Origin: Jannaschia sp. CCS1
GTDB taxonomy: Bacteria > Pseudomonadota > Alphaproteobacteria > Rhodobacterales > Rhodobacteraceae
Length of the DNA: 64,000 bases
NCBI RefSeq assembly: GCF_000013565.1
Contig: NC_007802.1
Span: 1,178,001-1,242,000 of the forward strand
Reading direction: 5' to 3'
This document shows, piece after piece, positions 1 through 64,000 of the stretch. Numbering within the stretch: the stretch's first letter is position 1; each line of letters begins with the position of its first letter. Both the position numbers and the translations under genes were made by a program. The notes beneath the pieces were generated by a model, which saw only the letters and a list, made by a program, of their open reading frames with translations, made no database searches and was not told the origin of the DNA.

Positions 1-1
1 T

Positions 2-76
2 CCGGAGATCTATACTGGCCTCCTGGAAGAAGAGGCTGCCACCCTCCTGCGCGATTTCTTTGCGGGCAAACGCTAA
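2..76 (+). CDS. C-terminal end of an unidentified protein (partial)
   Basis: The first bases read in one open frame to a TAA at 74-76 and give a 24-residue tail ending LLRDFFAGKR. The upstream part lies outside the window. The acidic-then-basic tail looks like the end of a helical domain, but there is too little to name a family. It runs away from the minus-strand rnpB, so the two genes are convergent. The roughly 110 bases between this stop and rnpB hold nothing I recognise. Confidence 0.45.
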   Translation, partial: PEIYTGLLEEEAATLLRDFFAGKR

Positions 77-184
77 CCGACCCTGCGCCACGCTCCCCCT
101 TTCATCTGGGAAAATACAACTCAATCCTACCGCCAAGCCCGGGCGCGCGCTTTCGGCTACCGGACTGATGATATTTATAAATAT

Positions 185-598
185 GCGTGGAGAGCCTGTA
201 AGCCGGATTTTGTCCAGCCGGGGTAACCCCAGCCTGGATGACCATTCCTCTCGGTCTACGGTTGCCCGCAAACTCTAGCTGCCAACCCGGACCGCAGGGG
301 TGAAGCGCCCCATGATGCGGTCCCTATTCGGCATTGCTCCCAGGTGGGGCTTGCCATGCGGGTGCTGTTGCCAGCCCCCCGGTGGGCTCTTACCCCACCG
401 TTTCACCCTTGCTCCTGCGTCCCGGAGGGCGCGGAAGCGGTTTGTTTTCTGTGGCGCTTTCCGTCCCAGCCGTTCTGGGCAAGCCCCAAACAGCCAGGCC
501 CGGGCGTTACCCGGCACCTTGTCTTCAGGGAGTCCGGACTTTCCTCGACACCCCATTCCGAAAAACAGAGCCTCGCGGCCATCCAGCCCTCCACGCGA
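185..598 (-). ncRNA. rnpB: RNase P RNA (M1 RNA, type A)
   Basis: Catalytic RNA of ribonuclease P, which removes 5' leaders from pre-tRNAs. On the minus strand the 5' part contains the universal GAGGAAAGTCCGGACT box (complement near 530-548) and the 3' end contains ACAAAATCCGGCTTACAGG (complement near 196-214). The outer P1 helix is visible: GCGTGGAG (complement of 589-596) pairs with CTCCACGC (complement of 185-192), which fixes both ends within a few bases. The length of about 410 nt fits bacterial type A. Several short open frames overlap it and are not genes. Confidence 0.96.
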
Positions 599-606
599 CC
601 CTTCCG

Positions 607-1290
607 CTATGCGCCCGGCCCGCGCCGGTCAAGCCCATAGCGTGCCGCAATGTCCGCCATGATCGCGCAGTCGGTTCCATCCAGCGGACCGGACGCCCAG
701 GGCCGGAACCGCATCCGCACCACGTCCAGCAGCAGCGTATCGTCCATGTCTCCATACCCAAAAGCCTGTGCATCGCCCCGAAACCGCGCTGCATCAACCG
801 TATCGCCGGAGGCCTGCGACCACACTGCCAATCCCTGCCGCGCCAGTCGTTGCCAGTCAAACCGCCTGCCGGGGTCAATTTTGCGCCCCGGGGCCATGTC
901 TGAATGCCCGATCACGCCGTCTGGCCCAATCCGCCATGCGGCGAGGACCGTAGGGAGGAGCGTTTCGAGCGCCGCCATCAGCGGCTCGGAGAAGGGCGTC
1001 AGCCCGTCATTGTCCAACTCGATCCCGATCGAGCGGGAGTTCACATCCCCCGCCCCGCGCCATTCGCCCTTGCCTGCGTGCCAAGCGCGCATGTCCTCTG
1101 GCACAAGGTTCAACACGTCGCCATCGCGCCCGATCAAATAATGGGCGGAGACCTCCCGCGCCGGGTCGCACAGCACTTTTGCGGCTGATGCGCAGTTCGG
1201 CATCGCGGTGTAGTGGATCACAACCAACTCTGGCTTCAACCCATCGCGCCTTGGCCCGAAATTGGGGCTTTGCAAAGATTTAGCTGTCAA
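607..1290 (-). CDS. N-acetylmuramoyl-L-alanine amidase (amidase_2 / AmiD type)
   Basis: Peptidoglycan amidase that cuts between MurNAc and L-Ala, probably acting on anhydro-muropeptides. The visible motifs are those of zinc amidase_2 enzymes: VVIHYTAM (zinc His), GIELDNDG, and GHSDMAPGRKIDPG carrying the second His, the catalytic Lys and the acidic ligand. No clear signal peptide is seen, so it may be cytoplasmic and act in wall recycling. The start is uncertain: the frame continues far upstream through the lipoprotein gene, but homology begins near SPNFGPRRDG. I chose the TTG at 1290, which overlaps the stop of the upstream gene; a second TTG at 1275 is equally possible. It sits just upstream of rnpB on the same strand. 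Confidence 0.85.
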   Translation of the reverse strand: MTAKSLQSPNFGPRRDGLKPELVVIHYTAMPNCASAAKVLCDPAREVSAHYLIGRDGDVLNLVPEDMRAWHAGKGEWRGAGDVNSRSIGIELDNDGLTPFSEPLMAALETLLPTVLAAWRIGPDGVIGHSDMAPGRKIDPGRRFDWQRLARQGLAVWSQASGDTVDAARFRGDAQAFGYGDMDDTLLLDVVRMRFRPWASGPLDGTDCAIMADIAARYGLDRRGPGA

Positions 1291-1903
1291 TCGCGGGGAG
1301 CGTTTCAAACGTCTCGACCGGGGCATTGGCCGACGCGCGCAGGGCGGTCGGGTCAAAACCGCAGACGAATCCGTCGCCGTCAGGGTCCATTCCGTTCGGG
1401 TCACGCTCCGGCCCGCCATCCCTCAGGAACCGGTCCTGGGCCTCATCGCGGGTCTCGAATTGCGCGCAAAGGCTGCCCCCATCCCGACGGAACGGATTGC
1501 GTCGCCATTGCTGCTGCCCGGGCTGATGCGTCGTGCGGAGGGCAAAGGCCGCCACCCGGGGGATCAGGGGCGGGGGGCGCACATCGCTGGCCTGCTGCGG
1601 TTGCACGCTATCAAAGACCCCGCCGGTGCTCTGGGCTTCCGATTCCGCGATTGCACCCTCGGCAATGGCCGTAAGGTTGGTGGGGTCAAGGAAGGTCACA
1701 TCGCCGCTGGCCCCGGCGCCGATCTCCACGCCTGACCGTTCCGGTCCGATCACTTCTGTGGAGATCTGGCCATTCAGCGCCGCCTGCCGACCCTGCAACC
1801 CTTGCTGGTCCAGCGTCTGCTGACCGGGGGAGATGTCGTTGGGCGGGCTGGCGCAAGCCGCAAGGGCCATGCACGCCAGCACAAGATATCGCGGGGAACC
1901 CAT
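1280..1903 (-). CDS. Lipoprotein with a C-terminal excalibur-like calcium-binding motif
   Basis: The start at 1903 gives MGSPRYLVLACMALAACASP, a lipoprotein signal with lipobox LAAC, so the mature protein is anchored through Cys17. The middle is low-complexity (Gln/Ala/Pro-rich) and the C-terminus has DPNGMDPDGDGFVCG. This resembles the short DxDxDG calcium-binding excalibur motif with its partner Cys. The function is unknown; the family is usually extracytoplasmic. Its 3' end overlaps the probable start of the amidase gene, which suggests co-transcription and a cell-wall role. The family call rests on the short motif only. Confidence 0.75.
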   Translation of the reverse strand: MGSPRYLVLACMALAACASPPNDISPGQQTLDQQGLQGRQAALNGQISTEVIGPERSGVEIGAGASGDVTFLDPTNLTAIAEGAIAESEAQSTGGVFDSVQPQQASDVRPPPLIPRVAAFALRTTHQPGQQQWRRNPFRRDGGSLCAQFETRDEAQDRFLRDGGPERDPNGMDPDGDGFVCGFDPTALRASANAPVETFETLPAIDS

Positions 1904-1938
1904 CACTGAAGCCTCATGTCGTTTGGTTGAGGAGGTCT

Positions 1939-3423
1939 CTACCACCAACGCGCGGGCTTTGCCACAAAACCGGCGGCCGCCTCCAGCGCATAGGCGGTGT
2001 TCAGCAACTCGCCCTCCTCCCACGGCTTGCCGATCAGTTGCAACCCAAGGGGCAGACCGTTGCGGTCCACGCCCGTCGGCACCGCGACGCCCGGAAGACC
2101 CGCGAGGTTGACCGTCACGGTGAAGACGTCGTTCAGATACATCTCGACCGGGTCGCTGACCTCCTTGCCCAACTCGAACGCGGCAGAGGGGGTGGCGGGG
2201 GTCAGGATTGCATCGACACCGGCGGCGAACACCTCATCGAAATCACGCTTGATCAACGCCCGCACGCGCCGCGCCCGGTTGTAATAGGCGTCATAGAACC
2301 CGGCGGAGAGCACATAGGTGCCGATCATCACGCGGCGCTGCACCTCGGGCCCGAAGCCTTCCGCGCGGGTCTTTTCATACATCTCGGTGATGCCGTCACC
2401 CGGCGCCATATCGGCGCGGTAGCCGAAGCGCACGCCATCATAGCGCGCGAGGTTCGATGACGCCTCCGCCGGTGCGATCACATAATAGGCGGGCAGGGCG
2501 TATTTCGTGTGCGGCAGGGAGATATCGCGGATCACAGCGCCCGCGTCCTTCAGCATTGCGGTGCCGTCGGCCCAGAGTGTCTCAATCTCGTCTGGCATGC
2601 CGTCCATGCGATATTCCTTTGGAATACCAATGATTTTGCCGCGGATGTCGCCGGTCAGCATCGCCTCAAAATCCGGCACGTCGATATTGGCAGACGTGCT
2701 GTCCTTCGCGTCATAGCCCATCATCGCACGACCCATGATCGCCGCGTCGCGCACGGTTTTGGTCATCGGCCCGGCCTGATCGAGGGATGACGCAAACGCC
2801 ACGATCCCCCAGCGCGAGCACCGCCCGTAGGTGGGCTTCAGGCCAACGATGCCGGTGAACGCCGCCGGTTGCCGGATGGAGCCGCCCGTATCCGTACCCG
2901 TTGCCGCCAAACACAGATCGCCCGCCACAGCTGACGCACTCCCGCCTGACGATCCCCCCGGTGTCAGGGCCGCGTCGGAATTGCCCGCGCGCCATGGGTT
3001 CACGGCATTGCCGTAAACGGACGTTTCGTTGGAGGAGCCCATGGCGAATTCGTCCATGTTCAGCTTGCCCAACATCACCGCGCCCGCGTCCCGCAACTTG
3101 CCAGACACGGTGGATTCGTATTCCGGTTTGAAGCCGTCCAGGATTCTGGATGCCGCCTGGCTGGGGACACCTTCGGTGCAAAACAGATCCTTGATGCCCA
3201 CGGGAATGCCGCACATGTCGGGCGCGTCACCCTCTGCGATCCGGGCGTCCGCGGCCTTCGCACGTTCCAGCGCCAGATCCGGCGTCTTGTGGACGAAGGT
3301 GCCAAGCGCATCGGCTTGGTCAATCGCGGACAGGCAGGCCTGGGTCAGGTCCACGGATGTGACCTCTCCCTTGCGCAGGGCGTCCCGGGCGTCGGCAATG
3401 GTCAAGGCATTCAAATCAGACAT
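1939..3423 (-). CDS. gatA: Asp-tRNA(Asn)/Glu-tRNA(Gln) amidotransferase subunit A
   Basis: Amidase subunit of GatCAB. It releases ammonia from glutamine so that Glu-tRNA(Gln) or Asp-tRNA(Asn) can be amidated. The 494-residue length is typical. The amidase-signature triad is visible: Lys in GIKDLF, and two Ser in the Gly/Ser-rich [13 protein letters not shown] and [10 protein letters not shown] segments. The ATG at 3421-3423 overlaps the last base of the gatC stop, so the two genes are translationally coupled. gatB is not in the window, as is common in alphaproteobacteria where it is often separate. Confidence 0.97.
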
Positions 3424-3710
3424 TATTCCACCACTTTCGGGACTGAGAAGAAGCCTTCACGCGCATCAGGTGCATTGGTCAGAACGCGGGTCTGTTGGTC
3501 ACCGTCTGTCACCACATCTTCGCGTCGGGGCAGCGCCATGGGCGTGACCGACACCATCGGGTCCACGCCCTCCACGTCCACCTCTTCGAGTTGTTCGATG
3601 AACCCCAGGATCGCATTGAACTCATTGGCCAGGGCAGGCAGGGCGTCGTCCTCAACCTTGATGCGGGCAAGTTTGGCGACCTTGGCGGCGGTGCTCTCGT
3701 CGATGGACAT
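3423..3710 (-). CDS. gatC: Asp-tRNA(Asn)/Glu-tRNA(Gln) amidotransferase subunit C
   Basis: A 95-residue helical subunit that wraps around GatA and links it to GatB. The N-terminus [19 protein letters not shown] and the central [18 protein letters not shown] are characteristic of the family, as is the C-terminal [11 protein letters not shown] stretch. It is the first gene of a gatC-gatA operon, with its stop overlapping the gatA start. The intergenic stretch 3711-3869, shared with a plus-strand small gene, should hold the divergent promoters, but I see no clear -35/-10 pair. Confidence 0.95.
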
Positions 3711-3869
3711 CGGCCCAATCCTCTCGTGAAATCAAACGCGGTTTACCCCTAGGTGCGGGGTGTCGCAAGCGGGGCTGCGGTCCGGGCCGAGGATTTTCAC
3801 GCATACGACAAATTTTCGTCTGATTGTTTCGGCAATCCTGTGCAAGCACCAAACCAAAGGGAGGCCAGA

Positions 3870-4100
3870 ATGGCCGACAAAATGAAACTTGATGTCCGAG
3901 ACCCGATACGTGTCGGGTTTTCGGGCATGTTCGCGTTTGTGATCGTGCATCTGTTCTTGCTGCCGCAACTTGTGGCGTTTGGCGTTGGCGCGTCCCTGTG
4001 CCTGTTCGTCGGCGTGACCGTGACCGGGATCCTGTCTGTGGCCATGAACGTGATGCTCAAACCGCGCGACCGTCATCAGGCCGTCGCCCCGGCAGAATAG
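3870..4100 (+). CDS. Small membrane protein, function unknown
   Basis: A 76-residue protein starting MADKMKLDVRDPIRVG, with two hydrophobic segments of about 20 residues (residues ~18-38 and ~42-64) and a basic, hydrophilic C-terminus (KPRDRHQA). It looks like a two-helix inner-membrane protein. The start at 3870 is preferred because a good AAGGGAGG ribosome binding site lies 7 bases upstream; the open frame continues upstream but without a plausible start. It is divergent from gatC. I do not recognise a family. Confidence 0.75.
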   Translation: MADKMKLDVRDPIRVGFSGMFAFVIVHLFLLPQLVAFGVGASLCLFVGVTVTGILSVAMNVMLKPRDRHQAVAPAE

Positions 4101-4127
4101 ACCTGCCGAGACGGGTGAGCGGTCCTG

Positions 4128-4631
4128 TCAAAGGGCGCGGATCATCTCGACCGCCGGGAAGCTGATCCCCGGTGCAAGGCGGATGTCGATCTCGCCACGT
4201 CTCTGGAACCCCAAGGACGCGTAGAATGGCTCCGCCGTGCGCGTGGACTGGCACATCATCCATCGCACGCCCGAGATGCGCGCGGCGCGAAAGCTGCGCT
4301 CCAATATGGCGCGGGCCAGACCGCGACGCAGCGCCTTGGGATGGGTCACCACATGGCGGATATGGCCCACGTCACGCGGCCCCACGCCCCCTTGCGGCGC
4401 ACCATGGGTCCAGCCCCCTGCCGCCAATGCGCCGTCGCCGTCCTCCGCAATATAGTAGGTGCCGCAGCGCAGAAGCTCCGGTCGGGCGCGGGTGATCAGC
4501 GGCAGGCATGTGACAAGCGTGGAGGGTGCGTAATCGGGCTTGAGCAGCACCGGATAACTCGCCGCCAGCAACGCATCCACTTTGGGCAGATCGCCCGCAT
4601 TCGTGGCCCGTATCGTCATCTCATGCACCAT
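4128..4631 (-). CDS. GNAT-family N-acetyltransferase
   Basis: A 167-residue acetyl-CoA-dependent acyltransferase. The GNAT core is visible: a central IRHVVTHPKALRRGLARAIL stretch with the acetyl-CoA-binding R/Q-x-x-G-x-G/A-like turn (LRRGLA), followed by CQSTRTAEPFYASLGFQRRG, typical of the C-terminal FYxxxGF motif. The start at 4631 (MVHEMTIRAT) is preceded by GGGAGGAACC at good spacing; an upstream ATG at 4670 lacks one. The substrate cannot be told. The neighbours are not obviously related. Confidence 0.88.
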   Translation of the reverse strand: MVHEMTIRATNAGDLPKVDALLAASYPVLLKPDYAPSTLVTCLPLITRARPELLRCGTYYIAEDGDGALAAGGWTHGAPQGGVGPRDVGHIRHVVTHPKALRRGLARAILERSFRAARISGVRWMMCQSTRTAEPFYASLGFQRRGEIDIRLAPGISFPAVEMIRAL

Positions 4632-4705
4632 GGCTGGTTCCTCCCTTTTGGCACGATGGCCGTTTGCCATTGGCTGCCCGCCCGCGTCGAAGGATGCGTT
4701 TGGGC

Positions 4706-4744
4706 AAAGAAAAAGGGCCGCGTCGATCTCTCGGCGCGGCCCTT
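4706..4744 (-). terminator. Intrinsic terminator of rpmG
   Basis: On the minus strand a perfect 10-bp GC-rich stem (complement of 4735-4744 pairing with 4713-4722) with a 12-base loop is followed by TTTTTCTTTG. It lies 24 bases past the rpmG stop. Confidence 0.9.
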
Positions 4745-4768
4745 GATGTCTTTGATTTCGAAGAAGAC

Positions 4769-4936
4769 TTACTTGATCTTGCCTTCTTTGTATTCGACAT
4801 GCTTGCGCGCCACCGGATCGTACTTTCGTACGACCATCTTCTCTGTCATCGTGCGTGCGTTCTTTTTGGTCACATAGAAGTGGCCCGTGCCTGCGGACGA
4901 GTTGAGGCGGATCTTGATTGTGGTTGGCTTCGCCAT
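4769..4936 (-). CDS. rpmG: 50S ribosomal protein L33
   Basis: A 55-residue protein, [20 protein letters not shown] through to KEGKIK, matching bacterial L33 of the zinc-free type: the CxxC pairs of the zinc-binding form are absent, and [10 protein letters not shown] and [10 protein letters not shown] are the expected core. It is a component of the large ribosomal subunit near the E site. An AAGGAGCC ribosome binding site lies upstream of the ATG at 4934-4936. It is a single-gene unit closed by a strong terminator at 4706-4744. Confidence 0.96.
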
Positions 4937-5034
4937 GTCAGGCTCCTTGGTGTCGGGGCGGAGGGCAGGTGCCGCTCACGCAATATTCACAGGTTGAGCG
5001 CGCCTTGTACCCGCGCGACCGGGGGAGTCAACAC

Positions 5035-6291
5035 TCAAATGCCCGCAACCGCATAACTGAAGCCAATCCCCGCCACCGCCATGACGGCCAGGACGCGCAG
5101 CAAATCCATTTCGCGCCATAGCAGCAAGGCCGCGGCCAGGGCCGACAGGGCGATGGCCGCAAGGTTGATCGTCGCAACGTCGGGCATCCAAAGGCCGAAC
5201 AGGCCGCGCTGCACATCCCCGAACCAGACGTTGAGCGCGAACCACGTCGAGAGGTTGGCGATCACGCCCACGACCGCCGCCGTTATGCCCTGCAAGGCGC
5301 CCGTCAGGCGGGGCCGGGAGGCGATCCATTCCACATAAGGCGCGCCCGCAAAAATCCACAGGAAACAGGGCGTGAACGTGACCCAGAGCGTCACAAGTGC
5401 GGCCAGCGCCCCCATGCCCCAGCCGCCCTCTTGCTGTCCTGCCATGAAGCCCACGAATTGCGTCACAAGGATCAGCGGCCCCGGCGTCGTTTCGGCCAGG
5501 CCAAGGGCGTCCATCATCTGCCCGGTGGTGAGCCAGCCATAGGTCCCCACGACCTCCTGCACCATGTAGGCCAAGACGGCGTAGGCCCCGCCGAAGGTCA
5601 CGACCGCAAGGGTCGCAAAAAACCGCGCCACATCTGCGAGGAGGGGAGGGGCGAAGACCCCGAGCCCGAGGAGGGGCAGTAGCCACAGCGCCCCCCAGAT
5701 TGCCAAGGTGCGCGCGGTCTGGGCGGTGGAGACGCGAATGACGGGGGCGGGCTGCGCTGTACCTGTCAGGGCGATAGTGCCCACGGCAGCGGCCGCCGCG
5801 ATGATGAAGGGAAAGGGCACATCGAACACAAAAATCGCCACAAACGCGGCCCCGGCCAGGACCCAGGCCACCGTCCCTGTCAGGGCCTTCTTCGACACCT
5901 TCAGCAGCGCCCGAAGCACGATCACGATCACGGTGGCCTTGATGCCCAGAAACACCGCCTCGACCAATGGCACCGCCCCAAAGGTCGCGTACAGGCTTGC
6001 AAGGGCCAGCATCACCGCCGCGCCCGGCAGAATGAACAACAGCCCCGCGATCAACCCGCCGAGGGTGCCGCGCAACCGCCATCCCGCATAGGTGGCCAGC
6101 TGCATCGCCTCGGGCCCCGGCAGCAGCATGCAGAAGCTGAGCGCGCTGAGGAATTGCTGTTCGGTTAGCCAGGGGCGCTCCTCCACCAACTCCCTGTGCA
6201 TCAGGGCGATCTGGGCGGCTGGCCCGCCGAAGGACAATAGCCCGATCCGGCCAAAGATGCGGAGCAAGTCTGCGGTTGAGGGCGCGGTCAT
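5035..6291 (-). CDS. chrA: Chromate transporter, CHR family (long form)
   Basis: A 418-residue inner-membrane protein with two homologous CHR halves. The N-terminal half starts with the signature FGRIGLLSFGGPAAQIALMH and has the LLPGPEAMQLATYAGW motif. The second half repeats it as VVTFGGAYAVLAYM and TTPGPLILVTQFVGF. Each half is followed by several hydrophobic helices. The family exports chromate or sulfate-like anions by proton exchange. The start codon overlaps the stop of the upstream rhodanese gene by 4 bases (ATGA), so they are co-translated. The substrate in this organism is inferred from family only. Confidence 0.93.
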   Translation of the reverse strand: MTAPSTADLLRIFGRIGLLSFGGPAAQIALMHRELVEERPWLTEQQFLSALSFCMLLPGPEAMQLATYAGWRLRGTLGGLIAGLLFILPGAAVMLALASLYATFGAVPLVEAVFLGIKATVIVIVLRALLKVSKKALTGTVAWVLAGAAFVAIFVFDVPFPFIIAAAAAVGTIALTGTAQPAPVIRVSTAQTARTLAIWGALWLLPLLGLGVFAPPLLADVARFFATLAVVTFGGAYAVLAYMVQEVVGTYGWLTTGQMMDALGLAETTPGPLILVTQFVGFMAGQQEGGWGMGALAALVTLWVTFTPCFLWIFAGAPYVEWIASRPRLTGALQGITAAVVGVIANLSTWFALNVWFGDVQRGLFGLWMPDVATINLAAIALSALAAALLLWREMDLLRVLAVMAVAGIGFSYAVAGI

Positions 6292-6938
6292 GCCACCCCG
6301 TCCCGGTCGCCCAAGGTCGCGCGCACGGCCCCGTTGTAGACCTGATCGAGCAACGGGAAACTGGCCGATGGTGGCCCCGCGTTCAGCGCAAGGTCCAGCG
6401 CGGGCAGGACACGTCCCATCTGCGAGAGGCCGGGGAGGGCCGGCGGAGGATTTGCAACGCGCGCACCGAACCGGTGCAGAACGCCGGGTAGGTCCGCTAG
6501 GGGCACCTCCAGCAGCTCAGCGCGCGGCGCGGCGAAACGGATCGTGGCCCAGGTGGCCAGGACGTCCTCGGGCGCGGCCTCCAGCGGCAGCGCGACAAGC
6601 GCGGGTGCGTCGCCGGGCATCGTGGTCAACCCGGCCCGTGTCCATCCCACATGACCACCCTGCAACCGCCAGGCCCGTACGCCCCGCGCGCGCAACCGCG
6701 CCGTCACCCCGGCGCTGAGTTTCAGACCCTTGTGGCAGATCACGATTGCCCCGTTGGGCGCAGCCAGGCTGGCCTGTTGCGCGATATCGTCGAAGCACAC
6801 CGAAACGGCACCGGGCAGGCGTGTCGTATCCTCTGCCACATCCTCGGGCAGGCGGATGTCCAGACGGGCGGGTGCGTTGGGGCTGGCCATGGCTGCAAGG
6901 GCGTCGACCGGAGTGATCTGGGGGAAGTCATGAGGCAT
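6288..6938 (-). CDS. Rhodanese-like protein coupled to chrA
   Basis: A 216-residue protein. The first ~110 residues look like a rhodanese fold: DIRLPEDVAEDTTRLPGAV, then the active-loop-like CHKGLKLSAG and GVRAWRLQGG. The C-terminal ~100 residues match no domain I recognise. A Cys sits at the expected catalytic position of the loop (ICHKG). The start at 6938 has an AAGGAG site 6 bases upstream. Because it is translationally coupled to chrA it may protect against or sense oxyanions, for example by handling sulfur; that is inference. Confidence 0.8.
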   Translation of the reverse strand: MPHDFPQITPVDALAAMASPNAPARLDIRLPEDVAEDTTRLPGAVSVCFDDIAQQASLAAPNGAIVICHKGLKLSAGVTARLRARGVRAWRLQGGHVGWTRAGLTTMPGDAPALVALPLEAAPEDVLATWATIRFAAPRAELLEVPLADLPGVLHRFGARVANPPPALPGLSQMGRVLPALDLALNAGPPSASFPLLDQVYNGAVRATLGDRDGVA

Positions 6939-7065
6939 GGACGGCTCCTTCAAGGTATCCACAGCGTTGCATCACCGGATCCTTGGGCCTTTGGTCCCGT
7001 TATCGGAGGCCTGAAGGGGAGCCGCTTCCCCTGAAGCGATTTGTGCCGGTCCTTGGAGTCCCATG

Positions 7066-7100
7066 CAAGAAAAAAGGGCCACCCAGATAGGCAGCCCTTT
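7066..7100 (-). terminator. Intrinsic terminator after the Bax1-I-like gene
   Basis: On the minus strand the stem AAAGGGC/GCCCTTT (7094-7100 with 7073-7079) is followed by a T-rich run (TTTTCTT), 35 bases downstream of the stop of the gene at 7136-7894. Confidence 0.8.
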
Positions 7101-7135
7101 CGAAGTCAGATGTCTCTCAGAATACCGGCTGCCGA

Positions 7136-7894
7136 TTATTCGCGGTTGCCGAGGAAGCTGAGGATGATCAGGAACATGTTGATGAACGACATGTAGAGGT
7201 TCAGCGCACCCATGATCGCGGATTTCGCCAGCCATTCGCTGTCACCATGCTGTGCGTGGTCAACGTAATCCTGCTTGATCGCCTGCGTGTGATAGGCGGT
7301 GAGACCCGCGAAGACCAGCAGCAGCAGCGCGGACAACGCCAGATCAAAGCCGGGGATCACAATGCCCCAGAACGCGGACAGTGCGAAGGACAGAAGCATC
7401 AGTACGATGCCACCTATCAGGCCCATGATCAGAAACGCGCCCCAGCCGGAGATATCCCGCTTCGTCACATAACCCCAGGTGCTGAGGCCCGCAAAGGCAA
7501 TGGATGTCACGAGGAACGCCTGAACGATCGATGCGCCGGTATAGACCGCGAAGATGTAGGCAATCGAAATGCCCATCACCGCCGCGAAGGCGTAGAAGAA
7601 TGTCTGCGCGGCTGCGGCAGACGCTTTGGTGATCACGGCACCGAAGGCAAAGATCATGCCAAGGGGTGCGAACATCGCGATCCAGCCAAGAATTGTCGGA
7701 CCACCTGTCTCAAAGCTGAACAGGTATTGCAGGATTGCAGGGTTCGCGCCGACTGCCCAGGCAGCGGCAAAGGTGATCAACAGGCCAATCGACATCGTGC
7801 CGTAGACCTTGTTCATATGGGCGCGCAGGCCTTGGTCGATCTCCGCGGCGGAGCCGGCCATGCCCTGGGAGCGCATCGTCTGATATTCAGCCAT
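7136..7894 (-). CDS. Bax inhibitor-1 / YccA-family membrane protein
   Basis: A 252-residue integral membrane protein with about seven hydrophobic helices and the family pattern: a hydrophilic N-terminus ending in LRAHMNKVYGTMSIGLLIT, an internal FLVTSIAFAGLSTWGYVTKRD, and a C-terminal LNLYMSFINMFLIILSFLG. In bacteria relatives (YccA, YbhL) interact with FtsH or act as pH-dependent calcium leak channels; no specific role can be assigned here. The start at 7894 is supported by GGAGG 5 bases upstream. It is a monocistronic unit with its own terminator. Confidence 0.93.
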   Translation of the reverse strand: MAEYQTMRSQGMAGSAAEIDQGLRAHMNKVYGTMSIGLLITFAAAWAVGANPAILQYLFSFETGGPTILGWIAMFAPLGMIFAFGAVITKASAAAAQTFFYAFAAVMGISIAYIFAVYTGASIVQAFLVTSIAFAGLSTWGYVTKRDISGWGAFLIMGLIGGIVLMLLSFALSAFWGIVIPGFDLALSALLLLVFAGLTAYHTQAIKQDYVDHAQHGDSEWLAKSAIMGALNLYMSFINMFLIILSFLGNRE

Positions 7895-7978
7895 GGGAAC
7901 CTCCAAATAACTGTGAGGCCGACTATTCGGCCCTCTCGCGTATGAATATCGGGTAGGTTGCCTCGTTTTTCAAGCAAA

Positions 7979-8005
7979 CGACCCCCGCAGGTGCTGCAAG
8001 GGTCG
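7979..8005 (-). terminator. Hairpin downstream of the DUF1127 gene, possible terminator
   Basis: The stem CGACCC (7979-7984) / GGGTCG (8000-8005) is extended inward by a further imperfect 5-bp stem. The downstream run on the minus strand is only TTTGCTTG, so termination would be weak. Confidence 0.5.
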
Positions 8006-8029
8006 ATAGTTTTTAGCTATGGGTTCGGT

Positions 8030-8266
8030 CTAATGCCGCCATGTCTGCGGAACGTCCCAGATCGGCCGTTGAACTTCGTGGCTGATTTGCGTGTCGCTCA
8101 GGCCGATATCGCGGCGCATATGATCGTCCAGACGGCTCAGATGCTGGCGCTGACGCCAGACGCCGACAATGCGTTGCAATAGTGTCAGTTGGACCTTGGG
8201 TGCGCAGGCCGCCACGGCAGTGGAGAGGGAGGCCTGGTGAGGGCGGGTCAGAGGCAGATGAGCCAT
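8030..8266 (-). CDS. DUF1127-domain protein
   Basis: A 78-residue basic protein whose C-terminal half, VWRQRQHLSRLDDHMRRDIG, is the typical DUF1127 arginine-rich helix. Members in Rhodobacteraceae and Rhizobiales are linked to small-RNA handling and stress adaptation; RNA binding here is an inference. The start at 8266 (MAHLPL) has AAAGGA 6 bases upstream; an upstream in-frame ATG exists but lacks a good site. It is divergent from a LysR gene at 8389. Confidence 0.82.
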   Translation of the reverse strand: MAHLPLTRPHQASLSTAVAACAPKVQLTLLQRIVGVWRQRQHLSRLDDHMRRDIGLSDTQISHEVQRPIWDVPQTWRH

Positions 8267-8388
8267 GGCGTATCCTTTCAGTTTCGTGACGAAGTAGGTC
8301 TTCATCATTCCGATACGTGATGTATGGACGGGTTCGTCACATTTTGATAGTGAATGTTTTTGAAGAATATCATCACGGGATTTGATGG

Positions 8389-9243
8389 ATGGCGCGAAAC
8401 CTTGATCTCACCTCGCTCAGGGCCTTTGTAACGGTCGTTGACGCGGGCGGTGTCACGAAAGCTTCGGGCTTTTTGAACCTGACGCAATCGGCGGTCTCCA
8501 TGCAGCTTAAACGGCTGGAAGAGGCGTTGGACGTGTCGCTGTTTGACCGCACCACGCGCAAGCTGAACCTGACGGGCGCGGGCGAACAGATGTTGGGCTA
8601 TGCACGCCGGATGCTGGAGCTGAATGATGAGGTTCTGGGCCGCCTGACCGCCACCGAATATGAGGGGGAGATCGTTCTGGGTGTGCCCGCTGACGTCGTC
8701 TACCCGGCCATCCCGGAGGTTCTGCAACGCTTCAACACGGCCTACCCGCGCATGAAGGTCCATCTTCTGTCCCTCGGCACGCTCAGCCTGAAAGCAGCGT
8801 TCGAGCGGGGCGAGGCGGACGTGATCCTGACCACGGAAGAGGATGTGGACCGGGGCGGAGAGACGCTGTTGGAGCGTCCCATGGTCTGGATCGGAGCAGA
8901 AGAGGGGCAGATGTGGAAGCAGCGCCCCCTTCGGCTGGCGTTCGAACACGATTGCATCTTTCGCGGCCCGGCGCTCACGGCGCTCGATGCGGCAGGTATA
9001 TCCTGGGAGATGGCGGTGGACTCCGATTCGATGCGCACCATCGAGGTCTCCGTCAGTGCCGACCTAGCGGTTCATGCGGTCATCGAGGGGACGGAATCAG
9101 CCTATACGTCGATCGTGCCCCACGGCGGCGCGCTGCCCGTGCTGCCCCGCATCCGCATCAACATGTACCGCTCAGACCTGTCCCGGGCCGAGCCTGTAGA
9201 TGCCCTTGTCGATCTGATCCGCCAGGCCTACCGCTCCATCTAG
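8389..9243 (+). CDS. LysR-family transcriptional regulator
   Basis: A 284-residue regulator. The N-terminal winged HTH (residues ~5-64) shows the pattern LRAFVTVVDAGGVTKASGFL, then LTQSAVSMQLKRLEEALDVSLFDR. A periplasmic-binding-protein-like effector domain follows (from ~90: EIVLGVPADVVYPAIPEVLQ). It is transcribed divergently from the DUF1127 gene with 122 bases between, and convergent with the quinone oxidoreductase gene. The target is unknown; LysR proteins often control the divergent neighbour. Confidence 0.92.
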   Translation: MARNLDLTSLRAFVTVVDAGGVTKASGFLNLTQSAVSMQLKRLEEALDVSLFDRTTRKLNLTGAGEQMLGYARRMLELNDEVLGRLTATEYEGEIVLGVPADVVYPAIPEVLQRFNTAYPRMKVHLLSLGTLSLKAAFERGEADVILTTEEDVDRGGETLLERPMVWIGAEEGQMWKQRPLRLAFEHDCIFRGPALTALDAAGISWEMAVDSDSMRTIEVSVSADLAVHAVIEGTESAYTSIVPHGGALPVLPRIRINMYRSDLSRAEPVDALVDLIRQAYRSI

Positions 9244-9257
9244 ACCTATCGCTGCAC

Positions 9258-10217
9258 CTAGATCGTCACGACGACCTTCCCCGCGACTTTGCGGGAGCGC
9301 AGCAACTCCAGCGCGTCGCCCGCCTCCGCCAAGGGCCGCGTCGCGCCGATATGCGGGCTCAGCTGCCCTGCCTCATACATGGCCATCAGGTCCGACAAGC
9401 TTTGCGCGAGACGTTCGGGTGCCCATTTCAGATACCCGCCCCAGTAAAAGCCAATGGCGTCGATGTTCTTGACCAACAGATGATTGGCCGGGATCTGGGG
9501 CACGTCGCCGCTGGCGAAGCCGATGACGATGATCCGGCCGCCGGGGTTTGTGGCCCGCATGGCCGCCTTGAACCCATCGCCGCCCACGGCGTCATAGACC
9601 ACATCAGCTCCGCCAAGCGCCTTCACCTCGGCGCGGATGTCGGACGTTTCACTGTCCAGCACGTGGGCGGCCCCGGCGGCCTTTGCCACAGCCAGTTTCT
9701 CAGCGCCCCGTGCGACCGCGATGACCTCGGCCCCCATCGCCGCCCCCAGTTCCACCGCCGTCAGGCCGACGCCCCCGGCTGCACCCAGAACCAATAGACG
9801 CTCGCCCTGTTTCAGATGCGCGCGGTCTGTCAGCGCGAGGTGGGAGGTCCCGTAGGCCACGATGAATCCCGCGGCCTCCTCAAACGGCATCGTATCGGGG
9901 ATCTCCACGCAGCGGGTCGCGCTGAAGACGCCGAACTCCGCCATCCCGCCAGAGCCCTCGAACACTGCCACGCGTGTGCCCAATGCAGGCGACGTGACGC
10001 CGTCGCCCAACGCGTCCACCACGCCCGCGATCTCCATCCCAAGGGTGAAGGGCAGGGCCGGCGTGTCCTGATAGGTGCCTTTCACGATCAACAAATCGCC
10101 GAAATTCACCCCGCAGGCGTGGATCCGTATGCGCACCTGTCCCGGGCCGGGCGTGGGCTCTGCCACTTCTTCGACACGGGGGGGCACCCCATGATCGCTT
10201 ACCACAAATGCTCGCAT
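9258..10217 (-). CDS. NADPH:quinone oxidoreductase, zinc-independent MDR family
   Basis: A 319-residue medium-chain reductase. The N-terminal GroES-like part has MRAFVVSDHGVPPRVEEVAE and CGVNFGDLLIVKGTYQ. The Rossmann motif LVLGAAGGVGLTAVELGAAM binds NADPH, and SEIAGVVDALGDG-like residues mark the quinone oxidoreductase branch rather than zinc alcohol dehydrogenases, since the structural zinc cysteines are absent. The open frame extends 94 codons upstream, but homology starts at 10217, so that start is used. It lies tail to tail with the LysR gene. Confidence 0.92.
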   Translation of the reverse strand: MRAFVVSDHGVPPRVEEVAEPTPGPGQVRIRIHACGVNFGDLLIVKGTYQDTPALPFTLGMEIAGVVDALGDGVTSPALGTRVAVFEGSGGMAEFGVFSATRCVEIPDTMPFEEAAGFIVAYGTSHLALTDRAHLKQGERLLVLGAAGGVGLTAVELGAAMGAEVIAVARGAEKLAVAKAAGAAHVLDSETSDIRAEVKALGGADVVYDAVGGDGFKAAMRATNPGGRIIVIGFASGDVPQIPANHLLVKNIDAIGFYWGGYLKWAPERLAQSLSDLMAMYEAGQLSPHIGATRPLAEAGDALELLRSRKVAGKVVVTI

Positions 10218-10429
10218 GTCCGCCTCCGCCGCTGGATCTCTCCGTCTCGTCCTAGCGGCTCGCCACCGCTTCCGCCAGCCGCGTGCTTTTTTCACACAAC
10301 CTCCCATTGAACTGCTACGGTCCGGCACTACCCTTACGGTCAAGACAGCGGAGAGGTCGTCAGACAGCCTCACCGGGAAGACGGCTTCGAACCAAGCAGC
10401 GACCATCGCCCTTTTCAGGGGAGACGCCC

Positions 10430-10810
10430 ATGACACATCCCGTAGACGTTCACGTGGGAAAACGCATCCGCCATCGCCGGTGGATGGTGGGTCGGACACA
10501 ACAGCAACTGGCCGAGACCGTCGGTATCAAATTCCAGCAGATTCAGAAGTACGAGACCGGGATGAATCGCGTCTCGGCCTCGCGTCTGTGGGATATTGGC
10601 GAAGCGCTGGACGTGCCTGTCGCCTATTTCTTTGAAGGCGTGGGCAGTGAGGAAGTGGCCTCCGATACAGCCACGGGTGAGGCGTTGCCGGGCGACCTTC
10701 TGGCAGATCGTGAGGCGTTGGAGCTTGTCCGGTCCTACTACGCGATCCCGGAAAATCAGCGCCGTCGCCTGTTCGATCTGGCCCGCGTGCTGTCGGATGC
10801 CGCCGCCTGA
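10430..10810 (+). CDS. XRE-family transcriptional regulator
   Basis: A 126-residue protein. Residues ~8-65 form a Cro/CI helix-turn-helix: RIRHRRWMVGRTQQQLAETV, then GIKFQQIQKYETGMNRVSAS. The rest is an acidic helical tail ending in ENQRRRLFDLARVLSDAAA. Similar short XRE proteins are widespread in Rhodobacteraceae without a defined target. An AGGGGAG site precedes the ATG at 10430. It is followed on the same strand by the IMPase-type gene after 75 bases. Confidence 0.9.
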   Translation: MTHPVDVHVGKRIRHRRWMVGRTQQQLAETVGIKFQQIQKYETGMNRVSASRLWDIGEALDVPVAYFFEGVGSEEVASDTATGEALPGDLLADREALELVRSYYAIPENQRRRLFDLARVLSDAAA

Positions 10811-10885
10811 CCCCTGACGCCGGAACCTTGACGTCTGCACGCGCAACATGTCACCCCCGGATCTTGTTTGGATATGGGGGCCACC

Positions 10886-11683
10886 ATGAAAGATGAGCAG
10901 GCATTGATTGAGACGGCCCATGCCATGGCCGATGCCGCGCGCGCGGCGATCCTGCCGCATTTCCGGCAATCGGGGCTTGGCACGGTCTCCAAGGAAGCCG
11001 ACCGCTACGATCCTGTAACGGTGGCCGACCGCGCGTCTGAGGCTGCCATGCGCGCGGTTCTGGCAGAGCGTCGCCCGACAGATGCGATCCTGGGCGAAGA
11101 AGAGGGTGCGCAGCCCGGCACCAGCGGGCTGACTTGGGTGCTCGACCCCATCGACGGCACACGTGGGTTTGTCTCGGGCACGCCGACCTGGGGCGTGTTG
11201 ATCGCATTGTGCGATGCGGATGGCCCGATCTACGGGATCATCGACCAACCCTATATCGGTGAACGGTTTGAGGGCGGCTTTGGCCGCGCGCAGATGAACG
11301 GGCCGCTGGGACCGCGTCCCCTTCGTGCCACGGCCTCCGCCAGCCTGGCCGAGACGACCTTGTTCACGACCTTTCCGGAAGTGGGCAGCGCGGCCGAGCG
11401 GCGCGGGTTTGAGGCAGTCCGCGACCGGGTGCAGCTGGTCCGATATGGATGTGATTGTTACGCTTATGCGCTTCTGGCGGCGGGCCAGATTGATCTGGTG
11501 ATCGAGGCCGGTCTGCAAAGCTATGACATCGCGGCCCCTGTGGCTTTGGTGCAGGCGGCCGGCGGTGTGATCACGAATTGGGAGGGCGGGCCGGTCCATG
11601 ACGGGGGACGCGCGATCGCCGCCGCCTCGCCCGCGCTACATGCCGAGGCGATGGCCTTGGTGAAAGGTACAGTAGATGACTGA
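10886..11683 (+). CDS. Inositol monophosphatase-family phosphatase (possibly histidinol-phosphatase)
   Basis: A 265-residue magnesium-dependent phosphatase. Metal-ligand motifs are present in order: DPVTVADRASE, LGEEEG, LDPIDGTRGF and the late SYDIAAPVALVQAAGG. These define the IMPase superfamily; members of this length with this signature are often HisN-type histidinol-phosphatases in Alphaproteobacteria, but inositol phosphatase or CysQ activity cannot be excluded. The start at 10886 has GGGGGCC upstream; an ATG at 10874 and a TTG at 10868 are alternatives. The 3' end overlaps the deaminase gene by 8 bases. Confidence 0.88.
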   Translation: MKDEQALIETAHAMADAARAAILPHFRQSGLGTVSKEADRYDPVTVADRASEAAMRAVLAERRPTDAILGEEEGAQPGTSGLTWVLDPIDGTRGFVSGTPTWGVLIALCDADGPIYGIIDQPYIGERFEGGFGRAQMNGPLGPRPLRATASASLAETTLFTTFPEVGSAAERRGFEAVRDRVQLVRYGCDCYAYALLAAGQIDLVIEAGLQSYDIAAPVALVQAAGGVITNWEGGPVHDGGRAIAAASPALHAEAMALVKGTVDD

Positions 11684-13016
11684 TCTGGTCCTGCGCAACG
11701 TCGCCCATTGCCTGACGATGGATGACGCGGGGACCGAGCCGCGCGACGTCGATATCCTGTTGCGGGATGGGCAGATTTCTGAATTTGGCCAAAGCCTTGC
11801 GACCGAAGCTTCATCTATTGATTGCAGCGCGTGTCTGGTGACGCCGGGCCTCGTGAACACCCACCACCACCTGTTTCAGACGCTCACCCGCGCCGTGCCC
11901 GGAGCCCAGGATGCGGCGCTTTTTGGCTGGCTGCAGACGCTCTATCCGATCTGGTCCCGCTTCACCCCGGATCATATGGAAACCTCGGCGATCATCGGTC
12001 TGGCAGAGCTGGCGCTGTCGGGCTGCACGACGTCCTCGGATCATATGTATCTGTTCCCGAACGGCTCCCGCCTTGATGATACTATCGCGGCGGCGCAGCA
12101 GGTCGGCCTGCGGTTTCATCCCACGCGTGGGGCGATGTCTATCGGCGTCTCGGACGGCGGCCTGCCCCCTGACGCGCTGGTGGAAGATGAGGTCGCCATT
12201 CTGGAAGATTGCCTGCGCGTTATCGATGCCTTCCATGATCCCGCGCCCGGCTCGATGTGTCAGGTCGGCGTGGCGCCCTGTTCGCCCTTCTCGGTGAGTC
12301 GCGAGTTGATGCGCGATGCCGCCATCCTCGCCCGCGACAAGGGGGTGATGCTGCACACGCATCTGGCTGAAAACGATGAAGATATCGCCTATTCCTTGGA
12401 AAAGTTCGGCTGCCGTCCCGGGCAATATGCCGAGGATCTGGGCTGGACCGGCGATGACGTGTGGCATGCCCATTGCGTGAAACTGGACGGGCAGGAGATT
12501 GATCTGTTCGCCCGTTCCGGCACCGGTGTTGCCCATTGCCCCTGCTCCAATTGTCGTCTCGCCTCCGGTATCGCGCCGGTGCGGGCCATGCGGGACGCGG
12601 GCGTGACGGTCGGCCTTGGCGTGGATGGATCGGCGTCCAACGACGCGGGGTCCCTGGTGGATGAGGCGCGGCAAGCGATGCTTTTGCAGCGCGTGGTCAG
12701 CGGCCCCGATGCGATGTCCGCGCGGGAGGCGTTGCGTATCGCCACCCGTGGCGGGGCAGAGGTGTTGGGCCGGGGTCAGGAGTTGGGTCAGATCGCGCCG
12801 GGGTTCCGGGCCGATCTGGCGATCTGGGACATGTCGGGTGTGGAGGCTGCGGGCAGTTGGGACCCCGCGGCCCTCCTGCTGGCCGGGCCGCGCCGGGTGC
12901 GCGACCTGATCGTGGAGGGACGCGTGGTGGTGCGCGACGGGCAGATGGCAGTGCTGGATCTCGCGCCGCATTTGGCCCGCCAACGGCAGTTTGCGCGGGC
13001 GCTTGCTGACGGCTGA
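11676..13016 (+). CDS. 8-oxoguanine deaminase (amidohydrolase)
   Basis: A 446-residue metal-dependent amidohydrolase that would convert 8-oxoguanine to urate. The TIM-barrel metal sites are visible: NTHHHLFQTLTR, LHTHLAEN, WHAHCVKLD and LGVDGSASND. The N-terminal LVLRNVAHCLTMDD and C-terminal beta segments form the usual composite domain. The SASNDAGSLVDEARQAMLLQ region matches the 8-oxoguanine deaminase / hydroxyatrazine hydrolase branch, so a related purine or triazine substrate is the alternative. It is translationally coupled to the upstream phosphatase. Confidence 0.88.
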   Translation: MTDLVLRNVAHCLTMDDAGTEPRDVDILLRDGQISEFGQSLATEASSIDCSACLVTPGLVNTHHHLFQTLTRAVPGAQDAALFGWLQTLYPIWSRFTPDHMETSAIIGLAELALSGCTTSSDHMYLFPNGSRLDDTIAAAQQVGLRFHPTRGAMSIGVSDGGLPPDALVEDEVAILEDCLRVIDAFHDPAPGSMCQVGVAPCSPFSVSRELMRDAAILARDKGVMLHTHLAENDEDIAYSLEKFGCRPGQYAEDLGWTGDDVWHAHCVKLDGQEIDLFARSGTGVAHCPCSNCRLASGIAPVRAMRDAGVTVGLGVDGSASNDAGSLVDEARQAMLLQRVVSGPDAMSAREALRIATRGGAEVLGRGQELGQIAPGFRADLAIWDMSGVEAAGSWDPAALLLAGPRRVRDLIVEGRVVVRDGQMAVLDLAPHLARQRQFARALADG

Positions 13017-13211
13017 AACTTGTCTTTTTCAGATAATTTTAGTCAAATTGTCGCCGTAATGCGCCAGTAATCTATTATTCACTACATCGACTAAAACTTC
13101 TTCCACAGGGCCGTGCACAGGCTATGCTGCCTGAAACGACCTTGCCTTGATGCGCCAGGGGTGCTCGGGCATTCTATGGGACATCGAGCAAACAAAAAGG
13201 GATCACCCCCA

Positions 13212-13712
13212 ATGAAGATCCGTATCGCAAGTGGCCTTATTGCCCTCGCCGTGGCCCTTACGGCCTGCACACCGACAACCGGCGCCAGCGGCGTCTCAGG
13301 CGGGGCGGGCGATGTCCAGCGGCTGAGCTTTGGTCAAAGCGTCGATCTGGCCTCCGTCGGTGCGCGGCTCGCGACCCTGCGCGCGCGTCAGGGATTGTCT
13401 CAGCCCCTGTCCCATTCCGCGGCGTTGCAGGCTGCGGCCCAGGCCCATGCCGATGATATGGCGCGCACTGGCAATTTCTCGCACCGGGGGGCGAATGGGT
13501 CCAACTTGGCATCGCGTGTGCGCGCGGCGGGCTACAGCGCCTGCTACGCCAACGAAAACATCGCCTTCGGCCAGGCCAACACGGCGCAGGTGTTCCAGGA
13601 TTGGATGGCCTCCAGCGGGCATCGCCGCAACATATTGGCCGCACGCGCGACCCAGTTTGGCTATGCGCAGCGAAACGGCTATGCGGTCTTGGTCCTGGGG
13701 CGCAGCTGCTGA
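13212..13712 (+). CDS. CAP-superfamily (SCP/PR1-like) lipoprotein
   Basis: A 166-residue secreted protein. It starts MKIRIASGLIALAVALTACT, a lipoprotein signal with Cys at 19. The CAP domain follows with the usual tetrad surroundings: AAQAHADDMA (first His), NENIAFG (Glu) and SSGHRRNILA (second His), and it ends at LGRSC. Bacterial CAP proteins are extracytoplasmic with unknown activity. The ATG at 13212 is taken because the signal peptide begins there. The 3' end overlaps the convergent EamA gene by 34 bases. Confidence 0.9.
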   Translation: MKIRIASGLIALAVALTACTPTTGASGVSGGAGDVQRLSFGQSVDLASVGARLATLRARQGLSQPLSHSAALQAAAQAHADDMARTGNFSHRGANGSNLASRVRAAGYSACYANENIAFGQANTAQVFQDWMASSGHRRNILAARATQFGYAQRNGYAVLVLGRSC

Positions 13713-14602
13713 AGCAGCGCCCGCGACTGGCTGATACCGATCCCCAACAGGATCAGGCCAAGGGCCCAGAACAGCTGAGGCGGCAGCGCCTCTCCCATGA
13801 GTGTGACCCCGAAAAGGACCGCCCAGACAGGCACCATATAGCTGGTGAATGACATGAAGAGAGAGCCCGCTGTCGTGATCACGCGCACCCGCATGATCGC
13901 GGCGAGGCCTGTCGGGAAAATCGCGGTGTAGATCAGCGCCCAGGCGGCAGAGGATTGCGTGACCTGCGGCGGGCCGTCGATGATCCAGGCGAGCGGCACC
14001 AGCACCAGCGCACCCATCAGCAATGTAGCGCCGGCAAAGGCCACGGGCGGCAATGTCGGCGCGCGGCGCGTCAGGACGGAGCCTGCCGCATAGCAGGCCG
14101 CGGTGGCGATACAGGCAAGCCGTCCCGCAAATGTCCCGTCCTCGAACGCGCCCGGTCCCACCAGTAAAACAAGGCCGACAAAGCCCAGACACACGCCGAT
14201 CACCCGTCGGGGGCCGATCCCTTCGTCCCGCGAAAAGATCGCCACCAGGGGCAGCACGATCAGCGGAACCGCCCCCATGGCCACGCCCGCAAAGGCAGAC
14301 GGCACGTAGCTCAGCCCCCAGGCCAAAAGCGTCAGCGGCAATGCCAGCGACCCGACGCCAATGATCGTCACAAATCCCCAGGCCCGTCCGCCCCGGATGG
14401 TGCCAAGCCCCTGACCCATCAATGCGCCGATGGGCAGAAGGAGTGCAGCGGCCAGGGCCAGGCGACCTGCGGCCACCCACCAAATGCTGATCCCCTCCAG
14501 CGCCAGGGACGTGCCCATGAAGGCGGTGCCCCAAATGATGCCGAGACTGATGATGAGGAGCCAGTTTTTCAGCCCCGGGCGTGCGGGCGACGGGGCGGTC
14601 AT
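13679..14602 (-). CDS. EamA-family (DMT superfamily) transporter
   Basis: A 307-residue protein with ten hydrophobic helices in two EamA repeats. The first begins NWLLIISLGIIWGTAFMGTS, and the second begins near RLACIATAACYAAGSVLTRR. Relatives export amino acids or other metabolites; the substrate here is unknown. The start at 14602 (MTAPSPARPG) is preferred over an upstream one at 14674 because the extension is hydrophilic and unlike the family. Its end overlaps the CAP gene. Confidence 0.9.
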   Translation of the reverse strand: MTAPSPARPGLKNWLLIISLGIIWGTAFMGTSLALEGISIWWVAAGRLALAAALLLPIGALMGQGLGTIRGGRAWGFVTIIGVGSLALPLTLLAWGLSYVPSAFAGVAMGAVPLIVLPLVAIFSRDEGIGPRRVIGVCLGFVGLVLLVGPGAFEDGTFAGRLACIATAACYAAGSVLTRRAPTLPPVAFAGATLLMGALVLVPLAWIIDGPPQVTQSSAAWALIYTAIFPTGLAAIMRVRVITTAGSLFMSFTSYMVPVWAVLFGVTLMGEALPPQLFWALGLILLGIGISQSRALLQQLRPRTKTA

Positions 14603-14722
14603 CGACGCTGCCGGATGGTTTCGCCGGTGGCAGAGGGAACAGTGTTGGTCATGTCCATCGACTTGGCGCGCCAAGGGGGGCGCGTCAAGCAGCGAACCAC
14701 GTTCGCCGGTGGGTGGCGCGTG

Positions 14723-15184
14723 TCAGGCGATGGTGCAGAAGATCTCCGTGCGCAGATCCTCGGGGGCGGTGTCGCCGGGATCGTCGGTGTAAATCTCCCA
14801 TGTGGGCATCGTGCCGGGCGTGCCCTGGGCTTCCAGATGCTCCCACAGCGCTTTGTGGGTCAGGTTCATCGTGTCGTAGGGACCCTTGTGGATCACATGC
14901 ATGACATCTCCGGCGGGCAAGGCGTCGGATTTGATCGCGCCTTCGGCTTTGGCGGCGTCATCCGTCGACACGATCACACCGCCCCGAAACCGCAGGATCT
15001 TTGGGTCCATCCCAGTGTAGACGGACATCGGCATAGACAGGGGTGTGATGCCGGACTGACCCACAAAGGCGAAGATCTCGCCGAAGGCAGACCCCATCGC
15101 ATCGGCAATTTCGGGGCCATAGGCGCATTCGCGCTCGACGTAGATGTAGGGTTGGGCAGGCAGGGTTTTTCGGGTGAACTCCAT
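14723..15184 (-). CDS. GyrI-like / effector-binding-domain protein
   Basis: A 153-residue stand-alone GyrI-like small-molecule-binding fold: EFTRKTLPAQPYIYVERECA, GGVIVSTDDAAKAEGAIKSD, DVMHVIHKGPYDTMNLTHKA and a C-terminal WEIYTDDPGD segment are characteristic of AraC effector domains and GyrI. No DNA-binding domain is attached. The start at 15184 has AAAGGAG 8 bases upstream. The role is unknown; relatives bind drugs or metabolites. Confidence 0.82.
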   Translation of the reverse strand: MEFTRKTLPAQPYIYVERECAYGPEIADAMGSAFGEIFAFVGQSGITPLSMPMSVYTGMDPKILRFRGGVIVSTDDAAKAEGAIKSDALPAGDVMHVIHKGPYDTMNLTHKALWEHLEAQGTPGTMPTWEIYTDDPGDTAPEDLRTEIFCTIA

Positions 15185-15302
15185 CTCAGCACTCCTTTCA
15201 GGGCCGCAAGCATAGTCCCGCGCGCGCCGTTCTCCAAACGCGCGTCTGGGAACCGCTGCCGTTGTGGCGCGTTGACCGGCCAGCATATGAAAGGAGATCA
15301 CT

Positions 15303-15506
15303 ATGGAAACCTGGGGTTTTCTCGCAGGACTGTTCCTGTTTACCATGATCGCGTGGCTCGCCTGGGCCGCGTGGAGCAAGAAGCGGACCGAGGATCGATT
15401 GGACGATCCCGATACGCCGAAATCATCGCTGGCCAAAGATGGACCCGGGCCCAACCCGGTGACTGCGCCGCGTGTGGGCAATGGTGACGTCAACGTGAAG
15501 AGCTGA
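15303..15506 (+). CDS. Small single-span membrane protein
   Basis: A 67-residue protein with one hydrophobic helix near the N-terminus (METWGFLAGLFLFTMIAWLA), then a basic KKR stop-transfer and a Pro/Asp-rich cytoplasmic tail. An AAAGGAG site lies at ideal spacing before the ATG. It is divergent from the GyrI-like gene and followed by a strong terminator. No family is recognised. Confidence 0.75.
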   Translation: METWGFLAGLFLFTMIAWLAWAAWSKKRTEDRLDDPDTPKSSLAKDGPGPNPVTAPRVGNGDVNVKS

Positions 15507-15511
15507 CCGCA

Positions 15512-15541
15512 AAAGCGGGGCCGCATCGGGCCCCGCTTTCG
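15512..15541. terminator. Bidirectional terminator between the small membrane gene and ilvC
   Basis: A strong hairpin with arms AAAGCGGGGCC and GGCCCCGCTTT flanking a short GCATCG-type loop, sited between two convergent genes. It is flanked by an A-run on the left and CTTTCGTG on the right, so it can act for both strands. Confidence 0.88.
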
Positions 15542-15556
15542 TGTATCAGGGCGGGC

Positions 15557-16710
<1,154 letters not shown>

Positions 16711-17166
16711 ATGCTTGATGATATTGACCGCCGCCTGTTGCGCCATCTGCAGGACGACCCCACTCAGTCAGTCGGTGATCTGGCAGAGGCTGCCCGCATC
16801 CCTCTCGCCAGCGCCTACAAGCGGTTCGAAAAGCTGCAAGCTGCCGGTGTTCTGCGCGGCCAACGGGCTGTGATTGATTGGCGCGCTTTAGGGTTTGAGG
16901 TGGAGGTGTCGCTTCGCATCACCCTGGACAAGACCAACCCTCGTGCCTTTGATGAATTTCTCGCCGCCGCCCGCGATGTGCCCGAGGTGATCGAGATCCA
17001 GACCTTCCTTGGCCGCGTCGATGCGCGCCTCAAGGTGATCGCCAAGGACCTATTCGCGTATCAGGAGGTCTACCGCAACAGCATCCTCAATCTGCCCCAT
17101 ATGGCGGATATCGAGGCATTGATGCAGGTCGCCACGATCAAGAATACGATGAGCTACCCGTTGTGA
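16711..17166 (+). CDS. Lrp/AsnC-family regulator (first of tandem pair)
   Basis: A 151-residue protein: an N-terminal HTH (MLDDIDRRLLRHLQDDPTQS, then GDLAEAARIPLASAYKRFEKL) and a C-terminal RAM/AsnC ligand-binding domain (VIEIQTFLGRVDARLKVIAKD). It is probably an amino-acid-responsive dimer or octamer. Its stop codon overlaps the GTG start of a second Lrp gene by 4 bases, and it is divergent from ilvC. Confidence 0.92.
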   Translation: MLDDIDRRLLRHLQDDPTQSVGDLAEAARIPLASAYKRFEKLQAAGVLRGQRAVIDWRALGFEVEVSLRITLDKTNPRAFDEFLAAARDVPEVIEIQTFLGRVDARLKVIAKDLFAYQEVYRNSILNLPHMADIEALMQVATIKNTMSYPL

Positions 17167-17618
17167 CTGACCTCGACCCGACAGACTTTGCGATCCTCCG
17201 CCTACTCTCCCAGGACGCGACGCTGAAGGCGTCCGAGGTTGGACGGCGCGTAGACCTCAGCCAGCCGGCCGCATGGCGTCGGATCAAGCGGTTAACGGAC
17301 GCAGGCATTATCGCGGGACGCCGTCTTGATCTGGACGCGCAGGCCCTCGGCTTTGGGGTGACGGTGTTCCTGGGGGTCAAGCTGGCCACCAAATCCCGTG
17401 TCAGCCTTGAGGATTTTGAACGTGCGATCACCGCCATCCCCGAGGTGCAGACGGTCGAACATGTCCTGGGCCTCTATGATTACCGCCTGCGGGTCGTCGC
17501 CCGTGATCTGGCGGATTTTGAGCGTGTCCTGCGCCGCCGTATCATGACCCTGCCAAGCGTCGGAAATGTAGAGGCCAACGTGCTTTTGTCCGAGGAACAG
17601 CGCCCCGGTCCCTTGTAG
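17163..17618 (+). CDS. Lrp/AsnC-family regulator (second of tandem pair)
   Basis: A 151-residue paralog of the upstream gene with HTH (MTDLDPTDFAILRLLSQDAT, DLSQPAAWRRIKRLTDAGII) and AsnC domain (VQTVEHVLGLYDYRLRVVAR). It starts with GTG within the GTGA overlap of the upstream stop, so the two proteins are made in fixed ratio and could form a mixed oligomer; that is inference. It is followed after 60 bases by an aminotransferase gene. Confidence 0.92.
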   Translation: MTDLDPTDFAILRLLSQDATLKASEVGRRVDLSQPAAWRRIKRLTDAGIIAGRRLDLDAQALGFGVTVFLGVKLATKSRVSLEDFERAITAIPEVQTVEHVLGLYDYRLRVVARDLADFERVLRRRIMTLPSVGNVEANVLLSEEQRPGPL

Positions 17619-17678
17619 GGCGGGGTTTACCCCGCCGTCGCCTCCCCCTATCCCATATGTGAAACGGAGGATGCCCCC

Positions 17679-18809
17679 ATGAACGCCCTGCTCGACACCA
17701 TCGACCCCGACGGCCTGCTGGAATATTCGGTGGTTTTCACCGACCGCTCGCTCAACCACATGTCCGCCAGTTTCCGCACGGTGATGACCGATATCTCGTC
17801 GATGCTGAAAGAGGTCTACACCGCCGATGCCGTGGCGCTTGTGCCCGGCGGCGGCACCTTCGGGATGGAGGCGGTGGCGCGCCAGTTCGCCCAAGATACG
17901 GACGTTCTGGTGGTGCGCAACGGCTGGTTCTCCTTCCGCTGGTCGCAGATCCTGGATGCGGGCGGGTTTGCGGGCGATGTGACCGTGATGAAAGCGCGGC
18001 CCCAAGGCAACGCGCCGGAATCGCCCTATGCCCCGGCCCCAATTGAAGAAGTCACCGCCAAGATCCGCGACGCGAAACCGGGCATTGTCTTCGCCCCCCA
18101 TGTGGAAACCTCCGCCGGGGTAATTCTGCCCGACGCCTACATCAAGGCCCTCTCAGATGCGGCCCATGAGGTTGGCGCGCTGATGGTTCTGGATTGTATC
18201 GCCAGCGGCTGCGCCTGGGTCGATATGAAAGCCACCGGTGTCGACGTCTTGATCTCCGCCCCGCAAAAGGGCTGGTCCGCACAACCCTGCGCGGGCCTTG
18301 TCATGATGTCAGATCGCGCGGTCGCACGGATGGAAGAGACATCATCAAACTCCTTCGCCGGCGACCTGAAAGCGTGGCACAAGATCATGCTGGCCTATGA
18401 AGGCGGCGGCCACGCCTACCTTGCCACGATGCCCACGGACGCTCTGCGCGTCTTCCGTGACACGATGCAGGAGACCCGTGACTATGGGTTTGAAAAGCTG
18501 AAAGACGCGCAATGGGCGTTGGGCAATGGCGTGCGTGCAATGCTCGCGGAAAAAGGTGTGAAATCCGTTGCTGCCGACGGCTTTGGCGCGCCCGGTGTGG
18601 TGGTCAGCTACACCGACGACCCCGATATCAAATCCGGCGCGAAGTTCGCCGCGCTTGGCATGCAGATCGCGGCTGGCGTGCCGTTGCAGGTGGATGAGCC
18701 CGCAGATTTCATGACGTTCCGGCTTGGCCTCTTTGGTCTCGACAAACTCTATGATGTCGACGCCGCTTTGTCCCGTCTGCAAGGCCCCATCGACGAGGTG
18801 TTCGGCTAA
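17679..18809 (+). CDS. Class V aminotransferase (serine/alanine-glyoxylate type)
   Basis: A 376-residue PLP enzyme. The likely Schiff-base Lys is in VLISAPQKGWSAQPCAG, preceded by MVLDCIASGCAWVDMKATGV, whose Asp binds the PLP pyridine nitrogen. ALVPGGGTFGMEAVARQF is the phosphate-binding turn. The family includes serine-glyoxylate, alanine-glyoxylate and 2-aminoethylphosphonate transaminases; the donor here is not resolved. An ATG with CGGAGG upstream sets the start. It may be controlled by the Lrp pair directly upstream. Confidence 0.87.
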   Translation: MNALLDTIDPDGLLEYSVVFTDRSLNHMSASFRTVMTDISSMLKEVYTADAVALVPGGGTFGMEAVARQFAQDTDVLVVRNGWFSFRWSQILDAGGFAGDVTVMKARPQGNAPESPYAPAPIEEVTAKIRDAKPGIVFAPHVETSAGVILPDAYIKALSDAAHEVGALMVLDCIASGCAWVDMKATGVDVLISAPQKGWSAQPCAGLVMMSDRAVARMEETSSNSFAGDLKAWHKIMLAYEGGGHAYLATMPTDALRVFRDTMQETRDYGFEKLKDAQWALGNGVRAMLAEKGVKSVAADGFGAPGVVVSYTDDPDIKSGAKFAALGMQIAAGVPLQVDEPADFMTFRLGLFGLDKLYDVDAALSRLQGPIDEVFG

Positions 18810-18813
18810 GACG

Positions 18814-20019
18814 CTACCCCGACGCGCCGAGGCCTGCGCGCATCAATACGCGGCGGACGGGGGCGACGGAATAAAGCCCGTTCAACGCCCGCAGCCGCAT
18901 GTCGCGCAAGCCTTGGGCGTCTGCCATCGAAGCGCGGTTCAACGCGTCCACTCCGGTCACGCGGGCTTTGACCTCGGTGTGCCGGGCACGGGCGTAGCGG
19001 GCCAGCCCCTTCGCCGCGCCGGGATCTTCGGGATGGGCGCGGGCGATCTCCAGCAGCGCGGCGATATCGCCCAGGCTCATGTTGAGCCCCTGCGCGCCGA
19101 TGGGCGGCACCACATGGGCGGCTTCTGCCACCAGCGCCGTGCGTTCCCCCACCATTCGGTCGGCGATCTGGCTGATGATCGGCCAGACCGTGCGGCGCGA
19201 CGCCAGCTTGAGGGGGCCGTACAGATTGGCGGAGCGGGTCGTCATCTCTGCCTCAAACGCAGGCTCCGGCAGGTCCGCCAGACGGGCAATCTCCGGCCCG
19301 CGATCCATCCAGACGATGGCGGAACAAGGCCGCCCTTCGTGATCCGGCAGCGGAACAAGCGTGAACGGCCCACCGGTGCGGTGGATCTCGGTCGAGATGT
19401 TGTCGTGGGGGGCGGCGTGCGTGACCGCAAACGCCAGCGCCTTCTGGCCATAGCGCGTGGTGGTGACATCAATCCCCAGCGCCTCGCGCACCGGGGAGGC
19501 GCGGCCATCGGCGGCGACGATCAGCTTCGCGCGCAGACGGGTGCCGTCGCTGAGGCTCACGCGCGCCTCGGCCTCGCGGGTCAGGACGTGGGCGGTGCCG
19601 GTGCCGGGCCGAAAATCCGCGCCGGGCAAGTGCGCGATATGGGCCACCATCTCCCGCCGCAGCAGCCAGTTGGGCAGGTTCCACCCAAAGGGCTGGTCCG
19701 AGATGTCGGAGGCGTTGAAATCATGGCTCGCACGCGGTTCAGGCAGCGCGCCGCCCGCATCCACGATGCGCATGACCTGCAGCGGAGTGGCATGGGGCGC
19801 GAACACGGACCAAAGGCCGATTGTGTCCAGAAAGGCCTTCGCCGGTTGCAGGAACGCGGTTGTGCGCAGGTCGGCACCCGCCTCTTCGCGTTCGGTGATC
19901 GGCGGGGCGGGGTCCGCGCAAAGGGTGGAAAAACCCGCCTGCGCAAAAGCGATGGTGGCCGCAAGGCCCGCCACGCCACCGCCGGAAACAAAGATATCGA
20001 TGTTCTGCACGTCAGTCAT
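18814..20019 (-). CDS. UbiH/UbiF-family FAD-dependent monooxygenase
   Basis: A 401-residue flavoprotein. The N-terminal dinucleotide-binding motif is DIFVSGGGVAGLAATIAFAQ; the middle has AKLIVAADGRASPVREALGI (the DG motif); the C-terminal GAQGLNMSLGDIAALLEIA is characteristic of ubiquinone-synthesis hydroxylases. It probably hydroxylates the ubiquinone ring at the inner membrane; which position (UbiH, UbiF, UbiI or alphaproteobacterial UbiL/UbiM) is not decided. The start at 20019 (MTDVQNID) is used; another ATG at 20028 is possible. It is convergent with the aminotransferase gene, 4 bases apart. Confidence 0.88.
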   Translation of the reverse strand: MTDVQNIDIFVSGGGVAGLAATIAFAQAGFSTLCADPAPPITEREEAGADLRTTAFLQPAKAFLDTIGLWSVFAPHATPLQVMRIVDAGGALPEPRASHDFNASDISDQPFGWNLPNWLLRREMVAHIAHLPGADFRPGTGTAHVLTREAEARVSLSDGTRLRAKLIVAADGRASPVREALGIDVTTTRYGQKALAFAVTHAAPHDNISTEIHRTGGPFTLVPLPDHEGRPCSAIVWMDRGPEIARLADLPEPAFEAEMTTRSANLYGPLKLASRRTVWPIISQIADRMVGERTALVAEAAHVVPPIGAQGLNMSLGDIAALLEIARAHPEDPGAAKGLARYARARHTEVKARVTGVDALNRASMADAQGLRDMRLRALNGLYSVAPVRRVLMRAGLGASG

Positions 20020-20125
20020 GAGCAGCATGTATGTCGGCAGTGGCCCGGGGGAAAGCGACGTTCTGTCTCGGGGCGGGGCGACGGACCATGAGATCGGTTT
20101 GACCACCGCCCCGGTGGAGAAGGGC

Positions 20126-20767
20126 TCAGACAGGCAGGCGGCGCAAAAAATCCCCCAGATCCGCCGTACCATGGTGGATGAAATCGTCGCGTAGGGGTTC
20201 AGGCGCCACGTGGATCGTCGTCAGGCCAAGCGCATGGGGGACGCGCAAATTGCGCGCTTCATCCTCGAACATCGCGGCCTTGGTCGGGGTCAGCGCCTCT
20301 TTCCCGAAGACGGTGTCGAACGCCTCCGCCGAGGGTTTTGGGTGATAATCCGCGTGCTCCACCCCGTAGATCGCATCAAACAGCCCATCCAGACCCCGCG
20401 CGCTTGCGACGGCTTCCGCGTAGGGGGCGGTGCCGTTGGTGTAGATGATCTTGCGCCCGGGCAGCGCTTTGATCGCATCGGCCAGTGCGGGGTCCGGTGA
20501 CAGGACCGAGAAGTCGATGTCGTGGACGGCCACAAGGTAGGGATCCGGATCGATGTCGTGATACGCCATGAGGCCCGCAAGCGTCGTGCCATGCTCGATA
20601 TAATACTGGTGGCGCAGGGCCTCCGCCTCGGTCAGGGACACGCCGAGCGTGTCGCGCACATAGGCCGCCATCCTGGCATTGACCTGCGGAAACAGGGCCA
20701 TGTCGGGCGGGTACAGGGTGTTGTCGAGGTCAAAGACCCAGGTGTCGATATCGGTGAGCTGTGCCAT
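20126..20767 (-). CDS. HAD hydrolase, pyrimidine 5'-nucleotidase type
   Basis: A 213-residue haloacid dehalogenase-fold phosphatase. Motif I is WVFDLDNTLYPP (nucleophile Asp and general acid Asp), motif II KIIYTNGTAPYA, motif III Lys in YHPKPSAEAF, and motif IV MFEDEARNL. The cap region resembles the Sdt1/YjjG-type pyrimidine nucleotidases common in Alphaproteobacteria. The substrate is inferred from family. It is divergent from the GntR gene with about 140 bases between. Confidence 0.9.
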   Translation of the reverse strand: MAQLTDIDTWVFDLDNTLYPPDMALFPQVNARMAAYVRDTLGVSLTEAEALRHQYYIEHGTTLAGLMAYHDIDPDPYLVAVHDIDFSVLSPDPALADAIKALPGRKIIYTNGTAPYAEAVASARGLDGLFDAIYGVEHADYHPKPSAEAFDTVFGKEALTPTKAAMFEDEARNLRVPHALGLTTIHVAPEPLRDDFIHHGTADLGDFLRRLPV

Positions 20768-20909
20768 GGCCCCGGCCTACGCCGCCCCGACCCCGCGTGC
20801 AAGCGCATGGACCGAGTGCGTGCAAGCCCGTGGCGGGCGCGCGCAAGTCACTGGACAGGTTCCGCGGCGGTGCGTAGCGTCCAAGGCCTTGAGAAGGAGC
20901 GGATTTGCA

Positions 20910-21545
20910 ATGACCGATGCGGGGCAGAGAGACGCCTATGCGATGATCCTGGAGGCGATTGACGGCGGCATCTATCGTCCCGGCTCGCGGCTGGTGGAAA
21001 GTGAGCTGGCCGACCGGTTTGGGGTCAGCCGCACGCCGATCCGTGAGGCCTTGCAGCGGCTGGAGACCCAATCGCTGCTGACGCGGGACGGGCGGTCGCT
21101 GATCGTGGCGTCCCTGGATCATGCGCAGATGGCGGAGCTTTACGCCGTGCGCCAGGAGCTGGAGGGGTTGGCCGCGCGGCTGGCCGCCCAACATGCCGCC
21201 CGGGAAGAGGTTGCGGTGCTGCACGATATGGTGGCGCAGGATCGGGCGCTTCTGGGCGATCCGGAGGCGCTGGCCCGGGCCAACCGGCGCTTTCATCACC
21301 AGATCCACCTCGCCTCTCACAATCGGTATCTGGTCCAGCAACTGGACCTTGTCTACCGCTCCATGGCGCTGATGGCGCGGACCTCGCTGGCGGCGGCGGG
21401 GCGCGGTGAGGATGCGATGGAAGAACATGCGGCGATTGTTGATGCCATTGCCGCGCGCGATGGGGACCGCGCGGCCGACGCGCTCAAGGCGCATCTGTCA
21501 ACGGCGTTCAAGGTCCGCCTGCGGGAAGAAGCGCAGCGGGGCTAG
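20910..21545 (+). CDS. GntR-family regulator, FadR (FCD) subfamily
   Basis: A 211-residue regulator. The N-terminal winged HTH reads RPGSRLVESELADRFGVSRT then PIREALQRLETQSLLT. The C-terminal all-helical FCD domain carries metal/ligand residues typical of the subfamily (NRRFHHQIHLAS and MEEHAAIVDAIAARD). An AGAAGGAG site lies upstream of the ATG at 20910. The effector is unknown. It is convergent with the glycosyltransferase gene. Confidence 0.9.
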   Translation: MTDAGQRDAYAMILEAIDGGIYRPGSRLVESELADRFGVSRTPIREALQRLETQSLLTRDGRSLIVASLDHAQMAELYAVRQELEGLAARLAAQHAAREEVAVLHDMVAQDRALLGDPEALARANRRFHHQIHLASHNRYLVQQLDLVYRSMALMARTSLAAAGRGEDAMEEHAAIVDAIAARDGDRAADALKAHLSTAFKVRLREEAQRG

Positions 21546-21557
21546 CACCGGGCGGCG

Positions 21558-23522
21558 TTACTCCTCGGCGTCGCGGATGTCGTCTGCGCCGTGCTGGGTC
21601 GCGCCAAACTTTCCATGGGTGGTTTTTGCCCAGAAAAACGGCTTTGCGATCAGCTCAAACAGGCCAATCCAGGCTGCGATGGTGCCGAACAGGTAGTAGG
21701 GTTCGACCAGCGGCGCGATTGGGCGCAGGTGGCGCAGGTGCTTCGCGCGGCAGGCGTAGAATGATATCGCGACAGACCCGATCAAACCGCTGACCATCAC
21801 GACGCCCAGCACACCATACGCAAACGGAGACATCACGCCGTCCATCGGATGCCAGACGCCGAAGGGTTTCAGCATGAAACTCCACAGCAGCGGCGCCGTC
21901 AGGAAGCCCAGAACCGCGCCGGCGAACTGAATCTGGAGCCAGGCAAACCGCCACGGCCCAAGCTCATTCAGCAGCGCGCGCGGGCGGCGCATGGCAGCCC
22001 CCCAGGTCATCAGGTAGCCCTTCAGCCAGCGCGAGCGTTGCTTGATCCAGGGCAGCGTTGCGGCGTTGGCCTCTTCAAATGTGGTCGTCTCGACAATTTC
22101 AGTCTGGTAGCCCGCGCGCGCCAGACGCAGGCCAAGTTCCGCATCCTCGGTGACGTTATGGGCGTCCCAGGCGCCGACGCCTTCCAGCACATTGCGGCGC
22201 AGGAAGACGGTGGTGCCCCCCAGCGGGACGACAAGGCCCAAGCGTTGCACGCCCGGCAAAAGCACGCGGAACCAGGCGGCATATTCCACGGTGAACAGGC
22301 GGCTCAGCCAATTGTGGCGGGCATTGTAATAGTCGAGGCGGCCTTGCAGGCAGGCGACATCTGCCGGGACCTCGGCAAAGCGTTGCACGACGCGCTGAAT
22401 CTGGTCGGGTTCGGGGCGATCCTCCGCATCATAGATGCCGACGATATCACCGCGCGCGTAGTTCAGGACGTAGTTCAGGGCCCGCGGCTTTGTCTGCGGG
22501 CTGCCGCGCGGGACGACAATGGCGCGCATCCAGGCGGGCAGGGTGCCGGTTTGCAGGGCCGAGAGCGTCAGGGGGTCGTCCTCTTCCACGGCCAAAATGA
22601 TATCGAGCCGCTCTCTGGGATAGTCGAGGCGGCGCAGACGCTCCACCAGCGCGCCGGCGACTTCTGGTTCGCGGAACAGCGGCACAAGGATCGACACGGT
22701 GGGGTTGTGCAGAAACTGCGCGCTCGTCTCCGGTGTGGCGGAGGGGGAGGCCGCACCGCGCAGGGTCCGCCCGAAGGCCGCAAATTTCAGGACGCAATTG
22801 GCGATGAAGACGACAACCGCGACGCCGAAGACCACCTGCGCCAGTAAAATCGGCACCAGAAGCAGCCCGGCCACCGCCACGGCAACCCCTGCGAGGATGC
22901 CATGTGCCATCGTCCGTCCGTGCCAGCTGCGGCAGGAATGACGCTCGGGCGCGCGCCCCTCCGCCTTGCGGGCGAGGTGGGGACCGTAGAGCTTGCGCTG
23001 CGCCTCCGTGATCTGGTTGCGAGAGGCCAGAACGGTCATGATACGTTGGCCGCCGGGCAGAAGGGCGCGAAGGTCCTGAATGCGATCTGGCCGGGACGTT
23101 GCGATGACAAGGGCGGATCCGGCGCGCTTCCAGATCACCGCCTCGGCGGTGATCGAGGCGGCAGCGGGCAACAAGGGCGCAAGGGATGTATCGGGCAAAT
23201 CCCCGGACAGATCCGCGATCCCGACGCCATAGGTCTGGGCCAGCGTCGACAGAAGCTCCGGCTCGCTGATCGCTCCCTGCGCGATCAGGATCTCGCCCAG
23301 GGACAGGCTGGTGCCCCGCGATGCGTCTTGTGCAGCCCGCATCTGATCGGGAGTGACCAGGCCGCGCGCGAGCAGCAACTCCCGCACACCGGCGGGCTCT
23401 GAGCGCTCGGGGCTGGGGATGACAGCACTGAGGAGGGCGCTTGCGGCGCCCCCTGCTGACCCCACCGGGCCAGGACTTCGGGTCGATTTCGGTCGAGTAG
23501 CCTGGGGGAGATCCCCGTCCAC
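21558..23522 (-). CDS. Membrane glycosyltransferase (GT2) with N-terminal MshEN/GspE-N-like domain
   Basis: A 654-residue protein. Residues ~45-185 resemble the GspE/PilB N-terminal (MshEN) fold: RELLLARGLVTPDQMRAAQD, SLGEILIAQGAISEPELLST, AQTYGVGIADLS. Two hydrophobic helices follow (~205-250), then a GT2 catalytic domain with VSILVPLFREPEVAGAL, the Asp motif IVGIYDAEDRPEPDQ, VTEDAELGLRLARAG and the QxxRW-like KQRSRWLKGYLMTWGA. The C-terminal end has several transmembrane helices. It probably makes an exported polysaccharide; the product is unknown. In other systems MshEN domains bind cyclic di-GMP, so such control is possible but unproven. Confidence 0.87.
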   Translation of the reverse strand: MDGDLPQATRPKSTRSPGPVGSAGGAASALLSAVIPSPERSEPAGVRELLLARGLVTPDQMRAAQDASRGTSLSLGEILIAQGAISEPELLSTLAQTYGVGIADLSGDLPDTSLAPLLPAAASITAEAVIWKRAGSALVIATSRPDRIQDLRALLPGGQRIMTVLASRNQITEAQRKLYGPHLARKAEGRAPERHSCRSWHGRTMAHGILAGVAVAVAGLLLVPILLAQVVFGVAVVVFIANCVLKFAAFGRTLRGAASPSATPETSAQFLHNPTVSILVPLFREPEVAGALVERLRRLDYPRERLDIILAVEEDDPLTLSALQTGTLPAWMRAIVVPRGSPQTKPRALNYVLNYARGDIVGIYDAEDRPEPDQIQRVVQRFAEVPADVACLQGRLDYYNARHNWLSRLFTVEYAAWFRVLLPGVQRLGLVVPLGGTTVFLRRNVLEGVGAWDAHNVTEDAELGLRLARAGYQTEIVETTTFEEANAATLPWIKQRSRWLKGYLMTWGAAMRRPRALLNELGPWRFAWLQIQFAGAVLGFLTAPLLWSFMLKPFGVWHPMDGVMSPFAYGVLGVVMVSGLIGSVAISFYACRAKHLRHLRPIAPLVEPYYLFGTIAAWIGLFELIAKPFFWAKTTHGKFGATQHGADDIRDAEE

Positions 23523-23625
23523 GTTCCAAATTCCTTAATGCTGGCGCCTGTTACGCCAACCCGTTTGTCCTGTGGAATTGGTTAAGAATTCGTAAACCGA
23601 AAGCAAATAATGCGATCGAATGTGG

Positions 23626-24780
23626 TTACGCTTTCGTTTTGGTGCGCGCCGTGACGGCGTCGGCAAAGCGCTCGAACAGGTAGAAGCTGTCTTGCGGGCC
23701 GGGGCTGGCCTCCGGGTGATGCTGGACCGAGAAGATCGGTTTTCCCTCCACCGCGATGCCACAGTTCGAGCCGTCAAAAAGGCTTACATGGGTCTCGGAC
23801 ACGCCCTCGGGCAGGCTTTGGCTGTCGACCGTGAAGCCGTGGTTCATCGACGTGATTTCCACCTTGCCGGTGCCGATCTCCTTCACAGGATGGTTCGCGC
23901 CGTGGTGGCCGTGGTTCATCTTCACGGTCTTGGCGCCAAGTGCGAGGGCCAGCATCTGGTGGCCAAGGCAAATCCCGAAGACGGGCATGTCCGCTTCCAA
24001 GACGCCCTTGATCATCGGGACGGCATATGCGCCCGTGGCCGCCGGGTCGCCGGGGCCGTTGGACAGGAAGACGCCGTCGGGGGATTGGGCCAGAACCTCC
24101 TCCGCTGTCGTGGTGGCGGGCATCACGGTGACGTCCATACCAGCGCTCGCCAGGCAGCGCAGGATGTTGCGTTTCGCACCGTAATCCAGCGCGACAACCT
24201 TGGGGGCGGGACCTGTCCGCTTGGTGTAGCCCTCGGGCCAGGCCCACCGCATCTCATCCCAGCGGTAGGATTGCGCGCAGGTGACGTCCTTGGCCAGATC
24301 AACGCCTTCCAGACCGGCGAAATCCCGGGCGGCCTTGACCATCGCCTCGATATCAAAGTTACCGTCCGGATCATGGGCCAGGGCCACATGCGGTGCGCCC
24401 TGTTGCCGGATCTCACGCGTCAGCCGCCGTGTGTCGACGCCGCCGATGCCGACGCGTCCCGTGCGCGCCAGCCAATCTACCAGATGCGATTGCGCGCGCC
24501 AGTTCGACGGCTCGGTCACGTCCCACTTCACCACCATTCCCTCGGCCACGGGATCGGCGGTTTCGTCATCGTCCACATTCGTCCCGGTATTGCCGATATG
24601 GGGGAAGGTGAAGGTCACGATCTGCCCCGCGTAGGACGGGTCGGTCATGATCTCCTGATAGCCGGTCATGGCGGTGTTGAAGCACAGTTCCGCCACGCGC
24701 ATGCCGGTGGCCCCAAACCCTTTGCCGTAGAAGATGGTGCCATCGGCGAGGGCAAGGCAGGCGGTGGGGTGATCAGACAT
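23626..24780 (-). CDS. carA: Carbamoyl-phosphate synthase small subunit
   Basis: Glutamine amidotransferase subunit that feeds ammonia to CarB for arginine and pyrimidine synthesis. It has 384 residues. The N-terminal CarA domain starts PTACLALADGTIFYGKGFGA with FNTAMTGYQEIMTDPSYAGQ. The class I amidotransferase triad is visible: FGICLGHQMLALALG (Cys) and QHHPEASPGPQD (His, Glu). The start at 24780 is where homology begins; the frame extends 29 codons upstream. carB is not in the window. Confidence 0.96.
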   Translation of the reverse strand: MSDHPTACLALADGTIFYGKGFGATGMRVAELCFNTAMTGYQEIMTDPSYAGQIVTFTFPHIGNTGTNVDDDETADPVAEGMVVKWDVTEPSNWRAQSHLVDWLARTGRVGIGGVDTRRLTREIRQQGAPHVALAHDPDGNFDIEAMVKAARDFAGLEGVDLAKDVTCAQSYRWDEMRWAWPEGYTKRTGPAPKVVALDYGAKRNILRCLASAGMDVTVMPATTTAEEVLAQSPDGVFLSNGPGDPAATGAYAVPMIKGVLEADMPVFGICLGHQMLALALGAKTVKMNHGHHGANHPVKEIGTGKVEITSMNHGFTVDSQSLPEGVSETHVSLFDGSNCGIAVEGKPIFSVQHHPEASPGPQDSFYLFERFADAVTARTKTKA

Positions 24781-24932
24781 GGGCGTGCTCCGAATAGGGC
24801 GGCGAGGCAAGGGCGCGGGCAAACTTTTGGTGGTGTATGGGGGCCAGACCATGCGGTCAAGGTGCACCTTGTTGCGGCGGGGTGGATCGCTTACCTAAGC
24901 GCCTTGAACAGTCACACACATGGGGTACGGCC

Positions 24933-25391
24933 ATGGGCCTGCGGACCAAAATCACCGACGGAATTAAGAACGCGATGCGCGAGAAGGACACGGTGCGCCT
25001 GTCGACGCTGCGTCTGATCAATGCGGCCGTGAAAGATCAGGACATCGCGGTGCGCGCCAAGGGCAATGCGGACGGGGTGCCGGATGCTGAGGTCCTGTCG
25101 ATCATGGCCAAGATGGTCAAGCAACGTCAGGAAAGCGCCCGGGTCTACGAGGAAGCGGGTCGGTTGGAACTGGCCGAGCAGGAGCAGGCGGAGATTGCCG
25201 TCATCGAGGACTACCTGCCGCGCCAACTGTCTGACGAAGAGGTCGCCAAGGCGGTTGATACGGCCATTGCAGAGGCGGGGGCGGACAGCATCCGCGATAT
25301 GGGCCGCGTGATGGGCGCGCTGAAGGGCAAATATGCGGGCCGGATGGATTTTGGAGCGGTGGGGCCGCTGGTGAAGGAGCGGTTGAGCTGA
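24933..25391 (+). CDS. GatB/YqeY-domain protein
   Basis: A 152-residue helical protein homologous to the tail domain of GatB: MGLRTKITDGIKNAMREKDT, STLRLINAAVKDQDIA, AEQEQAEIAVIEDYLPRQLS and MGRVMGALKGKYAGRMDF are all family signatures. Free-standing YqeY proteins are presumed to interact with tRNA, but the role is not settled. The start at 24933 fits the conserved N-terminus. It is divergent from carA, an arrangement often seen in Alphaproteobacteria. Confidence 0.93.
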   Translation: MGLRTKITDGIKNAMREKDTVRLSTLRLINAAVKDQDIAVRAKGNADGVPDAEVLSIMAKMVKQRQESARVYEEAGRLELAEQEQAEIAVIEDYLPRQLSDEEVAKAVDTAIAEAGADSIRDMGRVMGALKGKYAGRMDFGAVGPLVKERLS

Positions 25392-25409
25392 GGGCGAGAA
25401 GGGTTGGGG

Positions 25410-25425
25410 TGCTCAAGCTTGAGCA
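25410..25425. repeat. 16-bp perfect palindrome TGCTCAAGCTTGAGCA
   Basis: A perfect 16-bp inverted repeat without a spacer, 19 bases after the yqeY stop, in a 216-base spacer (25392-25607) between two convergent genes. No T-run follows, so it is not an obvious terminator. It could be a protein-binding site or part of a transcription-end structure. I see nothing else in this spacer. Confidence 0.6.
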
Positions 25426-25607
25426 GCCTACCTAAACCTTTGAAAGCGCTGTATATCCTGAATTTTGTTAATGGTTCCTTGACCATGTTCCGGTGTCACC
25501 GAGCCGTGCTGGCCATTGTGTGCAGGTGCGAGGGGCAGGGGAAACATGCCTGCTTAGTAGGGGCGGCAAAACGAGCCCGCCAGAGCCGCCCGCCTAGAGC
25601 GGCACGA

Positions 25608-26108
25608 TCAGACCCTGAGATTGCGGTCCAGAAGCTGCTTCAGCTCCACCCGCTCAAGCGGGGTCAGGAACGCGCCCAACTCCACCTCCCTCGGGCCGCC
25701 CTGCAACGTCAGATAGTTGGGCACCGGCCCGCCTTTGGCATGGAGGACCATGCGCACCCAATAAGGGTTCGCCTCCCAATCGCGCAGGGCGTGGCGACGC
25801 TCGTGCCGCTCCACGCGGATCAGATCGTCCCAAATCATCACGTCCTCATAAAGATCCATGTCCCGCCAGGACCGCTGCAACGCCGCCCAGACACCCCAGA
25901 TCGCGAAGACGACAAAGGGCAGCAGCGCCCAGAACACGGATGTCCCGAGGATGCCCAGAAGCGGCAGCGAAATCAGCGCCGCCGTCACGCCGATGAACCA
26001 CACGAAGCCTTCGGGCGTGAGAGACCGGTAAGGGGTCAGGCGCAGGGACAGACGTGGCGTGCCGCGTGTGGGCGAGGGGACGTCGGGTGTTTCGGTCGTG
26101 ATCGGCAT
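25608..26108 (-). CDS. DUF2244-family membrane protein
   Basis: A 166-residue protein with two adjacent hydrophobic helices (FVWFIGVTAALISLPLLGIL and SVFWALLPFVVFAIWGVWAA) and a C-terminal soluble part with WDDLIRVERHER and ANPYWVRMVLHAKGGPVPNY. This layout is DUF2244. It lies downstream of the cytochrome oxidase genes on the same strand. The start is uncertain: ATGs at 26108 and 26120 are both possible, with poor ribosome binding sites. The function is unknown. Confidence 0.8.
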   Translation of the reverse strand: MPITTETPDVPSPTRGTPRLSLRLTPYRSLTPEGFVWFIGVTAALISLPLLGILGTSVFWALLPFVVFAIWGVWAALQRSWRDMDLYEDVMIWDDLIRVERHERRHALRDWEANPYWVRMVLHAKGGPVPNYLTLQGGPREVELGAFLTPLERVELKQLLDRNLRV

Positions 26109-26164
26109 AAGAGGTATCATGCGCCGAACGGGCGGCGCGGCAAGTGGCAAGCCGTCGCGGTCGG

Positions 26165-26632
26165 TTATTTGGAGCGCCTGCGGAGGAGCAGCGCCCGGAT
26201 CGTCAAAACCAGTAGCGTAACAAGCGCCGCGATGGCGAGGCTTGCGCCGATGGCGGAGAGCATCTGCCAGCGCTCGACCGCGTCCGCGTAATCCGTGTAG
26301 CGGCGCGGCATGCCACCGCCCGGCAGGACGGCCTGAGGCGCGACCATGAACGCGGTTCCCAGGCAGAGCATGCAGATCGCAACGGCCCCGGACACGGCGA
26401 TGCGCGGCACGGACCGGCGGAGCAACAGGACGTAGGCGGTCCCGACGGCCACAACAAGAAGCGCCAGAAGGCCAAGGTAGTGGATGTGGGCCACCACGTA
26501 GTAGGTGTCGTGGTAGGTGCCATCTGCTCCGGGCTGGCTCAGGGCGATCCGCTGCGAGGGCCAGAATCGAAAATAGGCGCCCCCGAGGAGGGCGCCTATC
26601 GTTGTCAGGATCAGCCAGTCATACCAGCGCAT
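26165..26632 (-). CDS. Short membrane protein homologous to the C-terminal helices of CtaD
   Basis: A 155-residue protein with about four hydrophobic helices. Residues ~38-52 read [15 protein letters not shown], almost identical to [13 protein letters not shown] of the adjacent CtaD; this segment holds the two axial His ligands (heme a3 and heme a), here His49 and His51. Further on GGGMPRRYTDYADAVERW matches [19 protein letters not shown] before the last CtaD helix. It therefore looks like a duplicated and diverged copy of CtaD helices X-XII. It starts 8 bases after the ctaD stop (ATG at 26630-26632) and is probably co-transcribed. The CuB ligands and K/D channel residues are missing, so it cannot be a complete oxidase. 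Confidence 0.8.
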   Translation of the reverse strand: MRWYDWLILTTIGALLGGAYFRFWPSQRIALSQPGADGTYHDTYYVVAHIHYLGLLALLVVAVGTAYVLLLRRSVPRIAVSGAVAICMLCLGTAFMVAPQAVLPGGGMPRRYTDYADAVERWQMLSAIGASLAIAALVTLLVLTIRALLLRRRSK

Positions 26633-26640
26633 GACAGTGG

Positions 26641-28527
26641 TCAGTGACCCGGTTGCTTGTCCCACATCTCGCGGGTGGGAAGCTCCTCAAACGTGTGCTC
26701 CGGGGGCGGGTTGGGCAGGGTCCATTCCAGCGTGTCGGCATGCTCGCCCCAATAGGCGGGCTGGGTGACGCGCTTCCCGGCGAAGAGCGTGTAGAACACG
26801 ATGCCGATGAAGAAGAGGAACGATGCAAAGGAGATGAACGCACCGATGGACGACACATAGTTCCAGAGCGCGAAGGCATCCGGGTAGTCGATATAGCGGC
26901 GCGGCATGCCCTGGCGGCCCAGGAAGTGCTGCGGGAAGAAGGTGATGTTGGTGCCGATGAAAAACACCCAGAAGTGAACTTGTCCGGCCCATTCCGGGTA
27001 TTGGCGGCCCGACATCTTGCCGATCCAGTAGTAGACGGCGGCGAAGATCCCGAAGACGGCCCCAAGGCTCATCACATAGTGGAAGTGCGCGACGACGTAA
27101 TAGGTGTCGTGGTAGGCGCGGTCCACACCGGCTTGCGACAGGATGATGCCCGTCGTGCCGCCGAGGGTGAAGAGGAAGATGAAGCCAAGGGCGAACATCA
27201 TCGGGGTCTTGAAGCTGATCGACCCCATCCACATCGTCGCGATCCAGGAGAAGATCTTGATGCCCGTGGGCACCGCGATCACCATTGTGGCCACCATGAA
27301 ATAGGCCTGCTGCGTCAGCGTCATGCCCACCGTGTACATGTGGTGCGCCCAGACGACGAAGCCCAGACCCCCGATGGCCACCAGCGCGTAGACCATCGGC
27401 AGATAGCCGAAGATCGGCTTCTTGGAAAAGGTCGCCACGATGTGGGAGATCACGCCAAAGGCGGGTAGGATCACGATGTAAACCTCGGGGTGGCCGAAGA
27501 ACCAGAAGATGTGCTGGAACAGGATCGGGTCACCGCCCCCGGCGGGGTCGAAGAAAGTGGTGCCGAAGTTGCGATCCGTCAGCAGCATGGTGATGGCCCC
27601 GGCCAGAACCGGCAGGGACAGCAGAAGCAACCAGGCGGTCACGAACACGGACCAGGCGAAAAGCGGCACCTTGTGCAGCGTCATGCCGGGCGCGCGCATG
27701 TTCAGGAAGGTCGTGATGAAGTTGATCGAGCCGAGGATCGACGAGGCGCCCGAGACGTGGACGGCGAAGATCGCGAAGTCCACGGCGCGGGAGGTTTCAA
27801 CGCCCTGCGCGGAAATCGGCGGGTAGAACGTCCAGCCCGGACCCGCGCCACCGTCAATCATGACGGAGCAGAAGGCGAGGCAGGTGCCCGCGACATACAT
27901 CCAGTAGGAGAGGTTGTTGAGGCGCGGGAACGCCATGTCCGGTGCGCCGATCATCAGCGGCATGAAGTAGTTGCCGAAGCCGCCGAACAGCGCCGGGATG
28001 ACGACGAAGAACATCATCAACACGCCGTGACCGGTGATCAGAACGTTCCACAGATGGCCATCGGGGTTGCCGTCCAGCTGGTCCATTGTGCCCAACAGGG
28101 CCTGAGCCTCGGCCGGGTTGGCGGTGGCGAGCATAGATTCGAACCCGGCGACCATATCGGCGCGCATTCCACCCGTGATTTCAATGGTTTCACCCCCGGC
28201 AGCGGTCAGGGTGCTTTCCATTGTCGCCAGTTGATCAGCGAAGGCATTGGTCCCGCCACCGGCGGCGGCCAGAGCCTCACCCAGACGTTCAAAGAGCGCC
28301 GAGATACCCTCAGGGGAAGCAGCAAAGGCGTCGTACATGTACTGCACGCCCGGCTCCATCAGCTCCATCCGCATGTAAACGGTGAAGGCCACCGAGACGA
28401 GGCCCACAAGGCCTGCGGTGAACAGATAAAGGATGCCGATGTCTTTGTGGTTGGTCGACATGAACCAACGGGTGAAGAACCCGGGCCGGTCGTGGCCGTC
28501 ATTCCCTGTGAGGGTGGCGTCTGCCAT
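26641..28527 (-). CDS. ctaD: Cytochrome c oxidase aa3-type subunit I
   Basis: Catalytic subunit of the heme-copper oxidase at the inner membrane. At 628 residues it is longer than usual (about 550-570). All key sites are visible: heme a His167 in [24 protein letters not shown] (CuB His and channel Glu), [12 protein letters not shown] (two CuB His), PTGIKIFSW (K channel) and [13 protein letters not shown] (axial His pair). The extra length lies between helices I and II, residues ~65-155, an Ala/Gly/Glu-rich insertion in the periplasmic loop. The other oxidase subunits are not in the window. An AGGAGACG site precedes the ATG. Confidence 0.96.
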
Positions 28528-28773
28528 GGTCGTCTCCTGTTCGCGTCTTAAGCGCGTCTAGCGTCACGCACGACCCCTTGAATCGGAGGTCGAAATCTTT
28601 GTCCTGATGAGGGTGTAGTGCGCAGCGTGGCACAGGGCAACGCGACATCTCGCGCGCCCGTGATCTTTGGCGTGAGTAAAATTGGCGCAGTGGCGGGCGG
28701 CGACGGGCGCGGCGCCGTAGGTTCCGGCGATATAATGCACAGGAGGGGCGGTGATGTGCGGCTGCGCGGGGGG

Positions 28774-29394
28774 TCAGCCGGCGAAAATCGTGGTCAGCAC
28801 GAGTGCCGCGATCACCGGGGGCAGTGTCGACAACAGCAGGAGGATCCCATCGCGCAGGATGAGGCCCAGGCCGACCATCACCACCGCCGCACCAAAGAGC
28901 GTGGATGTGAAGGGCACGACTTCCATCAGGGGCATCGACAGCCCGTAAAGCGCTGCAAGGCCGAGGAAAACAGTTCGGGCCGGTGGGACGCTGAGCCATT
29001 CCAGGCGCGGGGCGGCCCGCGCCTCCAACCAGCGCGCGGCCCTGCGGACATAGCCCATGGCCGAGACGACCCGGTCCGGATCCACCTGACGTCGCCGCAA
29101 GAATCCCGGCAGCCAGAGCTTGTCACGACCCATCGCGGCCTGGGAGGCGCAGAGCGCGATCATCATGCCGACACTTGTCGAGAACAGCGGAATTCCCGAA
29201 AGCGGCGAGACAAGGATCAGACCGAGGCAGGTCATGATCGGTAGCAATCCGTCCGCCCCGGCCTGCTCAACCATCGCCTCCACCCGGCCATCATCCTTCT
29301 CGGCGGCCCGGACCATGTCATCCGCGATGGACGACAGAACCGGCTCTGGCGGGGGCGATGCGTCGGATGTGCCGCTGTTGGAAGACGTCGTCAT
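28774..29394 (-). CDS. exoD: ExoD-family exopolysaccharide synthesis protein
   Basis: A 206-residue membrane protein with the ExoD pattern: a hydrophilic N-terminus, then DGLLPIMTCLGLILVSPLSG and IPLFSTSVGMMIALCASQ, then a basic loop (LWLPGFLRRRQVDPDRV) and three more hydrophobic helices. ExoD affects exopolysaccharide production and alkaline tolerance in rhizobia by an unknown mechanism. The start at 29394 is the first ATG consistent with the family. About 245 bases separate it from ctaD; I see no gene there. Confidence 0.85.
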   Translation of the reverse strand: MTTSSNSGTSDASPPPEPVLSSIADDMVRAAEKDDGRVEAMVEQAGADGLLPIMTCLGLILVSPLSGIPLFSTSVGMMIALCASQAAMGRDKLWLPGFLRRRQVDPDRVVSAMGYVRRAARWLEARAAPRLEWLSVPPARTVFLGLAALYGLSMPLMEVVPFTSTLFGAAVVMVGLGLILRDGILLLLSTLPPVIAALVLTTIFAG

Positions 29395-29523
29395 GGACAG
29401 ATAACGCCGGCCTGGCGGCATTGGTTCCTCCGCGCCGCAGGCGCCACCGCGGCGAGGACCGCAGGGAGGAGCGGCCGCGCCTGCAAGGCCCGCCAGGGCC
29501 GACCCGCGCGTTTGCGCCGCCCG

Positions 29524-30174
29524 TCAGGCCCCGAACACCTCAAAAAACTGCCGCTTCAGGGCGACGTCCAGATCCGCCATCGTCACCGGAAGGCCCAGAT
29601 CCACAAGGCTGGTCACCCCGTGTCCCTCGATGCCGCAGGGCACGATCCCATCAAAATGGCTCAGGTCCGGCTCCACATTGATCGACAGGCCGTGAAAGCT
29701 GACCCATTTGCGCAGGCGCACGCCGATGGCGGCAATCTTGTCCTCGCGCGGCGTCCCATCGGGGAGCGGCGCCTTTTCGGGGCGATCCACCCAGACGCCC
29801 ACGCGCCCCTCCCGCACCGCGCCGGTGACGTTGAAATCATCCAGAGCCGCGATGACCCAGGCCTCCAGCCTTTGCACGAAGGCGCGCACGTCCTTGCCGC
29901 GTGTGTTCAGGTCCAGCATGACGTAAGCCACTCGCTGGCCCGGGCCGTGATACGTGTACTGCCCGCCGCGTCGCGTCTCGAAAACGGGGAAGCGGTCCGG
30001 GTCCCGCAGATCGCTCTCTCTGGCAGACGTGCCCGCCGTATAAAGCGGGGGATGTTCCAGGAGCCACACCGCCTCTCCGGCCTCACCTTTCGCGATGGCG
30101 TTGGCGCGCGCCTCCATCTCGGCCACGGCGAGGGGGTAGGGGACGGGCGCGTCCGAGGTGATCCATTCGACCAT
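29524..30174 (-). CDS. lipB: Octanoyl-ACP:protein N-octanoyltransferase
   Basis: Transfers octanoate from acyl carrier protein to lipoyl domains, the first step of lipoate synthesis. It has 216 residues. Family motifs are present: [30 protein letters not shown], and the catalytic Lys and Cys in [20 protein letters not shown] and [15 protein letters not shown]. It starts at 30174, 12 bases after the LytTR gene on the same strand, so the two may share a transcript. No signal peptide, as expected for a cytoplasmic enzyme. Confidence 0.95.
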
Positions 30175-30186
30175 GTCGCAATTCCG

Positions 30187-30957
30187 CTATTGGGGCAGCA
30201 GGCCCGCATCCTTGATGGCCCCCACATTGGCGCGGCTGACGGGAATGTCACCCCCACCGGTCACGGTCAGCACCGCGCGGTCACCGTCCCGCGCAGCGGC
30301 CTGCACCTGATCCAGCGCCACCCAGTGAGAGCGGTGGACTTTCAAGCCGGGCGTGGGCTCTGCCTCCCGAATGGCGTCCGACAGGCGGATCAGGATCAGC
30401 TCCTCCCCCCGCGTGGTGCGAATGCGGGTGTAGTGATCTTCAGACGACAGCGCCACGAGGGGCCCGCGTTTGTCGAGGGGGAGCCGCTCCAGCAGGGCAG
30501 GGGTGCGGTCACCGGCGGCGTCATCGGGCAGCGTCGTGCCGATGGCGTGAAAGAGGACCGAGATGATCAGTGAGATCGCAAAGAACTGCATCAGAAGGGT
30601 GGTCCAGTCGCCCGCCTCCGGCACATACCCAAAGGTCAGGTAGTTCAGCGCCACGACGACGGGCGTCACCGCAAGCCCCGTCGCCCCTGCCGCGACACCC
30701 AGGCGCACCGGGATGGCGTAGGCCGATGGCAGAGCGTGCTGGCACCAGGTGTTGATCACCAGCCCAACCGAATAGGTCGCCGCCGCCATCGCCAGCCAAT
30801 AGGCAAAGCGCGGCGCGAGGGTCAGGCGGAAGTCCGTCTCGAACGGGCCGAGAATCGCAAGCAGGGCTGCCACGCCGCCAAGGAACAGGAGCGTGACGGG
30901 GTTGGAGAATTGTGCCCGCCATTGGCGAAGCGCGAGCTGCGAGGGGCTGTTTTTCAC
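30187..30957 (-). CDS. Membrane-anchored LytTR-domain transcription regulator
   Basis: A protein of about 256 residues with four predicted N-terminal helices (from PVTLLFLGGVAALLAILG to LLMQFFAISLIISVLFHAIG) and a C-terminal LytTR DNA-binding domain from ~165: GPLVALSSEDHYTRIRTTRG, GLKVHRSHWVALDQV, GGGDIPVSRANVGAIK. It would be a one-component regulator that binds DNA while in the membrane. The GTG at 30957 is chosen as start; the open frame goes on to 31068 but enters repetitive DNA. It lies upstream of lipB and next to a 14-bp repeat array that could be its target. Confidence 0.83.
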   Translation of the reverse strand: MKNSPSQLALRQWRAQFSNPVTLLFLGGVAALLAILGPFETDFRLTLAPRFAYWLAMAAATYSVGLVINTWCQHALPSAYAIPVRLGVAAGATGLAVTPVVVALNYLTFGYVPEAGDWTTLLMQFFAISLIISVLFHAIGTTLPDDAAGDRTPALLERLPLDKRGPLVALSSEDHYTRIRTTRGEELILIRLSDAIREAEPTPGLKVHRSHWVALDQVQAAARDGDRAVLTVTGGGDIPVSRANVGAIKDAGLLPQ

Positions 30958-31039
30958 GAAGCCTGTCCTGCGGTTTGCGAAGCGGCGCTGGCGAACGGCC
31001 CGCAGCCTTGGTCGTAGATAGGCAATTGCACGTCTGATG

Positions 31040-31151
31040 CCAATCCACGCCCACGATCCCATGCCCATTCATCGCCGGGCGCAAACCCACGGGCCGCAAT
31101 TGAGGGCCACCAGCCCACGCCCGCCAATCCATGCCCACCAATCCACGGAGA
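31040..31151. repeat. Eight degenerate 14-bp direct repeats
   Basis: Eight consecutive 14-bp units fill 31040-31151 without gaps. Units 1, 7 and 8 are CCAATCCACGCCCA, CCAATCCATGCCCA and CCAATCCACGGAGA; unit 2 is CGATCCCATGCCCA, unit 6 CCAGCCCACGCCCG, unit 4 CAAACCCACGGGCC. Units 3 and 5 are poorly conserved but keep the spacing. The last unit runs into the ribosome binding site of the gene at 31158. The array sits between the divergent LytTR and DUF2306 genes. Confidence 0.7.
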
Positions 31152-31157
31152 TCTTTC

Positions 31158-31676
31158 ATGCCGACCGCCCTGTTTCTCAACATCGCGCCATTGCTCGATG
31201 CAGACCTCCCGATCCAGATCCATGTGGCCTTCGCGTTGACCTCCATTCCGGTCGGGGCGTTCGTGGTCTTGCGCCGCAAACGGGACCAGCTCCATCGGAT
31301 CTGCGGCTACATCTGGGTGCTTGCGATGGGCATCGTGGCGCTGTCGGGGTTCTGGATCCATACATTCCCGATCATCGGGCCGTTCAACCCGATCCATCTG
31401 TTTTCCGTCTGGACCCTCTGGTCGCTCTGGGTGGGTGTCCGGCACGCGGTCCGGGGCCGCGTCCAGGACCATCAAGCGACGTTTCGCAGCCTCTATTGGT
31501 ATGGGCTGCTGGTGGCGGGAACATTCACCTTCCTGCCCGGACGCCGGATGAACCGGGTGGTGTTTGGCGAGGCCCCCGATCTGAGCCTGTGGTTCATCGG
31601 GGCGGTCGGAGTGGGGATGGCCGGGGTCTATCTGTGGCGTCGCAAGACCCGCCAAAGTGACCTGAATGCAGCATAA
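31158..31676 (+). CDS. DUF2306-family membrane protein
   Basis: A 172-residue integral membrane protein with four hydrophobic helices. LPIQIHVAFALTSIPVGAFV, LHRICGYIWVLAMGIVALSG and WIHTFPIIGPFNPIHLFSVW carry conserved His residues typical of DUF2306, with the later FRSLYWYGLLVAGTFTFLPG and RRMNRVVFG. The His spacing suggests heme or metal binding, but this is not established. The ATG at 31158 has GGAGATC upstream, within the last repeat unit. Confidence 0.82.
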   Translation: MPTALFLNIAPLLDADLPIQIHVAFALTSIPVGAFVVLRRKRDQLHRICGYIWVLAMGIVALSGFWIHTFPIIGPFNPIHLFSVWTLWSLWVGVRHAVRGRVQDHQATFRSLYWYGLLVAGTFTFLPGRRMNRVVFGEAPDLSLWFIGAVGVGMAGVYLWRRKTRQSDLNAA

Positions 31677-31775
31677 TTTCACGGGTAGGGGATTCCTGCC
31701 TAAGAGAATCAGCAAAACTTCTGCTAACGTCATCCTCAGATAAATGTACCTGTCTTGTCTGCGGAGAAATTATTC

Positions 31776-33272
31776 ATGTTTGCCAAGTATTTGACGACAT
31801 CATCCCTGGTTGCGGCCATCGCCCTGACCCCCCTTGCATCCGCCCCGGCCCAAGCCCAGGACGCCCGGGACGTGATCGGCGGTCTGCTTTTGGGTGGCGC
31901 AATTGGTGCGGCCATCGTCGGCAGCCAGCAGCCCCGCACCCGCGTGATCGTGCCACAGCAACCGGCTCCGCCCCGCGTGCAGCCCGGCCCGCCTCCGCCC
32001 CGTGTTCAGCCGTCTCGCCCCCAGCAGCCGCGCGTTGTGCGCCCCTCCATCCCGGCGACGGAAGCCGGGCGGCAGGTCCAGACGGCCCTGAACTATTTCG
32101 GCTTTGATGCGGGGTTCGTCGACGGTCAGGTTGGTCCGTCCACCCGCGCCGCGGTCGAGCGCTATCAGGCGTTCCAGAACTATCCCGTCAACGGCCGTTC
32201 GTTCCCCGAGAACCAGGCGTTGCACCTGATCAATGCCTACCAATGGGCCAATAATGGCGGCGCTGCCCAGACCGGACTTCAGCGTCAGGCGTTGCTGTCG
32301 GCCTACCAGCAGCACCTTGCCGGTACGCTCAACCCCGTCACGCCCCAGCCCTCGGTCGCCCCGACGCCGAACAACACCACGGTCATCGTGAACCCGGCCA
32401 CGACCACGGTCGTGCCTGCACCGGGCACAACGCCGGTCACCACCGTGGCCGCCACATCGGGCGCGCCGGTTCCCAACCTGTTCTCGGGCGCCGCCGCAAC
32501 CCCCGCGCTGTCGTCGCGCTGTGACGCGGTCGCGTTGCAGGGTCAGGCCAATGGCGGGATGATGACGCTGGGCAACCTGTCCAACCCCAGCTTCGCCTTG
32601 TCCGAGCAGTTCTGCACGGCACGCGCCAGCGCAGTGAACCAGGGCCACGATCTGACCCAGGCGATTGCCGGGCTCAGCTACGCCGACATCACCGTGCAAT
32701 GTGAAGGCTTCTCCACCGCCGTGGCCGGACAAACCGCGCAATTGGGCGCGCTGACACCGCAGCAGGCCATGGGGTCCGCCCAGGGATTCGCCTACACCAC
32801 GGGCATTCCACAGGCAGAGATGGCCGCGACGGCCCGCGTCTGCCTTGGTATCGGATATGGTGCGGACAACATGGATATGGCGATGGGCTCGGCCCTGATG
32901 CTGGTGGCGTCCGGCGAGCCTGCCTATGGTGAGCTGATCGGTCACCACCTGCGCGAAGGTTTCGGCGTCTCGGCCGATGATGGCAAGGCGCAGGCGTGGT
33001 TCAACATGTCCCTGTCGGCCGTTGAGGCAGGCGCGCCCGCGGTCTTTAGCCCTACCGATGCAGGCCGCTTGCCCCTGATCCGTCAGGCCGTGGCGATGTC
33101 GCTGGGTGGCCAGCCCGCCCCGGTGCCCGCCTCCACCGTGGTACGCGTGCCGACGCTGAACATCGCGCCGACACAGGTTCCCGCCTCCAACCGCGCCCCG
33201 GCGCCCGGTGCAGATGGCGAGATCGTCTTCGCGCCGCAAAGCGTGCTGCCGACCTTCGAGGTCAACCAGTAA
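31776..33272 (+). CDS. Secreted peptidoglycan-binding-domain protein
   Basis: A 498-residue protein. The signal peptide starts MFAKYLTTSSLVAAIALTPL and is cut near APAQAQ-D. A glycine-rich GGLLLGGAIGAAIVG segment and a Pro/Gln-rich linker (residues ~50-95) follow. Next is a PG_binding_1 repeat (VQTALNYFGFDAGFVDGQVG, PSTRAAVERYQAFQNYPVNG), a Pro/Thr/Val-rich linker and an all-helical C-terminal region with Cys residues of unknown fold. It probably sits in the periplasm attached to the wall. The start at 31776 has CGGAGAAA upstream. A strong terminator follows. Confidence 0.85.
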   Translation: MFAKYLTTSSLVAAIALTPLASAPAQAQDARDVIGGLLLGGAIGAAIVGSQQPRTRVIVPQQPAPPRVQPGPPPPRVQPSRPQQPRVVRPSIPATEAGRQVQTALNYFGFDAGFVDGQVGPSTRAAVERYQAFQNYPVNGRSFPENQALHLINAYQWANNGGAAQTGLQRQALLSAYQQHLAGTLNPVTPQPSVAPTPNNTTVIVNPATTTVVPAPGTTPVTTVAATSGAPVPNLFSGAAATPALSSRCDAVALQGQANGGMMTLGNLSNPSFALSEQFCTARASAVNQGHDLTQAIAGLSYADITVQCEGFSTAVAGQTAQLGALTPQQAMGSAQGFAYTTGIPQAEMAATARVCLGIGYGADNMDMAMGSALMLVASGEPAYGELIGHHLREGFGVSADDGKAQAWFNMSLSAVEAGAPAVFSPTDAGRLPLIRQAVAMSLGGQPAPVPASTVVRVPTLNIAPTQVPASNRAPAPGADGEIVFAPQSVLPTFEVNQ

Positions 33273-33296
33273 GCACCGGCGTAGAATTGTCTCATG

Positions 33297-33327
33297 CGGC
33301 GGGTCCCAACAGGGCCCGCCGTTTTCC
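33297..33327 (+). terminator. Intrinsic terminator of the peptidoglycan-binding gene
   Basis: Stem CGGCGGG (33297-33303) / CCCGCCG (33315-33321) with an 11-base loop, followed by TTTTCC, 25 bases after the stop. Confidence 0.88.
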
Positions 33328-33446
33328 GTTCCGGTGCAGATGAAAGGGTCTGTGGGGGGCGACGCGAAAAAACCCGCGCCAAGCCCCCGGACCCCCTTCA
33401 CAAGGCCCGTTCAAGCCGCTAGAGACCGCGCACTACCTGATCACGT

Positions 33447-33533
33447 GCGCTCGTGGCGGAATTGGTAGACGCGCAGCGTTGAGGTCGCTGTGGGGTAACA
33501 CCCGTGCGAGTTCGAGTCTCGCCGAGCGCACCA
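33447..33533 (+). tRNA. tRNA-Leu, anticodon GAG
   Basis: An 87-nt class II tRNA. The acceptor stem is GCGCTCG/CGAGCGC, the discriminator A, and CCA is encoded (33531-33533). The anticodon stem CAGCG/CGCTG holds loop TTGAGGT with anticodon GAG at 33481-33483. The long variable arm (TGTGGGGTAACACCCGT region) and T-loop TTCGAGT fit tRNA-Leu. It would read CUC and CUU codons. Confidence 0.97.
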
Positions 33534-33543
33534 ATCGTCTCTT

Positions 33544-33728
33544 GTGCTACCGCCCATCGGGCTACTTGAGCACGTGGAACGAGTGCTCAGTGCTCGCCGC
33601 CCGCACCACTTCCTTTTTTGCGCTACCGGCCTTTGGTCTACTTGAGTGCGATGGTGAGGTACTAGGTTTCTCACTCCATTCCGCATTGATCTTCCGCTGG
33701 CCTGTCGCCCGATGGGCGACCTGAGCGC
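33544..33728 (+). repeat. Three imperfect hairpin repeats downstream of tRNA-Leu
   Basis: Copies at about 33544-33573, 33620-33649 and 33695-33728, spaced about 75 bases. Copies 1 and 2 have the same geometry: a 5-bp outer stem (GTGCT/AGCAC; GCGCT/AGTGC), an inner 4-bp stem (GCCC/GGGC; GGCC/GGTC) with a 3-base loop, and a shared TACTTGAG strand. Differences between copies keep the pairing. Copy 3 has a longer inner stem (GTCGCCC/GGGCGAC) and CTGAGCGC. No gene is evident here. Confidence 0.6.
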
Positions 33729-34169
33729 GAGGCGCGGGGTCGTGGGCTTTCGCGTTACCAGTATCATGCCTCACCCGGAGACACTTGCTTCAAAATGCCG
33801 ATCAGCAGGGGTATCGCGGCGCGTGCGGTACGGGCGTCCATTCTCCAGGTTGCTGAACAACACCGCGTCCGGCACTCCGATACCTGATTTGAGAAGGAGG
33901 CGCTTTCTGCCGGTGCGACGGAGCTTATGGCATTGGGCAGGGGGCCCTTGCGTTGGGAGAGCAGACCTGCGGCGGGCAGGACGCGCAGCCTCATCTGTCT
34001 GCCGCCTTGCTTCAAGTTTCATGCGCCCGGAAGCGGGGGGCGGCCAGCCAGCGATACTCAAAACCTCGGACAGTGACGGGGTTGCCGATGAGTATTGATC
34101 GCATCACACAGAATTATGCGTATAGGTAGTGTGAGCCTTGAGGGTGGCTTGACGATCTGGAGAGGGACA
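33729..34169. other. Gene-poor stretch between tRNA-Leu repeats and the acyl-CoA ligase
   Basis: Short open frames exist on both strands (for example 33764-34015 minus and 33712-34098 plus) but none has a convincing ribosome binding site, codon pattern or recognisable protein motif. The stretch may be decayed gene remains. The last 50 bases carry the ribosome binding site GGAGAGGGACA of the next gene and presumably its promoter. Confidence 0.5.
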
Positions 34170-35891
34170 ATGAGCCAATCAAACCGTCCATGGACTGCAT
34201 ATTACGGCCCGTCCATGCGGACCGAGATCGAGACCGCGCAGTTCCGCACGATCGGCGACATGATTGCCGCCGTTTCGCATCTGTATAAGGATCAGCCTGC
34301 GTTCACGGCCTGTTTGCCCAACGGGATGAACGGCACGCTGACCTTCAGCCAGGTCGACGAGATGTCCGATGGGCTGGCGGTCTATCTGCGCGAAACGGCG
34401 GGCCTGAAGCAGGGCGACCGTGTTGCGGTGCAAATGCCCAACGGGTTGTCCTTCCCCGTGGCCGCATTCGCGATCCTGAAGGCCGGGTGTGTCCTGGTGA
34501 ACGTAAACCCGCTCTATACGGCCGAGGAAATGGCGCATCAATTCGCGGATGCCGAGCCCAAGGCGCTGATCGTTGTGGATATCTTTGCCGATAAGTTGAC
34601 CCAGGCCCTCAAGGGGCACCCGATCCCCAATATCATCGTCACCCAGGTGGCCGAGTTCTTTCCGGCCATGCCACGCGGGATCGTGCGGCTGGTCCAGAGG
34701 CATTGGGACCGCACCCTTGCGCCGATCACCCTGCCGCATATCCGGCTGCCGGACGCGATTGAGGCGGGCAAACAGGACAGCGCGAGCAAAAGCATATCCG
34801 CCGAAGGATATCGCAGTGCGCTGTCGTCAGACGATATCGCCTGCCTGCAATATACCGGAGGCACCACGGGCGTGCCCAAGGGTGCGATGCTGACCCATGC
34901 GAACCTGATGATGAACATGGAACAGACCATGGAGATGATCAGCAACGTCGAGAAGGGCCGGGAGGTCGCGCTGACGGCGCTGCCGCTCTATCATATCTTT
35001 GCGTTCACGGTGAATTTGCTGGGGTTCTACTATCTGGGGGCCCGCAACGTCCTGATCCCCAATCCGCGCCCCCTCAGCAACCTCAAGCGGGCGTTCGAGA
35101 ATTATCCGATCACGTGGATGAGTGGTGTGAACACGCTGTTCAACGGTCTCAGCAAGGAGGTTTGGTTCCAAGACACGCCGCCCAAACACCTGAAATTCGC
35201 CTCTGCCGGTGGCATGGCGCTGCAAAGCTCCGTCGCCGAACGGTGGGAGGAGGTCAGCGGCAAGCCGGTGCTGCAAGGCTACGGGCTGACGGAATCCTCT
35301 CCGGTCATGACCTTCAATCCCCTGGGCAAGACCCGCCCCGGCTCCATCGGTATCCCGGTCCCGTCGACCGAGCTGCGCTGTCTGGATGATGACGGCACCG
35401 AAGTGCCCCAGGGTGAGGCCGGAGAGATCGCGGCGCGCGGCCCCCAGATCATGAAGGGCTACTGGAACAAGCCCGAGGAGACGGCCAAAACGATGCACGG
35501 AGACTGGCTTCTGACCGGCGATATCGGTGTCATGGATGCGGATGGATATTTCTCCATCGTGGATCGCAAGAAGGACATGGTGCTGGTCTCGGGTTTCAAC
35601 GTCTACCCCAACGAGATCGAAGATTGCCTGGTCCGCCACCCCGGGATCATGGAGGCTGCGGTGATCGGCGTGCCTGACGGTGCGTCGGGCGAGGCGGTCA
35701 AGGCGCTGGTGGTGTTGCATGACCAGACGCTGACGCCGGACGCCATCCGCGCCTACTGCAAAGAGCATCTGACCGCCTACAAAGTTCCCAAAGCGGTCGA
35801 ATTCCGCGACGATCTGCCGAAATCGAATGTCGGTAAGATCCTGCGCAAGGATCTGCGGTCGGAACAGGCCCCACTGCGCGATGCGTCCTAG
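34170..35891 (+). CDS. fadD: Long-chain fatty acyl-CoA ligase
   Basis: A 573-residue AMP-forming ligase that activates fatty acids with CoA. The P-loop-like motif CLQYTGGTTGVPKGAMLTHA, the LQGYGLTESSPVMTFNP motif, the hinge region DGYFSIVDRKKDMVLVSGFN and the catalytic Lys region LPKSNVGKILRKDL are all present. The N-terminal WTAYYGPSMRTEI is usual for the FadD group. It starts at the ATG at 34170 with a GGAGAGGG site. A BASS transporter follows on the same strand after 28 bases. Confidence 0.92.
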   Translation: MSQSNRPWTAYYGPSMRTEIETAQFRTIGDMIAAVSHLYKDQPAFTACLPNGMNGTLTFSQVDEMSDGLAVYLRETAGLKQGDRVAVQMPNGLSFPVAAFAILKAGCVLVNVNPLYTAEEMAHQFADAEPKALIVVDIFADKLTQALKGHPIPNIIVTQVAEFFPAMPRGIVRLVQRHWDRTLAPITLPHIRLPDAIEAGKQDSASKSISAEGYRSALSSDDIACLQYTGGTTGVPKGAMLTHANLMMNMEQTMEMISNVEKGREVALTALPLYHIFAFTVNLLGFYYLGARNVLIPNPRPLSNLKRAFENYPITWMSGVNTLFNGLSKEVWFQDTPPKHLKFASAGGMALQSSVAERWEEVSGKPVLQGYGLTESSPVMTFNPLGKTRPGSIGIPVPSTELRCLDDDGTEVPQGEAGEIAARGPQIMKGYWNKPEETAKTMHGDWLLTGDIGVMDADGYFSIVDRKKDMVLVSGFNVYPNEIEDCLVRHPGIMEAAVIGVPDGASGEAVKALVVLHDQTLTPDAIRAYCKEHLTAYKVPKAVEFRDDLPKSNVGKILRKDLRSEQAPLRDAS

Positions 35892-35919
35892 AATCTCGGT
35901 TTACAGGTAAGAATTCAAA

Positions 35920-36801
35920 ATGGTCGGACAATTCGAACAGGCAATCCTCGCGCTCATGATCTTTGTGATCATGCTTGGCATGGGGGCATCGCTGACGCCG
36001 CGTGATTTCATCCTCGCGCTCAAGCGCCCCTATGGGCTGATGATCGGGGTCGTGTCGCAATACGGGTTCATGCCGTTCATCGGGTTCATCCTTGCGCTGA
36101 CCTTGCCGGTGTCCGATCCGATCAAGATCGGCATCCTGATCATGTCTTGCATGCCGGGCGGGACCACGTCCAATATCTTCACCTACTTTTCCAAAGGGAA
36201 CCTGGCGCTTTCTGTTCTCATGACGGTCACGTCGACGATCTTTGGCGTGATCCTGATCCCCATCGTGCTGGTCGTTTATGCGGGCGCTTTGGACGTGGAT
36301 ATCCCGCGCGAAAATATCATCGCGACCCTTGTGCTGCTGCTGGTGCCCGTGGCCATCGGCATGGTGCTGCGCAAGCTGAACGCGAATATCGGCGCGGTGA
36401 CGGAATTCATGGGATCCATGTTGGCGATTTTCTTCATCCTGTTTCTGGTCGTCTCGTGGATCCCGCGCAACTTCGCGTTTCTGATGGAGACGGGATGGGC
36501 GACCTATGCGGCCTCCATCGCGCTGGGGCTGATTGGCATCACGGTGGGATATCTCTTTGCCAAGGCCCTGAAGCTGCATCCCCGCAATGCCCGCACCGTG
36601 GGTCTTGAGACGGGGATACAGAACGGCCCCCTGGCCATCGCGATCATCGCCTTCACCTTTTCGGGGGCGGAGCAGCAGGCGGTCAATGCGGTGCCTGTCC
36701 TCTACTCCCTGTTCATCGTGATCGTCTCGACATTGGTGACACTCTACTTCCGGCGCGCCAATACGTCTGCCGAGCAAAAGATGCCCGACAGTCTGTTGTA
36801 G
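35920..36801 (+). CDS. Bile acid:sodium symporter (BASS) family protein
   Basis: A 293-residue membrane protein with about nine or ten helices. The family motifs LGMGASLTPRDFILALKRPY, LIMSCMPGGTTSNIFTYFSK (sodium-site helix break) and GLETGIQNGPLAIAIIAFTF are clear. Bacterial BASS proteins move organic anions with sodium; the substrate is unknown. Its closeness to fadD suggests an organic acid or steroid-like carboxylate, which is inference. A stop at 36799-36801 is followed by convergent dabA. Confidence 0.9.
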   Translation: MVGQFEQAILALMIFVIMLGMGASLTPRDFILALKRPYGLMIGVVSQYGFMPFIGFILALTLPVSDPIKIGILIMSCMPGGTTSNIFTYFSKGNLALSVLMTVTSTIFGVILIPIVLVVYAGALDVDIPRENIIATLVLLLVPVAIGMVLRKLNANIGAVTEFMGSMLAIFFILFLVVSWIPRNFAFLMETGWATYAASIALGLIGITVGYLFAKALKLHPRNARTVGLETGIQNGPLAIAIIAFTFSGAEQQAVNAVPVLYSLFIVIVSTLVTLYFRRANTSAEQKMPDSLL

Positions 36802-36885
36802 GGGCCTGGATCTGCCGCCCCATGGTCAAAACGCGGGGCGGCGCGCTGTGTTTTATGCGCGCGATGGCATGTTGGTGCGGGCCAA

Positions 36886-39291
36886 TCACCCAGCCGCGTC
36901 CAGATCGTCGCTGATCCGGGCGTCGCGCGCCATTTCCGACCATTCCAGATCCCCGGTGTATCGCCAGGCCATTTGACCGGACGCGTCCAGCGCAAACAGA
37001 TGCAGCCAGCGATTGTCGAACAGGGCGCGCACGCCATCATGTCGGCGCAGGATGTCTGTCATGGCCTCACGTGGGGCCTCGATACAGACGGACAGACGCA
37101 GCGGATCGTGGGCGTATCCCTCGCCCTCATGCACCGACTGCCAGGGCAGGCCCGCACGCAGGGTGCCACCATTCCCTTCCACGACGCCAATGCCGCCAGT
37201 CACGTTATGCAGAAGTTTGTTGCCGGAGCCGAAGACATCAGGGGCTACGGTTGATCCGTAATATTGCAGGCTGATCCAGCTGGCCACGACAACCGGGGCT
37301 GTCATGATCAGTTCCAGAACGCTGAAATCACTGTCTTTCTTCCAGTCGTAATCATGCAGGAACGCGCGCCCTGCCAGGCTTTTACCTGCGGTCCGGTGGC
37401 GTGGGGCGGCGATGAAGGCCTTGCAGCCCGCCAGCGCCCATTCGGGCCGGGTTTCGGCCCAGTCGCGGCTGCGCAGGTCCACATCGGCGTCCCCATCGGC
37501 CCGGGGCAGGCGCAGCGCCCGTTCGGCGCGGGTGACGGTGCCGGCCTGTGCGAACCACGTCTCTGCCTGGGCGATGCCCGCATCATGGGCCGCAGACGGA
37601 TGATCTTTCGCGAAGAGCGTTATCGCGTCGGTGGTCGTGTCGTGCAGAGCGCCCAAAAACAGCGTGTCGGACGGCACATCTATGCCCCGATCCGCCAGCC
37701 CGGCCCGGACGTCCGGTGTATTGAGCAGCGCGGCAAGCAGCCGGGCGTTCACGTCGCCCGCGTAGCCCCCACAGGCGCCACAATGCAGACCGCTGGCAAA
37801 GGGGTTGTTCACCACGTTCGCCCCGTGTCCGGCCAGAACCACAAGCGGGGCGAAATCCGTGGTCAGCGACATCGCGCGCAGGATCGTTTCGGCCGCGTCG
37901 ATCTGTGCGTCCAGCGGCAAGGGCGGATCCAGAACCGGGGCGGGCCCATAATCGTGCGGGTCGGACCCGATGTTGAGCGCATCCCTGACCAGCTTGCCCG
38001 CATAGATCGGCCCCGTCGCCTCCACAAACGCGAAGGAGGAGACAGCGGCGAGTTTGAACCGACCCCAGGCGCGCTTGGCCCGTGCCTTGAACCGGGCCGT
38101 CTGCTCAGCGGTGACGTTTTCGCCTGTCGACGTGGACGTGACGCCAGCGTTCAGAAGCACCGGCAGGCGCAGTTCGTCCACATCTGACGCGAAGCTTTTG
38201 TGGGATGCCGTCAGCCCGAAAAACCCGGCAAAGCCCAGGGTCTGGATGCCCGGGTTCACCGCTTCCAGCGCCCGGCGGAACACTTCGGACCGCACGTCGA
38301 TACAGAACGCCGCCTGTAGCGTGGGCCGGTCCTCCCCCCGTTCCGGCGAGGGCGCGGCAATGGTGGAGGCCAGATCGCGCTGCACCGCGTGTTCCCATGC
38401 CTCTTGCAGGATGGCGTTTATGATCTCACCCCTTTGTGGTGTGACAGGTTGCGCATGGGCGGTTTTGGTCGCCTCCCATCTGTCGCCGATGCGGTCTTCG
38501 TATTGCAGGAAGAGAGCTTCCTCCCACAACAGCCGGATCGTCAGGAGGTCGGCGATGGTCTCGTCCGTGGTCTGGGACAACTCCGCCTGCCACAGATGAT
38601 ACCGGGCGACCTGTGCCCATCCGCCGAGGGAAAAGAGCAGCTGATGCAGGTATGTCTCCAGCATGTCGTCGTCCAGACCCAGCCGTTTCGCGGCCCGCAG
38701 GCGCGCCTCTTGGGCCGTGTCGGGTGTTTCGCTGACAAATTGTGCGAACCCTGTCAGCCCGGTAATTTCGGGGGTCAGGTCGTGGGTCGCGGTCTGCCGC
38801 CATGCATCATAGGCCCCACGTCTGCGCGGAGCCGCCCACAGCGCCTGGCCCTGATCAAAGAAACCAGAGGCCCAATGACCGAACCGGTCCGCGAGGATCC
38901 CTGGCCAATCGATGCCGGACATTCTGGCCGCCAGATCCGCGATGGTGGAATGCGGCTCTGGCCTGTCGAACGGGACCGCCGCGCTGCGCTTGATCTCGGC
39001 CAAGTCGGGCGCGTTGTCGATCCGGGACGCGGCACTGGCAGAGGCGATATCGTCATCCGTGATCGTCCCGTCCTCAATCAACGCAGCATAATGCGCGGGC
39101 GGCATGGTCACGGGCACGTTGCCGATCCGCCCCAACCTTGCGCTGACCTGTGCGAGGTGTTCCTCGGTCTGACCCAGAAAGGGGTTTACGGCGACGGACG
39201 AGGCCAGCGGCCAAACCGGAGGAATGGCGCGTGCGGCGCGATCGGCGGCTGTGGTCATGGTGTCGGACGAGAGGTCATGGACGGTGGTCAT
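36886..39291 (-). CDS. dabA: Inorganic carbon accumulation protein DabA (DUF2309)
   Basis: An 801-residue carbonic-anhydrase-like subunit of the DAB complex, which turns CO2 into trapped bicarbonate at the membrane. The zinc site known from characterised DabA is present: Cys330 and Asp332 in [20 protein letters not shown], His489 in [16 protein letters not shown], and Cys504 in [19 protein letters not shown]. The 15-residue spacing of His and the last Cys is as in the characterised enzyme. It is downstream of dabB by 21 bases in one operon. This form in a likely heterotroph would support anaplerotic carboxylation; that is inference. Confidence 0.93.
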
Positions 39292-39312
39292 CGGATCTAT
39301 CCTTCCCCGAAA

Positions 39313-40872
39313 TCAGGAGCGGTTTTCGGTGGTCCAGCCACCCAGAAGCTTGTCGAAGACGGCATTGGCATACAGCCCGTTGGACAGATGCACCCGCAAT
39401 CCGGCCGCGGCGGGGTGATAGGCCCAGAGCGGGAACATCGCCTGCGCCACCGCCACCACCCCAAAGCTGAGCACGGCCAGCACGATCAACGCCCATTCCA
39501 GCGGGCCGGGGGCGGGCGTGGCGGGAAGGGTGCCTGCCATCAGCCACTCGGCTGCGGTTTGCAGGGCAAAGTAACCCACCGCCGCTGCGACGGAATAGGC
39601 TGCGGTGCGTTGCGTCAGAACACGCGGGGCTGCGTCGGCCAGGCCTTGCGCCAAAAGATACGCCACGCCGAAGATCAGGATCGCGCCCAGGGCGATGGCT
39701 TGCGGCGACTTGCCCGTCAGGCCGAAGATCAGCCCGACCGCGCCGTAGATGACCAGCGCGATCAGAAACGCGCGCCCCACCGCCCCGCCGTTGGGGATCG
39801 CGACGGGGCCCGGCCTGCGGATCGCGGCGACGCCGTCCACGGCACCGCCAGAGGCAAGAAAGGCATGCGCCTTATACATCGAATGCGCCACGATATGCAG
39901 CAGCGCCAGCGGGAACAGCGCCAGACCGCATTGCAGGATCATGAACCCCATCTGCGCCACCGTGGACCACGCGAGGGAGGTTTTGACCGCCGATTGCGTC
40001 AGCATCACCAGACCGCCGAAAAGCGCCGTGAACCCGCCGATCATCACCAGCACCGCCAGCACGCCCGGCGACAGCAGCATCACGTCGGCAAAGCGGATCA
40101 ACAGGAAGCCGCCCGCATTGATGACGCCTGCGTGCAGCAGCGCGGATACCGGCGTTGGCGTCTCCATCACCTCGGTCAGCCAGCCGTGCATCGGGAATTG
40201 CGCGGATTTCAGGATGGCCGCGAGGGCGAGGGCGGCGGCGATCCACGTGGCCAGCTCGCTGCCCTGACCGCTGCGCGCTGCGTCCAGAATGGTTGCCAGA
40301 TCACCCGTTTCATAGGTGATGAAGATCAGGATCATCGCCGCCAGCATCGCGGCGTCCCCCAGCCGGGCGGTGATCCATTTCTTGCGCGCCGCCCGCCGGG
40401 CTGCAACCCGCTCAGGGTAATGCAGCAGCAGCTTGTGCAGCGACAGACTGGTGGCGATCCACGCAAGGGCAAATTGCAGAAGGTTGCCGGATATCACCAG
40501 CAGCATCACAGCCGCGAGCGTGAGGCATAGCCAGCCGGTAAAGGGCCCCTGCCGCGCTTCGCCGTCCATATATGTTGCGGAATAGCGCACCACGACCCAG
40601 CCCACGAACGCGACCAGCAACAGCATAACACCGCTGATCGCATCGAGCCGCGCGGATAGTCCAAGACCGTTCGCACCGATCAGAGGGCTGGTCCCCGGGC
40701 CTGTCAGGATAAGCATCAAAGCCGCCAACGCAGCCAGGGCCAGGACACCCAGCGCGCCGATTTCGACCTGTCTTAACACCGCTGTCGGGCGCATCTGCGG
40801 TCCACGAAACGCGATGGCCGCGAGACCGACAAAGACGACCGGGGCCACAAGGGGCAGGAAGGCGATAAACAA
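39313..40872 (-). CDS. dabB: DabB, proton-conducting membrane subunit (NuoL/MrpA-like)
   Basis: A 519-residue membrane protein of the proton-pumping-type transporter family with 13-14 helices. PMHGWLTEVMETPTPVSALL, HAGVINAGGFLLIRFADVML and SAVKTSLAWSTVAQMGFMIL are the core signatures shared with NuoL, including the conserved Lys and Glu in channel helices. It would carry the cation flow that drives DabA. It is the first gene of the dabB-dabA operon and divergent from a LysR gene by about 100 bases. Confidence 0.92.
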   Translation of the reverse strand: MFIAFLPLVAPVVFVGLAAIAFRGPQMRPTAVLRQVEIGALGVLALAALAALMLILTGPGTSPLIGANGLGLSARLDAISGVMLLLVAFVGWVVVRYSATYMDGEARQGPFTGWLCLTLAAVMLLVISGNLLQFALAWIATSLSLHKLLLHYPERVAARRAARKKWITARLGDAAMLAAMILIFITYETGDLATILDAARSGQGSELATWIAAALALAAILKSAQFPMHGWLTEVMETPTPVSALLHAGVINAGGFLLIRFADVMLLSPGVLAVLVMIGGFTALFGGLVMLTQSAVKTSLAWSTVAQMGFMILQCGLALFPLALLHIVAHSMYKAHAFLASGGAVDGVAAIRRPGPVAIPNGGAVGRAFLIALVIYGAVGLIFGLTGKSPQAIALGAILIFGVAYLLAQGLADAAPRVLTQRTAAYSVAAAVGYFALQTAAEWLMAGTLPATPAPGPLEWALIVLAVLSFGVVAVAQAMFPLWAYHPAAAGLRVHLSNGLYANAVFDKLLGGWTTENRS

Positions 40873-40976
40873 AGCAGGGCATCCTTCTGACAGACCGTGT
40901 CCGGTTCAGATAGCAGCCTCATCTACGTTAGAAAAATTCATTGTTTAGCGGAAATCATTCTGTTTAATATATTGAT

Positions 40977-41855
40977 ATGGCAGAGTTCAATTATCACCAT
41001 TTGCGATACTTCTGGGCGGTCGCCCATGACGGCAACCTCACGCGGACGGCGGCGCGGCTCAACCTGTCGCAATCTGCCGTCTCCGTTCAGATCAAGCAGC
41101 TTGAGGCGTCCCTGGGGCATCGGTTGTTTGAGCGGCGCGGTCGTCAGCTTGTCCTGACCGAGGCGGGCCGGATCGCGCTGGATCATGCGGATGCAATCTT
41201 TGCCGCGGGGCGCGAGTTGATTGGCACGCTTCAGGAAAAAGACCGTAGCCGCCAAGCCATCCGGATCGGCGCGTTGGCGACCCTGTCGCGCAATTTTCAT
41301 CTGAAGTTTTTGCAACCCATCCTTGGCCGGCAGGATGTGGAGATCATCCTGCGCTCCGGCACGAATGTGAACTTGTTGCAGGCGCTGGAAGCGCACAATC
41401 TGGACGTGGTCCTGATCAATCGCCCGCCTTCGCGCGACGCCATCACGCCATTCGTGTCCCACCGCCTGTCCGAGCAGCCGGTCAGCCTGGTGGGCACGCC
41501 TGCTTTGCTGGGAGATACGCCTGATCTGAATGACCTGCTGGCCCATCAGCCGATCATCCTGCCCACCGCCGACACCGACGTGCGCATTGGATTTGACGCG
41601 CTCACCGAGCGGATCGGCATCCGGCCCCAGATCGTCGCGGAGGTCGAGGACATGGCGATGATGCGCCTTCTCGCGCGGGAGGGGGTTGGTCTGGCGGTCC
41701 TGCCGCCTATCGTGGTCCAAGACGAGCTGAAAACCGGACGGTTGATTGAGGCGGACCGTCTTCCCGGCATTGGTGAGACGTTCTATGCGGTCACCCTGAC
41801 ACGCCGTTTCCCGAACCCGCTGCTGTCGGAATTGCTGGAAGACCGCGCGTTGTAG
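40977..41855 (+). CDS. LysR-family regulator divergent from dabBA
   Basis: A 292-residue protein with the NhaR-like start NYHHLRYFWAVAHDGNLTRT and the HTH region LNLSQSAVSVQIKQLEASLG. The effector domain (RIGALATLSRNFHLKFLQPI onward) includes VAEVEDMAMMRLLAREGVGL near the end. NhaR-type regulators respond to sodium or pH, and a CO2/pH-related signal would suit the neighbouring dab operon; this is inference. The spacer 40873-40976 is AT-rich near the LysR start. Confidence 0.9.
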   Translation: MAEFNYHHLRYFWAVAHDGNLTRTAARLNLSQSAVSVQIKQLEASLGHRLFERRGRQLVLTEAGRIALDHADAIFAAGRELIGTLQEKDRSRQAIRIGALATLSRNFHLKFLQPILGRQDVEIILRSGTNVNLLQALEAHNLDVVLINRPPSRDAITPFVSHRLSEQPVSLVGTPALLGDTPDLNDLLAHQPIILPTADTDVRIGFDALTERIGIRPQIVAEVEDMAMMRLLAREGVGLAVLPPIVVQDELKTGRLIEADRLPGIGETFYAVTLTRRFPNPLLSELLEDRAL

Positions 41856-41934
41856 CGGCGTTTGCGCCCATGGCTATGTCGCGGTTGCCACAATCAGGAC
41901 GGGAAAGGACCAATGATCCAACGCCCCTAAGGTG

Positions 41935-41997
41935 AAAATCTCTGGCCAACGCTGCGGTGCCTCGGCAACCCTTGCGGCGTGTATGGCAGGAGATTTT
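41935..41997 (+). promoter_or_regulatory. Leader hairpin sequestering the ribosome binding site of the MNIO operon
   Basis: The outer stem AAAATCTC (41935-41942) pairs perfectly with GAGATTTT (41990-41997), which includes part of the GGAG Shine-Dalgarno (41989-41992) 7 bases before the ATG at 42000. Nested pairs are GCC (41945-41947)/GGC (41985-41987), CGCTGC (41950-41955)/GCGGCG (41974-41979) and GGTGC/GCAACC around a CTCG loop. It would block translation when folded. The ligand or opening signal is unknown. Confidence 0.55.
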
Positions 41998-41999
41998 TG

Positions 42000-44291
42000 A
42001 TGACCACCCCTGAGCCTTCCTCCGTCCCGCCAGAGACCCTCGCCGCGATCAAGGCCATGACGCAAGACGCCGCCGTGGCGGAGCTGAAGACGGTCCTTCG
42101 CGCGGCCGTCAAGCTGGAGATGGCGACGATCCCGATCTACCTCTACACCTATTATTCAGTCTGCCGGAAACCCGGGCGCAAGGACCCGCCAACGCGCGCG
42201 GGTCATCCGGTGCCCGAGAACTCCGCCTTCCCCGATCCGTCCTCCCTTTATGGCAATGCGGCCGCGGGCGTGATCATGAGCGTTGCCGTGGAAGAAATGC
42301 TGCACATGTCACTGGCGATGAACCTTCTGTCGTCCACGCTGGAGGAGGATGAAGATCTGCCGCAGATCTACGATGGGCTGACATTTGGCAACGGTGGCGG
42401 CATCGTGTTGCCAGTGCTGAGTACCCTTGCGCCTGATCCCGGGCGCGGCCCCGGCGGGCACCCGGTGGAAGTTGTCACGGGCAACGCGCTGGAAATCCCG
42501 CTCGCCAAACTCAGCCTTGATCAGTTGCAGCATTTCATGCGCATCGAATATCCCGGCAAGAAGGATTCCACATCTGGTGTGATCAATCCGACGGCACCGG
42601 ATTGGGCAACCATCGGCGAGGTCTACGACTACGCCAAGGCCCTGATCCAAAGCTGCGCTGGCGGCGCAGGGATGGAGGATGCGGTGTTCCAGAAGAACAC
42701 CACGACGCAGATCGGGTCAGACAATTACTCGGCCAGCAGCATCGACACGCTGTCGTCGGGCTCCAAGCCGTTTACCTTTGTTGATCCACCCGTGGTCGGC
42801 ACCTCCAACCCGCCCGATCATATCGCGGCCTCCACCGTGGCGCAGTTCGAGAATGATGATGCCCATGACCATGAAGGGGACGACGCGCTGTTTCGGATCA
42901 CCAGCGCGGCAGGGGCCGTGACGGCAATCAACACGATCTGCGAACAGGGGGAGGGGGCTGATTTCACCGGATACGTCGAAGACGACGATATTGAGCAGTC
43001 CCATTACTACAAATTTTGGTCCCTGTGCGCACAGCTTGATGGCTATCCCGCCCGGATGCAGACACCGCCCCAGGTTGCGGGCATGGACGCGCCGCCGCCC
43101 GTGACACCCCAGATCGCCGATTTGGGAGAGCGGTTCGTCTACAATGTCCCGACCAATCCGAAAGCGTCGGACTATTCCGATGCGGCACGGGCGACCGTGG
43201 ACGTGGCCAACGGCCTGTTTCAATACATGCTGATCCTGTCCGAGACGACGTTGCTGGTGCCCGAGGCGCACCAGAAGCTCTACTTCAACAAGACCATGCA
43301 TCAGTCGATGATCTGGGTGATGGACAAGTTCTACCAAGGCCTGCGCCATGCCCAAGACCGCGGTGTGCAACTGGTGCCAACGTTCGAAAACCCCTTCCCC
43401 GCAGGGACCACGCGAGAGACGGCGTTTGCAGCGCTGCAAGAGCTGGTACGGGTGTGTGAGGCGAAATCTGCCTGTCTGGAAGGCTACGCGGCTTTTGGCT
43501 GGACATTGGCCGAGGTGTCAGCCCTGCCGGACGTCTCGCCGTTCTGGACCGGCAATGTGGGCGAAACGCCGAGGCAATTGCCCGCCTTCCTGGATGTGCC
43601 CGACATCGCCGCCGTCTCGCCGGAGGAGGAGAAGGCCGGACATGCCGCGCATGAGACGATCATCGGCCCCGATCACCCCCGCTACACTGGTACCCAGAAG
43701 TTCCCCGCAAGCCCGCCCGAAGATCTGCAACTCGACCTTGCCGCAGGCGTCGGCAATTGGGTGCGCCATGCCTGTATGGGCCTGAATTCCTGCAAGAATC
43801 AGGGGCGCACGCTTCGTAATGATTGTGCCGGACAAGGGTGGTGTGCCACCTCGCTGGGCTACAACGCCGCCGACGTGTCGCAGCCGTTGATCTCGGACCA
43901 CACTTGTCACGTCAAAAACGATTGTCGCGGGCAAGGGGGCTGCGGGCTATATGGCACGCAGGACGAGTTGAACATGCCGGGCGGCAATACCTGCCAAACG
44001 CAAGGCTCCTGCGCCACGCCAATCAACGCGGAGCGCTTCATCACCGAAGGCGAGAACCGGCGCAAAAGCGTTTGGAAACAGGCGCGTGCGCATTTCAAGG
44101 CGGAGGTTTGGCCCGTCCTTGCCGCATCCGGTGGGGGGACGGTACCGCCGCCCGCCGATGGCCAGAACTTCCCCGACAACACCGCGCATTTCAAAGATGG
44201 CCCGACCATCGAGTGGATCGCGGATGCCAGTGGCGAGGGGATGACAGCCTGCGGGGCCAGCGGCATGAGCGGCGCGGGCAGCTGCGCCTGA
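42000..44291 (+). CDS. Ferritin-like protein with Cys-rich, MNIO-substrate-like C-terminus
   Basis: A 763-residue protein without a signal peptide. The N-terminal ~350 residues look like the ferritin-like domain found in VioB/RebD-type imine-dimer synthases: Glu40 in AAVKLEMATIPIYLYTYYSV, VAVEEMLHMSLAMNLL (Glu98, Glu99, His102), and a second ExxH at Glu332-His335 (IEQSHYYKFW). The C-terminal ~175 residues hold eleven Cys at 592, 598, 609, 615, 636, 642, 648, 665, 671, 751 and 762, giving five C-x5-C pairs such as CMGLNSC, CAGQGWC, CRGQGGC and CQTQGSC. These resemble the CKGxxxC motifs of peptides modified by MNIO enzymes. The TGA overlaps the ATG of the MNIO gene. The start is set by AGGAG before 42000. 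Confidence 0.82.
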   Translation: MTTPEPSSVPPETLAAIKAMTQDAAVAELKTVLRAAVKLEMATIPIYLYTYYSVCRKPGRKDPPTRAGHPVPENSAFPDPSSLYGNAAAGVIMSVAVEEMLHMSLAMNLLSSTLEEDEDLPQIYDGLTFGNGGGIVLPVLSTLAPDPGRGPGGHPVEVVTGNALEIPLAKLSLDQLQHFMRIEYPGKKDSTSGVINPTAPDWATIGEVYDYAKALIQSCAGGAGMEDAVFQKNTTTQIGSDNYSASSIDTLSSGSKPFTFVDPPVVGTSNPPDHIAASTVAQFENDDAHDHEGDDALFRITSAAGAVTAINTICEQGEGADFTGYVEDDDIEQSHYYKFWSLCAQLDGYPARMQTPPQVAGMDAPPPVTPQIADLGERFVYNVPTNPKASDYSDAARATVDVANGLFQYMLILSETTLLVPEAHQKLYFNKTMHQSMIWVMDKFYQGLRHAQDRGVQLVPTFENPFPAGTTRETAFAALQELVRVCEAKSACLEGYAAFGWTLAEVSALPDVSPFWTGNVGETPRQLPAFLDVPDIAAVSPEEEKAGHAAHETIIGPDHPRYTGTQKFPASPPEDLQLDLAAGVGNWVRHACMGLNSCKNQGRTLRNDCAGQGWCATSLGYNAADVSQPLISDHTCHVKNDCRGQGGCGLYGTQDELNMPGGNTCQTQGSCATPINAERFITEGENRRKSVWKQARAHFKAEVWPVLAASGGGTVPPPADGQNFPDNTAHFKDGPTIEWIADASGEGMTACGASGMSGAGSCA

Positions 44292-45247
44292 TGGGCGCGG
44301 CGGAGTATGCATCTCAGGTCAGGACCCTGCCCAAACTGGGCCTGGGCGTGGGTCTGCGCAACGAACACTTCAACCATATTCTGTCAGAGCGTCCGAATGT
44401 GGATTGGTTCGAGGCGATTTCCGAGAATTTCATGGATTCCGGTGGCCGACCCGGCTGGGTGATCCGCCAGATCGCAGAGCATTACCCAATCGTTCTGCAT
44501 GGCGTTTCCCTGTCAATCGGCAGTGCCGATCCGCTGAACGAGGGCTATCTGGCCAGGCTGAAGCTGCTGGCGGATGATGTGCAGGCCAAGTGGGTCAGTG
44601 ATCATTTGTGCTGGACGGGTGTGCTGAGCATCAACAGCCACGATCTGCTGCCGCTGCCTTTGAATGAAGAAACGCTCGGCCACGTGACATCCCGTGTCCA
44701 CCATGTCCAGGAGGTGCTGGGGCGGCCCCTGATCCTGGAGAACCCGTCCACTTACGCCAGCTTCCAGACCTCGGACATTCCAGAGCCCGAATTTCTGCGC
44801 GCGCTCTCGGATGCCACGGGCTGCGGGCTGCTTCTGGATGTGAATAACGTCTACGTATCGTGCTTTAACGATGGCACAGATCCACTTGAATATCTTGAAA
44901 AAATTCCGTTTGAAAAAGTTATCCAGATGCATCTGGCTGGCCACACAAACTGTGGAGAATTCCTGCTCGACACCCATGATCAACCGGTCACGCGCGGGGT
45001 GTGGGAGCTGTTCCGTCTGGCGTGGCAGCGCACGGGCGGTGCCGCGACCCTGCTGGAATGGGACGGCGATGTGCCCGCCTTCGAGGATCTCCACGCGGAG
45101 GTTTTGAAGGCGAGGGAGTTCATGGCCGGAGAGGTCGAGGCGCTGCACCTGTACCAGGGCGCAGCCGCACCGGGCCGGGCCCGCGTCTCAAATCCGGTGG
45201 ATCACATCGTCTCACCGGTGCGGGGCCATTCCCGGCTGGACGCATGA
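44291..45247 (+). CDS. DUF692 / MNIO-family multinuclear non-heme iron oxidative enzyme
   Basis: A 318-residue TIM-barrel enzyme of the MbnB/TglH/BufB family, which uses two or three irons and O2 to modify Cys residues. Likely metal ligands are all present: His70 (VLHGVSLSIG), Asp104/His105 (VSDHLCWTG), Glu150/Asn151 (ILENPSTY), Asp183/Asn185 (LLLDVNNVYV), His214 and His218 (QMHLAGH) and Glu256/Asp258 (LLEWDGD). It begins inside the stop of the ferritin-like gene (TGATG) and its own stop overlaps the next ATG, so the three proteins are co-translated. The substrate is very likely the Cys-rich tail of the upstream protein. Confidence 0.92.
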   Translation: MGAAEYASQVRTLPKLGLGVGLRNEHFNHILSERPNVDWFEAISENFMDSGGRPGWVIRQIAEHYPIVLHGVSLSIGSADPLNEGYLARLKLLADDVQAKWVSDHLCWTGVLSINSHDLLPLPLNEETLGHVTSRVHHVQEVLGRPLILENPSTYASFQTSDIPEPEFLRALSDATGCGLLLDVNNVYVSCFNDGTDPLEYLEKIPFEKVIQMHLAGHTNCGEFLLDTHDQPVTRGVWELFRLAWQRTGGAATLLEWDGDVPAFEDLHAEVLKAREFMAGEVEALHLYQGAAAPGRARVSNPVDHIVSPVRGHSRLDA

Positions 45248-46044
45248 GCAACGACACGTCACTGCGCGCGATGCAGGCGTGGATGCAGGCGGCACTGATC
45301 AACCCGCGCGGCGTGCGGGGGGAGGAGGTGGCCGCCCGACTTGTCCCCTCCAATCGCCTGTCGGCGGCAGAGCGTCTCGGGATCTATCAGCGCAGCTATA
45401 TCGCACGGCTCTGCGCCTGTCTGGCGGAACAATTCCCGGCTTCGCGCCATGCGTTGGGCGACGATCTTTTCGACCAGTTCGCGCGGGTCTATTTGGCCGA
45501 AGATCCGTCGGACAGCTACACGCTGCACGAGCTTGGACGCCGGTTTCCCGCGTTTCTGGACGCCTCCCGTCCCGATGCGGACGATCCGGAGCCATGGGTG
45601 ACGTTCATGATAGATCTCGCGCGGTATGAACGCACATTGTTCGTCCTATTTGACGCGCCGGGCCATGAGGGCAAGCCGTGGCCCACACCCGCAACACCCG
45701 ATGAAAACCTGATCCTGCAGCCTTGTTTCGCGCTGGGAGCCTACCAGTTCCCGGTCGCGCATTACTACCACAGCGTCGCCGATCACGCCGAGCCGGGCCT
45801 GCCGCCCCAAACCGACAGCTTCGTGGCGATCACCCGGTGCGATTATCTGACCTCGTCATTTCCGATATCCCGCCAGCATCATCTGATCCTGACGACAATG
45901 CAGGAGACACAAAGTATAGACGCCGTGCTGACGCTGGTGGCGCAGCGGGCGGGCCTGCCGGAGGCTGAGCTGCGATCCGCCTGGCGCGGTCAGATCCGGG
46001 ATCGCTGGATTGCCAACCACGTCTTTATTGATCGTCTGACCTGA
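45244..46044 (+). CDS. DUF2063-family MNIO partner protein
   Basis: A 266-residue protein. The N-terminal DUF2063 helical domain (LRAMQAWMQAALINPRGVRG, ERLGIYQRSYIARLCACLAE, FPASRHALGDDLFDQFARVY) is the known companion of DUF692 enzymes (BufC/MbnC-like role: holding the substrate peptide). The C-terminal ~120 residues are less conserved. It overlaps the MNIO gene by 4 bases (ATGA). It probably forms the modifying heterodimer with that enzyme and recognises the N-terminal side of the Cys-rich tail. Confidence 0.9.
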   Translation: MSNDTSLRAMQAWMQAALINPRGVRGEEVAARLVPSNRLSAAERLGIYQRSYIARLCACLAEQFPASRHALGDDLFDQFARVYLAEDPSDSYTLHELGRRFPAFLDASRPDADDPEPWVTFMIDLARYERTLFVLFDAPGHEGKPWPTPATPDENLILQPCFALGAYQFPVAHYYHSVADHAEPGLPPQTDSFVAITRCDYLTSSFPISRQHHLILTTMQETQSIDAVLTLVAQRAGLPEAELRSAWRGQIRDRWIANHVFIDRLT

Positions 46045-46046
46045 AA

Positions 46047-47243
46047 CTATTCCGCCGCGATCTGCATCGGCACTGGCGCGGCATAGCCATCGCGGGTTTG
46101 CGGCACCTTGATCCCAAGGGCGGACCCGGCGATCTGCGTCCGCAAGATCTGGGCCGTGCCGCCGCCGATGGTGAACATGCGCACGTCGCGGTACATCCGT
46201 TCCAGCGGTTCGCGGTCGCTGTAGCCGCGCGCGCCGAACATTTGCAGGGCGTCATTGACGACTTTGATCCCCATCTCGGACGCAAACAGCTTCGCCCGCG
46301 CGGCCTTGGTCATGTCGGGGAAGGCCCCCTCGCAGCGGGCGGCGTCGTGCAACATCAGCCGGGCGGCATGGACCTGTGTGTCCATATCGGCGACCATCCA
46401 TTGCAGGCCCTGGAACTCGGCAATCGGGCGGCCAAATTGCTGCCGCTCCGTCATGTAGCGTTTCGCGTGGTCCAACGCGCCTGCGGCCACGCCCAGGGCA
46501 ATGGTGCCCGCGCCCACACGCTGTGAATTATAGGCGGTCATCAGATCCGCGAAGCCGCGCCGCAGCCCGGACGGTGGCGTCAGCAGCCATTTTGCGTCGA
46601 CCTCCAAGTTATCGAATTTCAGCTCGGCCTCCGGCATACCGCACAGGCCCATCGTGTGCTCCCGGCCCAGGACGCGGAAGCCCGCGGGCGGAGCCTTTGG
46701 ATCGGCATAAACGATGAAACCGCCGATGCCCTGGGGCTGTCCGGCCTCATTGAGCACCTGCGCGAAGACCAGATGCAGCTTTGAGACACCGCCGCCGGTG
46801 ATCCAATGCTTGGACCCGTTCAGGATATACGTGTCGCCGCGCTTGCAGGCGGTGGTGCGCATCTGGGTCGCGGCGGAGCCCGCCTCCGGCTCGGTGATGC
46901 AAATCGCGGGTTTGTCGCCCGCCAGAACGATGGGGGCACAGAAGGCTTTCTGCTCATCGGTGCCATAGGCCATGACGGCACTGATGCCGCCCATATTGGC
47001 CTCCACCACCACGCGGGCGGTCAACGTGCAGGCCTTCGCCAGCTCTTCAACGACCTCCACCACATCCAGAAAACTTGCGCCCTGGCCGCCGAGCGCCTTG
47101 GGGATCGTCATGCCCATGATGCCAGCGTCGGCCAGTTCCTGAACGTTGCTCCAGCAATAATCCCGGCTGCGGTCCCAGTGGGCGGCCCGCTCCGCGAATG
47201 TGGGGGCGAGGTCTTTGGCGACGGCGACGAGAGGATGGGTCAT
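46047..47243 (-). CDS. Acyl-CoA dehydrogenase
   Basis: A 398-residue FAD enzyme. Motifs: AICITEPEAGSAATQMRTTA (FAD/substrate binding), LNGSKHWITGGGVSKLHLV, ERQQFGRPIAEFQGLQWMVA and the C-terminal DALQMFGARGYSDREPLERM, RDVRMFTIGGGTAQILRTQI. The catalytic base is probably the Glu in that RDxRxxxIxxGTxQI region or nearby. The substrate is unknown. The start at 47243 is chosen by homology, since an upstream frame extension crosses the divergent LysR start. It lies tail to tail with the DUF2063 gene, 2 bases apart. Confidence 0.9.
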   Translation of the reverse strand: MTHPLVAVAKDLAPTFAERAAHWDRSRDYCWSNVQELADAGIMGMTIPKALGGQGASFLDVVEVVEELAKACTLTARVVVEANMGGISAVMAYGTDEQKAFCAPIVLAGDKPAICITEPEAGSAATQMRTTACKRGDTYILNGSKHWITGGGVSKLHLVFAQVLNEAGQPQGIGGFIVYADPKAPPAGFRVLGREHTMGLCGMPEAELKFDNLEVDAKWLLTPPSGLRRGFADLMTAYNSQRVGAGTIALGVAAGALDHAKRYMTERQQFGRPIAEFQGLQWMVADMDTQVHAARLMLHDAARCEGAFPDMTKAARAKLFASEMGIKVVNDALQMFGARGYSDREPLERMYRDVRMFTIGGGTAQILRTQIAGSALGIKVPQTRDGYAAPVPMQIAAE

Positions 47244-47354
47244 AGTGGGCAGGCTCCGGTGGTGGTCACAGGGTCGTGATGACTTGACCATACAGACGCG
47301 GCACTTCATTACCATGGAATAAGATTTGATATTAAGTTCAGCGTCCATGAAGAT

Positions 47355-48239
47355 ATGCAAACGCGTGCCCTAAAGACCCTTTCAAAAATTGCCCAGGTCG
47401 GGTCCTTCGTCCAATCGGCGGAGCAGTTGGGCATGACGCTGTCGGCGGTGTCGATGCAGATGAAGGCGCTGGAGGCAGAATTGGGCGTGGCGCTGTTTGA
47501 CCGATCCGTGCGTCCGCCGCGCCTGACCCCCGTGGCCGCCGCTGTGGTGACCGAGGCGCAGGCGCTGCTTCTGTGGGAGGATCGCCTGCTGGAGTTGTGC
47601 CGCCCCAGTGACACGTTGGTGGGCCAGTATAAGCTGGGCTTTGTCACCACCGCCGCCGTGCGCCTGCTGCCGGATTTCCTGAAGACGGCGCAGGATATGG
47701 CCCCCATGGCCAGCTTTGAGGTCGAAACCGGTCTGTCGGCCACCCTGCAAGACAAGGTGATGACCGGTCAGATTGATGCGGCGGTCGTGACCGATGCGGA
47801 CGGTCTGCCGCCACGCCTGTCGTCCCGGCTGCTACGGACAGAGCCGTTCGTGTTTGCCGCCCATGGTGATCTGATGGCGGATGGAATTGAGGGGCTGATG
47901 ACCCGTGACACGTTCTTTCATTTCATGCCGGATACGGGCATTGGCAAACTCATTGCCCGCGCGATGTTGCAGCAAAACCGCCCCGGAGCGGCGCGCACCA
48001 TCGTTCTGGATGATCTGGAAGCGATCATGGAATGTGTCGCCAGCGGCCTTGGGTTCACCCTGCTGCCGGTCCCGGATGTGGAGCGATACCTGACCCGGCA
48101 GGTCCGGACGGTGCCAGCGCCCGCGGGGTTGGAGCGCAAGCTGGTGCTGGCCGTGCTGCGCGACGGCGGGATGGCCCCCCGGGAGGCCGCGCTTGGCGCA
48201 CTTTTTGACGCGGCAGTTGATCCCACGGGCCCGTCGTGA
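47355..48239 (+). CDS. LysR-family regulator divergent from acyl-CoA dehydrogenase
   Basis: A 294-residue regulator with HTH LKTLSKIAQVGSFVQSAEQL, GMTLSAVSMQMKALEAELGV and the usual effector domain from about residue 92 (YKLGFVTTAAVRLLPDFLKT). It is divergent from the acyl-CoA dehydrogenase gene with about 110 AT-rich bases between (47244-47354), so it likely controls that gene and itself. The effector is unknown. Confidence 0.9.
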   Translation: MQTRALKTLSKIAQVGSFVQSAEQLGMTLSAVSMQMKALEAELGVALFDRSVRPPRLTPVAAAVVTEAQALLLWEDRLLELCRPSDTLVGQYKLGFVTTAAVRLLPDFLKTAQDMAPMASFEVETGLSATLQDKVMTGQIDAAVVTDADGLPPRLSSRLLRTEPFVFAAHGDLMADGIEGLMTRDTFFHFMPDTGIGKLIARAMLQQNRPGAARTIVLDDLEAIMECVASGLGFTLLPVPDVERYLTRQVRTVPAPAGLERKLVLAVLRDGGMAPREAALGALFDAAVDPTGPS

Positions 48240-48585
48240 CGGGCGATCAGGGCGCTGAGATCGGACCGGCTTTGGGGTGGTGGGGCTGCGGCAGGCGGCG
48301 AGGGACCCCGGTTCACGCGTGCAATGGACCTGTGATCGGACCGCCCGTCGCGGGTCATTTCGGGCCTGATGGGGCGATCAGTCAAAGCCAATTGGCCTGA
48401 AACACCCGTGTCGTGGGTGCAATCTGCTGGATCAGGCCGGGAATTGCAGGAAATTTGGCTCTGATTGCGCTATCTCATCAGCCAATGGTTGAAACCTTGT
48501 CGAAGCTGCGTCTAGGCTTACCGTTGAAGCCGCGGGCCCGGGCATTTGTCTGGAGACACCACGGCACGACAATAGGGAGTGGGGT
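48240..48585. other. 346-base spacer upstream of the ABC transporter operon
   Basis: No gene is seen. It should hold the operon promoter. Near the end, an AGGGAGTGGGG purine-rich tract serves as ribosome binding site for a TTG start at 48586. No terminator with a T-run is clear after the LysR gene. Confidence 0.5.
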
Positions 48586-49683
48586 TTGACCTCAGACGGA
48601 TCGCAAGCGTTCGTATCGTTCGACCGCGTTCAAAAAAGCTATGACGGCGAGATCCTCGTTGTCAAAGATCTGAACCTTCACATCGGCCGGGGCGAGTTCC
48701 TGACAATGCTTGGGCCTTCGGGCTCTGGCAAAACCACGTGCCTGATGATGCTGGCGGGGTTCGAGACCGCCACCCATGGTGAAATCACCCTCGACGGCAA
48801 GCCGATCAACAACATCCCGCCCCACAAGCGCGGCATCGGCATGGTGTTTCAGAACTATGCACTGTTCCCCCATATGACAGTTGGGGAAAACCTGTCCTTC
48901 CCGCTGGAAGTGCGCGGCATGGCCAAGTCCGAGCGGGAGGGCAAGATCAAGCGCGCGCTGGACATGGTGCAGATGGGCGATTTCATCAACCGTCGCCCGG
49001 CGCAGCTATCGGGGGGGCAGCAACAGCGGATCGCCCTGAGCCGCGCTTTGGTGTTCGAGCCGGAGCTGGTTCTGATGGACGAGCCCTTGGGCGCGCTCGA
49101 CAAGCAATTGCGCGAGACGTTGCAGTTCGAGATCACGAACCTCGCTCATGAGCTGGGGATTACGACCGTCTACGTGACCCACGACCAGACTGAGGCGCTG
49201 ACCATGTCGGACCGTGTTGCCGTCTTCGACGATGGCCGCATTCAGCAACTGGCCCCGCCCGACCAGCTATATGAAGAGCCGCAGAACAGTTTTGTCGCGC
49301 AGTTCATTGGCGAGAATAATACGCTTCAGGGCACCGTCTCCAAGATGGCGGATGACATGTGTGAAGTGACGCTGGAAGACGGATCCGTCATCGATGCGCT
49401 GCCGGTAAACGTCAGTGCCGTGGGTGAGAAGACGCAAGTGTCCATTCGCCCCGAACGGGTAGAGATGGACCCAAGCCGGTTGACCCCCGGGGCCCATACC
49501 CTGAAGGCCGAGGTCAAGGAATTCGTCTATATGGGTGACATCTATCGCACGCGTCTGGCCGTGGCGGGCCGGGACGATTTCATCATCAAAACACGAAATG
49601 CCCCCGATCAGCGCAGGCTGAAACCGGGGGAGAGTATCGAGATCGGCTGGCGTCCGCAGGATTGCCGCGCGCTTGATGCGTAA
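48586..49683 (+). CDS. ABC transporter ATP-binding protein, polyamine type
   Basis: A 365-residue ATPase of the PotA group. Walker A is LGPSGSGKTTCLMMLAG (residues ~42-58), the signature LSGGQQQRIALSRAL, Walker B LVLMDEPLGALDKQL and the switch VTHDQTEAL. A C-terminal TOBE domain (~285-365) completes it. It begins with TTG, supported by GGGAGTGGGG; the next in-frame ATG would cut into Walker A. It is the first gene of an operon with a binding protein and two permeases. The substrate is inferred as a polyamine or similar cation. Confidence 0.92.
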   Translation: MTSDGSQAFVSFDRVQKSYDGEILVVKDLNLHIGRGEFLTMLGPSGSGKTTCLMMLAGFETATHGEITLDGKPINNIPPHKRGIGMVFQNYALFPHMTVGENLSFPLEVRGMAKSEREGKIKRALDMVQMGDFINRRPAQLSGGQQQRIALSRALVFEPELVLMDEPLGALDKQLRETLQFEITNLAHELGITTVYVTHDQTEALTMSDRVAVFDDGRIQQLAPPDQLYEEPQNSFVAQFIGENNTLQGTVSKMADDMCEVTLEDGSVIDALPVNVSAVGEKTQVSIRPERVEMDPSRLTPGAHTLKAEVKEFVYMGDIYRTRLAVAGRDDFIIKTRNAPDQRRLKPGESIEIGWRPQDCRALDA

Positions 49684-49799
49684 AGGTTGGCGCTTGTCCT
49701 GATGGTCAAACGCCCGCCCAAAAACCTCGGGGGATCACCCCGTATGAATACCAGCCTTTTGGGGCATTCGTCCCAGAGGTCCAACCAAGGAGAGACCAC

Positions 49800-50915
49800 A
49801 TGAATCTCAAGAGCCTTATGCTCCTGACAACCGGCGCCAGCATGGCCGCCACCGGCGCGATGGCCGACGGCCACATGGCCAGTTCCATGACCCTCGTGTC
49901 CTGGGGCGGCGCCTATCAGGCCAGCCAGACCAACGCCTATTCCGATCCCTACGCCGCCATGCATGACGGTCTGGAGATCATCTGGGACGAAAGCTCGGCC
50001 GAGGCCGTGGCCCGTCTGCGCGCCATGAACGAGGCGGGCAACATCACCTGGGACCTCGTGGACGTTGTGGCCGCTGACGCCATCCGCCTCTGCGACGAAG
50101 GTCTGGCGATGGAAATCGACCATGACGAGATGCTGGCCCCGGCCCCCGATGGTACGCCAGCGTCCGAGGATTTCGGCGATCTGATCGTGTCCGACTGCTT
50201 CATCCCGCAGATCGTGTATTCCACCACGGTGGGGTATCGCACGGACGTGGCAGAGTGGAACGGCAACACGCCGTCCGACATCTGCGCGATTTTCGATACC
50301 GAAGCGTTCCCCGGTCAGCGGTCGCTGGAGCGTCGTCCGATCGGCAACCTGGAATGGGCGCTGATCTGTGACGGCGTCGCGATGGAAGATGTCTACGACG
50401 TGCTTGAGACGGAAGAGGGTGTGGAGCAAGCCTTCGCAATGCTCGACACGATCCAGGACCAGACCGTTTGGTGGTCCGCCGGTGCAGACACGCCCCAGCT
50501 TCTGGCTGACGGCGAAGTTGTCATGGGCTCCACCTATAACGGTCGTTTGTTCTCTCTGATCGAGGAGCAGGACCAGCCCGTCGCCATGCTGTGGGACGCG
50601 CAGGTGTTCGACCTTGACGGTTGGATCATCCCCGAGGGGCTGCCCGAGGATCGCCTGGCCCGTACGCTGGACTTCGTGCGCTTCGCCACGGACACACAGC
50701 GTCTGGCCGATCAGTCGCGCTGGATCTCCTACGGTCCCGCACGCGCCTCTTCCGCGCCTCTGGTTGGCACGCATGCCGATCTGGGCATCGAGATGGCACC
50801 GCATATGCCAACCGACCCGGCCAATGCCGAGCGGACGTTCCTGTTCAACTACGAGTGGTGGGCCGACTACCGCGACGACATGGACGCCCGTTTCCAGGCG
50901 TGGTTGGCGCAATAA
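49800..50915 (+). CDS. Extracellular solute-binding protein, PotF/PotD type
   Basis: A 371-residue periplasmic protein with a signal peptide (MNLKSLMLLTTGASMAATGA, cut near AMA-DG). The mature part starts with MTLVSWGGAYQASQTNAYSD, typical of spermidine/putrescine-type binding proteins, and has GRLFSLIEEQDQPVAMLWDA and DLDGWIIPEG. It lies between the ATPase and permease genes. Two GC-rich hairpins directly downstream (50929-50985) probably stabilise its mRNA, so it can be made in excess over the membrane parts. Confidence 0.92.
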   Translation: MNLKSLMLLTTGASMAATGAMADGHMASSMTLVSWGGAYQASQTNAYSDPYAAMHDGLEIIWDESSAEAVARLRAMNEAGNITWDLVDVVAADAIRLCDEGLAMEIDHDEMLAPAPDGTPASEDFGDLIVSDCFIPQIVYSTTVGYRTDVAEWNGNTPSDICAIFDTEAFPGQRSLERRPIGNLEWALICDGVAMEDVYDVLETEEGVEQAFAMLDTIQDQTVWWSAGADTPQLLADGEVVMGSTYNGRLFSLIEEQDQPVAMLWDAQVFDLDGWIIPEGLPEDRLARTLDFVRFATDTQRLADQSRWISYGPARASSAPLVGTHADLGIEMAPHMPTDPANAERTFLFNYEWWADYRDDMDARFQAWLAQ

Positions 50916-50928
50916 GGTCTGAAGGGAC

Positions 50929-50985
50929 GGCGGGTTAAATCCCGCCCGACGCAACATTTCGGACGGGCCGTTTCGGTGGCCCGTC
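50929..50985 (+). promoter_or_regulatory. Two mRNA hairpins after the binding-protein gene
   Basis: Hairpin 1: GGCGGG (50929-50934) / CCCGCC (50941-50946). Hairpin 2: GACGGGCC (50962-50969) / GGCCCGTC (50978-50985). Neither is followed by a T-run, so they look like stabilising or processing structures, not terminators. Confidence 0.6.
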
Positions 50986-51012
50986 CACACCCCAAGAACA
51001 AGGCGGCGCGAC

Positions 51013-51300
51013 ATGCCCAAAGGCTACATCATCGGCCATATCACGGTGAACGACCCCGAGGCCTACAAGGAGTATATCGAGCGTGACACGCCGATCCTTC
51101 TGAGCCACGGCGCGCGTCCGATTGTCCGTGGCGGCAAGGCCGAAGTGCTGGAGGGGGAGACGTTTGAACGCCACGTCATCTTTGAATTTGACAGTTATGA
51201 GGCCGCACTGGCCGCCTACAATGACCCCGACTATCAAGAGGTTGCCGAGATCCGCCGCCGCACCGCCGATAGCGTGATCCTGGTTGTGGAGGGCGTCTGA
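51013..51300 (+). CDS. DUF1330-family protein
   Basis: A 95-residue protein with the ferredoxin-like alpha+beta fold of DUF1330: KGYIIGHITVNDPEAYKEYI, GARPIVRGGKAEVLEGE, RHVIFEFDSYEAALAAYNDP and DSVILVVEGV. The activity is unknown; the family resembles small dimeric monooxygenase or binding proteins. It lies inside the ABC operon, its stop 1 base before the permease ATG, so it is clearly co-expressed. It may process or sense the transported compound; that is inference. Confidence 0.88.
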   Translation: MPKGYIIGHITVNDPEAYKEYIERDTPILLSHGARPIVRGGKAEVLEGETFERHVIFEFDSYEAALAAYNDPDYQEVAEIRRRTADSVILVVEGV

Positions 51301-51301
51301 G

Positions 51302-52975
51302 ATGTCCGACGCCACCGGCCCCGACCAGTTCACCGCACCCACACCCGACAACGCCCTGCGCAATGCCGAGCGCACCGATACCGGCCCGGTCCTTGCCGCC
51401 GATGGAACACCCCTGAAGCGCAGCCTTTCGAAGGCCTTGCGGGCGCAGAAGCTGCGCGCGCTGATGCTGATCGCGCCGCTGCTGATTTTCATCATGGTCG
51501 CCTTCATCGCGCCCATCGTCGATATGCTCTTCCGCTCCGTCGAGAACCAGATCACGTCCGAGACGCTGCCGCGCACCGTTGTGGCGTTGGAAAACTGGGA
51601 CCCGGAAGGCCTGCCCGACGACGACACCTATGCCGCGCTGACCTATGATTTTGTCGAAGCGGTGGAGCGACGCATCCACACACGCCTTGGCTCTCGCCTG
51701 AATTACGAGACGACGGGAATGTCGTCGCTGTTTCGCCGCTCGGGCCGGGGGGCCGATGATATTGGCGAAGACTATGCCGACCAGTTTCACGACCTGAACC
51801 CCGCCTGGGAAGAGGCCGCCACATGGGCATCCCTGATGGGCGCGCCCGATTGGCTTGAGGATGCAAGCGCTGCGGACGGCGCGGGCCTGCCATTCCGCCT
51901 GTCTGTTGCCGCGATGGAAACCCTGCCCGAGACCGCAGACGCTTACCGCAGTTTCGCGCGGACCGTGCAGCAGGAAGACAACGACAACCCCACGGCGGAA
52001 GAGCCCTGGAACTCCGTCTACCTGGCCCTTTACAGGGACCTGAGCCGCGTCGATGTGTCAGGCTATGACGGACCGCAAGCTGATCTGTTGGCCGAGGCGG
52101 CAGCCGCTGTAGATGGATTTGAAGGCCTGTCCCCGCGGGAGGCTTGGCTGGAGGTGAACGAGGATTGGGGCGATGTCGACGTTTGGGCCACGATTGAAGC
52201 GTTCTCGGACCCCTACACCGCTGGATATTTCCTGACGTCGATTGACCTGCAACTGACCCCTCAGGGCATCGAATCCCAGCCGGAAGAGCAGCAAATCTAT
52301 GTGCTGTTGTTCCAGCGCACGATCTTCATGTCGGGCATGATTACACTGATGTGCGTGCTCTTGGGCTACCCGATTGCCTACCTGCTGTCGAACCTGCCGT
52401 CGAAGTCGTCCAACCTGCTGCTGATCCTTGTTTTGCTGCCCTTCTGGACGTCACTTCTGGTGCGGACCAGCGCGTGGAAAGTGCTTCTGCAACAACAAGG
52501 TGTGATCAACGATATCCTTGTGTGGGTCGGTATTGTGGCCGATGACAACCGCCTGGCGCTGATCAACAACCAGCTTGGCACGATCATCGCGATGACACAT
52601 ATCCTGCTGCCGTTCATGATCCTGCCGCTGTTCTCGGTCATGAAGACTATCCCGCCAAGCTATGTGCGGGCGGCGAAATCGCTGGGGGCCACGAACTTCA
52701 CCGCCTTCCGGCGCGTGTATTTCCCGCAGAGCATTCCGGGGATCGGGGCGGGGTGTATCCTCGTCTTCATCCTGGCCATCGGCTACTATATTACGCCGGA
52801 ACTTGTGGGCGGACGGACCGGCACGTTCATCTCCAACCGGATCGCCTACCACATCTCGTCCAGCCTGAACTGGGGTCTGGCGGCGGCGCTTGGCTCGCTC
52901 CTTCTGGCGCTCGTGCTGGTTCTCTACTGGGTCTACGACCGGATCGTGGGCATCGACAACGTGAAGCTGGGATAG
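51302..52975 (+). CDS. ABC transporter permease (PotB-like) with large insertion
   Basis: A 557-residue inner-membrane protein, about twice the usual PotB length. The first helix (LMLIAPLLIFIMVAFIAPIV, residues ~54-74) is followed by a hydrophilic insertion of about 250 residues (to ~335). Then come the other five helices with the EAA-type loop KTIPPSYVRAAKSLGATNFT. The inserted part is acidic and helix-rich and, by the usual topology, periplasmic. It pairs with the permease at 53668 and the ATPase at 48586. The insertion might dock the binding protein. Confidence 0.88.
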   Translation: MSDATGPDQFTAPTPDNALRNAERTDTGPVLAADGTPLKRSLSKALRAQKLRALMLIAPLLIFIMVAFIAPIVDMLFRSVENQITSETLPRTVVALENWDPEGLPDDDTYAALTYDFVEAVERRIHTRLGSRLNYETTGMSSLFRRSGRGADDIGEDYADQFHDLNPAWEEAATWASLMGAPDWLEDASAADGAGLPFRLSVAAMETLPETADAYRSFARTVQQEDNDNPTAEEPWNSVYLALYRDLSRVDVSGYDGPQADLLAEAAAAVDGFEGLSPREAWLEVNEDWGDVDVWATIEAFSDPYTAGYFLTSIDLQLTPQGIESQPEEQQIYVLLFQRTIFMSGMITLMCVLLGYPIAYLLSNLPSKSSNLLLILVLLPFWTSLLVRTSAWKVLLQQQGVINDILVWVGIVADDNRLALINNQLGTIIAMTHILLPFMILPLFSVMKTIPPSYVRAAKSLGATNFTAFRRVYFPQSIPGIGAGCILVFILAIGYYITPELVGGRTGTFISNRIAYHISSSLNWGLAAALGSLLLALVLVLYWVYDRIVGIDNVKLG

Positions 52976-52984
52976 GGGATCACC

Positions 52985-53632
52985 ATGGCTGCGAAGATTG
53001 AAACCAAGGAAAACGGCCCCCTGATCGTCAGCGGTGCCCCGGACCTGCGCGATGATGCAGGCGGGGCGATTGAAGGCAAGCCCCGTATGGCGCTCTGCCG
53101 GTGCGGTGCGTCGTCGTCCAAACCCTTCTGTGACGGCACCCACAATGAGATCGGCTGGTCAGAGGCGCGGGACGGGAAGATGTCGCGCGCCGAGCCGTTT
53201 ACCTATGAGGCCGTGATTGACGATGTGCCCGTCACTGTCAGCTATTCCAAGGCGCTGTGCTCGCATGCGGGCAGCTGCGTGCAGATGGGCGACGGGGCGT
53301 TCGACCCGCAGCGCAAGCCGTGGTGCAAACCCGGTGAGACCTCCATCGAGACCCTGCGCGCCATCATTGCAGCGTGCCCATCCGGGGCGTTGCAGCTGGC
53401 CGTGGGCGAGGGCGCGCCGAGCCATACCAACCCAGCCCCCGACAGCGTCGGCATCCGGGTCGCCAAGGACGGGCCCTATTACGTGGAAAATGTCGCCTTT
53501 GCGGGTGGCGCATTTGTTGAGGGCTCACAAGGCTCCACCCAGAAATACGCGCTGTGCCGCTGCGGCCTGTCCTCCACCAAACCGTTTTGCGACGGCACGC
53601 ATCTGGATGCGGGCTGGACCGACGAAAGCTAA
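52985..53632 (+). CDS. Double CDGSH iron-sulfur protein with a central ferredoxin-like segment
   Basis: A 215-residue protein with two CDGSH-type [2Fe-2S] motifs: CRCGASSSKPFCDGTH (residues ~38-53) and CRCGLSSTKPFCDGTH near the C-terminus. The middle (SKALCSHAGSCVQ, then KPWCKPGE and IIAACPSGAL) resembles the divergent mono-cluster ferredoxin family often fused to CDGSH domains. It likely carries redox or iron-sulfur transfer functions in the cytoplasm. It is embedded between two permease genes of an ABC operon, 9 bases after the first. Confidence 0.9.
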   Translation: MAAKIETKENGPLIVSGAPDLRDDAGGAIEGKPRMALCRCGASSSKPFCDGTHNEIGWSEARDGKMSRAEPFTYEAVIDDVPVTVSYSKALCSHAGSCVQMGDGAFDPQRKPWCKPGETSIETLRAIIAACPSGALQLAVGEGAPSHTNPAPDSVGIRVAKDGPYYVENVAFAGGAFVEGSQGSTQKYALCRCGLSSTKPFCDGTHLDAGWTDES

Positions 53633-53667
53633 CTGCCCGCCGAAGCGCGCCCTGAAAGGCTGACCCG

Positions 53668-54681
53668 ATGGATACCAGACTTCCCCCCTATGCCACATTC
53701 GGCCAGCGCCTTTGGTTCTACGGTTTCCGGGTCATTTGCGGGCTGATCTTCTTCTTCCTGATCGCGCCGATCCTCACCATCATCCCGCTCAGCTTCAACG
53801 CCGAGGATTTCTTTACTTTCACGCCCGGCATGCTGGCGCTCGATCCCGAGGCCTACAGCTTGCGCCACTACCGCGCGTTCTTCGGGGAGGATGGCTATCC
53901 CTGGATCGGCCTGCTGATCGGTCTGGGCCTTGGGGTGGCGATCACCGTGGTTTTGAAGGTGTGGAAGGGCAGCACCAACTACTTTCCCATCTTCATCTTC
54001 GCGATCATTGGCCTGATTGTCGGCAAACTTTCGGGCCTTGAGGGGGAGGAGTGGATGACGCCGATGCGCAACTCCCTCCGGATCGCCCCAGTCGCGACGC
54101 TTCTGTCGGTGGGGTTCGGGACGCTGGCGGCCATCGGCCTGTCGCAAAGTCATGTGCCGTTCAAGGGCGCGATCATGGCGATCCTGATCTCGCCCATGAT
54201 TGTGCCGCTGATCATCTCTGCGGCGGGGATGTATTTCTTCTATTCGCGCATTGGCCTACAGGGCACCTTCATGGGCGTGGTTCTAGCCCATGCGGCATTG
54301 GGCATTCCCTTCGTAATCATCACCGTCACGGCCACGCTGGTAGGCTTTGACCGATCATTGACGCGGGCGGCGGCGAACCTTGGGGCGAACCCGGTGACGA
54401 CGTTCTTCCGGATCCAGATGCCGCTGATCCTGCCGGGCGTGATCTCGGGCGGGTTGTTTGCGTTCATCACGTCCTTTGACGAGGTGGTCGTGGTCATCTT
54501 CGTGGGCTCCGCCGGGCAGCAAACATTGCCGTGGCAGATGTTCACCGGCCTGCGGGAACAGATCAGCCCGACAATCCTGGCGGCGGCGACCGTGCTCGTG
54601 GCCATCTCGGTCATCCTGCTGACGGTCGTGGAACTCCTGCGCCAACGGTCAGAACGCCTGCGGGGCATTGCGCCGCATTGA
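53668..54681 (+). CDS. ABC transporter permease (PotC-like) with extra helices
   Basis: A 337-residue permease. After helix 1 (IFFFLIAPILTIIPLSFN) and the SLRHYRAFF segment, an extra ~50 residues hold two hydrophobic stretches (WIGLLIGLGLGVAITVVLKV and FPIFIFAIIGLIVGKL) not found in typical PotC. The usual MRNSLRIAPVATLLSVGFGT core and the EAA loop (RAAANLGANPVTTFFRIQMP) follow. It is the last transporter gene of the operon. Confidence 0.87.
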   Translation: MDTRLPPYATFGQRLWFYGFRVICGLIFFFLIAPILTIIPLSFNAEDFFTFTPGMLALDPEAYSLRHYRAFFGEDGYPWIGLLIGLGLGVAITVVLKVWKGSTNYFPIFIFAIIGLIVGKLSGLEGEEWMTPMRNSLRIAPVATLLSVGFGTLAAIGLSQSHVPFKGAIMAILISPMIVPLIISAAGMYFFYSRIGLQGTFMGVVLAHAALGIPFVIITVTATLVGFDRSLTRAAANLGANPVTTFFRIQMPLILPGVISGGLFAFITSFDEVVVVIFVGSAGQQTLPWQMFTGLREQISPTILAAATVLVAISVILLTVVELLRQRSERLRGIAPH

Positions 54682-54683
54682 GG

Positions 54684-54699
54684 GCGGAACGCCGCCTTT
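54684..54699 (+). terminator. Short hairpin after the ABC operon
   Basis: GGCGG (54684-54688) / CCGCC (54692-54696) with a 3-base loop, followed by TTTG directly after the stop codon. A weak intrinsic terminator at best. Confidence 0.4.
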
Positions 54700-54782
54700 G
54701 TAAGGCTGCATTCCTTTCCAAGTTGCGGCACGTTTGCCTGTCACTTACGTGGGACGTGCCCCCTTAAAATCGTGGATGACCT

Positions 54783-55838
54783 GTGCCCTATTCGATTTAC
54801 ATGCTGCCCGAAGGCTTGATGACCGTGACCGGCACCAATGGGGGCAACGGTCTGGATGGTCAGAACCAGGGCTCGGGCGTGCATCTTTCACCCACATCCA
54901 CCACGCCGGGTGCGACGATCACGCTCAATTCGAATGCGTGGCAAGAGATTGAGATCAACGACAATGACACCAGTTTTGGTGACAATGACGGCGGCCAGCG
55001 GCTGGTGAACTCGGAAACGGTGGAGACATCGCCGGGTGTGTTCGAGACCTTCAACGTCAACACCAGGGTAGAGGCGGAATATTCCATCGTCGTCGAAGAC
55101 CCTGGTGGGGTGCAATACACGCTGGCGGCGTTCAACTTTTCCACAGGGTCTCCGTCATACGGAACCGTGGAGGGCTTGGCGTTTATCGGCCCTCAGGGGG
55201 GCTTCCCGCCAATCGGCGTGCCGCTGACTGTTGTCTCGAACCAGGAAGGTCCCAACTTCGATGAAGCGACCTATGCCACCCCGATTTGCTTCGCCCAAGG
55301 GACACTGATTGCCACGCCCGACGGCGATGTCGCGGTGGAGGAGCTGGCAGTCGGGGGGCTGGTCAGCACCGTCGAGCATGGGGCCGAGCCAATCCGGTGG
55401 ATCGGCCGTAAGACCTTCCCCGCAAGGGGCGCCTTCGCGCCGGTGGAATTCGCGCCGGGTGCCATTGGCAACACGCGGCGTCTGCGCGTCTCTCGCCAGC
55501 ATCGTCTGCTGTTGACCGGCTGGCGGGCCGAGCTGTTGTTCGGCGAAGAGGCGGTGTGGGTCCCCGCGGCCTATTTCCTTGATCGTCCCGGCGTGCGTGT
55601 GGCGGAGGGCGGGGAGGTCACCTATTTCCACGTCTTGCTGGACGGTCACAGAACGCTTCTGGCCGAAGGGGTGGAGGCGGAAAGCCTGCACCCCGGCGAC
55701 ATCGCGCTTTGCGGCATGGGGGCATCGGCGGAAGCGGAACTCTTCGCGATGTTCCCGGAGCTGGAGAGGCTGCGCACCCGCACCATGTCGCGCCCCGCCG
55801 TCCGCGCGATTGAGGCGCAGGTTGCCCTCGCCAACTGA
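54783..55838 (+). CDS. Hint-domain protein
   Basis: A 351-residue protein. The N-terminal ~160 residues are Gly/Asn/Thr-rich and beta-strand-like. From ~167 a Hint (hedgehog/intein) module begins: PICFAQGTLIATPDGDVAVE (catalytic-type Cys), LAVGGLVSTVEHGAEPIRWI, RLRVSRQHRLLLTGWRAELL (His), and YFHVLLDGHRTLLAEGVEAE. Such proteins are frequent in roseobacters and are thought to be secreted, calcium-linked or self-processing, but function is unknown. It begins with GTG at 54783 and lies after the ABC operon. Confidence 0.87.
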   Translation: MPYSIYMLPEGLMTVTGTNGGNGLDGQNQGSGVHLSPTSTTPGATITLNSNAWQEIEINDNDTSFGDNDGGQRLVNSETVETSPGVFETFNVNTRVEAEYSIVVEDPGGVQYTLAAFNFSTGSPSYGTVEGLAFIGPQGGFPPIGVPLTVVSNQEGPNFDEATYATPICFAQGTLIATPDGDVAVEELAVGGLVSTVEHGAEPIRWIGRKTFPARGAFAPVEFAPGAIGNTRRLRVSRQHRLLLTGWRAELLFGEEAVWVPAAYFLDRPGVRVAEGGEVTYFHVLLDGHRTLLAEGVEAESLHPGDIALCGMGASAEAELFAMFPELERLRTRTMSRPAVRAIEAQVALAN

Positions 55839-55846
55839 CCGGACCC

Positions 55847-56773
55847 TTACGGCAAGATCAGCAACCAGACCGATGCACTCACCACCGTCAGCGCCGTGCC
55901 CAAAAGAACGGTCGTCGCCACGACCCGGCGCGCGACCCCATACATATTCGCAAAGATATAGGCGTTGACCCCGGGGGCCATGGAGGCGGTCAGAACAGCA
56001 CTGCGCATTTGCCCGGTGCTGAGCCCGCCAAGGCTTCCGATGGTCCATGTGATCGCCGGATGCACGAACAGGGCCAGCGCACACAGCATGGCAATTGCGC
56101 CCGCGTCGCCCTCGGGTTTGTAGCGGTACAACACGCCACCCAAGCCAAACAGGGCTGCCGGCAAGGCGGCGCGGATCATCAGATCGAGCGCATCTTGCGC
56201 CACTGCCGGGATGGTCAGGCCCGAGAAGTTCACGGCAAACCCGGCCATGATTCCGATCATCAGCGAGTTTCGGAAGATCGCATCGGCCACGGTCTTGACC
56301 AAGGCGATCCCGCGCGTTTCGGCGCGCACAAACTCCATCGTGGTAATGCCGATCAGGAAGCAGAAGCCCGCGTTGAAGGCGATGATCGTATAGTTTGGCG
56401 CAAGAGAGGCGGGGCCAAAGGCCCGCTCCATGACCGGCAGACCCAAAAGGACGGTATTGGCGAACATCACCGCAAAACCCATGGCCACACAATCGGGCCA
56501 GGGACGTCCAAACAGAAGCCGCGCGCCAAAGATGCCCAGGACAAAGCACGCCCCCGCGCCGCCGTAGTAGGCCCCCAGAAGCCACAGGTTGAACTCCGCG
56601 CTCAGGTCCAGTGTCGCGATGGCAGTGAACAGTAGGCAGGGGATCGCAAACTTCTGGGTGAAGACCATCAGGCCATCGACGGCGCTGTCGGCAAACAACC
56701 CGCGCCACACCGCGACATATCCTGCACCGACCACAAGGAAGACCGGCAGGACGACTGTCAGAAGATCGCCCAT
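55847..56773 (-). CDS. AEC-family (auxin efflux carrier-like) transporter
   Basis: A 308-residue protein with ten helices in two five-helix halves: VVLPVFLVVGAGYVAVWRGL at the start, FANTVLLGLPVMERAFG as the first helix break, and APGVNAYIFANMYGVARRVV in the second half. Bacterial AEC proteins transport dicarboxylates or similar anions; the substrate is unknown. Its ATG at 56773 directly abuts the stop of the MBL-fold gene. Confidence 0.9.
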   Translation of the reverse strand: MGDLLTVVLPVFLVVGAGYVAVWRGLFADSAVDGLMVFTQKFAIPCLLFTAIATLDLSAEFNLWLLGAYYGGAGACFVLGIFGARLLFGRPWPDCVAMGFAVMFANTVLLGLPVMERAFGPASLAPNYTIIAFNAGFCFLIGITTMEFVRAETRGIALVKTVADAIFRNSLMIGIMAGFAVNFSGLTIPAVAQDALDLMIRAALPAALFGLGGVLYRYKPEGDAGAIAMLCALALFVHPAITWTIGSLGGLSTGQMRSAVLTASMAPGVNAYIFANMYGVARRVVATTVLLGTALTVVSASVWLLILP

Positions 56774-57571
56774 TCAGACCTGATACGTCAGTGTCAGCCC
56801 ATCATAGGCCGGGATTACATTGTCCGGTGTCTCGTCGGCAATCGTTTGATAATCCAGATCAATATGCATGTTCGTCAGCACGGCGCGGCGCGGATTTGCT
56901 CGCTTGATCCAGGCCAGCGAATTATCCAGATGGCTGTGGCTGGGATGTGGCGTGCGGCGCAGGGCGTCCAGGATCCAGGTGTCGAGGCCTTGCAGCATCG
57001 GCCAGGTATCCTCCGGGATCGCAGAGACATCGGGCAGGTAGGCCACGTCCCCGATGCGGAAGCCAAGCGCATCGATATTGCCGTGGTTGACCTCAAACGG
57101 GGCGAAGGTAATTGATCCTCCCTCGCCGTCAATCGTGACATCGCCGCCCAGGTGATTGATGTCGAGGATTGGCGGATAGGCCGAGCCCGGCGGCTGCACG
57201 AAGGCATAGCCAAACCGGTTCAGCAGGTCGTTCGTCGTCGCGCCGTCCGCATAGACAGGCAGGCGCGCGCGCATGTTGAAGACGATCATTCGCAGGTCAT
57301 CCAGCCCGTGGACATGGTCGGCATGGGCGTGGGTGTATAGCACCGCATCAAGTCGCCCGATCCCGGCATCCAGAAGCTGTGCGCGCAGGTCCGGTGACGT
57401 GTCGATCAGCACCGTCGTCGTGCCACTTTCCCCCTCCCGTTCAACGAGGAGGGAGCATCTGCGCCGTGCGTTTCTCGGGTTCGCCGGATCACATTCCCCC
57501 CAATGGCCACCCAGTCGCGGCACACCGCCCGAGGAGCCGCAGCCCAGGATGGTGAAGCGCAACTCAGCCAT
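56774..57571 (-). CDS. MBL-fold metallohydrolase, PhnP-like
   Basis: A 265-residue zinc or manganese hydrolase. It starts MAELRFTILGCGSSGGVPRL, with the metal motif YTHAHADHVHGLDDLR, further ligands in PFEVNHGNIDALGFRIGDVA and YLPDVSAIPE, and the final TNMHIDLDYQ. PhnP relatives cleave cyclic ribose phosphates; in the conserved alphaproteobacterial tmk-holB-tatD cluster its role is not known. The start at 57571 overlaps the end of tatD by 8 bases. The longer open frame upstream is not used. Confidence 0.9.
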   Translation of the reverse strand: MAELRFTILGCGSSGGVPRLGGHWGECDPANPRNARRRCSLLVEREGESGTTTVLIDTSPDLRAQLLDAGIGRLDAVLYTHAHADHVHGLDDLRMIVFNMRARLPVYADGATTNDLLNRFGYAFVQPPGSAYPPILDINHLGGDVTIDGEGGSITFAPFEVNHGNIDALGFRIGDVAYLPDVSAIPEDTWPMLQGLDTWILDALRRTPHPSHSHLDNSLAWIKRANPRRAVLTNMHIDLDYQTIADETPDNVIPAYDGLTLTYQV

Positions 57572-58367
57572 TGCTGGGCCCCGGTGCGGCTTTCCAGAAC
57601 AGGCGGTCGAAGTTCTCGGTCGTCTGGCGCGCGAAGTCTGCGTAGCTGACGCCAAAGGTCTCCGCCGCTGCCCGCGCGGTGTGGGCGGTGAAGGCGGGCT
57701 CATTGCGTTTGCCGCGATGGGGCGGCGGGGCGAGGTAGGGGCTGTCGGTTTCCACAAGGATGCGATCCAGCGGGGCGCTCCTGAAAATATCGCGCAATTC
57801 CTGAGACTTGGGGAAGGCGGTGATGCCGGACATGGACAGATAAAAGCCCAGATCCAGCGCCGTCTGGGCCAGTGCGGCGGTTGAACTGAAGCAATGCATG
57901 ACGCAGGTGAACGCATCATTGGCGTGTTCTTCAGACAGGATACGCGCCATGTCGTCGTCGGCATCACGGGAATGGATGATCAGGGGCAGCTTCGTGCGCC
58001 GCGCGGCCTCGATATGCAGGCGCAGGCTGTCCTGCTGCACGGCCTTGCTGTCGGCGGTGTAATGGTAGTCCAGCCCCGTCTCTCCGATGCCCACGAACTT
58101 GGGGTGCAGCGCCAAGGTTTCCAGCTGATCCAGCGTCGCCATGGGCTCGTCAGCGGCGGACATCGGGTGGGTGCCACCGGCCCAGAAGACAGGCGCGTGG
58201 GCCTCGGCGATTGCCTGGACCTGCGGCGTATTTTTCAAGCGGGTACAGATGGTTATCATGCGTGTGACGCCCGCATCCAAGGCGCGCGCGATGACATCCG
58301 GCAGCTCTGCGGAGAGGCTGTCGAAGTCCAGGTGGCAGTGGCTGTCTACGAGTGCAGGCGTGCTCAT
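57564..58367 (-). CDS. TatD-family metal-dependent DNase
   Basis: A 267-residue TIM-barrel hydrolase. Metal sites: VDSHCHLDFDSL (HxH), VGIGETGLDYHY (Glu), IIHSRDADDDM (His), MHCFSS (His) and ILVETDSPYLAPPPHRGKRN (Asp). TatD-type enzymes are 3'-5' DNA or RNA exonucleases or tRNA-editing-related. The start at 58367 is set by homology. It is in one operon with holB and the PhnP-like gene. Confidence 0.93.
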   Translation of the reverse strand: MSTPALVDSHCHLDFDSLSAELPDVIARALDAGVTRMITICTRLKNTPQVQAIAEAHAPVFWAGGTHPMSAADEPMATLDQLETLALHPKFVGIGETGLDYHYTADSKAVQQDSLRLHIEAARRTKLPLIIHSRDADDDMARILSEEHANDAFTCVMHCFSSTAALAQTALDLGFYLSMSGITAFPKSQELRDIFRSAPLDRILVETDSPYLAPPPHRGKRNEPAFTAHTARAAAETFGVSYADFARQTTENFDRLFWKAAPGPSNG

Positions 58368-58374
58368 CGGATCC

Positions 58375-59499
58375 TCATGCGGCCAGCCGGGCCGCCATCC
58401 GGTCCAGGTCGAGGAAGATATCAAACACCAGCGCCGCAGGGTCAAGGTTGACCGCCTTGCCACGCCGCGCGCGGGCGGTCAGCGATTGGGCGAGGCTGGC
58501 CCATTCGCGGGCATGCTGGGGGGAGGGGGCGAGACGGGCGAGCGTTGCGGCCTCATTCGGCGTGATCTCGTCCGGGGCCTGCCCGGTCGCCCCCATGCGT
58601 GCCGCCCGCGAGAGCGCCATATCCAGCAAGGACAGAGTCAGGTCGAACCGCGCCTCATTGGCCTTTCCGGCGGCGCCATCCGCAAGGCGAAGAGCCAATT
58701 GCCTGTCCATATTCGGCAGTGTTCCCAAGAGTTTGGCAATATCAGCATAGAGCGACGGCCCGCCTTGATCCGCCAGCGAAATTGCTGTCCCGGCGGAGCC
58801 TTGTGCCAGAGTGGCAAGTGCCGTGCCCTCGGGCGGGTCAGCGCCCGCCTGGACCAGCGCATCAGCAAGGTCCGCATCCCCCAAAGGATTGAACCGAAGC
58901 GTCCGGCAGCGCGATCGGATGGTCGGCAGAAGACCCGACGGGCGGTGGGAGATCAGGAACAGAACCGCGCCTTCGGGCGGCTCCTCCAGTTCCTTCAACA
59001 GGGCATTGGCGGCCGACGGGTTCATTTCATCGGCGCTGTCGACGATGACGACGCGGCGGTGCCCCCCAGCCGAAAGATGGAAAAACCCTTTCAATCCGCG
59101 CACTTCGTCGACCGTGATCACGGTCTTCAGCTTCTTTTGGTCCTTCTCATCCACGGGGCGGCGCAGCAGGAACAGCCCGGGCTCGCTCAGCGCCGCCATG
59201 CGACGGGCGACGGGGTGATCCGGCGCGATATCAAGCGAGGTGGGCGGCGGCGGTGCACCGAACATGCCGTCGTCTTCCGGCGGAGGTGTGGCCAGCAAAA
59301 ACCGCGCGGCGCGCCAGGCAAAGGTGGCTTTGCCGACGCCCTTGGGTCCGGTGAGAAGCCAGCCGTGGGGCAGGCGGCCCGAGGTGGCGGCTGTCAGAAA
59401 CTCTGCCTCGGCGCTTGCATGGCCGAAGAGGCGCGCGGCGTCGCGCGGGTGGGGTGCCCCATCGAGGCGGTCGGATTCGGGTAGGGCGTCATCGGACAT
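58375..59499 (-). CDS. holB: DNA polymerase III delta' subunit
   Basis: A 374-residue clamp-loader subunit of the AAA+ family. It has a P-loop variant LLTGPKGVGKATFAWRAARF, the sensor region VVIVDSADEMNPSAANALLK (Asp and Glu), LEEPPEGAVLFLISHRPSGL and the SRC motif TIRSRCRTLRFN. The zinc-ribbon cysteines of the E. coli protein are not evident. It lies between tmk and tatD, the usual order in Alphaproteobacteria. Confidence 0.92.
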   Translation of the reverse strand: MSDDALPESDRLDGAPHPRDAARLFGHASAEAEFLTAATSGRLPHGWLLTGPKGVGKATFAWRAARFLLATPPPEDDGMFGAPPPPTSLDIAPDHPVARRMAALSEPGLFLLRRPVDEKDQKKLKTVITVDEVRGLKGFFHLSAGGHRRVVIVDSADEMNPSAANALLKELEEPPEGAVLFLISHRPSGLLPTIRSRCRTLRFNPLGDADLADALVQAGADPPEGTALATLAQGSAGTAISLADQGGPSLYADIAKLLGTLPNMDRQLALRLADGAAGKANEARFDLTLSLLDMALSRAARMGATGQAPDEITPNEAATLARLAPSPQHAREWASLAQSLTARARRGKAVNLDPAALVFDIFLDLDRMAARLAA

Positions 59500-59589
59500 G
59501 GGGCAGATGTAGCACGGGGCGCAAGCGGCGGGCAGGGTAGATCAATGGTATATCAATTTGCTTGGCCCATCGGGGGCATGCGGCTGATG

Positions 59590-60216
59590 TCAGGCCTCCG
59601 CTAGGCGCTGGCCGACGATGGTCTGGATGGTGTGGGCGATTGCGTCGGGGTCCGCGGAGGCATCCACGATATGGCAACGGTCGGGGTACTCCCGGGCCAG
59701 GGCCTGAAACCCGGCGCGGAGTTTTTGCTGGAACGGCAGACCAAAATCCTCAAACCTGTCCTCTCCGCTGTCGCGGGCCAGACCGCGCGACAGGGCCAGT
59801 TCCGGGTCCATGTCGAGGATCAGGGTCAGGTCCGGCTCCGCCTCAATCGCCTCGGCGTGAATCCGGTCGACCAGACCCCGCAAAGCGCCGCGCGTGGCCC
59901 CCTGATACACGCGGGTGCTGTCGGCGAAGCGGTCGGTCACCACGTCACGCCCGGATGCAAGGGCCGGGCGGATGGTACGCTCCAGATGATCGCGACGGGC
60001 GGCGGTGAACAGCAAGATCTCCGTCTCGGCGCTCCACCGGTCCGGGTCACCTTCCACGAGCAGGCGGCGGATCTCCTCAGCGCCCTCAGATCCGCCGGGT
60101 TCCCGTGTCTGTAGCGGATCGCGGCCCCGGACGCGGAGCCAATCGACCAGGCGCGCGGTCTGGGTGGATTTGCCAGAGCCGTCGATGCCCTCAAGGCTGA
60201 TGAATAGGGGGGGCAT
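59590..60216 (-). CDS. tmk: Thymidylate kinase
   Basis: A 208-residue kinase that makes dTDP from dTMP. P-loop ISLEGIDGSGKSTQTARLVD, DRF motif VVTDRFADSTRVYQGATRGA, and LID region LARDSGEDRFEDFGLPFQQK are present. The start at 60216 (MPPLFISLEG) is where homology begins; the open frame continues upstream without family similarity. It is part of the dac/tmk/holB/tatD cluster. Confidence 0.95.
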   Translation of the reverse strand: MPPLFISLEGIDGSGKSTQTARLVDWLRVRGRDPLQTREPGGSEGAEEIRRLLVEGDPDRWSAETEILLFTAARRDHLERTIRPALASGRDVVTDRFADSTRVYQGATRGALRGLVDRIHAEAIEAEPDLTLILDMDPELALSRGLARDSGEDRFEDFGLPFQQKLRAGFQALAREYPDRCHIVDASADPDAIAHTIQTIVGQRLAEA

Positions 60217-60526
60217 GGAGGGCTTCCGGGCTTGGATCACTTGGCTGAAAGATGTGGCATGGCCTGCCTTTGGGGGCAAGGCGTTGGCGTTTCGCGCTAT
60301 ATGATGCGCTCGATCAAGGGCAATGCTGTCGGCGGCGTTGGAATGCGTTTTTTCTGGCCGGATCAAAAGGAACCGGAGGCGCAGGGCGGGCAAGCAGTTC
60401 CAATGGCACGGCTGGCGCAGGGTGGGCGGGCCGCTCAGCGGCGCGTGGTTTGGCGCAGATGGTTGCGGGTGCCGCCAGGGCGGCGCCGGGTGAGTTGGGC
60501 GGGTTCCGGTCCCGAGGGGGGTGCGC
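60217..60526. other. 310-base spacer between tmk and the carboxypeptidase gene
   Basis: Very GC-rich sequence without a supported gene. Open frames on the plus strand are antisense artefacts of high GC. It should contain the 3' end of the carboxypeptidase transcript and possibly a tmk promoter; no clear terminator or -35/-10 pair is seen. Confidence 0.5.
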
Positions 60527-61723
60527 TCAGGACGGCGGCGCGTCGGCCTCGCCGCGGGATACCAGGCCGATCACGCTGGACCAGGCTGCGCCGACCCGCA
60601 CCATCGGGCCGCCACGGGGGACGTCGTCCATCACAACGACGGGGACACGTGCCTCAAATCCATGGACGGTTTGGACCACGTGCAATTCTCCCACCACATC
60701 GCCTGCGCTCACGGGGGCCTGCAGGGGGCTGGTGTACGTCAAATTGGCCTCGATTTCAGGATCCAGAAGGGCGGGCAGAAGCATTTCGATCCCCTCCGAT
60801 GGGGCGAGGCCGACCGTCTCCTGGGACCCCAGAAACACCGGTGCGCGGGCCAGTTCAACGCCGGGCTCCACCACGTCGCGCATCACGAATTGCCGGAAGG
60901 CCCAGGTGACCAGGCGCTCGGCCTCTGCGGCGCGCGCGTCGGCACTGTCGAGGCCGGTGATCACGAAGGTCACCCGCCGGTCCCCCTGCATGGCCGAGCC
61001 GACAAGGCCGAACCCGGCTTCCTGGGTGTGGCCGGTCTTCAACCCATCGGCCCCGATCCCCAGACCCAGAAGCGGATTGCGGTTAAAGCGGTTCGCAGGG
61101 CTGCGGTCCTCGTAATCAAACTCCGTTTCCACGAAGTAGCCATAATATTCCGGAAATTCTTCGATCAGCCGCTGCGCCAGAATGCCCAGATCGCGCATCG
61201 ACATGGCATGGCCGTCGGCGGGCCAGCCGGAGGCATTCCGGAAGGTGGAGTTCATCATCCCCAATTGTTGCGCGCGCTGGGTCATCATCGTGGCAAAGCC
61301 CTCTTCCGTGCCGTCGGGTGACAGCGCTTCGCCCAAGACCACCGAGGCGTCATTGCCCGAGACGATGACAACGCCCCGGATCAGCTCTTCAATCGTGGGG
61401 CGGTCCTGGGTGTTGAGGAACATGGTGGAGCCGCCAAAGCTCATCGCGTGCTCGGACACCGGCACGCGCGTCTCCAACGTCAGGCGGCCGTCGCGCAGTG
61501 CCTCAAATGCCATCAGCAGCGTCATCAGCTTGGACATCGACGCGGGCGGCAGCGCCTCATCCGCGTTCAGCGCCAGCAGCACCTGTCCCGAGGCGTGATC
61601 ATAGACATAGGCCGCGCGGGCCTGAGTCTCATAGCCTTGGGCGTTGGCCATCAGGCTTGAGACGAAGAAACAACCCGCCGCAAGGAGGGTTGCGACGGGT
61701 TTTGTCAGAGTAGCGATTTGCAT
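60527..61723 (-). CDS. D-alanyl-D-alanine carboxypeptidase (DacC/PBP5-6 type)
   Basis: A 398-residue penicillin-binding protein. The signal peptide ends near ANA-Q (residue 28). Active-site motifs are SMSK (Ser62, Lys65), SGN in VIVSGNDASV and KTG in DGLKTGHTQEAGFGLVG. A C-terminal beta domain (from ~270) follows. It trims pentapeptides in the periplasm. It is co-oriented with the SPOR lipoprotein gene 6 bases upstream and followed by tmk. Confidence 0.95.
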   Translation of the reverse strand: MQIATLTKPVATLLAAGCFFVSSLMANAQGYETQARAAYVYDHASGQVLLALNADEALPPASMSKLMTLLMAFEALRDGRLTLETRVPVSEHAMSFGGSTMFLNTQDRPTIEELIRGVVIVSGNDASVVLGEALSPDGTEEGFATMMTQRAQQLGMMNSTFRNASGWPADGHAMSMRDLGILAQRLIEEFPEYYGYFVETEFDYEDRSPANRFNRNPLLGLGIGADGLKTGHTQEAGFGLVGSAMQGDRRVTFVITGLDSADARAAEAERLVTWAFRQFVMRDVVEPGVELARAPVFLGSQETVGLAPSEGIEMLLPALLDPEIEANLTYTSPLQAPVSAGDVVGELHVVQTVHGFEARVPVVVMDDVPRGGPMVRVGAAWSSVIGLVSRGEADAPPS

Positions 61724-61729
61724 GGCGTC

Positions 61730-62626
61730 CTAGCGTCTTACGAAAAAGGCATCATCAAAGCCAAGATCACGGACACTTGCCAGGATCGCATCGCGCGAGC
61801 CCTCGCTATCGGCGGGGCCCACCACAACGCGCCAGAACTGGCGACCGTTGGTTGACTGATCATAGATTGTGGGCTCAAGGCCCGCACTGCGCAAGGCCTG
61901 CCCGGTATTGGTGGCGTTTTCTTGCACAGAGAAGATGCCGATCTGAATAAATGCCCGCTCTGGCGCGCCGTCTGGCGTGGCGCGGGCAGTCGTGGGCTGT
62001 GCCGTGGGTTGCGGTGCGGGTTCGGCGGCGTCGATTGCTGCTGCGGCGGCTTCGATGGTGGTGTCGGCACCGTCCAGCGGGGAAGACGTGATCTCACCCG
62101 CGATGGCCGATGCGGCAATGGCTGCGCCCGGAGCCGTTGCGTCAGGGGCGGCCTCGGCGGTGTCGGCCACCTCTTCCCGGCGCAGCGCTGTGACGTTCAG
62201 CATCGTGGGATCGCCCGCAAGCGCGCCAATGGCGGCGGCGGCGTCCGAGGAAATCTGGAGATCCGGGCCAGGATTATCGCGCTCGCGCCGGAAGAGCGCC
62301 CCAATCACGAAGCGCCCGTTTTCATCGTTGCGGATGATCACACGCTCAGGATCGGTGACGTCGGGATGTGCCACCCAGACACCACCCAGGGACGGGCGAC
62401 CATCCCAAAGGCCGTCTGTCGTGACTTCGAAAACCTCGGGCGCTTCCACATCGCGTTCCACCAGGCGCGTGGCCCCGATGGGCGCCGGGCCGTCAGCGTC
62501 CGCGTCGCGGGAACTGAAGAGGCCTTCGCCTTCTTCCATGCAGCCTGCGAGGGCGATCACGGGCACAAGCGCGAGGGAAAACGCGCGGATTCTGGACGTG
62601 GGGCGGATTAGGGTCATGCTGCTCAT
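61730..62626 (-). CDS. SPOR-domain lipoprotein with degenerate RlpA-like domain
   Basis: A 298-residue lipoprotein (lipobox LAGC, Cys at 29). Residues ~70-150 (GVWVAHPDVTDPERVIIRND to PTMLNVTALRRE) follow the RlpA double-psi barrel pattern, but the usual DRGPF-like catalytic stretch is replaced by RRERDNPGP. The C-terminal ~75 residues are a SPOR domain (AFIQIGIFSVQENATNTGQA, FWRVVVGPADSEG) that binds denuded septal glycan. Position upstream of the carboxypeptidase is where rlpA usually lies. It is likely a divisome-localised factor that has lost lytic activity; this is inference. Confidence 0.8.
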   Translation of the reverse strand: MSSMTLIRPTSRIRAFSLALVPVIALAGCMEEGEGLFSSRDADADGPAPIGATRLVERDVEAPEVFEVTTDGLWDGRPSLGGVWVAHPDVTDPERVIIRNDENGRFVIGALFRRERDNPGPDLQISSDAAAAIGALAGDPTMLNVTALRREEVADTAEAAPDATAPGAAIAASAIAGEITSSPLDGADTTIEAAAAAIDAAEPAPQPTAQPTTARATPDGAPERAFIQIGIFSVQENATNTGQALRSAGLEPTIYDQSTNGRQFWRVVVGPADSEGSRDAILASVRDLGFDDAFFVRR

Positions 62627-62888
62627 CTCTGCGCTCTGTCCCCACGCGTCAGGCGCGCGGGGGGTTGTTTAAGTCTCCCGGACGTTGCCGGATTTGCGAG
62701 GTTGAGGCCACGCAAACAGCGATCTGACGTTGCAGATCACACCTGTATTGACAGTGACGTTACACGAGTGATTCGCATCTGAAAAGCCGCCTTGTGCAGA
62801 TGGGATGCGCAGGGTGGGTTTCAGAATCACACTTGCCACAGTATCGCGGTGCCCAGACCCGGCCCGCAGCTGAGGCGCGGACCGATGC

Positions 62889-62978
62889 GGAGGAGTGGCA
62901 GAGTGGTCGAATGCACCGGTCTTGAAAACCGGCGTGCGTGAAAGCGTACCGTGGGTTCGAATCCCACCTCCTCCGCCA
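62889..62978 (+). tRNA. tRNA-Ser, anticodon TGA
   Basis: A 90-nt class II tRNA. Acceptor stem GGAGGAG/CTCCTCC, discriminator G, encoded CCA (62976-62978). The anticodon stem CCGGT/ACCGG-type holds loop CTTGAAA with anticodon TGA, and a long variable arm (CGTGCGTGAAAGCGTACC region) is present. T-loop TTCGAAT. Reads UCA, UCG and UCU. Its 3' end is a common integration site. Confidence 0.96.
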
Positions 62979-63189
62979 ATTTTCGTATTCAAATATCTGG
63001 ATTATAAAAAAAATACCCTGCATTTAGGTTCGGACCCACATTCAGGCCCACATTTCTAGTTTGCTTTGGCCAGTTGACGCGGCAGGTAATGGGATGTTTC
63101 GCTGCTGCTCCTTGGCGATACTGTTCGCTGAAATGAAAAACATAGATCGGCGCATGGAGCCCGATTGTCCAAACTCTAGGGCAATCTTC
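62979..63189. other. Spacer after tRNA-Ser, possible island left edge
   Basis: The first 40 bases are strongly AT-rich (including an eight-A run at about 63006) compared with the rest of the window. No gene is supported. No integrase is seen before the window ends. Confidence 0.45.
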
Positions 63190-63456
63190 ATGCACGACTC
63201 CGTTTTCTCGAACAGTCCCGAGACAGTTCCTTCGAAATTCGACCCGTTGGCTGACGGTACTCTCCCAGGCTGTCCGCATGTTCTTGATCCAAATGACGGG
63301 TCCCTTCGCGACAGATCTCTGCGTGATGTCGATGTCGCGGAGAGATACAGCATTAATCTTACGACCGTGTGGCGCTGGGCTGCTAATCGCGCCGACGTCC
63401 CTGACCCATTTGTTGACGTTTATGAGTCGCGCTGGCGTGGTGGTGACCTTTTTTAG
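63190..63456 (+). CDS. AlpA-like (MerR-type HTH) DNA-binding protein
   Basis: An 88-residue protein whose C-terminal half reads SLRDVDVAERYSINLTTVWR, W, then VPDPFVDVYESRWRGGDLF. This fits AlpA/excisionase-type winged HTH proteins (V-A-x-R-Y-x-V-S-x-x-T-V-W-R-W, P-x-P, RW motif). These control phage or island genes. The start at 63190 has AGGGC upstream. The TAG stop is in the same frame as the next segment, so it may be the first part of a longer broken gene. Confidence 0.55.
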   Translation: MHDSVFSNSPETVPSKFDPLADGTLPGCPHVLDPNDGSLRDRSLRDVDVAERYSINLTTVWRWAANRADVPDPFVDVYESRWRGGDLF

Positions 63457-63465
63457 TTTGAAGGG

Positions 63466-63963
63466 ATGCTTGACGGTTGGAGCACTGGTGCCAGCGGCGT
63501 TCCTGAAACTTTGCAAAACATGCCCCACGAGCGTTTCCTCCGCCTTGAAGTGGTCGTGCGTCGCTACACAGCTTCGACCTCCGCAATTTATCGCTGAGCA
63601 CAGACGACTTCGGATTTCCCCCCGGGGCTAATGCTCTCGACAAGGGTCAAGAGCTGGCGATTGAGCCAGTTGCTTGCGTTTGAGGCCGAATTGCCGTTTG
63701 GCGGTGATGCCTGCATTGGCCGAATGGCGTTGCCGCCCGAGCGCGAACAATTCCTGCCAGACCGAGGCCTAGCCATCCTGTTTAACAAATTGGAGCTGCA
63801 TCAGTTTTACTGTGTGGCCTGCAGATCCAAGGTCGATGCCCCGGACGCCGTCGCAAAATCGAACTTGCGAGGATTGAACGTAGAAATTGGCAGCGCCGAG
63901 TGCCCGTCCTGCGGCAATAAAATCCGAAAGTTTCAGCATGATGTATCATGCAACAGTCATTAG
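63466..63963 (+). pseudogene. Broken AlpA-like gene with C-terminal zinc-ribbon-like tail
   Basis: From the ATG at 63466 the frame reads ...HERFLRLEVVVRRYTASTSA-IYR and hits TGA at 63595-63597. The same frame then continues AQTTSDFPPGLMLSTRVKSW, completing an AlpA-type HTH (IYR-W-..-FPPG..-SW), and ends with YCVACRSKVD and CPSCGNKIRKF, two CxxC pairs like DUF5679 zinc ribbons. AlpA proteins usually have Trp right after IYR, so TGG-to-TGA is the simplest explanation. Restart at 63631 (ATG) could still make the C-terminal 110 residues. Confidence 0.55.
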
Positions 63964-64000
63964 AGGGTCGACTCATTGGCGCCTCTGCTGACGAAGCGAT

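Follow-up and report, generated by a model that had tools for sequence, protein, structure and literature searches.

We found that a three-gene operon in the window (the whole 64,000-nt stretch of Jannaschia sp. CCS1 DNA analyzed here) joins a ferritin-like protein with a Cys-rich tail to an MNIO enzyme and a DUF2063 partner, and that, judging from the genomic sequences compared below, this tail is very probably the MNIO substrate. The preliminary description of this DNA had named these three gene products, and its assignments are borne out by Pfam matches that all lie above cut-off (PF12902, 5.2e-32; PF05114, 1.4e-104; PF09836 (DUF2063), 3.8e-22). The coordinates, lengths (763, 318, and 266 aa), and overlaps of 1 and 4 nt between the three genes that it gave are exact (Table 1).

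Table 1. Coordinates of the operon and of its features within the window
Feature	Position	Strand	Basis
Shine-Dalgarno-like AGGAG, 7 nt upstream of the ATG start at 42000	41988..41992	+	sequence read
Ferritin-like enzyme and Cys-rich tail, fused, 763 aa	42000..44291	+	PF12902 match
PF12902 ferritin-like best stretch, residues 33-243	42096..42728	+	Pfam match, solved relative 3hl1
Low-confidence linker from ferritin-like part to tail, residues 536-589	43605..43766	+	AlphaFold2 pLDDT <50
Cys-rich tail, residues 590-763, proposed MNIO substrate	43767..44288	+	separate ORF in 22/38 relatives
BufA2-like stretch CMGLNSCKNQGRTLRNDCAGQGWC, C592-x5-C598 and C609-x5-C615	43773..43844	+	hhalign to BufA2, sole CxGxNxCK site of the genome
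C636-x5-C642-x5-C648 unit	43905..43943	+	tail alignment
C665-x5-C671 unit	43992..44012	+	tail alignment
C-terminal C751-x10-C762 unit within MTACGASGMSGAGSC motif	44250..44285	+	tail alignment
MNIO enzyme, PF05114, BufB-type, 318 aa	44291..45247	+	family matches, ligand alignment
DUF2063 (PF09836) partner protein, 266 aa	45244..46044	+	family match

The ferritin-like protein scores 111.9 bits against PF12902 (cut-off 22.3), and the solved relative 3hl1 is matched both by profile (2e-13) and by fold (7.2e-5). Its putative di-metal ligands are E40, E99, H102, and E183, with E332 and H335 further along; the putative ligands are invariant in each aligned row having the position, and the second ExxH region aligns poorly with 3hl1. 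The nearest named NCBIfam match of the 763-aa protein is VioB (TIGR04492; E 0.017), an iminophenyl-pyruvate dimer synthase, a function that we rejected given a score of 12.9 bits vs. a cut-off of 1250. TIGR04222, which describes MNIO-associated membrane proteins, is absent from the protein's two NCBIfam matches at E up to 10. As a control, we surveyed 299 Pseudomonadota genomes and found PF12902 in 15. An MNIO gene adjoins all three PF12902 loci that have a Cys-rich tail (the window genome, G385, and G534), while none was found near the other loci (12 of 12, in flanks of up to 1.5 kb); likewise, no MNIO lies near any of the nine comparable tail-less PF12902 proteins sampled.

The C-x5-C units that had been claimed for the tail are present. 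When the window protein is aligned with 37 relatives (L051, cut by a contig end, being dropped), 9 of the 11 tail cysteines are kept in all 38 sequences and the other 2 in 37. Because no cysteine is thus missing from more than one sequence, the pattern lies far beyond chance. Other tail positions are strongly conserved too, a conservation that would seem to exceed the apparent need of a pure metal sponge. No confident fold was obtained for the tail, either in the full-length model or when it was modeled alone (mean pLDDT 45.3).

The preliminary description had called for a homologue search, and a scan of genomes based only on the tail, in the form of two peptide patterns, returned 38 loci. The ferritin-like gene is fused to the tail or lies directly upstream of it in all 38 (L049 holds only its C-terminal part and L043 has broken frames). 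An MNIO gene follows the tail in 37 of the 38 loci and a DUF2063 gene is present in 36; the misses, in L021 and L051, are contig ends, with L051 cut on the MNIO side. The tail is fused in 16 loci and forms a separate ORF in the other 22, where it occupies the bufA position, directly before the MNIO gene, with its own start (AGGAG and ATG in L040, a split member of ~213 aa). The earlier statement that no small precursor is present therefore stands for the window and fails for these 22 relatives, in which the tail itself is a precursor-like ORF. The fused state requires five changes on the tree, of which strongly supported branches force only one, and the outgroup L104 is likewise fused. A simple hydropathy check, used in place of a dedicated predictor and covering the window ferritin-like protein and the 22 split precursors, revealed no signal-peptide-like stretch in the first 45 residues of the former, as had been described, or in any of the latter: hydropathy values are 1.08 for the window protein and at most 1.09 for the split leaders, vs. 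1.70-2.27 for three BufA2-type controls.

Profile comparison supports homology between BufA2 bufferin precursors and the initial part of the tail. Aligning the tail (30 of 39 rows) with 10 BufA2 proteins by hhalign gave a probability of 89.6 and an E-value of 1.9e-6 over 43 matched columns; with the mature BufA2 columns the score was 38.2, which was reached by none of 150 column shuffles and none of 150 Cys-fixed shuffles. The NCBIfam BufA2 model gives the window protein 11.2 bits, under its cut-off of 60. The window genome has one MNIO and a single CxGxNxCK site, located in the tail. A separate BufA2 or DUF2282 precursor was considered and rejected, as none was found in this genome, where the precursor search was confined to these two kinds.

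The MNIO itself passes the NCBIfam BufB cut-off (347.6 vs. 310 bits). The full set of iron ligands attributed to it holds: the metal-ligand positions, whose roles we presume in part from an alignment to 3bww, are invariant in all 27 system members aligned, of 38 available. The MNIOs of the system form one clade (support 99/94), nested in a clade with BufA2-type MNIOs (100/99). The DUF2063 partner scores 67.9 bits with the HvfC model (cut-off 142). Sequence searches found no PDB match for it, so that its RRE half is only assumed, after PMC12452194.

Searches of plasmids by tblastn returned four weak partial matches to the whole protein (~24% identity) and none to the tail, and no relative was found among 74 pattern matches in viral contigs. 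The DNA examined around the weak matches G047 and G540 held no ferritin-like, tail, MNIO, or DUF2063 match. We also clustered the genes neighboring the operon, taking ORFs of at least 90 aa and families present in at least three loci, so that small genes would be missed, and leaving out L013 and L014 (duplicates) and L048 (a near-copy of L047). Four clusters resulted, one in 8 loci, one in 4, and two in 3; this clustering, which did not target particular genes by name, revealed no further family at a constant position in the majority of loci. The widest cluster, ABC-type ATPases as judged by eye, is found in 8 loci at scattered distances and on either strand, and its longest member, in L025, resembles a peptide exporter by eye. 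In L013, L047, and L048, the operon adjoins LANC, HopA1, and APH genes.

That relatives encode the tail as a gene of its own at this position suggests that it is probably a metal-binding module, chemically altered, that works with the ferritin-like part. We consider it fairly likely that the product of the operon is a metalloprotein of the cytoplasm that carries a bufferin-type module. In the scheme that we propose, the DUF2063 partner would bind the tail and present it to the MNIO, as expected from its family. The MNIO would then oxidize some of the 11 conserved cysteines to 5-thiooxazoles (-4 H each), a product that we hold to be probable by analogy with the closest characterized relatives; PMC13097082 gives a loss of ~4 Da for each modified Cys and an absorbance near 302-305 nm. 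The modified tail would in turn bind copper or another soft metal, which seems reasonably likely and would be compatible with the earlier suggestion of a Cys-derived metal site installed in the enzyme, possibly for copper. In the least certain step, suggested by the fusion and the operon linkage, the metal-loaded tail may act on or with the ferritin-like domain, and we see about even chances for such a functional coupling to the ferritin-like site. Given the E, ExxH, E, ExxH putative ligand set of this domain, metal binding and redox chemistry would thus be coupled in one protein or complex. More tentatively, and with somewhat less than even confidence, MNIO chemistry might here operate at the level of a protein instead of a peptide, a cytoplasmic ferritin-like di-metal enzyme using several MNIO-made thiooxazoles as a built-in multi-metal cofactor or relay, on a fused tail or on a subunit in trans.

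Three other readings have to be weighed against this scheme. The tail could be a Cys-rich site that takes up metal or an Fe-S cluster in unmodified form, the MNIO target being some other protein or peptide encoded elsewhere. Eleven cysteines could bind metal without modification; we nevertheless regard this as very improbable, in view of the same observations that lend strong independent genomic support to the earlier proposal of the tail as the likely MNIO substrate, namely its occurrence as an ORF of its own at the bufA position, its similarity to BufA2 beyond that of the shuffled controls, and a window genome with one MNIO, no BufA2 or DUF2282 precursor, and its only CxGxNxCK site in the tail. 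A modified tail could instead serve as a cytoplasmic copper buffer only, with the ferritin-like part as an anchor or iron store taking no part in joint chemistry. Copper binding and a tie to copper stress are described for bufferins and captophorins in PMC12452194 and PMC13097082. This reading is nonetheless quite doubtful in light of the invariant putative di-metal ligands and of a ferritin-like/tail partnership that is kept whether the two parts are split or fused, and likewise at the divergent loci L104 and L118.

The operon might alternatively be a RiPP pathway, in which the tail is the MNIO-modified precursor and the ferritin-like protein a second tailoring oxidase; in fused forms both would be one chain, the product perhaps being excised. 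Such a role would fit the constant vicinity of the ferritin-like gene and the tail, as well as the split precursors, in which the HAC motif is preceded by a leader of ~12-69 aa (start codons being assigned by rule) that in many cases has a PGxPVPxPYPYA-like motif. It could also draw on the LANC, HopA1, and APH neighbors, on the ABC-ATPase cluster with its exporter-like member, and on VioB, a natural-product enzyme, as nearest named match, far under cut-off though that match is. The scattered placement of the ABC cluster means, however, that no protease or exporter stands in a fixed place, and a fusion to an enzyme of ~520 aa would be odd for a released peptide. Moreover, the tail core hardly varies among the phyla sampled, which sets it apart from most secreted RiPP natural products. 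We therefore judge a RiPP pathway unlikely, and favor the scheme set out above.

Known bufferins and captophorins are small peptides that bind copper and are mostly exported. In this operon, a modifying pair of that type goes with a large protein, apparently cytoplasmic, that has a putative di-metal site of its own. If this is true, the products of MNIO enzymes would extend to protein cofactors or metal modules. PMC12452194 reports that DUF2063-type partners accompany signal-peptide precursors, a correlation to which this system, having no signal-peptide-like stretch, would be a clear exception. Among the relatives, the 22 split members provide small candidate substrates, roughly 150-260 aa long, for a direct test. 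Among the titles, abstracts, and passages searched, a scope with most subscription papers outside it, no literature was found that joins MNIO, DUF692, or DUF2063 with such a ferritin-like protein. The word "ferritin" does not occur in the main text of PMC12452194; in the two papers found to contain both words, "ferritin-like" appears in a reference title (PMC8224329) or is used for Dps (PMC7907618).

Among known systems, CC_0557 (PDB 3hl1) and VioB have the PF12902 domain in common with the window protein, in the case of 3hl1 by profile and by fold. The BufA2/Buf2 bufferins (BufA2-BufB-BufC) share with the system the order precursor-MNIO-DUF2063, the precursor part being fused in the window, together with CxGxNxCK, the C-x5-C spacing, a BufB-type MNIO, and the larger MNIO clade. 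Characterized bufferins are exported. The present system differs in having no signal-peptide-like stretch, a longer tail with 11 conserved cysteines, and a fused or paired PF12902 protein. The sharp contrast with bufferins drawn in the preliminary description was nevertheless too strong, since the MNIO and the tail lie near the BufA2 group and a few fusions of bufferin domains are already published: PMC12452194 lists MerC|Buf1, MerC|Buf2, and Buf1|Cytochrom_C|FGE-sulfatase, in which, as here, a bufferin-type module sits on a larger protein, with different partners. The adjamnio-I proteins (122-293 residues, 8-21 Cys; Table 2 of the same paper) resemble the split precursors in lacking a signal peptide, being Cys-rich, and standing directly before the MNIO. 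Their partner is given as PME-type 2, with no DUF2063 signature, and their description there, which mentions no ferritin-like gene, sets them apart, although an overlap with the split precursors is possible. The captophorins (fontiphorin and oxazolin; MNIO-PME1, 5-thiooxazole), as described in PMC13097082, have a BufB-like MNIO, a DUF2063 partner, and a Cys-rich substrate, as here; they differ from the present system in its large protein substrate and in the residue aligned with FonB Phe250, which is Gly in 24 of 27 system members and Asp or Ala in 11 BufA2-associated MNIO rows that include two duplicate pairs.

The preliminary description had claimed a three-gene operon with overlaps of 1 and 4 bases, and both overlaps and all coordinates proved exact.

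Genes of the window operon (product, positions, strand, Pfam match)
Ferritin-like protein with Cys-rich tail, 763 aa	42000-44291	+	PF12902 5.2e-32, above Pfam cut-off
MNIO, 318 aa	44291-45247	+	PF05114 1.4e-104, above Pfam cut-off
DUF2063 partner, 266 aa	45244-46044	+	PF09836 3.8e-22, above Pfam cut-off

On reading the sequence, we found an AGGAG 7 nt ahead of the first ATG. The MNIO scores 347.6 bits, above the NCBIfam BufB cut-off of 310, and the NCBIfam BufA2 model matches residues 591-617, in the tail, at a sub-threshold 11.2 bits (cut-off 60). Genome searches for these types found one MNIO, one PF12902 protein, no BufA2 and no DUF2282 precursor in the window's own genome, where the CxGxNxCK codon pattern occurs exactly once, inside the tail. 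Two minus-strand ORFs, one of 801 aa and an NADH-dehydrogenase-like one of 519 aa, occur further upstream (36886-41855), accompanied by a LysR-type regulator in divergent orientation; they may be a DabA/DabB inorganic-carbon pair.

The fused protein (P0001) is rare. It has matches in 3 of 292 genomes of the order, namely its own, G072, which holds the entire system, and G047, a weak partial match whose surrounding DNA holds none of the system's four parts. Six of the 398 genomes sampled from the phylum match: its own, G385 with the entire system, and four weak ones, among which G534 is a divergent system member, G334 and G531 encode PF12902 proteins without the tail, and the DNA around the G540 match lacks all four parts. 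In G072, two consecutive genes precede those for the MNIO and DUF2063: the first encodes a 580-aa ferritin-like protein, the second a 252-aa Cys-rich tail. Using an alignment of three tails (A1) as seed, we then scanned genome contigs and obtained 38 loci (L015-L052), 36 of them newly added (L029 and L047 being those of G385 and G072), a lower bound for that collection because the two peptide patterns of the scan favour close members. The loci span Pseudomonadota, Myxococcota, Acidobacteriota, Actinomycetota and Cyanobacteriota; many, among them each of the four from Acidobacteriota and Actinomycetota, are metagenome bins with less sure naming.

Profile searches over every ORF showed the same gene order and strand in all 38 loci. 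The ferritin-like gene is fused to the tail or immediately upstream of it in every case (L049 shows its C-terminal part only, and the frames of L043 are broken), while the MNIO follows the tail in 37 and DUF2063 is present in 36, L051 and L021 stopping at the contig end. Given that the scan was seeded with the tail only, these three neighbours are independent findings. The tail is fused in 16 loci and a separate ORF in 22, and DUF2063 scores above the Pfam cut-off in the window and in all four other partners scanned (L036, L040, L052, L104).

Several loci carry additional genes or frames. In L037, a 66-aa stop-to-stop frame (8892-9089) similar to the tail's C-terminus separates the fused gene from the MNIO. 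Pfam identified a row of LANC-like, HopA1 and APH-type genes immediately ahead of the ferritin-like gene in L013 (11793-15276), L047 and L048, near-identical loci that alone carry it among those searched; we take it to be the trio known from class V lanthipeptide synthetases. A cytochrome P450 gene and another whose product resembles Dyp-type peroxidases at a sub-threshold level lie close to the operon in L047, L048 and L050 (Pfam on the L013 copies). In L016, L018, L026, L027 and L036, a gene immediately ahead of the ferritin-like one encodes a protein with sub-threshold THAP4/nitrobindin-like heme-binding similarity (by Pfam, for the L027 copy); in L018 and L036 it is oppositely oriented.

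The tail has 11 conserved cysteines (592, 598, 609, 615, 636, 642, 648, 665, 671, 751 and 762), nine kept in all 38 sequences compared and two in 37 (the window and 37 relatives; the truncated L051 was left out). They are arranged as four C-x5-C groups, with one group doubled, plus a C-x10-C unit at the end, and many further tail positions are invariant. Split precursors have a leader of about 12-69 aa, and none of the 22 has a signal-peptide-like stretch, all scoring at most 1.09 in a 12-residue hydropathy window; by the same measure the first 45 residues of P0001, at 1.08, have none either, and three BufA2-type controls score 1.70-2.27. AlphaFold2 modeled the tail with low confidence in the full protein and with a mean pLDDT of 45.3 alone; 249 of the 763 residues of the full model reach at least 90, located by block means in the ferritin-like part.

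In that part, E40, E99, H102, E183, E332 and H335 are invariant in 23/23 aligned proteins and, in a wider alignment of 47 rows (which retains L013 and L014, both duplicates, and L048, a near-copy), in every one of the 39 or 40 rows reaching them, the others being gapped. The order E, ExxH, E, ExxH is the pattern of di-iron ferritin-like proteins. Of solved relatives, 3hl1 (Caulobacter CC_0557) alone matched with a low E-value (2e-13 by profile, 7.2e-5 by Foldseek); the first putative ligand set aligns with it and the second ExxH region does so poorly. A second subfamily emerged at the nearest outgroup MNIO (L092/L104, genome G693), which is preceded by a 685-aa ferritin-like protein (PF12902 1.3e-23) whose Cys-rich tail is divergent, and followed by a DUF2063 protein; G534 (L118) has a fused protein of this kind with the MNIO adjoining. 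These tails are weakly similar to the window family (E 4.7e-6 and 4.6e-7 by profile search of a small set of ORFs; 4e-4 in a single BLASTP comparison). As a control, we searched for PF12902 itself, present in 15 of 299 Pseudomonadota genomes (14 above cut-off). The proteins with a Cys-rich tail are those of the window's genome, G385 and G534, all three with an MNIO (that of G385, outside its short flank, was located in a separate look at the locus), and only G534 is a fresh case, since the other two were already known. Nine comparable tail-less proteins and three weak partial matches have no MNIO within flanks of up to 1.5 kb.

Both tail and enzyme are related to bufferin systems. Comparison of the tail profile (30 of 39 tails) with a BufA2 profile, built from 10 of the 11 proteins that exceeded the family's cut-off when 96 genomes from the class were searched, gave a probability of 89.6 and E 1.9e-6 over 43 columns, in the CxGxNxCK...NxCAGQG stretch. 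Against mature BufA2 columns the score was 38.2, compared with maxima of 23.5 in 150 column shuffles and 28.3 in 150 shuffles keeping Cys columns, and 23.6 for the reversed profile. When 65 MNIOs were placed in a tree (38 from the system, 27 references), those of the system form one clade (99/94) within a 49-member clade (100/99) that also holds ten BufA2-type MNIOs and L092, and all 13 Buf1-type MNIOs fall outside it. References were labelled by motifs matched in the ORF ahead of each MNIO, except that L086, L089, L091 and L097 were assigned to Buf1 by eye and L092 was changed to "other"; from the 30 references found, L102 and L103 (remote, partial) and L058 (the same genome's protein as L083) were omitted, and L059/L079 is a single protein entered twice. 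At L105 (3999-5705), a single 568-aa ORF appears to join an MNIO to a DUF2063-like region at its C-terminus; it is preceded by a Buf2-like precursor with CKGQNSCKGNGGC motifs and has a DUF2282-like ORF nearby, the DUF2063 and DUF2282 likenesses being judged by eye.

H70, H105, E150, D183, N186, H214, D227, H229, E256 and D258, which include the putative metal ligands, are invariant in 27/27 aligned system MNIOs (38 available). Of these 27, 24 have Gly at the position following D258, where BufA2-associated MNIOs have Asp or Ala, the outgroup L092 has Ala, and Buf1 types have Thr, Asn, Gln, Ser or Ala. This position would correspond to F250 of FonB, with D258 matching D249; PMC13097082 reports a substrate-contact site there that is Phe in FonB but Asp in enzymes of the Cys-Lys types.

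Based on these results, the tail is very probably the MNIO substrate. Thiooxazole formation would be the likeliest chemistry on it, because enzyme and tail are both kin to BufA2 systems; 5-thiooxazole chemistry is described in PMC13097082. We infer that the system may serve as a metal-binding module in the cytoplasm that is coupled with a ferritin-like putative di-metal protein. The available portions of PMC8224329 and PMC7907618 do not concern an MNIO-ferritin-like system. PMC12452194, as far as its main text goes, surveys the MNIO landscape without the word "ferritin" and describes a few bufferin-domain fusions, with other partners; the split precursors might overlap its adjamnio-I group. 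According to that text, PME-type 1 partners go with MNIOs of signal-peptide precursors, unlike MNIOs of precursors lacking one, whereas the present system joins a signal-peptide-less substrate with a DUF2063-bearing partner.
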